DNA of 64,000 nucleotides from Sanderia malayensis (taxonomy: Eukaryota; Cnidaria; Scyphozoa; Semaeostomeae; Pelagiidae), in assembly GCA_013076295.1 (NCBI GenBank), contig RQOL01000618.1, forward strand, positions 4,650,001 through 4,714,000. The letters are read 5' to 3'. The notes beneath the pieces were generated by a model, which was given only the letters and a program-made list of their open reading frames with translations, did no database searches and was not told the origin of the DNA. A program made the position numbers and the translations under genes. Below are positions 1-64,000 of the stretch, in pieces; the first letter of the stretch is position 1; each line of letters begins with the position of its first letter.

Positions 1-1344
1 TGGTTTTAGCAAGATAATTATGGATTATTTTTGTCTTTACTACTTGGGTTTTTGTCAAAGATATTAAAATGCTAAAGTGATGCGCTGTTAAAAAATTGCT
101 CAAATTGAAATTGTTTGGTTGACATAACCATGGAGTTCTTGTTATAAATTATATACTTTGGTGATTACATTGAAACCTGAGGCAAAGTAAAGGTGTATAT
201 TGTTGACAAAGTCAGACAATATGATCAAAAATAGAACACCAGTATGAAGCCCAACATTGTGCTGGAAAGTTTTTCTTCGAATTCACATTGAACTTGTGAA
301 ATCTTCGATCTCTGGACATTAATGCTCACACTCCTGGAAGGGATTTTTTAGTTTTTCTACACAGCTATGACCATAAAACTACACTTGAAATATTACCAAA
401 ATATAAGCTGCTGCTTCAAATACACACCAGATAAGACAAATAAGGTTATTTTCATGCATTATTAATCCAAAATAGCGGAATTCTGCTTTACCCGTGCCAG
501 AACCTGTTCGGCCTAGCAATTTTACAATTTAGCAATTTTTAACTGACCCGATTTGGTTTAAATCTTATAAATGCATAGATAAGAGCTCACAAATTTTCCA
601 TACTATTAATTCTATCGAAAAATTGTCGAAAGAGAGTTTGCTCCTCTTTAATTGAATAGATTTCGAATTCATATTGTTGTTTAAAACTATCCCGCACCAC
701 TGAAGACGGTATGTGAAGCTCGCTCGAGACTGCGACGTTGAGGTCGAAAAACATGCCGGCTTGCAGCATAAGCGTGAGCAAATCATCCTCATTTTTGTAA
801 AAAACTCACTCTTTTCATGATAAACGAGGATCAACAGATTCCTCAGATCCTGAACTAGTTCGTGGCACGATTTAATTTTTTAAATACGACTTGGTTTTGA
901 CCATAATATGCAAAACATTGAATTGGTACTGAACACAATAAAATAAATTTTATGCGTTCCGGCATCTACGTCACACCGGCCTCGCCCCAGTTTTCTTTTT
1001 GCCCGACTTTTTTCTGAAAATCGCACTTTTAGAGCCGTGAAAAGAGGTGTTAATGAGCGAATTTCGAAATTTAAAGAGTGCAGTACCTGTTTTTACGTCA
1101 AAAACTACCCAGAAATGAAATAAAAAAATATGGTGAGAGTAGCCCTTTAAAGAGAATCTTTCATATGGACTGTTGGTGAATTGAATGAAACTTGTGGAAA
1201 ACTTGCTAAAGTGCAACTGCACCCAAAATTATTTTTTGCAGACTTCAATAAGAACCGGCTAGTAAGCCAGGACTGTGAAAATAAAATTTCGTTGTGGGGG
1301 TTGATGTTTTGGGAGTTATAAGTATTTAAAGTGCAGTTCCGGCT
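1..1344. other. AT-rich sequence without recognised gene
   Basis: I see no coding exon or clear repeat boundary here. A stretch at 1190-1222 (TGTGGAAAAC, then AGTGCAACTGCACCC) resembles in inverted orientation 8960-8997, so an older element may span both points, but I cannot place its ends. The open frames here are short and resemble nothing I know. Confidence 0.4.
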
Positions 1345-1352
1345 GAGACACG

Positions 1353-1910
1353 GGCTCCTACTAAAATACGGAACGCGAAACGAAACGCGAAACGGAATAT
1401 GGGGCGGAACGGAACGTAACGGATTACTAAAATACGGAACGGATTACTAAAATGCGAAGCGATTACGTCAACAAGGGCATGGCCGACTACTAAAATAAGG
1501 AACGATTACTATAATACGAAACGGGCCTGTTTTTCGGCTTTTTTCTGCAAAATATGTAAAACACAGACCGGAACATTTGTTCACATAATGGCGGCGGGCG
1601 TATCTTTGCACTGCAAGTTTAGATGGCTTGTTTTTGGTCTCAGTCTACATTAAGAAGGATCAGATTCAACTTTAAAGGTTATTTACAGTTTAATGGTAAT
1701 GTTGAAATTATTGTTCAGGTATTCGCCTTCATTTTCTGTTTGAATTTCTAAAATATCCTTTGGTAGGCCTACCTACCCGACTTTGGGCAGAATACTCTAC
1801 GTGGTGCTGGGCCTGGACGGTCGACTGTCAAGGCTAGAGAAACCCATCTTTCCACAAATTATCGTCAGTACTCAAGCCGTTCTAAAATAATTAATGAGCA
1901 TGGATCACAT
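1353..1910 (+). repeat. Left arm of foldback element (outer part)
   Basis: Inverted complement of about 7435-7963, with small indels; about 14 bp near 1830 are absent from the right arm. The arm continues after the Gypsy insertion at 7132-7160, whose inverted partner is 7395-7430 (TTTTGTGTTGAAACC and its complement). Confidence 0.88.
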
Positions 1911-2066
1911 TAGAGAACTGCTAGACATTTACATAAGGACTGGGACTAGCCTTGTCTTATTTATTGTTGTTGTTTCCTAAAGTCTCATTTGTAGTCGTCC
2001 ATCATTCTGTTCGTTGATATTGAGATATGAATACATTTGACGATGAAATAGATGGACTCTTATCTA
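1911..2066 (+). repeat. 5' LTR of Gypsy-1
   Basis: Starts TAGAGAACTGC and ends CTTATCTA, so the termini are TA...TA rather than TG...CA. The boundaries are set by comparison with the 3' LTR at 6971-7126 and by the CACAT duplications. A TATTTATT box at 1958-1965 lies 33 bp before 1991, the predicted transcription start if the element self-primes. Confidence 0.92.
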
Positions 2067-2080
2067 TGATGGACGACTAC
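2067..2080 (+). promoter_or_regulatory. Self-complementary primer-binding site of Gypsy-1
   Basis: The 14 bases right after the 5' LTR (TGATGGACGACTAC) are the exact reverse complement of 1991-2004 inside the LTR (GTAGTCGTCCATCA). The site does not start with TGG as a tRNA 3'-end site would. This is the arrangement known from Tf1/sushi-type elements, where the 5' end of the mRNA folds back to prime reverse transcription. Confidence 0.75.
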
Positions 2081-2272
2081 CAAACTCAAGAATAAAATGC
2101 GTGATTTCCTTGGAAGTAAATAAAACCATAAAACAGAGGAAACTGACATTAAACGGTGAGAAATAAGAACGAATCGTGACGGCGGCCATTTTGGATTTTC
2201 CGAAGTTGACTTTCTTGACTCTGCTTGGACTTCTCCTACGAGCAATAACGATCCTTCATCATCCCAACAACC

Positions 2273-3430
2273 ATGCCAAAACATAGATGCCCATTTCCTG
2301 CTTTTGCATATGAAACAACTGACGTTACAGATGAGCTTGCTGCAGTCCTTCTTACAGTCCACTCCAAGGGACTCCATTCGACTCTCCCAGCTCAGGCCAG
2401 CCAAAATTCAGCAGCCAGAGTGGAGAAAGTCCGACGACCAACTATTACTAGTGCAGGGACAAGCGAAGAATGGTCATACTTCATTACTCGTTGGCAGGAC
2501 TACGCAGAGGCGACCAAAGTAGAAGGCAAAGATAAAGTAATTCAACTACTCGAATGCTGTGACGAACAGCTCAGAAAAGACCTCACACGTAACGCTGGGG
2601 GCAGCTTAACAAATAAATCTACTGAAGAAGTCCTTGAAGCAATAAAAAAGCTAGCTGTTAGAGAGGAAAATGCTATGGTAGCTAAGGTCCAGTTCCACCA
2701 AATGAAACAGGATAGGGACGAGACCATAAGATGCTTTTGTGCCTGCCTTCGCGGCCAAGCTGGTGTATGTAAATTCCTTGTACCATGCCCAGAATGCCAT
2801 ACAGAAGTCAATTACACTGAGAATGTACTTCGCGATGTTATTACCCGTGGCTTAGCAGATGAGGAGATCCAGCTAGACCTCCTTGGTGAGAGAAACCAAG
2901 ACATGTGTCTGGAACAAGTGCTACAGTTTGTTGAGGCCAAACAATCGGGTAAAAGGTCTGCAGGCCGCCTATTTCAAACCCCAGGTGCCGAGGCAATCCG
3001 CAGCCAGTACCTCAGAAAACAGAATGCAGACCGAAAGCGTACTGACAAACCCACTGAGGCATGCTATTACTGTGGACAATTAGGCCATGGCCACAAAGCT
3101 TCAATCACGCTCCGAAAAAAAGAATGTCCTGCTTTCGGTGCCACCTGCCAACTATGTGGAATCACGCCGGTCGAATCACGTTGAGACTGCATGTCGTAGT
3201 AAAGACAAGCCTATTCGCCAAAGACCCCCACCCAATGTCGACACCGACAGGCAAGGGGAAGGGGCCATCTTCGACACCCTTTGCAGTATAACCAGTCAGA
3301 ACAAGGACATCCACGGAATCTCCCTGGACCACCATCTGTACAATAATCTAAACGATTGCTGGATTCGACGTGCATCCCAGCCACAGCCATTCACTTCGCT
3401 GAAAGTTTCCCTCCATCCTCAAGACTAGCC
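2273..3430 (+). pseudogene. gag: Gypsy-1 gag, frameshifted
   Basis: An ATG at 2273 opens 303 codons to 3184. The N-terminal two thirds are a helical capsid-like region, with W at SEEWSYFITRW and the segment KVQFHQMKQDRDETIR. The C-terminal region has a zinc-knuckle-like cluster: CYYCGQLGHG, then CPAFGATCQLCG. The last cysteine/histidine part (NHVETACRSK) continues in the +1 frame from about 3165 to 3428, and a second shift near 3400 leads into the protease frame, so at least two indels have broken gag-pro. The protein would coat element RNA in cytoplasmic particles. The CPAFG...C..CG pattern is typical of animal Gypsy elements with K02A2.6-like polyproteins. Confidence 0.75.
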
Positions 3431-3459
3431 TGGGATACAGGCCGGTTACCAAAACACCC

Positions 3460-4428
3460 ATGTCCATGGAACTACCCGCAATGGCAGACACAGGCTGCCA
3501 AAGTTGCCTAGCAAGTCTGAGCATCATACGTCGCCTTAGCTTAAGTGAGGCAGACCTCATCCCCGTCACCACTCGCATGCATGCAGCAAACAACAGTGGC
3601 ATCAGGATTCTTGGCGCCATCGTCGTACGCTTTACAGGCACAACCGCACCTGGACGGAACCTTGAGACCAGGCAGATTGTATATGTCACCAAAGATTCTG
3701 ACCGCCTGTTCTTAAGCCGGGAGACTTGCAAAGATCTGGGAATAATTTCGGAACGATTCCCGACTGTGGGAGAAGCTCTCTTTGCTCAGTCCAATAGCTT
3801 GGTAGACCACACTAGCCGTCCAACCAAACCTTGCGATTGCCCTCTCCGTCAGCAACCGCCACCCAAACCAGCTGCACCTCCATTCCCTGCAACAGAGGCC
3901 AACCGGGAACGCTTACAAGATTGGCTCCTAGACTACTACAAGTCCAGTACATTCAATACATGTGAGCACCAGCGGCTTCCGCTTATGGATAGCGTGCCAA
4001 TGCGACTCATGGTGAACCACCCAGATGCTAACCCAGTGGCCCACCACACTCCGACTCCAGTGCCCCTCCACTGGCAAGAAGAGGTAAAAGCCGGCCTTGA
4101 TCAAGATGTAGCCCTCGGCGTCCTGGAGCCTGTGCCAGTAGGAGCGCCAGTGACGTGGTGTCATCGCATGGTTGTGTGTCCAAAGAAGAATGGCAAACCA
4201 CGCTGCACCGTGGACTTTCAGCCTCTTAACCTCCATGCTACACATGAGACGCACCATACCCAGAGCCCCTTCCACCAAGCACGCTCAGTGCCCCACAATA
4301 AAAAGAAGACCATGTTTGATTGTTGGAATGGATACCATAGCGTTCCCCTGACATCACTAATGACAGTGTACGTCCATGCGCAAAATACCTTGATGCCATC
4401 CGCCATTTTTCTACTCCAACCAACATAA
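3460..4428 (+). pseudogene. pol: Gypsy-1 protease and N-terminal reverse transcriptase, deleted
   Basis: An aspartic protease motif (MADTGCQSCL) lies near the start, 3480-3510. A linker with many prolines follows, then the RT fingers (VVCPKKNGKPRCTVDFQPLN) and the start of the palm ([12 protein letters not shown], about 4315-4350). Directly after this the frame is lost. The sequence resumes near 4368 in another frame with the RT connection region, so the part holding the catalytic YxDD box is gone. This is an internal deletion, probably of a few hundred bases. The copy cannot supply reverse transcriptase. Confidence 0.8.
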
Positions 4429-4433
4429 CCGAC

Positions 4434-6860
4434 ATGCGCTCTTGGTTTGGCCTGATCAACCAGGTATCTTACGCTTTTGCAGCTACCGTACGCATGTTGC
4501 CATTCCGTGAGTCGTTGAAGCCTGGGACACATTTCTTATGGAACGATGAGCTACAACGGCTGTTCGATGAATCCAAATCACTGATCATCAGCGAAATTGA
4601 AGACGGGGTCCGCATCTTTGATAAACTCAAGCCCACGTGCCTGGCCACCGACTGGTCTAAAACAGGTATTGGTTACTGGCTCTTCCAGAAACACTGTCAT
4701 TGCCCATCTACAGATCCCTTCTGCTGTCGCAGCGGCTGGAAAGTAACTCTTGTTGGCAGTCGATTTACCCATGCAGCAGAGTCACGCTATGCTCCAATTG
4801 AAGGTGAAGCTTTAGCAGTTGCCGACGCCCTGGATAAGGCATGCTTCTTTGTCCTTGGCTGCAATAATTTAATCATTGCCGTTGACCACAAACCTCTCCT
4901 AAAGGTTTTTGGTGACCGTTCACTAGACGAAATATCCAACGGCCGACTCAGAAACCTCAAGGAAAAGACGCTTCAATACAAGTTCCGCATGGTTCACATC
5001 CCCGGTGTGCGGCACAAGGCTGCTGATGCCATTTCACGGCACCCAACAGGCCCCACACACCCCAGCCTTCTGACCTTACCTGATGACATAGCGACCATCA
5101 AGCAGTCCAACCACCTGTACCAAGAGAACCTCATCCGACATCCTTTCCTGACCCATATCCGCACCAAAGAACCGCCACAGGATTCTTGCTCCTTCAGCAT
5201 TGACCATGAGTTAGTATCGGCAGCTTCATCCACCCTGAGCACCATTGCCGTCACTTGGGAGCGTGTCAAGCTAGCAACCACCAGCGACCCAGACCTGCTC
5301 GAATTGACTACCATAATCGAATCAGGATTCCCAGAGTTTCAGCACCAGCTCCCACTTGCCCTCCAGGAATACTACAGGTTTCGTCAGCACCTCCACACTG
5401 TTGATGGTGTCATCCTCTACAAAGATCGCATCGTGATCCCTCCTTCCCTTAGAGACACGATATTGACCACGTTACATTCTGCCCATCAAGGGGTGACGTC
5501 GATGACTGCCAGAGCAGAGTCCACCATTTTCTGGCCAGGCATCACACCAGCCATCACAGCACAACGAGAGCGCTGCTCCCACTGCAACCGCATGACACCC
5601 TCCCAGCCAAGTACTCCGCCGTACCCACCCATGCTGCCAGCATACCCTTTCCAATGTATCTGTGCTGACTACTTTCACTACAAAGGGGTCAACTACCTTG
5701 TAGCGGTAGACCGATACTCCAATTGCCCAATTGTCGAAAGGGCACGTGATGGTTCTGCTGGATTAATTGAAAGCTTACGGCGAACCTTTGCGACATATGG
5801 CATTCCTGATGAGTGCGCCACGGATGGAGGACCACAGTTCATTGCACAATCCACAAAGCAATTCCTGAAAGATTGGGGAGTTCACCATCGCCTTTCCTCT
5901 GTTGCCTTCCCACATTCCAACTGTAGGGCAGAGGTCGGGGTGAAAACTGTCAAACGGCTGATTACAAACAACACAGACCCACATGGTGACCTCAACACTA
6001 ACGCATTCCAACGAGCCATATTGCAGTACCGAAACACCCCTGACCCAAGCACCAAGCTGTCTCCTGCTCAATGCGTGTTTGGAAGGCCCATCAAGGATTT
6101 TCTACCGATACTCCCCGGCCGTTTTGTCCCTCATCCAACTTGGCAAGATACTCTCGCCTTGCGGGAAGATGCTCTGAGAAACAGGCACATGCAAGCATCT
6201 GAAAGGTGGGCGGAGCACACAAAAAGGCTTCCACCGCTGGTAGTAGGAGACCATGTGAGGATTCAGAATCAGACAGGATCACACCCCACGCGATGGGACA
6301 AGACAGGGATTGTTATAGAGGTACGGCAATTTGACCAGTGTGTCACACGGGTAGATGGTTCTGGGCGGATCACAATCCGCAACCGGAAATTCCTGAGACG
6401 ATATACCCCAGTTCAGAGGACACCACCACGTCGCCTCCTGCATGATGACCTTCAGTATGCACGCCAATCTTGCACCATCCCCTGCCCCAAGCAAAGCACC
6501 CCGGTTCGAACCCACTGTCCGACAAAAGCGCCAGAGGCCTCAACTCCGTCAGACCAGCCCTCGCCAGTGTGCCAGCCTCCAAGTGCTCCTGAGCCTGCAA
6601 CTCCAACACGCCCGCCGGGATCACCGCCAGCCTGCGACCCTAACACACCCGTCTGTAACACACCAGTTTGCAGGGACCGCTGCCAGTCTGCACCTGACCT
6701 ACCATCCGATAGGGAAGCAAGATTGGTGCCACCAGCCAGCCCATCGGCATCACCTCTCAGGCCCACCCCCAGCCCTGTCATGCGTCCTCCGGAGAAGAGG
6801 ATCCCCCTGGCCCTGCGGAGACTACGAAGCTACAATAAGAAGGGGCTCCTGGAACAGTGA
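4434..6860 (+). CDS. pol: Gypsy-1 RNase H and integrase (pol C-terminal part)
   Basis: 808 open codons. Residues about 1-60 are the RT connection ([14 protein letters not shown]). RNase H follows ([16 protein letters not shown], then [10 protein letters not shown] and the tail [11 protein letters not shown]). The integrase zinc finger has HSAHQG and CSHC. The DDE core shows D in [10 protein letters not shown] in ATDGGPQF and E in [15 protein letters not shown]-like C-terminal fold ([13 protein letters not shown]) is followed by a Pro/Thr/Ser-rich tail of about 170 residues ending at the stop at 6858-6860. The start is arbitrary, because this was the back half of a longer pol. Integrase would insert element cDNA; all catalytic residues are present. 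Open frame despite a deleted RT suggests fairly recent breakage. Confidence 0.85.
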
Positions 6861-6961
6861 ACATCAGAACTCTGTTTTCTTAACTTTGTTGTTATTTTGT
6901 TGTTTTTATCAGTCTTCACCACCCGTTCCGAAGCAGTATAGCGAAAGGACAATAAAGACTT

Positions 6962-6970
6962 GGGGGGAGG
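6962..6970 (+). promoter_or_regulatory. Polypurine tract of Gypsy-1
   Basis: GGGGGGAGG directly abuts the 3' LTR start (TAGAGAAC at 6971). It is the standard plus-strand primer position and confirms the LTR boundary. Confidence 0.85.
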
Positions 6971-7126
6971 TAGAGAACTGCTAGACATTTACATAAGGAC
7001 TGCGACTAGCTCGATCCTATTTATTGTTGTTGTTTCCTAAAGTCTCATTTGTAGTCGTCCATCATTCTGTTCGTTGATATTGAGGTATGAATACATTTGA
7101 CGATGAAATAGATGGACTCTTATCTA
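6971..7126 (+). repeat. 3' LTR of Gypsy-1
   Basis: 156 bp, about 95% identical to 1911-2066; most differences cluster at 7003-7019. Followed by the target duplication CACAT. Confidence 0.92.
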
Positions 7127-7394
7127 CACATCTCCTTTTGTGTTGAAACCTTTTCAATTGTACAAACACATACATTCTACAAACGTCATTCTGCATTGAT
7201 GGCACAATGTTATAGATTTATAATGATTTATTATACATTACAAAACTATTTGCTTTCCTTCTGCTTGCTTACAGTGTGCATTAAACTGTAGTGATCGATA
7301 TCACATCACAACAATAAAATTTTCGTAATGAAACATTGAAACATTTTCTGTGGTCTTCTTCATTTGTCTTTGTACTTTCCTATTCTAAACTCTT

Positions 7395-7963
7395 CAATTG
7401 AAAAGGTTTCAACACAAAAGGAGATGTGATGGATGCTCATCAATTATTTTAGAACGGCTTGAGTACTGACGATAATTTGTGGAAAGATGGGTTAGTCGAC
7501 CGTCCAGGCCCAGAACCACGTAGAGTATTCTGCCCAAAGTCGGGTAGGTAGGCCTACCAAAGGATATTTTGGAAATTCAAACAGAAAATGAAGGCGAATA
7601 CCGGAACAATAATTTCAACATTACCATTAAACTGTAAATAACCTTTTTGAATCTGATCCTTCTTAATGTAGACTGAGACCAAAAACAAGCCATCTAAACT
7701 TGCAGTGCAAAGATACGCCCGCCGCCATTATGTGAACAAATGTCCCGGTCTGTGTTTTACACATTTTGCAGAAAAAAGCCGAAAAACAGACCCGTTTCGT
7801 ATTATAGTAATCGTTCCTTATTTTAGTAATCGGCCATGCCCTTGTTGACGTAATCGCTTCGCATTTTAGTAATCCGTTCCGTATTTTAGTAATCCGTTAC
7901 GTTCCGTTCCGCCCCATATTCCGTTTCGCGTTTCGTTTCGCGTTCCGTACTTTAGTAGGAGCC
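7395..7963 (-). repeat. Right arm of foldback element
   Basis: Uninterrupted inverted copy of the left arm. It ends at TAGTAGGAGCC (7953-7963), next to the target duplication at 7964-7971. Open frames across it are translations of its simple GGAACGG/GCGAAACG repeats and are not genes. Confidence 0.88.
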
Positions 7964-7971
7964 GAGACACG

Positions 7972-9402
7972 CGACCGCGGAGTAAAAATCTGGTGACTAA
8001 TATCTTCAAAATAGGACAATAAACTTCTTCACGCCCATTCATAACAATAGAGAGAAGGTATCTGCGAAATGAAAACAAATACAGGCTGGCAAAAATGAGC
8101 AAATACTGTTCCGAAAGTTGACAAAGCAGCTCAGAAAGCTCAACTAACTGAATGGAGGTTCCAATTCTTGAATTCGAATAAGATATTGAGGGAATCGAAA
8201 ATAAAAGTGGTTTGCACGGTTTGGCCTTCCACGACGAGTATTTTGCAGGGCAAGCTATACAGAAATAGCTGGATATAGGTTTTTGCAGCCACGCATTGAT
8301 ATCAAGCATTGCTAGGTATTTATCTTACTTTTATACACGGTGTAAAAGGTAGCCTTTGCAACAGCTTTGAAGCTCACGTTTTCTTTCGCCTTGTTTACCA
8401 AAGTTTGTTTACGGTCTTGGCTGCATCATTCGGGATCTCACTACTCTAAACTCTTGACAAACTACTGCATAGAAATGCTCTTCTCCTTGCTCTGAATGAT
8501 GGAAATTAGAAAATAAATCGGATTTTGACTGAAGGAAGAACGACTCTTTTTATGAGAAATACCTTATAACGATTCTGATAATAAAAAGGTAATTTTGCCA
8601 TTCAAATCTCACAAATACGACAGAAGTCGTCACAAACGTAGTCAATATAGTTTTAATTGTTATTATTTCGTGTGCTTGGACAATTTCCAGAACTAGCTGC
8701 AACAAATTTGAATCGAATTTTTCTCACCTTACTAGCCTTGAATCAACATGTAACTACACCAATAAATGACTGCTTATTTGTTTTGCTGTCCTGTGCTGAC
8801 GTCGAGGATCGCTCCAAGTTTTTTTGAGTTCCTGTTTCCGTGGTCGTGTGTCACAAAATTTGAAAAATTGGCAGTTTGGGGCGCAATAACTTAGGATTAG
8901 AACAGCATTATCAAATAAGGTTTTCAGTTTCCGTGCACACTAACCAGCTGCTATCGATTTGTGGAAAACGTTTGGGGTGCAGTGGCCGTTTAAGGGAAAT
9001 GAAAACAACTTTGATTGCCTTATTCCTTTGCTTCAAAAATAATCTTCAATAAATATCTTCCAGAGCCTGGAAAATTTGAGGAAGATGAAGCTAAACTATC
9101 TGTTTCCGACCTTGAATTAACTCCAAAATGTGAGGGTGGTGTTTGTGCTGTTTTTCCGACAGTTTCGGCATTTCATGACGCTACAAATCAACACCTCGCG
9201 AAGATGCAGCAATCTGATTGGCTAATAAGCCTAAATTTAATCAAACCAGCTGATTGGTAAAAAATTGTTCCCCTTTTTTTCCAGTCTGAGCTCCCCGTTC
9301 AGCGAACGATGCAACGAGCATTTAATGTGACTAAAAACGTATTGCACTTGGCATAAGCTTAAGAGCTTGCTACGCACCGTTGCTGCCGATAACAAACAGA
9401 AC
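7972..9402. other. Non-coding stretch, no recognised gene
   Basis: No supported exon. A possible element end reading GGGGTGCAGTGGCCGTTTAA lies at 8974-8993 and partly matches the inverted sequence near 1207-1222. The open frame at 9015-9260 resembles nothing I recognise. Confidence 0.35.
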
Positions 9403-9405
9403 TTA

Positions 9406-9856
9406 GGGCGCTTGTAGACAAGAGTTAAAAATTTGCGTAGATCATGGCAAGCCAGTGCTAACATTCCGACAATTGTCCAATTATTTTGGTTCCGTCTATC
9501 TTCTGCGTTGAACATTAATTGGTATGAGATCAGCTGGAAGCAGCAGGATGGCAACTGTAACCAATTACAATAATCCTTAAATAATTGCTGAACTGTCAAT
9601 CAAGCAAAATATTTGCAACAGAATGAATCACGATGTAATCCGAGATGACAGAATTTGACCTTGCTTAAGAAGCACCTTCTGAGGTGCTTAACTTGTTGGG
9701 CGTTTTTGGCCGCGGTGCTTTTCATCTATGCTGGATCAGAAATTTGCTGGAAATGTCCAAAACATTTTGTGTACACAGAACATAAAAGGTGCTAATCCTT
9801 TTAATAGGCAAACGACTGTGGAAACACCCGTTTTAAACTCTTGTCTACAAGCGCCC
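9406..9856. mobile_element. Harbinger-like MITE, 451 bp
   Basis: Inverted ends GGGCGCTTGTAGACAAGAG match perfectly over 21 bp and the similarity continues as AAA. They are flanked by TTA at 9403-9405 and 9857-9859. A 3-bp TTA duplication with ends starting GGGC is the PIF/Harbinger signature. No coding capacity. Confidence 0.65.
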
Positions 9857-9859
9857 TTA

Positions 9860-11604
9860 AAGGACTTTCCAATTAGCTCGTTTGACACATGAAATGCTTC
9901 ATTTGGACAGCAACAAATCTCTAATTCTGATATGTTTTGGAATACTGTTATGACAGCTGATGTTGTGCTTAATGTGGGTTATTCAGGAACCCCTATTTTG
10001 ATCCATACATTGACGAAAAAACAAAACCTTGCAGATGATATTTGCTCTCAGAGCATTTTGGCCATTGCTGTCATTTTCCGTGTATTCATGGCTTGTTTAT
10101 TGACAAGCCATTCAGCATCAAAGGTATTTTGGCTCGAATTGTGATTCATGAGAAAAACTCAAAACAAGAATCTGTCTTTTTCACGGGCGCAGTTACCAGA
10201 ACTATCCAGCTTTAGCGAACTTTGTTGAGCAAACTGGTACCTCACCACTGTAGTTTGACACATGATCAGTAATTATGTCACAAGACCCACTTCGGTTGGA
10301 CATCCACGCGCCTTCGCCTCACTGTTTACCGCCATAAATGTTAAACAGTCTTTACAATCAACTTTTTCGTCTTTTGGACCCTTTAAATCAACAGCAAATC
10401 AACCGTAAACAATTTTCAAATCAAACACTGGTCCAACTTATTTCAATGCATTAAAGTTTCCAAGCCCACCTGGCGTTCTTGCATGAAATCGTTGCGAAAC
10501 TTGCCGCGCACTTCTGTCACCAAATGCAGCGTTTAACGGGTGCACCGCAGGGTGAGTGCATCTACGCAAGACCGTCAACACCCCGGGCTATACCAAAGGG
10601 TCTAGCCTGATAGATACAACTCCAATAGAGAGCTTTCTTTGATTTCGCTCCAACTGCCTCAATGGCTATTCTTAAAGACGGGCTCAGACTAACTAACTCT
10701 ACGATGGAGAACCATTAAAAATTTTTAAAACATCGAGCCTCATATCTCATTAAAACATCTTAAAAGCATCGAGCCTCGGCAAAAATTATCTGGTTTTTAC
10801 AAAAAAAATTTACATCGTTACAGGCTTCACGATCATTTGGATTAATCTTTTCAAAAATGCAGTATCGAAAAAGCCGCATTATTTCTCTTACCTGCTAGTA
10901 TAGCAACACTGCTCTTGACTCCGAGTACCAAGACACCCTAATCCACCACAAGATGGATTTCTTGAATAAATAAAACTTCTGCTGCGTCTTGTGCCCCACC
11001 CGAATCCAATACGAAAACCCCAATTACCCCCAAATCGAAGCACAATCAACAGTACAACAAACCCCATTGCAGGCTCTAATTTCTGACAAATGATAAGGGC
11101 ATGTACAACCACAAGTTTGCGACCATGTCACAAACTGTACGACAAGTTTTCGACCTTGACTGAACGCCAGAACGTCCAAGGCACTGAGAGCAACCAGTCC
11201 AGCCAGATCATCCAGAAACAGCGCAATTAGGAGCTGACTTCTTGTATGCTTTCGTTTCCTCTACTATCTTTCGACGTCATTGGTTAAAATCCAAGAATTA
11301 TAAAGAGAGCAAGAAATGGCACTCTTGCATCCATGTTGCCAAAAGCGTTGTTGCACTCTCTCCTCTGGCAGAGACACTGCGAAAGGAGCTCCAACTCCAA
11401 AGAAAGGTAGAGTCGCCTTAAAATGCCCTTCTGCATCAACGTTTATAAATCAGTTGTGTTCTTATTTTCCGGATATGATGATAGTTGGATTGAATAAGGA
11501 TGTGATGACAGTGGGGTTAACATTTTTCCTTGAAAGACTTGGCAAACAATGCGTTTCATAGGAGCTGGAAGACCCCGGCACAGGAGATATGCTGCACAAA
11601 TGTG
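9860..11604. other. Non-coding stretch, no recognised gene
   Basis: No exon I can support. A short open frame from ATG 11316 follows TATAAAGAG (11299-11307) but encodes nothing recognisable. A partial direct repeat (CATCGAGCCTC) occurs at 10731 and 10768. Confidence 0.35.
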
Positions 11605-11785
11605 TACAGTAAACTCCCGATAACTCGAACCTTCAAGAGACCATGATAATAGTTCGAATTATTTAATGTTTCAATTATCGAGACTCTCAATAACTTGAAC
11701 TTTCAAAAAAATTAGCCATTAGTTCAAGTTATCGGGAGAATTTTTTCATGTAAGCGACAACAACAATAGAATAATAACAACTTAA

Positions 11786-13266
11786 AGTGCCCCTACGGCT
11801 TTTTTTTATTGGCTAAAAGTATAGAATCGAATGCGCTGATTCTGATACCGTTTATATGTTTTTGATCTGATGAGTAGTTGTTGAGTTACGAGAGATTGCG
11901 TTCACACTTTCGTGTTTCATTTTTAGGACTGGGTCGAATCCACTATGACATCATAGGGGACTCAGTGTGTTCAGTGGCGGCGGGCGTAGGCCTACATTCA
12001 GTATAATAGATATGTTGTTTGCGCTTTGTCTTGTCTCGTGATGTGTATTCGTGGGTATTTGTGCAATTTTGGTGATCAGAATTGAATAGAAAGTTTCCAT
12101 AACTTAAATGTTGTTAGTCGGATAGTAGTTCATGACAGTAGGGATTGCAGTGCTGAGGAATGCGAAGATGGCGAGGGGATAGGATTGATCGTATCGTAGA
12201 GTAAAGCAGACCGATGATAGTGATACCGATGAAGGAGAACCTGATGCATTTGATCCTATTTGGCTGAGAACTCTTTCGTTGAAAGCTATGAAAGAGATTA
12301 AAGCGAGAAAAAAATGTTGAAAGAGAACTTTCTGGGCAATTAACTGGATCTGAACTATCATCTTTCTTTTGTGTATCTGATGAAGTAAAAGTGTATCAAA
12401 ATTCTATACGTAATATGATTTAGGCCATGGTCATATCCATCCGTGTCGGTCAACCTTTGTGGTTGAAGAAACTTGAAAGGATTCGATTTCCATTAGATAC
12501 AGCAAGTGTAGAAAATGTGCAACACAATTCCTTATTACTACACATGAATTTCGTTACTGCACCGAAATTGATGGTTGCATGTTGGCATTTTCTAACTGCG
12601 AAGTTTAGAATTTCGTCCGTCGTTGCGAATTGATGAAATCTATCCACTTCCTTCTCGTTACAGCTTCAGGGCGATCGTCCTGATAAAGCTGAATCCTGTG
12701 AAGCTCTACAAATCTTGATTTATCCGGTGTATTTCAAAACACATCGATATGGCATATTTTCCCATTTTCACATATAAATCTAACAATTTTCAGGTCTTGT
12801 CAAATATCTGTGATCATGTTTGAAATCCCGTGCTGTTTTAACATAGCACGGCCTACGCCCGCCGCCACTGAGCATAATGAGCAGCCACTACATGGGAATT
12901 TTGTAATTCCTCCCCACAGCTGCAAACTCATCACACGCCTTTCAAATTTCAATGCCATAATGGGCCGACCTGTTTCTAATCATCAAAGTCAAAAAAACAA
13001 ATGTCGAGTCCATAGTATGAGAGAAAATCGACGTCAGATTTGTTGCTTCAGTACGGGGAGAAAAGGGGCTGCTACTATGATGTCATAGTGGACTCGACCC
13101 AGTCCTAAAAGTGAGACAAGGAAAATGGCGAAAATGACGAAACATCGACACTTCCACACGTTATAACTCGTGAACTACGCATCTGATTTAAAAATAATTT
13201 TCAGATCTGAAATCAGCGTACCGAGTTTTATTGAATTCACAAATAAAAAAAAGCCGCAGGGGCACT
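11786..13266. mobile_element. TTAA-specific non-autonomous element, copy 1
   Basis: 1481 bp with ends AGTGCCCCTACGGC/AGTGCCCCTGCGGC, flanked by TTAA (11782-11785 and 13267-13270). The inverted similarity reaches inward about 200 bp to the phrase AGGACTGGGTCGA and to GGCGGCGGGCGTAGGCC (11975 against about 12850). Nearly identical to 47543-49036. TTAA targeting fits piggyBac or Kolobok superfamilies. It has no transposase; short open frames in it are conserved between copies only because the copies are recent. Confidence 0.88.
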
Positions 13267-13523
13267 TTAACGATGAAAGGGTGAAATGTTCCTTGCAGTT
13301 TTGATATTATGGGACTTAAAAAAATTCGTATTAGTTTTGGAACAGCAACTTGTTTCAATGACGCTGGCATGATTGAAATATTAATGTTTCTTGTTCACAC
13401 TGAAAAATGTTTGAGTTATCGAGAGAAAATGACCGTAAGGGGATTGAATAATGGTTTGAGTTAGCGAATGTTGGAGTTATCGAGGGTTCGAGTTGTCGGG
13501 GGTATTTTCATATGAAACTAACG

Positions 13524-15173
13524 GGTGTCTCAAAAAACTTAAAACAAGTTTGAAAAAATCTCATGCGGACATACTTAGCGACACTGAGAGGGGCGTTGCT
13601 GGTCTGAATCTAAAAAGGTTAAATTAAATTTAGATATTTTTCTTGGAATTTTAAGTAACTCTGCCATTGAAACATTGATCAGCAAACGAAAAATTTGCAC
13701 TGACACTAACACCAGAGCTTCCATTACTGAAGAACTTGCAACCATCAAGTAAGTCCTGAAGCATGACAGTTTTGGACATCTCCATTAAGCCATCACGACA
13801 AATCTTGTTGTAAAAGAAAAGAAGTTACAAAGAGAGAAATGTTCAAGAAATTATCTCACAGCATACTTAAGACTTCAATCAAAGTTTTTTTCACAGTTGC
13901 ACATGACTTTTGTGACATTTTTTTTAACGTTAATAAAAGTCATAGAAAGTGCTGTGAGATAATGCCTTGAAAATTTCTTTGCTTTTATCATCTTTCAGGG
14001 ACTTTTTTAAGGATTTTCAAGTGGGGGGGCCAAAATTTGAAAGGGACCTATATTTTTAGAGAAACGGCCGGGTCAGGGGGAGCACATTAAAAAAAGTTTG
14101 GGGGTGTTGACATACTTGGGACCGACTTTTGCATGAACATTTCTTTGCATACATTCAAATAATTTTGGCTACCTGAGGCGGCACCATGGTTGCCGCCGAA
14201 GGGGGAAATTTTACAAATTTAGTGCCTCAGATATTGCTGAAAAATGTATTTTTTACAAACAAATTTTCTCCAAAGATTATTTTTCCAGTCGGTCCACATT
14301 TTTTCCAAGAGCTACAACACAAATCTACTATTAGTGGCCAATACCACGAGGCAGCCAGTTGAACTTCGTGAAATTCGTGTTTGAAATTCGTGAAGCTAGA
14401 CTCGTTTAAAAACAATTTTTAGGGCAGGATTGATTTTAATATTTATTTGGGACCAACTTTTTGGACCGACTCGGAAATCATTCGGAGTGTCTCCCCCCCA
14501 CACTCCCTAATGTGCGCCCCCTAGTATTTCTACATTCGGTTATAACGGAAAAAACGGATCACAGTTTTTCAACATTGAAGAAAGGACAGCAAAAAACTCG
14601 TTTGTGTATTATTGATATAATTAACAAGTCAAACTACACTTGTAAATGATATCAATAGGACTGGAAGCAAGCTAGATACTTTGTGGAAGATACCATTGAA
14701 AAACACAGTGGAGTTAGCTTTCACACACAACGAATCATTTGAATCATCATGATTGCAAATTGAAATTAAGTTGAAAATATTTAACTGGGGGGGCCACTTT
14801 TGTTGACTGGGTGGGCCACCACGAGGGCTGGGGGGGCCAAGGCCCCCCCAGTCTGTATGTTAAAAAAGGCCCTGTCATCTTTTAAAACGCTATTCGTGAA
14901 GATGGTTTACTGGGAATGCCGATAATTATCATGCTTCAGGACTTACTTGACTGTCGCATATTCGTCCACAATGGCAGCTCTGGTATCAGTGTGAGTGTAA
15001 ATTTTGCGTTTACTGATCAATATCTCGATGATAAAGTTACCTAAAGTTCCAAGTAAAATACCTAGTTTTAATTTAACCTTTCTAAAATTAGATTAGCAAT
15101 GTTTTTATTCAGTGTCACTAAGTATGTCCGCATGAGACTTTTTAAAACTTGTTTTAAGTTTTTTAGAGACACC
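13524..15173. mobile_element. Long-TIR non-autonomous element
   Basis: Inverted arms of about 300 bp (13524-13825 and 14883-15173), starting GGTGTCTC and containing CTCATGCGGACATACTTAG. I find no convincing target duplication, so the superfamily is open. The space between the arms is filled mainly by a hAT element with its own exact duplication. The arms differ by several percent. Confidence 0.7.
13996..14874. mobile_element. hAT non-autonomous element, 879 bp
   Basis: Ends CAGGGACTTTTTTAA and CAGGGCCTTTTTTAA (inverted), with the exact 8-bp duplication TCATCTTT at 13988-13995 and 14875-14882. CAGGG ends and 8-bp duplications define hAT. Subterminal regions are G-rich (GGGGGGGCC). No transposase. 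Confidence 0.88.
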
Positions 15174-15383
15174 AGGTAGTGCTCATGGTTCAAGGGGACT
15201 ATAAAATCAGTGGGACTTAGCGAAAGTTGGAGTTATCGCGGGCTCCAGTTATCGGGACTTTACTGTATTTTATGGATTTCTTTCAGGGCAATCAATTGAA
15301 GATGCGCATTAAAAAGATCCGTGAAGGGTATGTCGTGTTCTTTTATTGAGATCTGAAGAAACTAAATTATACAATGTGCCTGA

Positions 15384-15670
15384 TCATGCGGTGTGGAAAT
15401 ATGTATTATAGTTTAATCCCATGGCTGCTAATCCTATAAATTGACCAATTTGGAAACCCTTCGTTGTTTTCTCAGGGAGTTCATAGGCTGAAAGTGGAAT
15501 ATCGCGTGGCCTGTGATTAATTTCATCAATGTTTATCATGATGTCCTTATGGAAAGAAATCGGCGGACTTCCATTATCTGTAGTGTGCACTCGAATATCG
15601 ACGTTTCGCTGATTCTCGTAATTGATGCTACATATATCACCTCCAACGCAAGACAGTTTCTGTTGTCAAC
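15384..15670 (-). pseudogene. Cadherin-repeat fragment
   Basis: The minus strand encodes a single cadherin-type repeat: an INYENQ segment, then VHTTDNGSPPISF, then INIDEINHRPRDIPLS and LPEKTTKGFQIGQF. These match the DXD/TDNG-PP and D-X-N-D-X-P-like landmarks of extracellular cadherin repeats (calcium-binding adhesion). A possible acceptor (CAACAG) lies just upstream on the minus strand near 15671, but no donor follows and the frame runs into a stop at 15384. It may be a lone exon of a large surface protein or a stranded fragment. No neighbouring repeat was found, so I treat it as a fragment. Confidence 0.5.
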
Positions 15671-17134
15671 AACCACTTCAACGTTGTTGTTGTTCAGTAC
15701 TGAAAAATTTATGCTGAAGATTCTATTGCTAAGTCCGGAATTTTGGTTTTTATTTAAGCTAATTGTGTCTCACTCCACTAAAATACTAGCAAATATTAGT
15801 GCATGGTTCAATTTAGCGCAATTTAGCGCAATTTAGTTTTGGCATTTCTAATAGGACAAAAACACGATTTTTGGAGTGCGTAGCGAGGACAAATTTTTGA
15901 AAAGTTGAATTTTAATATTGGAGAAAAACACGAATTTTTGATTCATTTAAACGTTCAACATATCCAATATCAACTCAACAACTTTGTTCATACAAAGAGC
16001 GAGATTAGGAACTATCTCTTGAAAATGAAAAATCATTTTTCTGTCTTTGCGCTACTCATTTTCACACAAATCAAAGTGTTAATTGAAAATTTCCTCAATT
16101 TTTACAATTTTGTGATCGCGAAAAGAAAAACTTGGATTGTAAATCGCGATTGGCGATCCGTTAATTCGAACTCTGTAGAATCTGTTTACACTTGAAAAGA
16201 TGAGCTTTTAAAAAGCTAAACGTATAACTTTAAGCTCTGGAAGTTTCTGAAACTTCAATTTGATATGCTTATTCCACAAGAATCCAAAAATTTTTAAGTT
16301 ACGACTTTCAATTAAAAGCCTTAACTTACTTTTCTCGGAATACATCTTCATCACTTTTTTACATTCAAAACGGAGTATGATAGCGTCAAGAACAAGCATA
16401 AAGTTCAAATTACCTGCTCATTTGTGATTCTCAAATCGTAACTTTCGAGATGAATCAGATGAGACACTGCATACATGTGTTTGCCATTTAACTCTCAATC
16501 CACTATTACCAGGATCATTTACAGTAAATTCCCAATAGCTATTCCTTGAGGAGAGTTCTCTGCAACGATATTCTTGCTTTGCATAAAATCAGTTGGTGAT
16601 TCCAAAACATCTTGAACTCTCATCTCTAGAGTTTAAACGACATTCATTGGAGGCTTTGTGAACTGTTGCTTTTCATAGTAAAATTGAACCACGGCCAAAC
16701 TTTACATGTCAATGTTTCCAGTATTTCCAATTCTTTTGAAATCGTAAAATCTAGTTTCACAAATTATTGATCCCGATTCCTCCCGATGTCTTGCAATTGA
16801 TTTTTCACTTTTTCAGTCGTGAAATGCTGTGCAGACTCCATTGGACCCACTTCATGGTAATTAGAAAGTTCGCTTTCACAATTTTTGCATTTACTTGCCA
16901 TTTTATTTTTTTTAATAAGCACAAATTTTGAACATTCTCAGACACAGAACACTTCATCGGACAGAATCCATAGCGGACTTGAGCAATTCCTGTTTTGCAA
17001 TGATCACATTTGACGTCATAGCTGTCCAAAACACTTTAAAGTTAGAGATCTCAGAAGTTCTCGCTTTGTTCAAAACAGTCGTCCATAACTGAAAAAGAAT
17101 TGGCATTGCGGTCAGAAATGGCCATGAAATGTTT
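15671..17134. other. AT-rich stretch, no recognised gene
   Basis: No repeat boundary or known domain found. The minus strand at 16800-17000 has a Cys-rich open piece (VKCDHCKTGI...GFCPMKC) that could be a zinc-binding fragment, but it resembles no family I can name. The phrase AATTTAGCGC is tandemly repeated at 15811-15832. Confidence 0.3.
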
Positions 17135-17142
17135 TCTGTTGG

Positions 17143-17445
17143 CAGTGGCGCCGGCAGAGGTTTCTGTTTGGTGGGGCAAGCAAGCATGAGGCGCGAAGCC
17201 CGATAAAATTTTTTGGGCCACGCCCTTTTTTGTTCGAAACGCACTTCTATGCATTGGCAGCAATCCATTTTATATGAAACGTCCTATTATTTACAGAAAA
17301 ACAACCTTCAAATTTGAAGCCAAGCCACCTTACCCCCCGCCCCCGAAAAAACTCCTTGGATTTAAACCAATTAGAAAATCGACTTTTGTGAACATTGAGG
17401 GGGGGGGGGCGAGCGCCCCCCTCGCCCACCTTGCCGGCAGCACTG
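17143..17445. mobile_element. hAT MITE, 303 bp
   Basis: Ends CAGTGGCGCCGGCA and, inverted, CAGTGCTGCCGGCA. Flanked by 8-bp near-duplicates TCTGTTGG (17135-17142) and TCTATTGG (17446-17453). The size and CAGTG ends suit a hAT MITE. Confidence 0.68.
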
Positions 17446-18727
17446 TCTATTGGGCGTTCTTAACCAAAAATGTAAAACCCCAGCAACGTATTCAGCAAAC
17501 TCTGAAAGGAATTTATGATACAATAATTGGCTTTGCTGAATCTTAAGAAACCCAAGAAAACGTTTTAAAACACAATTTCTCACCAAAAAGAAACCTGTGA
17601 ACGTGGGCACAAGGGCACATAAGAAAAGAAAACACGTAGGCACGTAAAAAAGGCACGCCAGCATGTTCTTGATGAAATCAAAAGGGCAAGTAAAAGAAGG
17701 CACTGGACACGAGGGCACGTGAGGCACGTTGAGCACGTAATTTAGCAAACTCGTATTTTTCATATTATTGGACCAACTAGAAATACAGGCCCGTCGGAAC
17801 TATTTTGATATTAGAGTGTGGGGGTTGCGAGGAAGCGACGAAAATTAGGGGCCCGGGGGCTTGCCCCTGGGGAATTTTTTTAGGCAACTCCCTTTACATC
17901 GCTAAAGAAGGCCCCTGTTGTACAACTTGCACTATTTAATCAAAAAAAGGTATGGTATTATTATGGTATGATGTCTTTTTGACGACAATCTGTACAAAAT
18001 TTAGAAATGGAGCTTTAGAATTTGCTGAAATCAATGTATTTTCAAGTTAAGGAAAATTAGGAAACAAATGATTATTCAATCTTTTCATTTATCTTAATTT
18101 ATTAAAAATTAAGGAACAAATACTTACTAATTATTGGGGGCGGGTGAAACCCCACGGCCCCCCTGGTTCTAGCCTGCGCGCAGCCTCTTCTGTGTGAGAG
18201 TTTTTCCTACCATGCGTTGAGTTGAATTAATAATTCATGTTTGTCTCCCAGTAGAGTCTGCGCATCAGCGGCGAAAAACTTGTGTCGGGTTCTCCAGATT
18301 CGTGGAACAGTGTTTGATTGGCTACACGCAACTCTTATTGTTTTTCCTTCGGTTGCGTGGAAGCATCCCTCAAACAGCCAAACAAAAATGGCGACTAGTT
18401 TGAGTATGAAGTAAACTAGTTTGTTCAACAGCGTAACAAATATGGACAATAAGGTATTTAATCAGAACATTAAATAATATACATATCATATTGATTTCTT
18501 AACAAAACATTCTTTCTTTAATTCAGTTTAATATGATCATTTACATATTCATGATAAACCAATTATTGTTGTTTATTGGTATGAGTGGATTTTCTTCGTG
18601 AAAGAGTTGCTCTTTGTTGAGAGCCATGTGCTGATTTCCTAAAGAGTTGTGTTTCTCAACACAGAAGGGTTCTTAATCTCGTACACTTTGTAGCAAATCC
18701 TTTAGTTTAGTTAAGAACTCTTAGGTT

Positions 18728-18831
18728 CCTAATAAACAGGGGGTCTTAATAAATGGGGGAGGTTGGAGATATTTCTAAAACCTAATAGATGGGGGGTCTT
18801 AATAAACAGGGTGGTCAGAAATATTTCTAAA
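18728..18831 (+). repeat. 53-bp direct repeat, two copies
   Basis: Copies start at 18728 and 18781, each beginning CCTAATA and ending ATTTCTAAAA, with GGGGTCTTAATAAA inside. About 85% identical. Confidence 0.7.
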
Positions 18832-19197
18832 ATCTAACGACAAAATGCAAACAACCCTTTGTGGACTTTATACCCTGTTTCTGAATTTTTAGGTTGATTT
18901 TAGTTCCAAAAGTTCCTTAAAAGTTTCTTAAATACTTAAGTATGGAACAGCTACCTTTTTATAGAAAATGGGTGTTTCAATTTCAAGCATCAAGTATTTC
19001 GCTTTTGGTGAGTATTGCATATCCAGTTACAAATGGCACAACATAGAGACTTTTCTCCACTTGATTCTGCCATAAAATGATGCGAATAGCGAAACGGTAT
19101 ATCTTTGTCGACTAATGGCTAGGCCGTTTTCTATTGCAAATCGCACGCAGCACGCTTCATCATAGCCATATAAAATCGCTGACATCAGCTCAGAACC

Positions 19198-20242
19198 AAC
19201 CTCGAACCCAGGGCTATTCCAGCTTCGCTGACATGGCCCTGGTACCTACCTTGCAATAATGGACTGTGATTGGCTAACCAATTAACAATAGAAATTGCAT
19301 AAGTTAGTGACCCGGGGAATTTCAAGAATTAATTTTCAAGAAAGGCAAGGAAAACAAGGGAAAATGTGCCGACAATGTGAGAGAAAACGTGACCCTGCAT
19401 TGTTATTATTTACTATGCTTCACGAGTAAAACCCTAACAAGAATTTTAAAAACCTTTCGATGATGACAGGAGAAAATTATAAACAGGTGATAGCTTCAAT
19501 CTTTTTTTCAATCCGAGATGTTTTCAAATTTACTTCGGCCTGTCTGCAGCGCCTAGGCCCAGCAAAAACGTATGATTTTTGGACTGACTTGTTGTTAATT
19601 TTGAGGCTTAAAGTTTTGAAAATGATTATTAACAATAAGTTTAAAGCTATATATAAATTTTACGTTTAATTCAGGCGTTATTTTGCTTTTTACACGTCTG
19701 AAAACAAATAGTTCGGGGGCATAGGAGAAGGCCAATTTTGCTCAGCATAAATAATTGTTGTACTCCTCCAAAATGAAAGTTTGCTTTGTCAATTTATGAA
19801 ATTAAGTTTCAAACACTTTTGATAAATATTCTCTCTGATCTTGGAATTTTATTTTTAATTATGTGAATTTCCATGCATCTAGTACTCAAAAATTACGATT
19901 GAATTCGAATAAAGCCGATATAATCACTTTCAATTTCCGCGTGTTTTGATGGTTTTTAAAAAAGACACACAGTAACATGCCCGGGGGAATTCAGGAATTA
20001 AGAAAAGACCCTCTGACAAACATTGACCTCAAATAATTCCAAGATTGTCACAGAGAAAACTAAATTGTAGACGAAACAAAATTGCGTGGAGGCACGAGCG
20101 ACGCTAATTATGCTATATTTACCCTGATATTTTAACTTCATGTGTGTTTTTGCATAATTACATGGAATAAATTAACAACAAAACTGGAGGTAGGTACCAG
20201 GGCCATGTCAGCGAAGCTGGAAGGGCCCTGGGTTCGAGGTTG
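19198..20242. repeat. 55-bp inverted-repeat pair
   Basis: 19198-19252 and 20189-20242 are inverted copies (CCTCGAACCCAGGGC, then CTTCGCTGACATGGCCCTGG). They may be the ends of a further small element nested in the Mutator-like element, but no flanking duplication is visible. Confidence 0.6.
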
Positions 20243-20250
20243 ACGTATAC

Positions 20251-20277
20251 CAGATATGAACACAACGTTCATATCTG
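20251..20277. repeat. Short perfect hairpin
   Basis: CAGATATGAAC and its complement GTTCATATCTG are separated by 5 bases. Lies near the right end of the Mutator-like element; role unknown. Confidence 0.6.
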
Positions 20278-20370
20278 ATTGCAGAGTGCATATGGTCATT
20301 ATGTTCATATTTGTGATGTGATCAGGCTGACACAGTAGAGGCTGCGCGCAGGCTACCCTGGTTCAGGCGG

Positions 20371-21078
20371 CACCGAAATACAATCGCCCTGGAATCACGT
20401 GAAAACATAGCAGCCAAGAGGCCTTATGTAAAATATAAAACAAGATTTTCACTAATAGAACTTGACAAACATTATCGCTTAATATCATAACACAAGGCAA
20501 TATGGTTTGCATGTTAGAAGGGGAAGGACAGCTTGCATCGCTGAAACCGTTAATCAAAGTGGATATAACTTTGAGCAGACAGAATTCAAAGCAAGCAACA
20601 ATTTATCATCGCTGCAAAATGACAAGGTTTGCATTCAGAAATATTTACTTCACCTTGAGATCTCATAATTTGATTTAAAATTTTGAAAAGACTGCGGGGC
20701 TGAGTATCATAAGCATACCCGAGCAGAAAGAACTGCTTTGCATAGTCTATGCCATCTTTTTTGGGCAAAATATCCTCACAGTGTCTTTGAGATTGTCTGA
20801 ATTTATAGAGATTCAGCACGCTCAATCCAAAAATGTTTTAAGTCAATATAGACAACTGTTTTTGGGCCATGAACACCATATAGTTGCTTTGCCGGACTGC
20901 CAAAAAGTGACAGTAATTTGCTTTTAAAATGTTTAATTACTTTGAAAATTTAATTTCACGAACAAGTTTGTCCCATTTAGCTAGACAATTAAGATAAAAG
21001 CTGGATTTAAAACGTTCGCTTCCTGAATTTATTTTGCCGATGGAAGATAGTCTCCTCTGAGGCCGATTCATGTCGTGA
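20371..21078. other. Non-coding stretch, no recognised gene
   Basis: I see no domain, splice pattern or repeat boundary here. Confidence 0.35.
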
Positions 21079-21080
21079 TA

Positions 21081-21474
21081 CCGTAAGTCCCCGAATTAGC
21101 GCTCCTGGGGGCATGTTTATTGTTGACGATTTTTTGGTTAGGGCTAATTCGAGAGGGGGGCTTGCTAAATTATTTGGATAATTGATAAACAGTCATTAAC
21201 ACATTTTCATGAAAATTTTCATAAACTTCACTTCACTTAAGCAGCAACGTGTTAAATTAAAAAATTAGTCGTTAATGTCCATTTCATCGATAACAAGTAC
21301 AATATTCCCCGCAGCGAGCTTCTTGTTAACATTTTCATACACTAAAGTCATGCATTTTTCTTAATTGCGATATGACTCGATTAAGAGCTCATGGGGGCTT
21401 ATTAAAAGATTTAAAGTAGGGGTTATTCGAGGGTGGAGGTTTGTTTAAAATTCGAGTGGGGGATTAATATACGG
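21081..21474. mobile_element. Pogo-like MITE, 394 bp
   Basis: Starts CCGTAAGTCCCCGAATTAGC after TA and ends TATACGG before TA. Internal G-rich pieces and the phrase TTATTCGAGGG match the family seen intact at 39793-40063. The ends are diverged. Confidence 0.55.
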
Positions 21475-21476
21475 TA

Positions 21477-22090
21477 TAAGGTATCATTGTTAAACTGAGT
21501 CTGCACTTCCATTAAAAACTCAGCCCGCGCTGAAATTCCACCCCCTTTGAGCTAGGAGGACAGGAAATTCCAGCCCCACCAAACCTGCAATTTCAATTCT
21601 TTTCCAGCAGGGTTACGAATTTATTGTGCAAACGTGCACTTTACAGTTTCAAAGAATCAGTCTCTCGAGATGCGAAATTCGTCTTCAAATTGCATTTTCA
21701 TTGCTTTAGTAGCATTCTCACCCAGCACATTCTGCTATTAATGGTCTGTCCTGCTTCTGTGACACCAAACTTAAGCCTAATTTTGAAGGTAGCTGACGAA
21801 TAAGAACAACTACAGTTTCCTTTTCCCTTTTTCATTTTTAGTTGGTGGTTACTTTGCCGTGATGACAGATAAGATGCTAATGCAATTTTATTTTCAACAA
21901 AAGGTATCTATTAGGTCATATTGAGCCCGTACAGCTAAAAATTCAAAAGTGAAGCAATTTTAAAGTTATAACTCTAGTTTCTAAATTTCAACACGGGTTG
22001 GATTCCTTCATGCACGCACTCCATTTTCAGACCGGTGAGCTGGAGACTGAAATCTCTCATTTTGTAGAGCAGAACGAGATGCCTTTCCAC
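21477..22090. other. Non-coding stretch, no recognised gene
   Basis: Flanking DNA of the TTAA element that begins at 22095. No exon or repeat recognised. Confidence 0.35.
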
Positions 22091-23712
22091 TTAAAGGAGA
22101 ACTGACACCTAAAAACAACTTGAGCTTATATAACGTACTTTTTGGCGCAAAATCGATACCCGGCGTCCGTTTTGCAATATTAGATATAGTTTAAGAGATA
22201 TAAGCATTTTAAAATAAGAGACGAGTTTTCTCCCGAAAACGACACGGGAGCAACCGAGAATTCACGAACACTTGTGACGTAATTAAGGCCAGTTTCATTT
22301 TGGTCAAGTGCCCGCTGCATACAAATATCGCTCAAGTTCTCACTCGAAATCCTGTTTTACTGTCGTTTGTGAGCATTTTTTGTCATCTCGTGTGTAAGAA
22401 TTGGTCATGTTGTCAATGAATTTGGAATCAGAAGGTGAGTTTCAGTACTCTGATAAATCAAAAAAATGCCGATATTGATCTGTTTATGCTTGGGCCTTGC
22501 CAGTTTCTGTAGAAGCACAAGGTTCTTCCGCTTCGATCAGTGGAAGTAAAGAGGAAGGCACAAATATTGCCAGGAAAGAGATACAGAGTGATGAGATATA
22601 TCCAATTCACAATCTACGTTAAATTTAATTATTTTGGAGCATTCCTTTTTCTCTGTCTGGTGATGAAATAGCTCGAAAAGTGTTTTACATTCATAACGGA
22701 GATATTGACCTGTGATATACCTATGCATATAGGCCTACACTGTATTCTGAATGTGTGAACACTGAAGTTTTCAAAATTCGTAAAGCCCTGCCTGATCAGT
22801 CAAACCTTTAAAATGTTCAAAGAAGAGGAATCTTGTATTACGCTCTAAAATGTTAGCAATTCCAGTGCTGAAAAGCAAAATGCTAAGCAATTTTCAAAAT
22901 TTTGAACAAAAAACAAAACGCTGGTTGAATCAAATTTGCTCAAACTTGGAGCAATCAATAGGCACAATTAACTACTTGCCTGCCCTATTCCAAAGGTTAC
23001 ATGCCAAGTTTTCCCACTTTAGATGAATTTGTGGTAATTTTGTAATCGCTAAGCAATTTTGAGCACTCAAATCTGTTAGGTGTTGAGCAATTCTCAGGTC
23101 TCGGCTTTGCACGAAACTTCTTATAAAATAAACTGAGTGTATTGTGGTAGAAACTGGCAATCCCTCAATATAAATGACCAAATGGTAATTTTCTGCATCA
23201 GAGAGCTCAAACTCGCATTTTATTCCAAATCTCTCGACGAAAAGAAAGTGAACACTGAGATCATTGAAAATGGTCAGCAAAAGTCAATTAGAGCATAGTT
23301 ATATATAGTTAAAGTGGTTACAAGACCTGATTTTTTCCCTTTCATTTGGAATCTCATCAGTATTTGAATTATTTTAAAACACAACGGCTCAGAATGAAAT
23401 GATCCTTGCAATCCTAAGTGTTTAGTTGGCCTACATTTCGGAAGTCAGTCGCTTCACTTATCACACTCTTTATGTGTTGCCACATTTTTAGGGGAAAGAA
23501 AATCGATTTTCCACTTCTAGTACAGCAGAACAGTTAAAGCAGAAAGTTTGACTATTATTCAAACTTCATTTTCATAAATGGAACGATAAGGAAAGCAAAA
23601 AGAACATAAACACTTCGTGAATTTTACAGTCACTTCTCTTTGCGAATCGCTTTCCTTCAATCTTCAAACTGGCCTTATTTACGTCACACCGAGAATTTTC
23701 CGTCCAAAATAG

Positions 23713-23997
23713 TGTAATATTATGCTTGCGTAAGTATAAATTGTATCATGTCTGTGTTAAAATATTAGAAGTAGAATCATGTTCGTGTTAGTTATATTGT
23801 TTTCCTGTGATGTACTTGTGACCGTGTCGTTTGTCTATATTATATCCGTTGTTGCTGTCACTATTGATTGATGTGTCGTATTATGATTGTTTTAGCTTAG
23901 GTGAATTTATAACAGTATTTCAGTTGAATGATTGATCTCGAGCAAGCAACATCTTGTGTTCTCTTGACTATACCTGCTTTACCCTTTAAACGCTACA
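23713..23997 (+). repeat. 5' LTR of Gypsy-2
   Basis: 285 bp, TG...CA. Differences from the 3' LTR are one base in GAATTTATAACAGT and one in TTTAAACGC. It carries the promoter of the element. Confidence 0.93.
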
Positions 23998-24000
23998 AAT

Positions 24001-24015
24001 TGGTGACAGGAGCAC
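24001..24015 (+). promoter_or_regulatory. Primer-binding site of Gypsy-2
   Basis: TGGTGACAGGAGCAC begins three bases after the LTR and starts TGG, as expected for pairing with a tRNA CCA end. This contrasts with the self-complementary site of Gypsy-1. Confidence 0.6.
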
Positions 24016-24019
24016 AGGT

Positions 24020-24967
24020 ATGGCTTCAAGCATTTTACCAGCTCCTTTTACTTCTGGGGATTTTGGTGTCTGGATTCGTCAGTTTCAGCGATGTGCTGCC
24101 GCTAACAAATGGAATACCGAAGCGCAACTCCTAAAGCTTCCAGCCTTTCTTGATGGTCCGGCCGCCACATATTATGAAACCCTCTCAGATGGAGATAAAA
24201 CATCCCTGGACAGCTTGGTCGCCAGCCTGCACAAGTGTTTTTGCCCTCCAACTGACCGTGAGCGGTATTATCGAGAGTTTGAAGACCATCGCCTTCGCCC
24301 CGCAGAAGATCCCACGCTCTTCCTTTGGCGTTTGAAAGAATCACTTCGGAACGCTGAACCGGATTTATCTGGACCAGCTTTTGATGCTTTACTACGCCGG
24401 CAGTTCTTTAAAGGCTTGCCAGAAGAACTACAATTGAAGTTGTTGGAATCTGATCCTACGCCAACCTTGGCCACAATGACGTCATTCTCTCAGCGGTTTC
24501 GTTCACTCCAACGGTTGCCCACCAGCCCTGCCACTGCGTGTGCCGCTGTTGCCACCAGCCCCTTGGCCATGGAGGATCAACCTCTGTCCCAACAGCAACA
24601 ACCACAACAGCAACAACAACAACAATTACAGCTGGATAACGTTACTGGCCTACTGAGCAAGCTCGCTGAAGGACAAGCTAGCTTGATCGCTGCAATTTCG
24701 TCATCAGCTGCTCGTCAACCATCTTCTGTCATGCCTCCTCGTCGTCCTGGTTCATCTGTTCGCTGTTTCTTCTGTGGTGAACCTGGTCATATCGTCCGGA
24801 ATTGCGACAAACGTCAGAGAGCGCAGAAATGTACCCTTTGCAATGGCTGGGGCCATCATCCACAGAACTGTGCCAATAACTTTGATTCATCTCAGCCAAA
24901 ATCTGATATATTTCAACAACCAGATCGTAAGTTTTCTTTAAACTTTCAGGGGATGCCTCACTATTAG
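24020..24967 (+). CDS. gag: Gypsy-2 Gag
   Basis: 315 codons from ATG 24020, 22 bases after the LTR. Residues 1-170 are a retrotransposon capsid-like domain (FLDGPAATYYETL, then LFLWRLKESLRNAEP). A glutamine-rich stretch lies near residues 190-205. Two CCHC zinc knuckles follow: CFFCGEPGHIVRNC and CTLCNGWGHHPQNC, about residues 250-290. The length and layout are complete for a Gypsy Gag. It would form the particle and bind RNA. Pol lies in the -1 frame, with a heptamer TTTAAAC near the end of gag, so Gag-Pol is probably made by frameshifting. Confidence 0.9.
   Translation: MASSILPAPFTSGDFGVWIRQFQRCAAANKWNTEAQLLKLPAFLDGPAATYYETLSDGDKTSLDSLVASLHKCFCPPTDRERYYREFEDHRLRPAEDPTLFLWRLKESLRNAEPDLSGPAFDALLRRQFFKGLPEELQLKLLESDPTPTLATMTSFSQRFRSLQRLPTSPATACAAVATSPLAMEDQPLSQQQQPQQQQQQQLQLDNVTGLLSKLAEGQASLIAAISSSAARQPSSVMPPRRPGSSVRCFFCGEPGHIVRNCDKRQRAQKCTLCNGWGHHPQNCANNFDSSQPKSDIFQQPDRKFSLNFQGMPHY
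24937..24943 (+). promoter_or_regulatory. Predicted -1 ribosomal frameshift heptamer
   Basis: T TTA AAC is in the correct phase: gag codons TTA and AAC follow a codon ending in T. It sits 24 bases before the gag stop. After a -1 slip the reading frame stays open through the protease DTG motif to 25686. U UUA AAC is a classic slippery sequence. Confidence 0.7.
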
Positions 24968-25686
24968 GTTGGAGTGATGAGCATCCCACTACTTTTGCTT
25001 TTGGAACTACTTCTGTTGCTCCACGTGCCCTAGTTCCATGCCAACCCCTTGTTTCTTGTAAGTTTACTGGTGTACAGTTGTCAGCTCTTGTTGACACCGG
25101 GTCAATGCAATCTATTTTGAGTTTTGATGCTTTCCAACGCATTTTTCAGAGCTGTACACAGCAAAACCTTGTCCCACCGTTACTTGGAAGTAGTTCCAAC
25201 ACTTGTTTATCTATTACTGGACAACCATTGCAACCTGCTGGTGCAGCGGTCTTCCAGTTCTCATTTCCTGGTTGTGATTTTGCATTTAAGTTTAAATTTC
25301 TTGTATGTAATAATATGCTACAACCCTTCCAATGCATTCTGGGATGGGATTTTATTGTTGCCTTTCAATTACACTTGGCTTATTCTGGGGATTCCTATTT
25401 CTTAAATGGGCCACATGGCAGTACTCCCTTGATACCTTGGGCCCCACCTTCTGGTTCAACTTCCTCTAATTGTTCGATCCTGTCCAGTTCTCCTCAGGTG
25501 GGTCTGCCTTCTGGCTTTGCCCAGTCGTCCAACCAAGGGCCAGTCACTCTCACTCTTGTTGATAGTTTTTCCATCCCTGGTCGTAGTGAGTGTATTTTAC
25601 AAGCTAAGTTACCTCGAGGGTATTCTGAACAGTTAGGTATGGTGTGTAGTTTAGATGATTCTCCCTTATTATTGCATCAACTTTGA
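24943..25686 (+). CDS. pro: Gypsy-2 protease region (frame -1 to gag)
   Basis: The open -1 frame begins at the frameshift site. The aspartic protease motif is LVDTGSMQSIL at about 25087-25120; the later GWDFIV may be the flap/second-half region. The frame ends at TGA 25684-25686, after which the reverse-transcriptase frame continues one base back. No slippery heptamer is seen at this second junction, so I read it as a one-base mutation rather than a programmed shift. The protease would cleave Gag-Pol in the particle. Confidence 0.78.
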   Translation, partial: LSGDASLLGWSDEHPTTFAFGTTSVAPRALVPCQPLVSCKFTGVQLSALVDTGSMQSILSFDAFQRIFQSCTQQNLVPPLLGSSSNTCLSITGQPLQPAGAAVFQFSFPGCDFAFKFKFLVCNNMLQPFQCILGWDFIVAFQLHLAYSGDSYFLNGPHGSTPLIPWAPPSGSTSSNCSILSSSPQVGLPSGFAQSSNQGPVTLTLVDSFSIPGRSECILQAKLPRGYSEQLGMVCSLDDSPLLLHQL

Positions 25687-27680
25687 ATCAATCCAGCCAT
25701 AGTAGGGTCTTTGTACGTGTTTTGAACTCCTCAGAGTCTCCAGTCGAATTATATTCTGGTCAGAAGGTTGCCAAATTTCTTCCAGTTGTTGAATCTCTTC
25801 CAGTTAGACTGAGATCATCTGTTGATAATATTTGTGATAGTGTTTGCCAGCCAAGCATGGACCCTTGCACATTGCAAGAATTAGAGACAGCTGTTAGCTC
25901 TAGTTTATCTAGCCATGATCGTAATCATCTGTTGCAGACTTTGCTTGAATATCCAGATGTGTTTAACAATGGCTTAGGCCACACTACCGTGACTTCTCAT
26001 AAGATAAACACAGGTGATTCCCCTCCGATCCGCCAACACCCTCGACGCCTCCCCTATCACTACAGAGGTGAGGTTGACAAGCAAGTTCAGGACATGCTTA
26101 CTCAAGGTGTTATCAAGCCTAGCACGAGCCCCTGGTCTTCTCCTATTGTCCTTGTCAAGAAAAAGGATGGGTCTTATCGATTTTGTATTGACTATCGGAA
26201 ATTAAATTTAGTAACTAAGCATGACGCTATTCCCTTGCCTCGAATTGATGACTTGCTGGACGCCTTAAATGGGTATAACATCTTTAGTACCTTGGATCTT
26301 CGCAGTGGGTATTGGCAAGTCAGTGTAGACCCAGAAGATAGGGAGAAAACAGCTTTCATGACACCTACTGGTCTATATGAATTTTTACGCATGCCATATG
26401 GTCTATCCACTGCCCCGGCTACCTTTTCACGGGCCATAAGTGTTGTCCTGTCTGGTCTCGCCTACGAAACTTGCTTGTGCTATTTTGATGACGTAATTGT
26501 TTTTTCCAAAGATATCAACCAGCATTGTGATCGTTTGAAATCTGTTTTGCAACGTTTTCGAGAGCAAAATCTCCGTGTTAAAGCTTCCAAATGTTCATTT
26601 GGCTCGCACGAGGTTGCTTATTTAGGGCATACTATTTCTAAAGACGGCATCCATACTGACCCCAAAAAGGTTAAGGCAATTCAAGACATCCCAGCCCCTT
26701 CTACCCTGGAGGAGCTACGATCCTTTCTGGGACTTGCAGGCTACTACAGGCGGTTTATACCGGAATTTGCCACCATTGCCTCTCCCCTAATGGCCCTCAC
26801 TAAAAAAGCTACTCGATTTCTATGGACAGATATCACCCAAAAAGCATTTGAATACCTCAAAACCTGCCTCTGCTCAGCACCTATTTCAGCCTACCCTTGC
26901 TTGAACAAGACCTTTATCCTACAAACTGACGCATCAGATGTTGGGCTTGGTGCTGTCTTAACCCAGCTTGATGAATCAGGCCATGAAAGGGTCATATCAT
27001 ATGCCAGTCGAACTCTCACAAGCCGAGAACAAAATTACACAGCAATGGAGAAAGAAGCATTGGCTGTTGTGTTTGCAACTGACCATTTTCGTGTATATCT
27101 TTTGGGCCGTCAGTTTCAACTCATTACTGATAATAGAGCTTTGAAGTGGCTACATTCTATCCAAGCTAAAGGTAGAATTGCCAGATGGATTATGACCCTC
27201 CAAGAATTTGATTTTGTTGTTTCACACCGCCCCGGGGCCTCAAACCAAAATGCAGACGCTCTCTCTCGCTTAAACCATAGATGTTCCCCTTCTCCCTCTG
27301 CGCCACCCAACCATTCCACGAACACCCCTGTCAACTGCTTTGTTGGTCTTATCCCAGACACAGATTTGTACACCGCTCAACACCAAGACCCCAATATTTT
27401 GAAGGTCATTGAAATGAAAGAACAGGGCTTTCCTCGGCCCCCATCATTTGTGTGGTCGAAACATCAACACTTGTCGTCATATTGGTCGTGTTGGGACCAA
27501 CTTTTTGTGGATCGTGGCTTATTAATGAAATCAATAGACCCTGATAGCTCTTTTCCCAATAATGTTGTTGTTGTGCCCCAAAACTTAGTAAATGGTGTCC
27601 TCCACAGTCTACACAGTGGCCCTTCTGGTGGTCACATGGGTATTACTCGCACTATCTACAGGGCTAAAGAGCGGTTCTTT
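25683..27680 (+). CDS. pol: Gypsy-2 reverse transcriptase and RNase H
   Basis: RT fingers/palm: SPIVLVKKKDGSYRFCIDYR and LDLRSGYWQVSV. The catalytic box is CYFDDVIVFSKD (about 26478-26514). The thumb/connection contains LRSFLGLAGYYRRFI. RNase H has QTDASDVGLGAVL, MEKEALAVVFA, TDNRALKWLH and the tail NQNADALSRL. The integrase zinc-finger start (GGHMGITRTIYRAKERFF) follows, then the frame is lost near 27675 in a run of T, consistent with loss of one base; the open frame runs on out of register to 27938. All RT and RNase H catalytic residues are present. Confidence 0.88.
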
Positions 27681-27688
27681 GGCCTCAA

Positions 27689-28822
27689 ATGCATGCATCA
27701 ATTAAATCATTTATTCAAAGCTGTCCTGAATGTAGCCAAATTAAGCAGAATCCACACAACACCAAGGCCCCTTTACAACCAATTCAGATTAGCGAGCCAT
27801 TCGTTTTTTGGGCTATGGACTATATGGGGCCTATTAAGGAAACGTCACGCGGCAACAAACATATACTTGTGCTCATGGACCACTTCACCAAATGGTGTGA
27901 AGCATTCCCTACTCCCGATCAGAAAGCGTCGACTGTAGCTAATATTCTTGTGTCTCATGTTTTTTCTCGTTTTGGCCCACCTACAGTTCTCCATTCCGAC
28001 CAGGGTCGCAATTTTGATAGCATACTAATGCATGAAATATATGGTTTGATGGGCATCAAAAAGACCCGTACCACTGCCTACCATCCTCAATGTGATGGAC
28101 TTGTAGAGAGACAAAATCGTACCCTTCAAAGTATCATATCTAGCTTTGTTTCAGAACATAATGTCGATTGGGATGATTGGCTAGCCCAAGCAGTCTTTGC
28201 GTATAACACAAGTGTTCACGAGTCAACAGGTATTTCTCCCTATGAGATGGTATTTGGACGCCCAGCTCGAATGCCTATCGAAGTTGAGTTGGGTGTTCCC
28301 CTACGAAATCCTACCAGCCAGTCAAATTATAGCCAGTCATTGAGGAAAGCTCTTAGTCACTCGAATCAACTTGCACAGCGTAATTTAGTCAATGCTAGAG
28401 CTAAGCAAGCTTCCCAGTACGACAACAAGAGTAAGAGAAACTGGCAGCCCGTTGAGTCGGGACAGACGGTCTGGCTTTGGCGCCCCAAGCATTGGAAATT
28501 TGGTAAACGATGGACTGGCCCTTACAGAATACAGTCAAGAGATGGGGTTAATTACCGGTTAACATCGTCCATGGGAAAATCTCTTGTTGCGCATCATAAT
28601 CTCTTGAAGCCCTGTGTCTTACCCTTAAGTCCAGGTATCCCACTCCATCCAGGGCCAGAAACCCCAGGCATTACCCTTTCTGAAACTGTAGAGGCGGAGA
28701 TCGATCCAGCAGTTGGGAACCAAAGGGATATTGGAGGTGGTGCTGCCAGGCCCAACCGACCCCCTTTTCTCCGACAGGTCGTTAATCCCCCCATTCGCTT
28801 TGGAAATGTTGTGGCACATTAA
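27689..28822 (+). CDS. pol: Gypsy-2 integrase
   Basis: 377 open codons in the third frame, continuous with the RT polyprotein before a one-base loss near 27675. CPEC completes the HHCC zinc finger. The catalytic triad: D in WAMDYMGPI, D in HSDQGRNFD, E in GLVERQNRTL. The GPY/F-type module is WTGPYRIQSR. A short proline-rich tail ends at TAA 28820-28822, about 30 bases before the polypurine tract. The core looks undamaged. Confidence 0.88.
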   Translation: MHASIKSFIQSCPECSQIKQNPHNTKAPLQPIQISEPFVFWAMDYMGPIKETSRGNKHILVLMDHFTKWCEAFPTPDQKASTVANILVSHVFSRFGPPTVLHSDQGRNFDSILMHEIYGLMGIKKTRTTAYHPQCDGLVERQNRTLQSIISSFVSEHNVDWDDWLAQAVFAYNTSVHESTGISPYEMVFGRPARMPIEVELGVPLRNPTSQSNYSQSLRKALSHSNQLAQRNLVNARAKQASQYDNKSKRNWQPVESGQTVWLWRPKHWKFGKRWTGPYRIQSRDGVNYRLTSSMGKSLVAHHNLLKPCVLPLSPGIPLHPGPETPGITLSETVEAEIDPAVGNQRDIGGGAARPNRPPFLRQVVNPPIRFGNVVAH

Positions 28823-28853
28823 TGCATGCATACTTTTTCGTTTTTCAACTTGT

Positions 28854-28867
28854 AAGGGAGGGGAAGA
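28854..28867 (+). promoter_or_regulatory. Polypurine tract of Gypsy-2
   Basis: AAGGGAGGGGAAGA lies directly before the 3' LTR (TGTAATATT at 28868). Confidence 0.88.
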
Positions 28868-28994
28868 TGTAATATTATGCTTGCGTAAGTATAAATTGTA
28901 TCATGTCTGTGTTAAAATATTAGAAGTAGAATCATGTTCGTGTTAGTTATATTGTTTTCCTGTGATGTACTTGTGACCGTGTCGTTTGTCTATA
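28868..28994 (+). repeat. 3' LTR of Gypsy-2, first part
   Basis: 127 bp, identical as far as I can read to the start of the 5' LTR. Ends in TCTATA, the target duplication of the palindromic element. Confidence 0.93.
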
Positions 28995-29502
28995 AGTAGG
29001 AGAGGAAGTAGGTGTCCGAGCCCACCTGGCGCACGCATGCGCAGTAGAATTTTTTATTTTATTTTAGTGCTAAGATTACGCATGCGCGAGAATCTTCGAG
29101 AATTGAAAAGAGCATGAACAGTAAAAAAATAATCGAAAACGACAGGTTGTGGAAAGTTAGTTTGAAGTTGCAAAACATCGCCAAAGCTGATAAAAAAACC
29201 CATAAAAAGCTTAATAACTAAAAAACGGTTTTGTTTATGAAAAAGATTTTTACACCAAGAAAAAGAAAATCTCTTGGTTATATTGAATGAATTGTTTCAT
29301 ATTTTTCATGCACTTATAAGATGATAAGAATTTGTTAAATAAATCGCAAGAAAACACAAAAATATCGAGGAACTGGCAAATTCACGTTCTCGGCTCGAGA
29401 TTGAATTCAAAGAACAAATCAGAAACTTTCGAATGCGACGTTCGAATGTACGCGTCAAATCTCTTTCAATCCGAAGACTCGAAACCGAAATAAGTAATTC
29501 CC

Positions 29503-29713
29503 TCGGGGAAATCCCCCTGACGTCACATTCAAAAGATATTTCCAGAGGCAGAAAAATTCCTGCAATCTGATTGGCTAATGAAGATGACTTAGCAAAATTA
29601 GGAAATCACTGAGCCCCACATTCGAACGATTTTTTCCAGAAGCGGGGAAATCCCCTGACGTCACATTGAAAGATTTTTCTAGAAACAGAAAATCTCTGTA
29701 ATCTGATTGGCTG
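29503..29713. promoter_or_regulatory. Duplicated CRE and CCAAT-box block near the left end
   Basis: Two direct copies of about 72 bp (29503-29577 and 29642-29713), each with TGACGTCA (29518-29525; 29656-29663) and GATTGGCT (29569-29576; 29705-29712). The inverted counterparts of TGACGTCA in the right arm are at 35331-35338 and 35469-35476. These are consensus CREB and NF-Y sites by sequence. They lie downstream of the zinc-finger gene, towards the terminus, so they might drive inward transcription or act as binding sites in transposition. Confidence 0.5.
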
Positions 29714-29889
29714 ATAGCCAAGATTTCGAGTCACTTTAAAACAAAACTTGAAATGGACATTATTCAAAACAAAATGTGCAAGCTGTTGAAGAAACTATTT
29801 TAACACGTTTCAAGAAGAAAGACGCCATGAAAAAGAGACCATTTTCTGCATTAGCAAACAATAATATCTAAACCTTTTTATAAGCATTG

Positions 29890-30390
29890 TTATATCCTAC
29901 TATATGGAAATGCTGGAGTACTATTAAATTCAAGTTCATTCACAGCAGCATCCTCAGAATCACTAGCTTCCTCTTCTTCGTCATTCTTTGCTTGACGTAT
30001 GATGAGATATTTTCTTTTCTCAATAGCATAATCTAAAGCCTCTTGCATATCCATATCATCTTCCCTCTGTGCTTTTTGCATCGTTGCTATAACTGCAGTT
30101 ACAACAGCATCATTTTCAAAACTTCTATTATATAAAAATCTACGTTTGAAAACTTGCAATATGTTTTCATCTTCATCCACTTCCTTACGCATAGAAGGCC
30201 ATACATTCCCTAAAGGAAGATCCTCATCAGTGTTGACAGTTTCATCATTATCATGATCACTTTCAACTTCTATCTCATCATCTGAGTCAGACTCTTCACT
30301 GCTCTCCTCGTGCATCTCTTCTTCATGTCGTGTAACATTACTTTTATACTTGGAAGAAAATTCACATTGATCACATTTATACTGACTCAT
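29890..30390 (-). CDS. C2H2 zinc-finger protein of the palindromic element (intact copy)
   Basis: 166 codons from the first ATG (30388-30390). I do not recognise the family. Residues 4-27 form one C2H2 finger (YKCDQCEFSSKY, then NVTRHEEEMH). An acidic stretch follows (SSEESDSDDEIEVESDHD). The second half is predicted helical (FENDAVVTAVIATMQKAQ, then DMDMQEALDYAIEKRKYLI) and ends in another acidic patch (NDEEEEASDSEDAA). A single finger plus acidic and helical parts suggests a nuclear DNA-binding or regulatory protein; that is inference. It reads outward to the terminus and is divergent from its copy at 34617. A TATA box lies 71-77 bases before the start codon. An in-frame codon upstream (TTG) is not needed as a start. 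Confidence 0.75.
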   Translation of the reverse strand: MSQYKCDQCEFSSKYKSNVTRHEEEMHEESSEESDSDDEIEVESDHDNDETVNTDEDLPLGNVWPSMRKEVDEDENILQVFKRRFLYNRSFENDAVVTAVIATMQKAQREDDMDMQEALDYAIEKRKYLIIRQAKNDEEEEASDSEDAAVNELEFNSTPAFPYSRI

Positions 30391-30460
30391 GGCTAGCTGT
30401 TTACTTATAATTACCAACTAACTCTTAAATCCCTGAATTCTAGAGTCTCAACTCGCTTGA

Positions 30461-30467
30461 TTTTATA
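30461..30467 (-). promoter_or_regulatory. TATA box of left zinc-finger gene
   Basis: TATAAAA on the minus strand, 71-77 bases upstream of the ATG at 30390. The same box is conserved in the right arm at 34530-34536. Confidence 0.6.
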
Positions 30468-30530
30468 GATAAGTTCCTCCATTCAATATGATACGGGAGA
30501 GGGACTGAATGATATTCCGAATAAACAGAA

Positions 30531-32330
30531 CTTAATCCTTGGATAATGCTAACTAATCCTGATTAATGACTACTCCATTCTAGCTAATCATTCCTAGTCA
30601 TTACCTTCTCAATACTTGATCCTCAATACATCCTTGATTATCATTCCTAATCATTAACCTGATCATTAGTTGATCCTTCACTGATCCTTACTAATCCTTA
30701 CAGTCACTACTGATCATCAGTATATCCTTAAACTGATCCTCACTAATCCTAACTAATCATCCCTAATCATTACCTTATCATTACTTGATCCTTAGCTGAT
30801 CCTCACTAATCCTAACTAATCATCCCTAATCATTACCTTATCATTATTTGATCCTTAACTGATCCTACCAATCCTAACCAATCATACTTAATCATTAGCA
30901 GATCATCAGTTGATCCTTAACTGATCCTTTACTATCCTTACCAATCATACCTATTCATTACCTGATCATCAGTAGATCCTTAACTGATCCTTGATAATCC
31001 TTACCGTCACTACTGATCATCAGTTGATCTTTACCTAATCCTCACTAATCCTAACTAATCATTCCTAATCATTACCATATCATTACTTGATCTTTAACTG
31101 ATCCTCACTAATCCTAACTAATCATTCCTAATCATTACCTTATCATTACTTGATCCTTAGCTGATCCTCACTAGTCCTAACTAATCATCCCTAATCATTA
31201 CCTTATCATTACTTGATCCTTAACTAATCCTCACTAATCCTAACTAATCATCCCTAATCATTACCTTATCATTACTTGATCCTTAACTGATCCTTTCTAA
31301 TCCTAACTAATCATTCCTAATCATTACCTTATCATTACTTGATCCTTAACTGATCCTCACTAGTCCTAACTAATCATTCCTAATCATTACCTTATCATTA
31401 CTTGATCCTTAACTGATCCTCACTAATCCTAACTAATCATCCCTAATCATTACCTTATCATTACTTGATCCTTAACTGATCCTCACTAATCCTAACTAAT
31501 CATTCCTAATCATTACCTTATCATTACTTGATCCTTAACTGATCCTCACTAATCCTAAATAATCATCCCTAATCATTACCTTATCATTACTTGATCCTTA
31601 ACTGATCCTCACTAATCCTAACTAATCATTCCTAATCATTACCTCATCATCAGTTGATCCTTAGCTGATCCTCATTAATCCTTACCAATCATACTTAATC
31701 ATTACCTGATCATCAGTAGATCTTTTACTGACCCTTGATAATCCTAGCCACTCATACCTAATCATTAGCTGATCATGAGGTCATCCTTAATTGATCCTCA
31801 GTGATCCTTATAGTCATTCATAGTCATTACTGATCATCAGTTGATCCTTAGCTGATCCTCACCAATCCTTACCAATCATCCTTAATCATTACCTGATTAT
31901 CAGTTGATCCTTAGCTGATCCTCATTAACCCTTACCAATCATACTTAATCTTTAGCAGATCATCAGTTGATCCTTAACTGATCCTTGCTAGTCCTTATCA
32001 ATCTTTCCTAATCATCATCTGATCAGCTGTTGATCCTTACTAGTCCTTACCAATCATTCCTAATCACTACCTGATCCTTAGTTGTTCCTAACTAATCCTT
32101 ACGAATCCTTACTAATCATTCTTAATCATTACCTCATCATTAGTTGATCCTTAACAGATCCTTCTAATCCCAACTATTCATTACTAATCATAGCTAGTCA
32201 TTACATAATCATTAGTTGATCTTTAACTGATCCTGGCTTTATCCATTCAACATTTATCTTTACTAATCCTGACTAATAATTTCTTATCATAACCCAATCC
32301 TTATTAATCCTTGCCTAGATTTTATTAATC
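30531..32330. repeat. 63-bp tandem repeats, left arm
   Basis: Best units between 31020 and 31640 repeat every 63 bases (for example ACTTGATCCTTAACTGATCC at 31274). Each unit is six variants of a 10-11-bp phrase of the type CTAATCCTAA/CTGATCCTTA/CTAATCATTA. Units near the edges are degenerate and shorter. The array lies between the two divergent promoters. Confidence 0.92.
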
Positions 32331-32400
32331 TTCAGTTGATCCCGACTGAGCACCCTCCACAGTACTGCTGAAGATTAATAAAATCTAGGCAAGGATTAAT

Positions 32401-32880
32401 TCGGCCGCACCTTCGGCCATAAAAAGTAAAATTAAAATATTAAACAAACGAACATTGACGTTAGAGGTACCAATCTGCAAATCCAAACATGGTGAACGAG
32501 CTATTTCCAGAGCGGGCCCTAGAGTTTGGAATAACTTACCCCTTCAAACAAGACTAATTGAAGTGAAGGATGCTTTTAAGTCCAATTTAAAATCATTTCT
32601 CATGACAACAAACTTAACTAACTTTAATAATAATAATTAGCCGTAAAAAAATACCCAGAAAACAAGTTTTTAGTCAATCTGATTTTACTTTTCCGAAATG
32701 AAATTAATCTGTAAAAAGTTTTTTAGTCAATTTTTAGTCTACTTTAATAAAAAATCCTAGTTGTTGTAGAAATATTGTAGATAAATAGTTCACAGTTGAG
32801 CAAACTGCCCATATAATACATATGGCGGTAGAAACTGTGGGTAAGACCCAGTTATTATTATTATTATTATTATTATTAAT
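32401..32880 (+). mobile_element. 5'-truncated LINE fragment in the palindrome centre
   Basis: Interrupts the right arm between AAGGATTAAT (32391-32400) and AAGGATTGGG (32881). An open piece at 32467-32625 matches the C-terminus of jockey/CR1-like reverse transcriptases (RAISRAGPRVWNNLPL, then FKSNLKSFL). The 3' end is a (TTA)n tail at 32851-32880. AAGGATT on both sides may be the target duplication, but the original arm already had two such phrases, so this is ambiguous. Confidence 0.78.
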
Positions 32881-34465
32881 AAGGATTGGGTTATGATAAG
32901 AAATTATTAGTCAGGATTAGTAAGGATAAATGTTGAATGGATAAAGCCAGGATCAGTTAAAGATCAACTAATGATTATGTAATGACTAGCTATGATTAGT
33001 AATGAATAGTTAGGATTAGAAGGATCTGTTAAGGATCAACTAATGATGAGGTAATGATTAAGAATGATTAGTAAGGATTCGTAAGGATTAGTTAGGAACA
33101 ACTAAGGATCAGGTAGTGATTAGGAATGATTGGTAAGGACTAGTAAGGATCAACAGCTGATCAGATGATGATTAGGAAAGATTGATAAGGACTAGCAAGG
33201 ATCAGTTAAGGATCAACTGATGATCTGCTAAAGATTAAGTATGATTGGTAAGGGTTAATGAGGATCAGCTAAGGATCAACTGATAATCAGGTAATGATTA
33301 AGGATGATTGGTAAGGATTGGTGAGGATCAGCTAAGGATCAACTGATGATCAGTAATGACTATGAATGACTATAAGGATCACTGAGGATCAATTAAGGAT
33401 GACCTCATGATCAGCTAATGATTAGGTATGAGTGGCTAGGATTATCAAGGGTCAGTAAAAGATCTACTGATGATCAGGTAATGATTAAGTATGATTGGTA
33501 AGGATTAATGAGGATCAGCTAAGGATCAACTGATGATGAGGTAATGATTAGGAATGATTGGTAAGGATTGGTGAGGATCAGTTAAGGATCAAGTAATGAT
33601 AAGGTAATGATTAGGGATGATTAGTTAGGATTAGTGAGGATCAGTTAAGGATCAAGTAATGATAAGGTAATGATTAGGGATGATTATTTAGGATTAGTGA
33701 GGATCAGTTAAGGATCAAGTAATGATAAGGTAATGATTAGGAATGATTAGTTAGGATTAGTGAGGATTAGTTAAGGATCAAGTAATGATAAGGTAATGAT
33801 TAGGGATGATTAGTTAGGACTAGTGAGGATCAGCTAAGGATCAAGTAATGATAAGGTAATGATTAGGAATGATTAGTTAGGATTAGTGAGGATCAGTTAA
33901 AGATCAAGTAATGATATGGTAATGATTAGGAATGATTAGTTAGGATTAGTGAGGATTAGGTAAAGATCAACTGATGATCAGTAGTGACGGTAAGGATTAT
34001 CAAGGATCAGTTAAGGATCTACTGATGATCAGGTAATGAATAGGTATGATTGGTAAGGATTAGTAAGGATCAGTTAAGGATCAACTGATGATCTGCTAAT
34101 GATTAAGTATGATTGGTTAGGATTGGTAAGGATCAGTTAAGGATCAAATAATGATAAGGTAATGATTAGGGATGATTAGTTAGGATTAGTGAGGATCAGC
34201 TAAGGATCAAGTAATGATAAGGTAATGATTAGGGATGATTAGTTAGGATTAGTGAGGATCAGTTAAGGATATACTGATGATCAGTAGTGACTGTAAGGAT
34301 TAGTAAGGATCAGTGAAGGATCAACTAATGATCAGGTAATGATTAGGAATGATAATCAAGGATGTATTGAGGATCAAGTATTGAGAAGGTAATGACTAGG
34401 AATGATTAGCTAGAATGGAGTAGTCATTAATCAGGATTAGTTAGCATTATCCAAGGAGGATTAAG
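32881..34465. repeat. 63-bp tandem repeats, right arm
   Basis: Inverted counterpart of 30531-32330 (plus strand reads GGATCAGTTAAGGATCAAG). It has about three fewer units than the left arm. Confidence 0.92.
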
Positions 34466-34529
34466 TTCTGTTTATTCGGAAATATCATTCAGTCCCTCTC
34501 CCGTATCATATTGAATGGAGGAACTTATC

Positions 34530-34536
34530 TATAAAA
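34530..34536 (+). promoter_or_regulatory. TATA box of right zinc-finger gene
   Basis: TATAAAA, 81-87 bases before the ATG at 34617; mirrored at 30461-30467 with the same surroundings. Confidence 0.6.
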
Positions 34537-34616
34537 TCAAGCGAGTTGAGACTCTAGAATTCAGGGATTTAAGAGTTAGTTGGTAATTATAAGTAAACAG
34601 CTAGCCATGAGTCAGT

Positions 34617-35107
34617 ATAAATGTGATCAATGTGAATTTTCTTCCAAGTATAAAAGTAATGTTACACGACATGAAGAAGAGATGCACGAGGAGAGCAGTG
34701 AAGAGTCTGACTCAGATGATGAGATAGAAGTTGAAAGTGATCATGATAATGATGAAACTGTCAACACTGATGAGGATCTTCCTTTAGGGAATGTATGGCC
34801 TTCTATGCGTAAGGAAGTGGATGAAGATGAAAACATATTGCAAGTTTTCAAACGTAGATTTTATATAATAGAAGTTTTGAAAATGATGCTGTTGTAACTG
34901 CAGTTATAGCAACGATGCAAAAAGCACAGAGGGAAGATGATATGGATATGCAAGAGGCTTTAGATTATGCTATTGAGAAAGAAAATATCTCATCATACGT
35001 CAAGCAAAGAATGACGAAGAAGAGGAAGCTAGTGATTCTGAGGATGCTGCTGTGAATGAACTTGAATTTAATAGTACTCCAGCATTTCCATATAGTAGGA
35101 TATAACA
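34617..35107 (+). pseudogene. C2H2 zinc-finger protein of the palindromic element (frameshifted copy)
   Basis: Inverted copy of 29890-30390. The first 80 or so codons agree with the left copy, including the C2H2 finger and acidic stretch. One T is missing in the run at about 34860, which puts the frame out. One A is missing in the run at about 34980-34985. The open frame therefore ends early at 34897. Both losses are in homopolymers, so either post-insertion decay or sequencing error could explain them; the left copy shows neither. Confidence 0.8.
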
Positions 35108-35997
35108 ATGCTTATAAAAAGGTTTAGATATTATTGTTTGCTAATGCAGAAAATGGTCTCTTTTTCATGGCGTCTTTCTTCTTGAAACGTGTTAAAATAG
35201 TTTCTTCAACAGCTTGCACATTTTGTTTTGAATAATGTCCATTTCAAGTTTTGTTTTAAAGTGACTCGAAATCTTGGCTATCAGCCAATCAGATTACAGA
35301 GATTTTCTGTTTCTAGAAAATCTTTCAATGTGACGTCAGGGGATTTCCCCGCTTCTGGAAAAAATCGTTCGAATGTGGGGCTCAGTGATTTCCTAATTTT
35401 GCTAAGTCATCTTCATTAGCCAATCAGATTGCAGGAATTTTTCTGCCTCTGGAAATATCTTTTGAATGTGACGTCAGGGGATTTCCCGAGGGAATTACTT
35501 ATTTCGGTTTCGAGTCTTCGGATTGAAAGAGATTTGACGCGTACATTCGAACGTCGCATTCGAAAGTTTCTGATTTGTTCTTTGAATTCAATCTCGAGCC
35601 GAGAACGTGAATTTGCCAGTTCCTCGATATTTTTGTGTTTTCTTGCGATTTATTTAACAAATTCTTATCATCTTATAAGTGCATGAAAAATATGAAACAA
35701 TTCATTCAATATAACCAAGAGATTTTCTTTTTCTTGGTGTAAAAATCTTTTTCATAAACAAAACCGTTTTTTAGTTATTAAGCTTTTTATGGGTTTTTTT
35801 ATCAGCTTTGGCGATGTTTTGCAACTTCAAACTAACTTTCCACAACCTGTCGTTTTCGATTATTTTTTTACTGTTCATGCTCTTTTCAATTCTCGAAGAT
35901 TCTCGCGCATGCGTAATCTTAGCACTAAAATAAAATAAAAAATTCTACTGCGCATGCGTGCGCCAGGTGGGCTCGGACACCTACTTCCTCTCCTACT

Positions 35998-36161
35998 TCT
36001 ATATTATATCCGTTGTTGCTGTCACTATTGATTGATGTGTCGTATTATGATTGTTTTAGCTTAGGTGAATTTATAATAGTATTTCAGTTGAATGATTGAT
36101 CTCGAGCAAGCAACATCTTGTGTTCTCTTGACTATACCTGCTTTACCCTTTAAGCGCTACA
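35998..36161 (+). repeat. 3' LTR of Gypsy-2, second part
   Basis: Resumes with the repeated TCTATA (35998-36003); the remaining 158 bp match the 5' LTR with two differences. 127 + 158 = 285, the full LTR length. Confidence 0.93.
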
Positions 36162-36324
36162 ATAGAAAACTTTGTTCTCGGGAATTTGACGTCATCGGCA
36201 CATTCAACGTCGAATAACGGAGAAATAGTAGCTCTGATGACAAAAGTAACGCTGGATATCGATTTTACGGCAAACAGTACGTTATATGAGCCAAAGTTGT
36301 TTTTAGGTGTCAGTTCTCCTTTAA

Positions 36325-37151
36325 GTAGGTTTATGGATCCCCGCCCAAATTTTTCATAAAATTTCTCACGTGTTGTATTCTTCCTGCTCTAGTCATTGCA
36401 AGGGCAGCCAAGTACTACACACCTTCAAGCACTTCTATAAGATCAAATAAGGCAATTCCATAACATCAACAAAACCTTTACAACATGAAGGGTATGGCAA
36501 ATGACATTCCCAAAATCTAAATTATGCCTGGCATAAGCTGATAACCAATAAAGGATCGGCGAGGCCTATAAGGATCGGCGAGGCCACTTAAGGCAAAAAA
36601 AATTGTAAGCGGTGAGCCTAAAATGGGTGTGAAAGGCTACTTGCAGCGCCGAAGCAAGTTTTTGTCGTGTAACCTCCCCACAGGCAAACATAGGCGTCAT
36701 TTCATTTCATCTATCTTCAAACAGACTATATTTTGTTTTACATTGTTAAAATTAATTTAATTTCAAGGCAAAAAAATTGGCAAAGTGGCATAAAAAACTC
36801 ATTGACCAGGAATAAAAGCAATGAAACTAGCAACTTTTAACTTCGCACGACGATTTAGCTTTTTCGTTTATTAAACTTTCAAAAAATTGCAACAAACACT
36901 TTATAAGAATTAGTTTGTTAGTTGAGATTGATCTATTGTTGTTTTGCAACCTAAATGTCGGTCATTTTCCCTAGAGTTTATAAAGTGTTACGTAATACAT
37001 TCACTGGTTCAATTTACCTCTGTAGCTTATTTCCTTGGACATTTTAATAATTTTCATCTAAATTCAGGATATTTGAAGCCGCCATTTTGGGAAACTTTTA
37101 TTTTGCGTAAAGCACTCGTCGGCATCTTTGGAAGTTGTTTTGGATATTTGG
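36325..37151. other. Non-coding stretch, no recognised gene
   Basis: A 15-bp phrase AGGATCGGCGAGGCC is tandemly duplicated at 36554-36588. No exon recognised. Confidence 0.4.
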
Positions 37152-37179
37152 AATAAAATAAAATTAATTTTATTTTATT
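37152..37179. repeat. 28-bp perfect AT palindrome
   Basis: AATAAAATAAAATT followed directly by its complement, with no spacer. It lies just before the truncated LINE RT. Confidence 0.8.
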
Positions 37180-37188
37180 TGAGATACC

Positions 37189-37860
37189 TTTAGAGAGTTG
37201 CTCTATGCAGATGATGCAGATTTCGTAGCTCATCGTGAAGGAGAGATGCAACTGATCATGGATTGCTTTTCAGCTGCGTGTACTGCTTTTGGCTTGACCA
37301 TTATCAAGAAGACCAAAGTCATGTTCACCGTCACCACCTGGTACTGTTTTATTGAGCCCTCAATTTATGTCAATGGTGTAAGACTGGAAGTTGTAAACAA
37401 CTTTGTTTATCTGGGGAGCACAATGGCTATAGATCGTACTTTAGATGCAGAAATAACTCTCAGATTTGAAAAGGCCAGCATTGTTTTCAGTAAGCTTGAG
37501 GAAAGGGTTTGGTCAGACAGAGACCTTAAGACCGAAACCAAGATTGTGATATATATAGCATGTGTTCTGTCAGTTCTTCTTTATGCAGCTGAGGGGTGGA
37601 ATGCTATGAGAAGACATGTCAAACTTCTTGAAAGGTTTCATCAGCAGTGTCTCCGCCGTATACTAAATGTTAAATGGCAAACGTTTACCCCCGACACAAA
37701 GATCCTTGAGCTAGCTGGTATAAACAGTATTGAATACAATCTCGTGCAAATGAAACTAAGATGAGCTGGACACGTATCTCGAATGGATGACTCGAGGATT
37801 CCAAAGAGACTTCTTTATGGCGAACTGGTTACTGGAAAGAGAAAGAAGGGGAATAAGTAA
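37189..37860 (+). pseudogene. LINE reverse transcriptase C-terminal fragment
   Basis: Starts inside the RT palm at the catalytic box (LLYADDADFVAH). It continues with the fingers-to-thumb region (NNFVYLGSTMAID, then VLSVLLYAAEGWNAM) and the C-terminal LERFHQQCLRRILNVKWQ. A TGA at 37762 interrupts it where tryptophan is expected, and similarity continues after it (GHVSRMDDSRIPKRLLYGEL) to about 37855. Everything N-terminal of the YADD box is missing, as in a 5'-truncated non-LTR copy. The clade cannot be fixed; the pattern is that of widespread invertebrate non-LTR elements. Confidence 0.8.
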
Positions 37861-38823
37861 TTTGTTTACAGCAAATCTTCCGAGTCCATAAAATACAATA
37901 CGCGCTGTAACTGATCAAGCGAAAAGCTCCTAGAAATAAAAATTTCCATGAAAAATAAGCGGTGCAGCACAAAAGTTGTGACCATTAATGTAATCAAATC
38001 ACACATCTGAATTAAATAGAATTAAATAGCATTAACACCAATTTTTATGCAACATCAAAGAGATTTATTTTGTATAATTTTACTTTGAAAGTCTGACTGA
38101 TGCTCAAGCATTGAAAGTGCTGGTCTAAATAGGCAACTGCACAAGATAGTGTTCGACTTGCAAAGGAACAATTTTCCAGTGACCTTGCTAACACTAACAC
38201 TAACAGAATTACTGGCAGGTAACCTATCTATTGATATACCTTTTATTGTACATATCCAATTTATTATATATTACTCACATACCTCATTTCTACCATCTGA
38301 AATCACTTAATGCTGCCATTCTAGACACCCACCTCTGCGTAGTATTCACACATAACCATTCCACCGTTCATAGCCAACTACTTTACAACCACTATATTTG
38401 AAATCGTATCGCATAATAACTATTTAGTCACTTTGAAGGAGGCCTCAATGCCGGGCCAAAATATCAGTAAATTATCAGTTCGATTTGCCGATTTGCCGAT
38501 TTGCGTCTTTGCGGCTTTGCCGCTTTGCGCTGTTCCCGATTCAATATAATATCAGTAAAATAGTGATTTAACTCATTTGCTATCTTCACTGGGACTCAGG
38601 TTTTGGAGCCATTTTCACGCTTTAAGAGCCTAAACACTATCAAAATTCCCAGGCTTGATACCTATTATTCTCTTTATGCTTTTCCAAAAATATTTTCATA
38701 CTGTTTTTGTGCTCATCAGAGTGTTGATGATAGTAGGTCTTTTTGCTTTCTGTTATTAACAATGCGATTTTGGAACAGCTTGTATGTCTTAAGCTCACCA
38801 GGGAATTTTGTTGACTTAAATTG
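37861..38823. other. Non-coding stretch with short GATTTGC repeats
   Basis: A low-complexity patch of GATTTGCC/GCTTTGC units lies at 38473-38526. No recognised gene. Confidence 0.4.
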
Positions 38824-39499
38824 TTAGAATAATCTATCTCCGCTTTTCGTCATTCTCTGAATTCGAAAATTGGTCCAAGGTTTGTGTTTTAGCTTTAAAG
38901 CCTGCTTATTTAGCCTTTTCTTAGGACAATGTTTGTTTACGAGATTATGTAAATTAAAAAGAAAGATGTCAAGTTTTCCATTGAAGTCCTGTCTTTCATC
39001 ATAAAGGAACGAGGGATCCATTTATTTTTAATCTGTAAAGAATTTAGCTTCATCAAAGTTCTTGTAGTCATACGTAAAATAGAATGAAGTTTTGTGGTCA
39101 GGTGCATTCTCTCTCAATATGGCCAATTGGGGGACGTGGTCAGAAATTAAAGAAAGAATGTTGACTGCAAAAATGTTGCTTTCAGCTGCATTATTGACAT
39201 AAATGTTTTCAATAATTTTTGAGGAGCTATTTGCAATGCGAATTGCATGGAGTATGGTGTCTAGAAGTGGTAAGAGAACATCAAACATCATCAGGGACGT
39301 CATTTCATAATTTTTTTGGGGGGGGGGGGTGTAAACAGTTTTGCCCTGCAAAAGTTTCCCTCGTAAAACGAGTAGATACACTAGGTACGTAATAGTTTTA
39401 AAAACCAAGGCAAACAAACAATCGATATTTTGTAAATAAAAGTCAATATAAAGACTAATTTTACACTAATTTATTTGATTGAAAGTCTTCTCATTTTTT

Positions 39500-39690
39500 T
39501 TCTTGCCATGTTTTCAACACTTTATCAAGCAGGATAGTGTCTGTTAAGTCTTTTTCACAAGCTATAAGAATTAGATCATTTAATCGCTCATCTTTCATTT
39601 TAGATCGCAGCGAGTTTTTAACAATGTTAAGTTTGCTAAAGGTTCAGTTTGCCTCTGAAAATAACCTTTCACAACACATTTTCATAAACG
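39500..39690 (-). pseudogene. hAT transposase C-terminal (dimerisation) remnant
   Basis: The minus strand reads ERLFSEAN, a stop, then FSKLNIVKNSLRSKMKDERL, followed by NDLILIACEKDLTD. This is the hAT C-terminal dimerisation signature (E-R-x-F-S...KN-x-L-R-S...ERL). Its presence confirms the superfamily of the surrounding element. The upstream catalytic part is missing. Confidence 0.72.
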
Positions 39691-39792
39691 TAAACTTTGT
39701 CTCTGCTATGATGACTAATGATTATTTTCAAAATCTGCAAGCACCTTTTGGAATTTTAAATCGGAAATCGCGCGGAAATCTTAATCAAAATA

Positions 39793-40063
39793 CCGTAAAT
39801 CCTCGAAAAAGCCCCCACCTCCGAATAAGCCCTCCCCTTGAACAAGCCCCCATCCTGATAATCATTTGCAAGGATATTGAAGCCAAGTTTCCAGACACTG
39901 AAGTTCTTTAATGAATGTATTCCAAATAGCAGAAAGTTTAAACCAATAACTTTATTGATTGGCTGCATCGTATGGCTTTTATTTTGCTTAATATTGAACA
40001 ATTATCCAGCTAAAATTTCGTTTTCGCAAATAAGCCCCCGGGGGCTTATTCGAGGATTTACGG
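39793..40063. mobile_element. Pogo-like MITE, 271 bp, inside the hAT element
   Basis: Ends CCGTAAATCCTCGAA and its complement, flanked by TA (39791-39792 and 40064-40065). Subterminal GGGGGCTTATTCGAGG. Same family as 21081-21474 and the eroded piece at 63280-63437. Confidence 0.78.
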
Positions 40064-41183
40064 TATCCTACGTCAGAATACACCACGTGAAGGAAGACAT
40101 AGAAATACGGAAAACATAGTAATTTACGGAAAATGGAATGGAATAAAGGGCTCGGGCTGAGGAATTTACATTCATAAGAAGATGTGTATTGAATATGACA
40201 ATGAAGGAAATAGAAACTAAAACGTTTGTGAAACTTGAGTTCTAACTAATATTTTTTGCCCTGCGAGAATATAATATTTATTTCAGTTTTGCCCTGCGAA
40301 CTGCCGTTTTTCAGGACCGTTTTTCAGGTCCCTGAACATCATGTTGATAAAATATTACTTAGGGTGCGATTGTAATATTTGAGCAAATCAATATTAAAAT
40401 CACCCAATACAGCAATTAACTTGTTTTCCTTTGCTAAGTTGCTGTGTGCCATCTCTGAAAGTAATTGTTAAAATTTGAAATATCGGAATTGGGAGGCACA
40501 ACAGCAAACAATATGTTTTGTTTTTGAATTTTCAATCTCAATTCAGACAGTTTCGAAATCTTTGTCACAGATACAGAGGTAATATCTTTTATTAGCTGTG
40601 AGATTTGACTTAACCAAAATCCCAACACCACTAGCAGAACTGAGAGAGAGAGTTTCATGAAACTTGTAGCCTCGAAGCTCATTATTTCTTTGAATTTGGC
40701 TTCTTTTATTCTTTTGCTAAAGGGAACGGTCCGTATCTGGTACTGTCATTGTGGCAATCTCTTCAACAGTATAATGCTGAGAGGTAATATTAAGATTCAA
40801 ATTTTCATCTGTATCACAATCTGATAGGTTGGGTAGGTTGGTTAATCTTGATGAGATTTCAAAAAAGCAAGTTAACAATGACGGTCACAGAATACAACAA
40901 TAAAAACACAAGTGTATAAGCTGGAACTGTATCGTTGATATTATAATTTTGGCCGCAATTGGGGTCATACAGGCTGTATAGCTAATATTAGACTAGAGAC
41001 TAAAACACACTCTCGGGCTGAACATATGCAACCACTACGAACGTGTTCTACCGAGGCCAATAACGCCCCGAAGCTATACGATGCGTCTCGCAGGAGTTAC
41101 GGGACTTGCCCAGTGAACTGAGCTAAAACGCCCCCCACCCGTATTACTAAACAAACATGCCAGGATATAAAAGAAACTAAACG

Positions 41184-41206
41184 TATCGGGCATAGCCCTT
41201 CATCAG
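41184..41206 (-). ncRNA. Hammerhead-ribozyme-like motif, left copy
   Basis: Same core as 42797-42820 on the minus strand, with the same A-to-T change in the GAAA box. Confidence 0.33.
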
Positions 41207-41366
41207 TAGTGGTGAAGAAAAGAACGCAAAGGGCGGTTAAGCCGCAGAAATCGAAAGTACGAAAAATAGAAAAAAAGAATGTGTAATGGAATAAGACGTC
41301 GCAAGGAAAAGAGTAGCATAAGTAAAGCTGCGAAGGAGGAATAGATGACGTAAAAGTAAAAAATTT

Positions 41367-42026
41367 CTATGAAAAAGAAAAATGTTTATTGAGTCCAACA
41401 GGGAAAAGCGTCCCAAGCTTAAAAATTAAACGTTTTTCTAAAGTTTTTCTCTGTTTACTGCAAGCAGGCGCCATCGTTAAACCGAGAACAGACATATCAT
41501 CTATCGAGTGGCCAAGAAGGTTAAAATGCTTTGACACGTTGCTATCTGCATTATCCGCGCGTTCCTCATTCTCGTGAACTTTGGAACGGCCACACGCGGA
41601 TGTACCCGGATCCTTTCCTTCCTCAGTCAAACGGGATTTAACAAGAATTTGACGAAGATTGGTATCACGTCGAAAGGCCATGAGAGGTAGTGAAGTAAAA
41701 ATGCTCTTTGTGTCGTTGTCATTCTGCAAGATCTTGAAATTATTGTAAAGGATTTTCTTAACAGGCAGGGCAAGAGGATGTTACGTCAGTGTCAAAGGAA
41801 TTCTTTCATTTGTTCTTCATTCGTCTTTGACTTTGAGTGAATCTACTCTTGAAACGCTGGTGATTCTAAGAAGAGCTGATTCAATGACGTGAGCAGGGTA
41901 GCCATTGTTGATAAAGAAACTGAACATTTCTTTGGCTTTGTTGTTGAAATCAAGGTCATCAGAGCAAAGTTCTTCGCTTGCGACGACTTTGCTCTGATGA
42001 TCTATTTCAACAACATATATTTGCAA
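41367..42026 (-). pseudogene. Penelope-like polyprotein fragment, left copy
   Basis: Minus-strand pieces: SDDLDFNNKAKEMFSFFINN and GYPAHVIESALLRI (RT thumb), a stop, then LPVKKI-type linker, FRRDTNLRQILVKSRL and the Cys-rich CGRSK. It then skips directly to ENEERADNADSNVSKHF, so the middle of the GIY-YIG endonuclease is deleted (junction near 41577). Confidence 0.72.
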
Positions 42027-42610
42027 TGGCCGTGCCTGTTAAGAAAATCCTTTACAATAATTTCAAGATCTTGCAGAATGACAACGACACAAAGAGCATT
42101 TTTACTTCACTACCTCTCATGGCTTTTCGACGTGATACCAATCTTCGTCAAATTCTTGTTAAATCCCGTTTGACTGAGGAAGGAAAGGATCCGGGTACAT
42201 CCGCGTGTGGCCGTTCCAACTGCCGTACTTGCCACTACATCAACAGAGATACAATCATTACCACAACCCGCTCAACCTTCAATGTTCATCAAAGTTTTTC
42301 ATGCACATCATCCTGCCTTATATATTGCATCAAGTGTACGAGATGCGGTATACTGTACATGCGAAACTTCCCGCCAGATCAACAATCGCTTCGGAGAACA
42401 TTTGAGGAACGTAGAACACAAATTCACGAGAATGAGGAACGCGCGGATAATGCAGATAGCAACGTGTCAAAGCATTTTAACCTTCTTGGCCACTCGATAG
42501 ATGATATGTCTGTTCTCGGTTTAACGATGGCGCCTGTTTGCAGTAAACAGAGAAAAACTTTAGAAAAACGTTTAATTTTTAAGCTTGGGACGCTTTTCGC
42601 TTTTCGTTGA
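41978..42610 (+). pseudogene. Penelope-like polyprotein C-terminus, right copy (GIY-YIG)
   Basis: FRRDTNLRQILVKSRL, then the zinc-binding CGRSNCRTCHYI, then the GIY-YIG start IYCIKCTRCGILYM. The frame then shifts: the continuation (ETSRQINNRFGEHLRNVEHK) lies in another frame at 42360-42425 before the original frame returns with VSKHFNLLGHSIDDMSVLGL. GIY-YIG endonuclease after RT is the hallmark of Penelope-like elements. Not functional. Confidence 0.78.
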
Positions 42611-42796
42611 CTCAATAAACATTTTTCTTTTTATAGACATTTTTTACTTTTACGTCATTTATTCCTCCTTCGCAGCTTTACTTATGCTACTCTTTTCCTT
42701 GCGACGTCTTATTCCATTACACATTCTTTTTTTCTATTTTTCGTACTTTCGATTTCTGCGGCTTAACCGCCCTTTGCGTTCTTTTCTTCACCACTA

Positions 42797-42820
42797 CTGA
42801 TGAAGGGCTATGCCCGATAC
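42797..42820 (+). ncRNA. Hammerhead-ribozyme-like motif, right copy
   Basis: CTGATGA, a stem-loop GGGC-TAT-GCCC, then GATAC. This resembles the hammerhead core (CUGAUGA, stem II, GAAA) that Penelope-like elements commonly carry near their ends. GATA replaces GAAA, and I cannot draw a good stem I, so self-cleavage is unlikely in this copy. The inverted twin is at 41184-41206. Confidence 0.35.
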
Positions 42821-42934
42821 GTTTAGTTTCTTTTATATCCTGGCATGTTTGTTTATTCATACAATAATTGATCGTTATGTACTATTACAATTGCCGTACG
42901 TCACTTTATTGATTTTATTTACACCCGTATTACT

Positions 42935-43325
42935 CGCGGTGTATAGCTTGTGCACTACGGAACAAGCCAAGATGGTGAACTGCTCGAAGTGTGGTCACGA
43001 ACACCCGTGAAGAGTGGTTTGTGCAATTAACGAACTACATTAACTAAGCCACTAAATAGGTGGTCAAACCGCCAAAATTACAGCCAAAGTATTTCCCCAA
43101 ATTGCAGCACCGATGATTTTTTTTTTTTTTTACGAAGTCCGAATGGCCTGTTCGCGAATGTTCAGCGTAGATTTCAACGAGAGGTCGGGAACGTGGACAA
43201 ATGATCGCGGTTGTGGGGCACGAAATGCCGAAGAGCGTAGAAGGCCGCAAAAAGCCGTAGTAAAGGCCGCCAAGATCATGATAGTGTGACTCTCCGGCCA
43301 CGATGTTTGACATATCAGCCGTAAA
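42935..43325. other. Flank between Penelope-like and DIRS elements
   Basis: No tyrosine recombinase or methyltransferase is found where a DIRS element would carry them, so the DIRS copy looks truncated here. A tiny plus-strand reading at 42972 (MVNCSKCGHEHP, then stop) has a C-x2-C-G-H start like a zinc ribbon but is too short to call. Confidence 0.35.
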
Positions 43326-45355
43326 TTATATCTCCCAGATTTGGCTTAGTAGGATTGTTTTCTCCCGATCTGCATTCGGTGCTAAATGCCGAAAGTCGTT
43401 AATTTGCAAGCGAGAAAGACGATCAGCTAATACGTTGTTTACACCCTGTATGTGTTTCACTAGCACGGTGTATTCGCCTTGGGCCGAGAGAAAGAAGAAT
43501 TTACGCAGTAGATGCATGATATGTAGGCATTTTGAGGAATGAGCACTCCAAATATCGACAATGGCCTGGTTATCACAATGAAAATAATTCTTTTCCTGGA
43601 AAAACGATGACCCCATAATAAGCAAAAGCACGTGACGTAAATGGGAAAAAGTTCTTTCCATTGAATAGAACAGACAAGAAATGAGTGCGGCCATTGCTCG
43701 GAGATCCAGTGACCATCACAGAAAATGCCGAAGCCCAGTTGACCCGAAGCATCAGTAAATATTTGCATGCTGGAAGCATAAGTAATGTGTGAATCTAGGA
43801 TTTTGTATTTGCCATTCCAAGCGGGCAAATATTCGGCCCACCAAGCAATATCCTGTTGGGCTTCAGTGTTGATTGATATATGATGTGATAGGCGTTTGAC
43901 AGTATTGGACAAATCAATAAGTCTGCGGAGAAATGTACGACCGGATGGGATTATTTTTGCCGCAAAGCAAAGTTTGCCGATCAGTGACAGCGGTTCACGC
44001 TGGGTGCATTTCTTTTTCACGAACCAGGAGGTTATTTCAAGTTGCAAGGCACACAACTTGTCTTGGGGTGATTTTAAGCACATGTGCGTGGAGTCAATTT
44101 CGATGCCAAGGAATGTGATTGAGGTTGCCGGGCCCACGATTTTTTCTGGGGCTAACGGGACCCCAGTTTGTGAAAAATACGTGTTGCGGTGTGCAACTTG
44201 GAAAGGCATGCATTGTATGTTGTTTCGGCAAGGAAGAAATCATCTTGTGGTGAATTCTGTTCGGAAAGCGTCCACAAATTATAGATAGTAATTTCAAACT
44301 TCGAATAAAACAACAGCTTGTAAGACAGCGATATATTAATATATGAAAAACAGCATAAAAAAAAGCAAACCATCACAATCACAAAACTCTCTCTCTTTTT
44401 CTCTCGTCTCATACATCCGCCTCTCTTCCTCCTTCAATCAATTATATAAAAAATGTCAACAAGTATTAAAAGTAAGTTAGTCCGGGGGTAATTCCCCACA
44501 ATCTAAATAATGCGTGCAATGAGTTATGTTGTAATTGTTTTTCATTATCCACACAATAGTATCAGACAGCTTTGTAAAACGGTTGGTGGAAGAACGTAGG
44601 CACATGGGGAGACAGAGATCAACGAAGAAGTAGTTTAAGAATCTGAAGCCCAATAAATTCCAATCAGCAGGGCGTACGGGACATATACGAAATGCACTTT
44701 TCACGTCAAGCTTAGCCATTTGCGAACCACGACCTAACGAGGCAATTAGCCGTGCCGCTGTATCAAAACTGCTAAAGCTAACTGCAGCTTGATTGTCGTC
44801 AATAAAATCATTAATAGATAAACCTTTGGGGGAAGATAGATCAGTGATCATGCGCAGTTTAGAGCTGTCTTTCTTAGGTACAACACCAATCGGAGAAGTG
44901 CGAAAGTTATCAAGGGGTGGGTTGGTAAATGGGCCTGCAAGGCGGCCAAGTTTTAGTTCGGAGATGATATGATCAGCAATGGGAGATTCGTTGGATTCCG
45001 TAGATTTTAGGTTTGTCGAGATATTCTGCAGTTGTGGACCACAGTAACCAATATTAAAGCCAAATGTAAAATCGTTGAGAAGATTAATTGCAAAGTTTTG
45101 ATCAGGGTAATGAGACAGCTCTTTGTGCAGTTCTTGCAAAATTACGGGCGATGAAGCAAAGGGGGGTATGGGCTTAAAGTTGTTACGGAGACGCAGTGCG
45201 ATCTGAGAGTGCGCGGTTTCCCCCGTGGTGGCAACATGTGTGTAATCATTGGAATTTTCGGTCGCGACATTGTTGTGAAAATTGAAATATTTTCGGTTGC
45301 GACATTGATTGTGAAAATTGAAATATTTGCAGAGGGCGTCGATATTGCGTTGCAT
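43326..45355 (-). pseudogene. DIRS-like reverse transcriptase and RNase H, split by a solo LTR
   Basis: From 45355 down: FRTSPIGVVPKKDSSKLRMI, LDVKSAFRICPVRPADWNLL and the catalytic box THYLD, which is interrupted at 44500. After the insertion (44246-44500): GVPLAPEKIVGPATSITFLG, then RNase H (IFTDASGQLGFGIFCDGHW; FHCDNQAIVDIWSAHSSKC; VNNVLADRLSRL). The order and wording are those of DIRS-type elements rather than Gypsy. A frameshift separates the two RNase H pieces near 43640. The recombinase expected downstream is absent. Confidence 0.8.
44246..44500 (+). mobile_element. Solo LTR (255 bp) in the RT catalytic box
   Basis: Starts TGTGGTGAATTC, ends TTCCCCACA, with ATCT on both sides (44242-44245 and 44501-44504). 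TG...CA ends and a 4-bp duplication fit a solo LTR. Strand is not known. It splits the DIRS YLDD codons. Confidence 0.72.
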
Positions 45356-46170
45356 GGTTTGGCGTTGGTGGGCACGAAATGTAATTTTGCGAGAGAGATT
45401 GGGGCACCACGAAGAAATTTGTTGAACGCATGTTCATCTAGGCGCGACCAGCATAGGGAAGGATTACGGGCAATGTTCATGCGGAAATCGATGTCGTAGC
45501 GAAAGCAGGCTTGAAAATTGTACTGCCGATAAAACGTACACATGTTTTCTTGGTAGGCAAGCTTATCATGTGAGATATTGGGGTGGAAAACAACCATCCC
45601 ACGAATGTATATGTTCCAGGCTTCTAACCAACCAACGAATGAATGAATTTTTTGGCTAATAAGGCGCGGAGGTGCGAAGGCGAAGGTATTGCTGCCCCCC
45701 GGGGCAGGCATTAGGCTGAGTTGCGAGGTCGAAGGGGCTGTGTCGAACGTGCTGGGTAGCAATGAATTGAAATCAATATAGTCTTTGGCTTTCAAAGATT
45801 TAAGCACGCTGGCTGATAATGGGGGCAACGAACTGAAAGCAGAATGCGTATAAGCTAACAAGTTACCTTGACTTTCTGACAAGTTACCTTGACTTTATCT
45901 GGCGTCCTTCATGATTTCTCGAAGGTCGTTTAGGCTCAGCGATACAATGTTGCTGGAGGCGTTAGGTACTTCTTCAGTACTTCTTGCAGTGCTGGTAGCA
46001 GAAGTGGGTGCGTTTGTTGAACGCGGTTGCCAGCAATGCTCGAATAAACTTTTTGCTAGTTCTGATTTTACACAGTTTGCCGGAATGTTGTACGGTATTG
46101 CTTTTCGAATAAGCGATGCTTTGCTCATCATCATCCAATCGTCAATAGAGCGTTGTTTATCCTCATCCAT
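45142..46170 (-). pseudogene. DIRS-like ORF1 (Gag-like), one in-frame stop
   Basis: ATG at 46168-46170 (MDEDKQRSIDDWMMMSKASL). A TAA at 45895-45897 interrupts the frame, which continues unchanged (LLAYTHSAFSSLPPLSASVL, then HSFVGWLEAWNIYIRGM). The segment TYRQYNFQACFRYDIDFRMN-like and RLDEHAFNKFLRG is typical of DIRS Gag-like proteins. The C-terminal Cys/His part is scrambled by a tandem duplication of about 39 bp at 45260-45330. Next to the stop, a 21-bp piece (AAGTCAAGGTAACTTG) is also duplicated. Confidence 0.68.
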
Positions 46171-46559
46171 ATTGCTACACCTCCAATAATTGATCAGCAA
46201 TGAATTTTGCCAATCCAAGGATTTGAAATCGCAGAGTTATAAATCGCGAGTATATGTAAATCTTTTCGAACTTATGATACGCGAACTCCGGAGTATTGTA
46301 CGACGAATTGATGTGAATGTAATGCTGGAGATAACAATATACTGCTCCTCAGTTGCTGTTGATTGACATAACCCATACAGCACGAAGACGATTGTTTCTA
46401 TTGTTTCCTATTGTTAATTCCTCATTTACGCGGTAAATGGTTCTGTATCCGCAAGAAAGGGCAAGCTCATACCATTTAGCCCTGGGAGGACTTCATCAGA
46501 TTCCAAGGTAAAACGGGAACAGATAAGAGTTATTAATAATGATGCACTAAATACAGATC

Positions 46560-46797
46560 CATTATTTATTGTCATGTCAGGTTCTTTTTGAAGAGTTTCA
46601 TATTCAACTTTAGAAATATTGTTGTAATTGATGATATGGGTCCACATATTACATTGATCACAAAACACTGCATTTTGGTTTTGATTCACACTTTTTTTAC
46701 AAATACCACAATGAAATCGCACTTTTTTGTTTGCAGGTTCATAGCCCTGTTTGATTTTCTCAACAATACAATTAGTTATGCTGATTAAGGAGGACAT
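46560..46797 (-). pseudogene. PHD-finger N-terminus of a LINE
   Basis: VRFHCGICKKSVNQNQNAVF, then CDQCNMWTHI: the Cys4-His pattern of the PHD-like finger found at the N-terminus of CR1/L2-type LINE proteins. The reading fades after about 46560. It is probably the start of the LINE whose endonuclease is at 38824-40880, separated by the DIRS and Penelope-like insertions. Confidence 0.6.
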
Positions 46798-47159
46798 TTG
46801 GTTATTTGGTTATCTTCGCTTAAAATCTGGAAAAAAGAAAAAAAAACAAGAAGAAGATCTACATTCAGATCTGCTCAAGTTTTTGAAAACACAAACAGTG
46901 TGTTTGGAGGTAGCCAGGAGGTAGATAAAGTTTATTTAGGCCCAGATTAATAGGATATATAAACTGTGTACTTCTCAAGTTTCGACCTTTTAAGCACTAA
47001 AGTTGCTGAATTTGCTCGCGAGCATCCCAATACTAATTAAGCGGCCCTTTTCATCCTTACTAAAATGTTTGGCTCGTAGAATTTCTAAAAAAGACCATGT
47101 ACACGGGAAAAGGAAGGTGCTAACTCGTTAATCCCTCCAAATATTTAGAAAAGTAGCTC
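46798..47159. other. Non-coding stretch, no recognised gene
   Basis: Junction between LINE remnant and Gypsy-3 remnant. No feature recognised. Confidence 0.35.
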
Positions 47160-47542
47160 GTGTACATGGGGCCATATTCAAAGGGCTGAGAGCAGTCATA
47201 CCAGAGCACCTTCGCAAAAAGATCAGAGAAAAACTTCATGTAGCCGATACGGATCCAGAGCTGTCTACGACGAGCACGTGAAGTTGTCTACTGGCCTGGT
47301 ATGAACGAAAATTTGACAGACTACATCGCGAAATGTGAGACTTTCAACACCTTTCAAAGCAACCAACAAGAAGAGCCTCTGATAAGCCGGGAAATACCAA
47401 CGCGTCCGTGGTAATACATTGCATCCGACATTTTTACAGCGGACAACAAAGACTTCTTGTGCACTGTAGAATGCTACTCAAACTATTTTGAAGTAGACAG
47501 ACTATACCACAAGACAGCCGGAGAAGTTATTCTGAAGCTTAA

Positions 47543-49036
47543 AGTGCCCCTACGGCATTTTTTTATTGGCTAAAAGTATAGAATCGAATGCGCTGATTCT
47601 GATACCGTTTATATTTTTTTGATCTGATGAGTAGTTGTTGAGTTACGAGAGATTGCGTTCACACTTTCGTGTCTCATTTTTAGGACTGGGTCGAATCCAC
47701 TATGACATCATAGGGGACTCAGTGTGTTCAGTGGCGGCGGGCGTAGGCCTACATTCAGTATAATAGATATGTTGTTTGCGCTTTGTCTTGTCTCGTGATG
47801 TGTATTCGTGGGTATTTGTGCAATTTTGGTGATCAGAATTGAATAGAAAGTTTCCATAACTTAAATATTCTTAGTCGGATAGTAGTTCATGACAGTAGGG
47901 ATTGCAGTGCCGAGGAATGCGAAGATGGCGAGGGGATAGGATTGATCGTATCGTAGAGTAAAGCAGATCGATGATAGTGATACCGATGAAGGAGAACCTG
48001 ATGCATTTGATCCTATTTGGCTGAGAACTCTTTCGTTGAAAGCTATGAAAGAGATTAAAGCGAGGAAAAAATGTTGAAAGAGAACTTTCTGGGCAATTAA
48101 CTTGATCTGAACTATCATCTTTCTGTTGTGTATCTGATGAAGTAAAAGTGTACCAAAATTCTATACGTAATATGATTTAGGCTATGGTCATATCCATCCG
48201 TGTCGGTCAACCTTTGTGGTTGAAGAAACTTGAAACGATTCGATTTTCATTAGATACAGCAAGTGTAGAAAATGTGCAACACAATTCCTTATTACTACAC
48301 ATGAATTTCGTTACTGCACCGAAATTGATGGTTGCATGTTGGCATTTGCTAACTGCAAAGTTTAGAATTTCGTCCGTCGTTGCGAAATGATGAAATCTAT
48401 CCACTTCCTTCTCGTTACAGCTTCAGGGCGATCGTCCTGATAAAGCTGAATCCTGTGAAGCTCTACAAATCTTGATTTATCCGGTGTATTTCAAAACACA
48501 TCGATATGGCATATTTTCCCATTTTCACATATAAATCTAACAATTTTCAGGTCTTGTCAAATATCTGTGATCATGTTTTTGATCCCATTGAAATCCCGTA
48601 CTGTTTTAACATAGCACGGCTTACGCCCGCCGCCACTGAGCATAATGAGCAGCCACTACATGGGAATTTTGTAATTCCTCCCCACAGCTGCAAACTCATC
48701 ACACGCCTTTCAAATTTCAATGCCATAATGGGCCGACCTGTTTCTAATCATCAAAGTCAAAAAAACAAATATCGAGTCCACAGTATGAGAGAAAATCGAC
48801 GTCAGATTTGTTGCTTCAGTACGGGGAAAAAAGGGGCTGCCACTATGATGTCATAGTGGACTCGACCCAGTCCTAAAAGTGAGACAAGGAAAATGGCGAA
48901 AATGACGAAACATCGACACTTCCACACGTTATAACTCGTGAACTACGCATCTGATTTAAAAATAATTTTCAGATCTGAAATCAGCGTACCGAGTTTTATT
49001 GAATTCACAAATAAAAAAAAAAGCCGTAGGGGCACT
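47543..49036. mobile_element. TTAA-specific non-autonomous element, copy 2
   Basis: Same family as 11786-13266, over 95% identical by eye, 1494 bp. TTAA at 47539-47542 and 49037-49040. A difference is about 9 extra bases near 48575. It interrupts the Gypsy-3 integrase between codons that are contiguous without it. Confidence 0.9.
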
Positions 49037-49276
49037 TTAAATGGCACCTCTCGACTCATGGAATCCCTGAAAAATTTATCGGTGATGATATGCCATTCTC
49101 ATCACATAAATTGGACGCATTTGCGAGATCCTATGGGTTTGAAAGGGCTTCAAGCTCCCCCGAATACCCTCAAAGAAATGGAAAGGCTGAAAACGCCGTT
49201 AAGACAACAAAGCTGCTGATAAAAAAAGCTAACGATGCAAAGAATGACTTTTATCTTGCATTACTAGAATGGAGGA

Positions 49277-49600
49277 CAGGGCATCTTTTAAGGTTTTTTT
49301 ACTGCTGGGGCAAACACTCAAAGGGGCCCATACCCCTCTGAGTTTTCGTAATAGGCCAGTGCTGGATTGTGCCATTTTCCTAAGCTTTAGAGCATAGTTA
49401 GTTATGCTAACACATAGTCACTGAAGTATTCTTCGTTTCGCTATTCCACTTACTTCAAGGGAAGAAAATAAAGTTGTAGCTATGGTCAAAAGGGCCCATC
49501 ACTGGTGGGGCAAAACCGAGCTTTCAGCAGTCAGTGGTGGGGCAGCCAATGGGGCCTGGTGGGGCATTTGCCCCACCACTCAGTATGTTAAAAGATGCCC
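49277..49600. mobile_element. hAT-like MITE, 324 bp
   Basis: Ends CAGGGCATCTTTTAA and, inverted, GGGCATCTTTTAACATAC, with G-rich subterminal GGGGCAAA. Interrupts the Gypsy-3 integrase. No clean 8-bp duplication is visible, so one end may be eroded. Confidence 0.6.
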
Positions 49601-50240
49601 ACACCATCCCACGGAATGGACTCATCACAAGCACAAATAATGTTTGGTCATCGCATGAGGACTTTGCTACCAATTTCCAATCAACGTCTGCAACCTGAAA
49701 CGCGAAAAGGGGATGCGAAGCTTCTTCAAAGAAAGGAAGTACAATCCAAATACTTTAACAGAGGAAGCAAGGAGTTCACAGAGCTTAAGAGAGATGACGT
49801 GGTACCCATACAACCAAGTAAACAAGATCATACTGGCAACTGGAAGAAAGGCAAAGTAATAAAGAAAGCTGGCATGCGATCGTATATTGTGGAAACCGAA
49901 GATGGCCGAGCTATCAGACGAAACCGAAGATTTCTTAGAACGTCTAAAGAAAATTTCATAGACATAAATGAAGATTTACCATACTCTCCGTCTCAAAATA
50001 ACGAAGAAATTAGACCTAATAACGTGAACTACGAAAGGGAGATTAATGCAGAGACCCAGATAGAGTCGGAGGAACAAGAAGACAAATCAGATGCAGTCCA
50101 GAGCAATGCGACAACCGAACGGGACAGAAATAATGAAGACTACAGATATGATCACAGACAGTGACAGAGGGAAGTCTACAAACCTGTCAAGACCAGGAGC
50201 GGACGCACAGTTCGTCGCCCTGACTATTATGTGTAGATTA

Positions 50241-50974
50241 TGCAAAATGGAGACACGAACTTCTTTATAAGACGTTTTGTTTTGTTATTTGCGCTGTAAG
50301 CAGCAAATATTAAAATACAGACGGTGTGCAGGATATACGCTTCAGTGAGAAGGCGAGAAATTGGCCAATGGCAGCAGCTAATTCCATAAAGACAATGGCT
50401 ACAACAATGGCTAGTTTAGCGTATTGTTTACCAGATTAGGATTTGCCAAACACCCACAATAATACGTGCGCGCGCATTAATGTCAAACAACGGAACAATC
50501 AATGTATTGAAACGTGATGAAGTGAAGAAAGTGAAGAAAATAATATCAATATCAAATTAAAGACAAACGTTGCGAAGCTAAAAGTTGAGCTTGAGCAAAA
50601 CCGAATAACTAATTTTATTGAATATTCACGTTTTTAAACTCCTGGACATAAAATACCCTGGATTCAATTTTCAGGATTGAACGCAGCAAATTAAAAAAAC
50701 ATTTGTTTTGAGACCACTCAAGCAATCATTTTGACTTCAATTTTCGATCTTGTTTCATCAAAGTTAAAAAAATTTCATTTCCCAAAACAACAGTGAAATA
50801 CTATAATTGTTGTATTAGTTGCATAAGCATTACAGCTAGAAAACTTTCTTCTTTTCAACTGATGCTTCCAACGAGTCAAAAATGGTCGGTCCTCGGTCGC
50901 TGTGCGTGATCGTGCTAGTGGCTCCGCTCATGTTGCTTGTTATTTCAACAAGTTTACATTTTATCCAATGTAAA
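50241..50974. other. Non-coding stretch after Gypsy-3
   Basis: May contain the lost 3' end of Gypsy-3, but I find no polypurine tract or LTR pair. Confidence 0.35.
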
Positions 50975-51112
50975 TGGCTATGACTAAAATGCTGAATGAA
51001 CAGGAATGAACAGGAACGAACAGGAATGAACAGGAACGAAGGAGGAATGAACAGGAATGAACAGGAATGCTTCGTTTCATTCCTGATCATTCAGCATTTT
51101 AGTGATAGCCAA
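50975..51112. mobile_element. Small foldback with 10-bp tandem repeats
   Basis: Inverted arms TGGCTAT-ACTAAAATGCTGAATGA at 50975-50999 and 51088-51112 enclose seven or so copies of GAACAGGAAT/GAACAGGAAC (51000-51068). The layout is like that of the giant palindrome on a much smaller scale; target duplication not seen. Confidence 0.6.
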
Positions 51113-51827
51113 TGTAAATCCAGGAAAAAGCTACGATTTCAGGCCAACAAAGAAATGTTGCCTTCTGTAGGCCATAGCCATCCCTTTCTTGTACTAACAT
51201 ACAAAGTTCATCCAGGCTGTTCCAGCTGTTTACGGTAATCTGCACATCTCCACAGCGCAAATATTCGGATAGGATATCCCTTGTTTTGTTTTGTTCTATT
51301 TTTTACCCATTGTCCCATTGGACAAGAGAAGATGTAACGTTATATTATTATCATTATTGTTGTTGTTGTTGTTGTTGTCAACCAGGCGGTTATCAGAATA
51401 ATGGCGGACTATGCTGCTCGTGCAGAAGCACGTTTTCTCTCTTCGTTATATCTTACAGTGATCTTCACGAATCTATCAAACATTTCCATGATGAAGTTAA
51501 TTAATAGGTATTGGTTTTTATCGTTGCGAGTGCGACACTTTGGTGCTCGGCCCATTACATGCTACAGGGATACAAGATTTAATAAAGCTAGTTATAACAA
51601 CAATCATAATGAAAATAGTTCACATGACGCACAATTAACATCTCTAATATCATTTCGAAAATTCACCTGTCATATGCAGACTCGACAGTTGTTTATAAAA
51701 ATCAAAGTGTCCTGTGTTATGTATAATAAAGTGTGTTAGCAAATGTAAATCAAAGTAAACTGAGTTGATTAAAAAGTATGGTCAATGTGGTGAATAGTTA
51801 TGCATTCAGGTAACGAAAGTGGCAAAA
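51113..51827. other. Downstream region of LRRC40-like gene
   Basis: Probably contains the 3' UTR on the minus strand. An ATTAAA on that strand near 51575 is a possible polyadenylation signal. No other gene seen. Confidence 0.35.
51358..51378 (+). repeat. (TGT)n microsatellite
   Basis: Seven TTG units. Confidence 0.85.
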
Positions 51828-61258
<9,431 letters not shown>

Positions 61259-61975
61259 CTCAAAACAGAAATTAAAATCGGGAAATGAAATAGTACAATA
61301 ACAGATGAAATATCCTTTGTTCCCAATGATAACTGAAACGAACTATTTCAGATATTATCAGTTATTATTCACTGATAACCGTTTAAAACAGTGTCTGGTA
61401 GAAATATGCTTGGCGATGATCAGATCAATTGGACAGTAGTTGGGGGTCTTAAATTTTTTAATTATTCAAATAAAGTGTTCTTGAAGCTAAAATATCATTC
61501 AAGGAGCAGTTAGGGTTTCATATAATAAAACATATACGGCCACTTGTCACAGCATGCAACATGTCACAGCAGGGGATAAAACACAACGTTTAAGGGGACA
61601 AATGTTGCCTTGCAACATTTTATTCTATTTTATTTATTTTTATTCTGGTAAACAATCAGGAACCTGCAGATGGCCTGGTTGGTTGGCAATGCAATTCAAT
61701 CTCAATCTTATTTGAAAATTAATGCCTGCTTACTTAATTGGAAACTAAGGAGCAGGAAACTAAATTGGAAAAAATTTGAATTTTTTGCCTGTCTTAAAAA
61801 AGGAAACAAGAATCTGTCTCTGATAATATTCAAGATTTATTATCGTCACTTACACTTGGCATTATAGTTCCTGCCCTTTGTGGAAAGTACTCTGTATTTG
61901 TTTTTGAATCACTGTTTACATTACGTTGTGACATTTAGAATCACCTTGTTTCGAATTGAAGAAGACAAGTATTAA

Positions 61976-63242
61976 AGTGCTAAAGCAACGAAATTTGACA
62001 TATCGATTTTTTTGTTTTAAATGAAAGCCAAAGATGTACTGATCAGTTTGATGCAATTTTGACATGCATCTGACAAGTATAAGTTACTTTAATTTCACCC
62101 TGAATCTGGACACCTTTTGCGAAAAATATTGCAACGCTGTGACGTCACAGTGATGACCGAAAATATTTTTCCCAATGGAAGTCAATGGATTTTTTCGAAC
62201 GTCATCTGGTTTTCTTTAATAGCTCCACTCAGGGTGGGAATATTTCACCTCCGGCTGAACCAATATAAGGGTGAATCTTTTAGCCGTAGTTTTGAAAACA
62301 ATTTGTGTCATTTTGTTCAAAGTTAGAGACACAATTTAAGTTTGAAAATGGGTACCTCCGGGAAAATGTGACGTCATCCCGCGTCGCCATTGTTGCTTCG
62401 AGTTGCTGTGGAACGACATAGTAGCCCTGATTTGGCTTATCCCAGGTCTTATTTTTTGTAATAACTTAATTTAACTTAAAATTACAGACATTGAATTATT
62501 TTTAGAAACTTCAGAAATTAAAATTCCTTCGATATCACCCCAAAAAGCTCAAATCTTCTGACATTTGTTTTTGTCGGCTCGGGCCTAACCACTCCGGGCG
62601 AAGTGCTTAGGCCCGAGTAAAGAAGGCGAGAGTCACACTTTGGGTTACGAGCTTGTTTACTGCCTCTATTGCAGGAATAGCGTTTGATTTTAGCTTTAAT
62701 CTCATCTTTAAAACCTTTTTCAATATCTCTCTTTACTTCAAAGCAAAAATGAGAGCCATAATGAACAAAATCCTGCTATCGTGGTGGGTGGGTGCGAATG
62801 ATGTCTGTCTCCTGAACTCCTTAAAAAGACCTTGTTCTGTTTGATTGGCTTTGAAATACTAACAGCAACATTATGAAACGATACTTTTCGCAACACTGAG
62901 TAATCTTACAATTGTCTCCGTTATGTATCTCTACGACATGTAAATAGTTCTATGATTTATTTGCTCCCGAGATACCCGACATGTGGGTGCTCGCTCACAG
63001 CTCGCCATGTCGAATTTCATAGAAGAAAGCCTAGCCTGCTTACGTTGCAGACACAACGTTTGATGACATCACAGTGATGTTCTGTTTTCGCATGAAAAGG
63101 TCAAAATTGCCTACTTTGAAGGTTAATAGAGAAAAAAGTATACATAATTTGCAAATTTTATTTGCGCCACGTTAATCAGTGCATTGAAATCTATAGATTT
63201 TTGAAATAAAAACACCATGTAAAAATTCGTTGCATTAGCACT
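61976..63242. mobile_element. TTAA-specific non-autonomous element (AGTGCTAA family)
   Basis: Ends AGTGCTAAAGCAACGAA and, inverted, AGTGCTAATGCAACGAA, flanked by TTAA at 61972-61975 and 63243-63246. 1267 bp. It starts AGTGC like the 11786 and 47543 copies, suggesting one transposase recognises both. No transposase inside. Lies upstream of the last visible LRRC40 exon, so probably in an intron. Confidence 0.82.
62578..62619. repeat. Hairpin CTCGGGCCTAA / TTAGGCCCGAG
   Basis: Perfect 11-bp arms around 18 bases, inside the TTAA element. The phrase GGCTCGGGCCTA also begins the inverted pair at 56569. Confidence 0.6.
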
Positions 63243-63246
63243 TTAA

Positions 63247-64000
63247 AATATCGAAAATAATCCAGTGGAGCAAAAAGGACACTCCAATTAGCGCCCACCC
63301 TCTTTTAAGGGACCCCTCCGTAAGCGACAACCCTAAAATCAAAAAGTGTGAACTAATTCTTAAATTTTCACTGTTTGGTTCAAATAATTTTGCAAAATAT
63401 TTTAAGCGCCCGGGCGCTTATTAGAGGAAATACGTTAACTGTTATTAATTTGTCACCTCAAATATTATAACGCACACGAAAGCAGCACACACTGAAACGT
63501 GTTTTACAGGTAGTAATACAGTTACCCAAGGTGTATTAAATTTCGTGGTGTATTATAATTCGCGCGTATGTAAAATCGCGTATCTTGGCGCACCATTGTT
63601 TCATCTCTTCGCGCAGTCTTATGCGCATGCGTTAACGTTTTTCACAAGACACCTACACTGATCTATAAAGAAGATTGGACCGAGCATTTTTCGCTGAAAA
63701 TGTGTCCTCCGCAGCCATATTTAATGTCTTCGAAAAGAAGTTTCTGCGTGTGGAATATCATTGTTTTTTTCGACAAAGACAAATTTGCTTCAATTTTCTT
63801 ATAAACATTACTCTCGCAGAAAACAAAACAGAATTTATGGGTTTCTGGGAATCACAAAAACAAACGTGCTCACCTTTAAGCCCTGCACATCAGTCGTGTT
63901 CGCAAACTATGGTAAAATTTTGTAAATCCAACATACGAGGCTTATTTTGAGCTTTGGAAATAATAGACACTCGTATCAAAATGTGGCCTGTTTTGAGTAT
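63247..64000. other. Non-coding window end with eroded pogo-like MITE
   Basis: 63280-63437 has TTAGCGCCCACCC and GCGCCCGGGCGCTTATTAGAGG, an eroded relative of the 39793 family. No LRRC40 exon recognised here. Confidence 0.4.

What the first reader, a model, noticed from the sequence alone, without database searches (positions are those of the whole stretch)
28995..35997. Giant palindromic mobile element with a gene pair and tandem-repeat core
A 7003-bp palindrome with an exact 6-bp duplication TCTATA. Each arm has the same order: terminal region, outward-reading C2H2 gene, TATA box, 63-bp repeats. The LTR it entered is otherwise intact, so the insertion as one unit is directly proven and an assembly fold-back artefact is unlikely (arms also differ by about 191 bp). 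No known superfamily combines this layout with a 6-bp duplication and AGT/ACT ends. A hypothesis is a snap-back dimer of one end of a Polinton-like element mobilised in trans by an integrase.
Basis: partly seen in the sequence, partly recalled or inferred. Interest (0 to 1): 0.93.

Follow-up and report, generated by a model that had tools for sequence, protein, structure and literature searches.

The report
Palindromic satellite of a Polinton
This 7-kb stretch is one of dozens of mirror-image mobile elements in this genome that carry the ends of a larger virus-like transposon (a Polinton) around a pair of zinc-finger genes, and it is likely moved, and likely copied, by that transposon's enzymes, which would make it a parasite of a parasite.

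Summary
In detail: 28995-35997 is a palindrome flanked by TCTATA on both sides, and the 5' LTR of the retrotransposon it entered shows the empty site. It is not unique. Its outer end occurs at 40 or more places in the 184-Mb assembly, and its C2H2 gene at 117 loci, with 39 outward-facing pairs. In 22 of 23 family insertions with both ends read, the 6-bp duplication is exact. The same 474-bp end bounds Polinton loci with a packaging ATPase, an rve-chromodomain integrase and a PolB-type polymerase. The palindromes are therefore a non-autonomous, foldback-type satellite of a resident Polinton, very probably moved by its integrase. Six full centres share a ~35-nt asymmetric loop (one founding fold-back). 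Arms are sisters in 15 of 18 elements, and two elements carry the same private gene-breaking mutation in both arms, so arms are copied from each other. Hairpin replication explains this well; gene conversion, proposed for Galileo, remains a serious rival.

The parts
28989..28994 (.). left 6-bp target-site duplication TCTATA
35998..36003 (.). right 6-bp target-site duplication TCTATA
28995..29468 (+). left terminal segment T (474 bp), shared at about 95% with the ends of resident Polinton loci
35524..35997 (-). right terminal segment T, inverted copy
29890..30390 (-). left-arm C2H2 gene, 166 aa, reads outward; zinc finger (PF13909) plus predicted helical C-terminal part
34607..35105 (+). right-arm copy of the C2H2 gene, reads outward, frame-shifted by two 1-base differences (open frame 34607-34897)
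30461..30467 (-). TATAAAA starting 77 bases upstream of the left ATG (possible TATA box)
30617..32191 (+). left 63-bp tandem array, lies 5' of the gene
32992..34353 (-). right 63-bp tandem array, three units shorter after alignment
28995..32338 (+). left arm (3344 bp)
32339..32373 (.). asymmetric central loop, shared by the six full centres read
32374..35997 (-). right arm (3624 bp including a 471-bp insertion)
32400..32874 (+). insertion in the right half of the centre with (TTA)n tail and a broken frame that looks like a LINE 3' end (label from recall); absent from the five other full centres
28868..36162 (+). 3' LTR stretch (28868-28994 and 36004-36162) of the Ty3/gypsy-type retrotransposon that the element entered (retrotransposon label from recall of its ORFs); 5' LTR match at 23713-23998

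Best explanation
The palindrome is one copy of a many-copy, non-autonomous family that shares its terminal 474 bp and its 6-bp target duplication with Polintons of the same genome, and it is very likely integrated in trans by the Polinton integrase and likely replicated by the Polinton protein-primed polymerase. Shown: shared ends, 6-bp duplications, integrase, polymerase and ATPase genes on loci with these ends, copy number, a common central loop, and arms that evolve in concert. Inferred: a monomer with Polinton ends, one C2H2 gene and a tandem array (L022 is such a form) once folded back on itself during replication and became a self-complementary dimer. That dimer then spread. In each cycle its single strand would fold into one long hairpin whose paired ends rebuild the Polinton origin; mismatches between arms would be repaired or one arm copied into the other, so both arms leave the cycle alike. 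The C2H2 protein, under the array and TATA box, probably binds DNA and serves the element's own expression, replication or regulation; its exact target is untested.
For: Many copies of the end (41 matches, only 40 of 326 candidates scored). T is shared with Polinton loci that encode a Pox_A32-type ATPase, rve+chromo integrase and DNA_pol_B_2. T lies 6.76 kb from rve(+) in C383 and C731, and about 3 kb from polB in C430 and C758. The interval C829:529512-561416 has T at both ends and TTCGCC on both sides. TSDs exact in 22 of 23 family insertions with both ends read: window, L009, L018, L022, L026, C432, C453 and C728, and 14 of 15 further pairs, the 15th off by one base. 39 outward versus 2 convergent gene neighbours among 117 loci. 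Same loop in six full centres. Sister arms in 15 of 18 elements; random pairing reaches at most 4 in 2000. Element-private lesions shared by both arms in C303 and in C829:885k. Low-identity gene loci are single: 9 of 10, against 30 of 107 high-identity ones, p = 1.9e-4, cut-off of 90% chosen after seeing the list.
Against: No hairpin or episome was observed; replication by PolB is inferred. Arm homogeneity is also reported for Galileo: 98-100% between the TIRs of one copy (PMC3573991, passage). Arrays differ more between arms than the outer part does: 32/1553 against 2/1595 in the window copy, 67/1888 against 0/1598 in L009, 74/501 against 41/1596 in L018. In the window copy and L009 most of this sits beside unit-size gaps, the insertion or in one block, but in L018, L019, L023 and L028 arrays are clearly less alike. 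3 of 18 elements do not have sister arms (L031, L043, L053); in L037, L043 and L051 an arm of another element is nearer than the partner arm. Selection on the gene is not proven: pN/pS 0.57, bootstrap 0.28-1.28, with more amino-acid than silent change in the zinc-finger part; L022 against window 0.62, p = 0.36.
Confidence: 0.82

Rival explanations
1. Polinton-mobilised foldback element whose arms are kept alike by host gene conversion or interrupted gap repair inside the chromosome, not by a hairpin replication cycle. The palindrome itself arose by TIR extension, as proposed for Galileo.
For: Galileo TIRs of one copy are 98-100% identical and are proposed to extend by conversion; the same passage says expansion of inverted repeats has been reported for Polintons (PMC3573991, passages only). 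Arrays are less homogeneous than outer parts in L018, L019, L023 and L028.
Against: One conserved asymmetric loop in the six full centres read suggests one founding fold-back rather than repeated TIR extension. Apart from the insertion and the unit gap the arms of the window copy are nearly alike from terminus to loop, and those of L009 on both sides of one array block. Conversion would have to act at most sites.
Confidence: 0.4
2. The inner part (C2H2 gene plus array) is one end of another, unsampled or extinct Polinton, so the element is a true snap-back of a Polinton end.
For: Ends are Polinton ends; distant C2H2 homologues (28-40% identity) exist in other data sets, context unknown.
Against: Mapping of the arm pieces on the T-sharing loci L011, L012 and L016 finds neither gene nor array, only T and a 30-31-base match, and the 1600-bp arm query finds only T-derived matches on L010, L013 and L025. 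The C2H2 gene next to one Polinton end (L010:7100-8053) is unrelated (E 0.55). Of 117 C2H2 loci only those on C170, C323, C437 and C866 lie within 20 kb of an integrase or polymerase row in the lists compared; I read these as separate or nested insertions but did not fetch the contexts.
Confidence: 0.25
3. A foldback element of another superfamily (Mutator or P type) that only resembles Polinton ends.
For: Most described foldback elements are assigned to Mutator (PMC4079207, passage).
Against: 474 bp of end sequence shared at about 95% with Polinton loci, and the same 6-bp duplication; Tetris has 8-10 bp (passage) and Galileo 7 bp (passage).
Confidence: 0.03
4. Assembly or read fold-back artefact.
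For: Long palindromes can be made by unclipped hairpin reads (recalled). The C432 copy is four-fold tandem in the assembly, which may be real or an assembly effect. Polishing could in principle even out arms (recalled).
Against: Different flanks continue on each side with a target duplication at 22 of 23 sites; the LTR continues across the window insertion; arms of several copies do differ.
Confidence: 0.01

Closest known systems
Polinton/Maverick transposons
   Same: terminal segment, AGT...ACT ends, 6-bp target duplication (6 bp for Polinton in a passage of PMC10045372)
   Different: no integrase, polymerase or ATPase gene found; 3.6-10 kb in the single-unit copies read, instead of the typical 15-25 kb (PMC6431247, section 10); palindromic; carries a C2H2 gene and tandem arrays
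Foldback-type elements (FB, Galileo, Tetris, Tm1)
   Same: very long inverted repeats with internal tandem repeats, often non-autonomous; in Galileo the TIRs of one copy are alike (passages; Tm1 from a listing; FB recalled)
   Different: those are assigned to the P or Mutator groups, with 7-bp (Galileo) or 8-10-bp (Tetris) duplications; here the partner is a Polinton, the arms meet at a 35-nt loop, and each arm carries the same gene
Virophages and transpovirons (abstract starts, and recall)
   Same: small element that would depend on enzymes of a larger virus-like element
   Different: helper is an integrated Polinton, not a giant virus; no capsid gene seen; no particle data
Palindromic defective adenovirus genomes and self-complementary parvovirus DNA (recalled; the listings gave no paper that I could use on them)
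   Same: one end of a linear genome duplicated head to head around a short loop by fold-back synthesis
   Different: those arise during infection; here the form is inherited and spread through a genome by many insertions

Membership tests
[quoted passage not shown]
   the only ATG ORFs of 80 aa or more inside 28995-35997 are the C2H2 ones; DNA_pol_B_2 is present in L010, a locus with the same end
Polinton/Maverick (autonomous) | rve (DDE) integrase | tested here: not met
   absent from the palindrome by the same ORF list; present with chromodomain in L011 and L016
Polinton/Maverick (autonomous) | packaging ATPase | tested here: not met
   absent here; Pox_A32-type ATPase in L011, L016, L013
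Polinton/Maverick (autonomous) | jelly-roll capsid proteins | not tested
   no capsid search was made, neither in the palindrome nor in the Polinton loci; the palindrome has no ATG ORF of 80 aa or more besides the C2H2 ones
Polinton/Maverick, non-autonomous derivative | shares terminal inverted repeat with a resident autonomous family | tested here: met
   474-bp T, about 95% identity
Polinton/Maverick, non-autonomous derivative | 6-bp target-site duplication | tested here: met
   22 of 23 family insertions with both ends read
Polinton/Maverick, non-autonomous derivative | moved by the Polinton integrase in cells | not testable with these tools
   inference from ends and duplications
Foldback-type element | long inverted repeats containing tandem subrepeats | tested here: met
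Foldback-type element of P or Mutator type | target duplication of 7-10 bp | tested here: not met
   6 bp
Virus satellite | replicated and packaged by helper proteins | not testable with these tools
   no particle or episome data

The most novel reading that the evidence does not exclude
A satellite of a Polinton with a self-complementary hairpin genome: its single strand folds into one long duplex, is copied by the Polinton polymerase from the rebuilt terminal origin, may be packaged by the Polinton ATPase and capsid, and is inserted by the Polinton integrase, while its own duplicated zinc-finger gene controls the process. It would be a hereditary, genome-spread counterpart of palindromic defective adenovirus genomes.
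Probability: 0.35. Interest if true: 0.92.

Novelty: new variant of a known kind. Interest (0 to 1): 0.76.

Why it matters
[quoted passage not shown] A dependent element that keeps only their ends and still spreads would show which cis signals are enough, and its mirror-image form may record how the DNA is copied. Counting arm-to-arm differences in fresh insertions would directly test whether Polinton DNA passes through single-stranded or hairpin intermediates. It would also add Polintons to the superfamilies that give rise to foldback elements, and each arm carries a gene with relatives in other data sets.

Tried and rejected
Rejected: assembly fold-back; other transposon superfamily; arm interior taken from the resident Polinton. 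Led nowhere: IMG/VR scan for the C2H2 protein, 318 pattern matches, none a relative; structure model of low to moderate confidence, mean pLDDT 62.7, and no PDB fold match at E <= 0.001; naming the host with a COX1 fragment, nothing found. The host is not identified. Tree of T segments from Polintons and palindromes: intermixed but short and poorly resolved, so not used as evidence. pN/pS of the gene: not significant. Literature: five listings, of which I saw titles and abstract starts only (25 of 44 papers; 51: 10 of 10; 54: 15 of 143; 59: 20 of 23; 76: 9 of 9), show none about a palindromic Polinton derivative; the library lacks most subscription papers and preprints, so this is weak evidence of novelty. 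Searches for palindromic adenovirus genomes gave nothing usable; that comparison is recalled.

The lists themselves are capped (one search scored 115 of 625 candidates, 150 of 199, 120 of 212). In one search, 5 of the 20 fetched pairs lacked a terminus in the fetched stretch and were left out; the same 5 are missing. Of other held copies, L019, L020, L023 and L024 show only one end and are not in the 23. Most pairs fetched had full-length gene matches, so the share of pairs without a lesion in either arm (18 of 23) is biased upward. The identities used were typed.
Full report
What is there. The window palindrome runs from 28995 to 35997 and is flanked on both sides by TCTATA. The interrupted LTR is restored when the flanks are joined with one TCTATA: 286 columns match the 5' LTR without a gap at 99.3%. 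Each arm reads, from the outside: a 474-bp terminal segment T, a short variable piece, an outward C2H2 gene (166 aa in the left arm), a TATA motif 77 bases before the left ATG, a 63-bp tandem array, and half of the centre. The axis is a 35-nt loop that is not itself symmetric. The right arm holds a 471-bp insertion with a (TTA)n tail, absent from the five other full centres, and lacks three 63-bp units.

It is a family. The outer 406 bp found 41 matches in the own assembly with only 40 of 326 candidates scored. The C2H2 protein found 144 matches, which merge to 117 loci; 39 neighbouring pairs face outward, 2 neighbours face inward and 8 lie on the same strand. I read both ends of 23 insertions: window, L009, L018, L022 (single-gene form), L026 (one arm cut to 50 bp), the C432, C453 and C728 copies, and 15 of 20 further pairs. 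The 6-bp duplication is exact in 22 of 23; the other differs by one base. Among the flanks compared (C432, C453 and C728 were not among them) no two palindromes share more than short or weak matches, except the tandem C559 pair. These are separate insertions, though the assembly also holds some allelic duplicates (C231 and C829).

The helper. A second class of loci shares only T with the palindromes and then carries Polinton genes. L011 and L016 have a Pox_A32-type ATPase, an rve integrase with chromodomain (partial rve match in L016) and a Fic-like gene; L013 has the ATPase; L010 has DNA_pol_B_2 beside its end. Genome-wide the integrase, ATPase and polymerase give 139, 154 and 137 matches, pieces and more distant families included, from capped lists. 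In C383 and C731 the order is T, integrase at +6.76 kb, polymerase at +13.9 to +14.3 kb; in C430 and C758 the polymerase lies about 3 kb from T. The interval C829:529512-561416, whose middle 12 kb I did not read, has 483-bp inverted ends (96.5% identical) and TTCGCC on both sides. A 6-bp duplication is stated for Polintons in PMC10045372 (passage). The palindromes are therefore non-autonomous partners of this Polinton. That the integrase moves them and the polymerase copies them is inference, though the first has no good competitor.

How the palindrome arose and persists. Six full centres (window, L009, L018, L019, L023, L028) share the same stem and loop (the loop of L009 matches L018, L019, L023 and L028 at 94-100%), and pieces of the loop are in L024, L026 and the C432 copy. 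One fold-back event thus most simply founded the family. L022 has the same kind of ends (TIR 993 bp made of T plus a 73-bp array), one gene and its own duplication GAGGTC, as a monomer ancestor would. Gene loci below 90% identity are single in 9 of 10 cases, against 30 of 107 for the rest (Fisher p = 1.9e-4, cut-off chosen after seeing the list); contig edges, truncation and alleles may add to this, and I could read only L022 as a full insertion among the divergent ones.

Arms evolve in concert. In 18 elements with both termini, arm-to-arm difference over about 1.33 kb is 0 to 2.3%, and 0.4% or less in 14 of them. The nearest arm of another element is 0.2 to 2.4% away (median about 1.8%), and the median distance to other elements is 3.4 to 5.8%. 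The two arms are sisters in 15 of 18; random pairing reaches at most 4 in 2000 trials. In three elements (L037, L043, L051) an arm of another element is nearer than the partner arm. Two elements carry a gene-breaking change found in no other gene copy aligned there, identical in both arms. So sequence passes from arm to arm. A strand of such an element can fold on itself, and protein-primed copying, as in adenovirus, releases single strands (recalled); repair of the hairpin, or copying of one arm around the loop, would give this pattern. But Galileo also shows 98-100% identity between the TIRs of one copy, and conversion is proposed there (PMC3573991, passages). Arrays add noise: in the window copy 32 of 1553 array and centre positions differ against 2 of 1595 outside, mostly next to the 189-bp gap or the insertion; L009 has one divergent array block between identical stretches; L018, L019, L023 and L028 have clearly divergent arrays. 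I therefore give the hairpin step about even odds and the Polinton link a high probability.

The gene. Seven relatives in other data sets (28-88% identity; whether some come from the same species is unknown) keep the zinc-finger residues and the C-terminal EALDYAxxKR stretch, so the gene is probably older than this family's expansion. pN/pS among 28 elements is 0.57 with an interval that includes 1; the C-terminal part is lower at 0.26, the zinc-finger part above 1 on very few changes. The position of the array and TATA motif upstream of the gene suggests that the array is regulatory; this is untested.

Verdict. A real, striking and many-copy element: a foldback-type satellite of a Polinton. 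Both components are known kinds; I saw no description of the combination in five paper listings, titles and abstract starts only, a limited search. New variant of a known kind.

Noticed in passing
L069-L071 (C432:107400-128100): The left part of a palindrome with TSD ACCCTT is repeated four times head to tail (unit about 4877 bp, 99.5% alike) before the final palindrome; local amplification or an assembly effect.
   Followed up: partly
L011:3571-4125, L016:2909-3463: The Polinton loci carry a Fic/DOC-domain gene (PF02661), an unusual cargo as far as I recall.
   Followed up: no
C289, C446, C853, C585 and others: Integrase matches only 41-45% identical to the first family, often in intact frames of 384-660 aa; perhaps a second Polinton family.
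   Followed up: no
L010:7100-8053: A 318-aa C2H2 gene sits between the polymerase match and the Polinton end; not related to the palindrome's C2H2 gene.
   Followed up: partly
L016 and L013: C231 and C829 share the flank of a Polinton end at 99.5%, so the assembly holds allelic copies and copy counts are somewhat inflated.
   Followed up: partly
L011 left flank and L010 right flank: Polinton ends on C383 and C569 are both flanked by TGTAAG; perhaps two ends of allelic copies.
   Followed up: no
L011:4282-4312, L016:3767-3796: A 30-31-base stretch of the palindrome arm (between T and the gene) recurs inside the Polinton loci at about 97% identity.
   Followed up: no
window 24020-28822: LTR retrotransposon that looks like Ty3/gypsy by its ORFs (recalled), with its reading frame interrupted; target of the palindrome.
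   Followed up: partly
window 37246-37764: 172-aa frame that resembles the C-terminal part of LINE reverse transcriptases by eye; no Pfam match.
   Followed up: no
L022 (C571:314005-317626): Single-gene relative with 73-bp instead of 63-bp arrays.
   Followed up: yes
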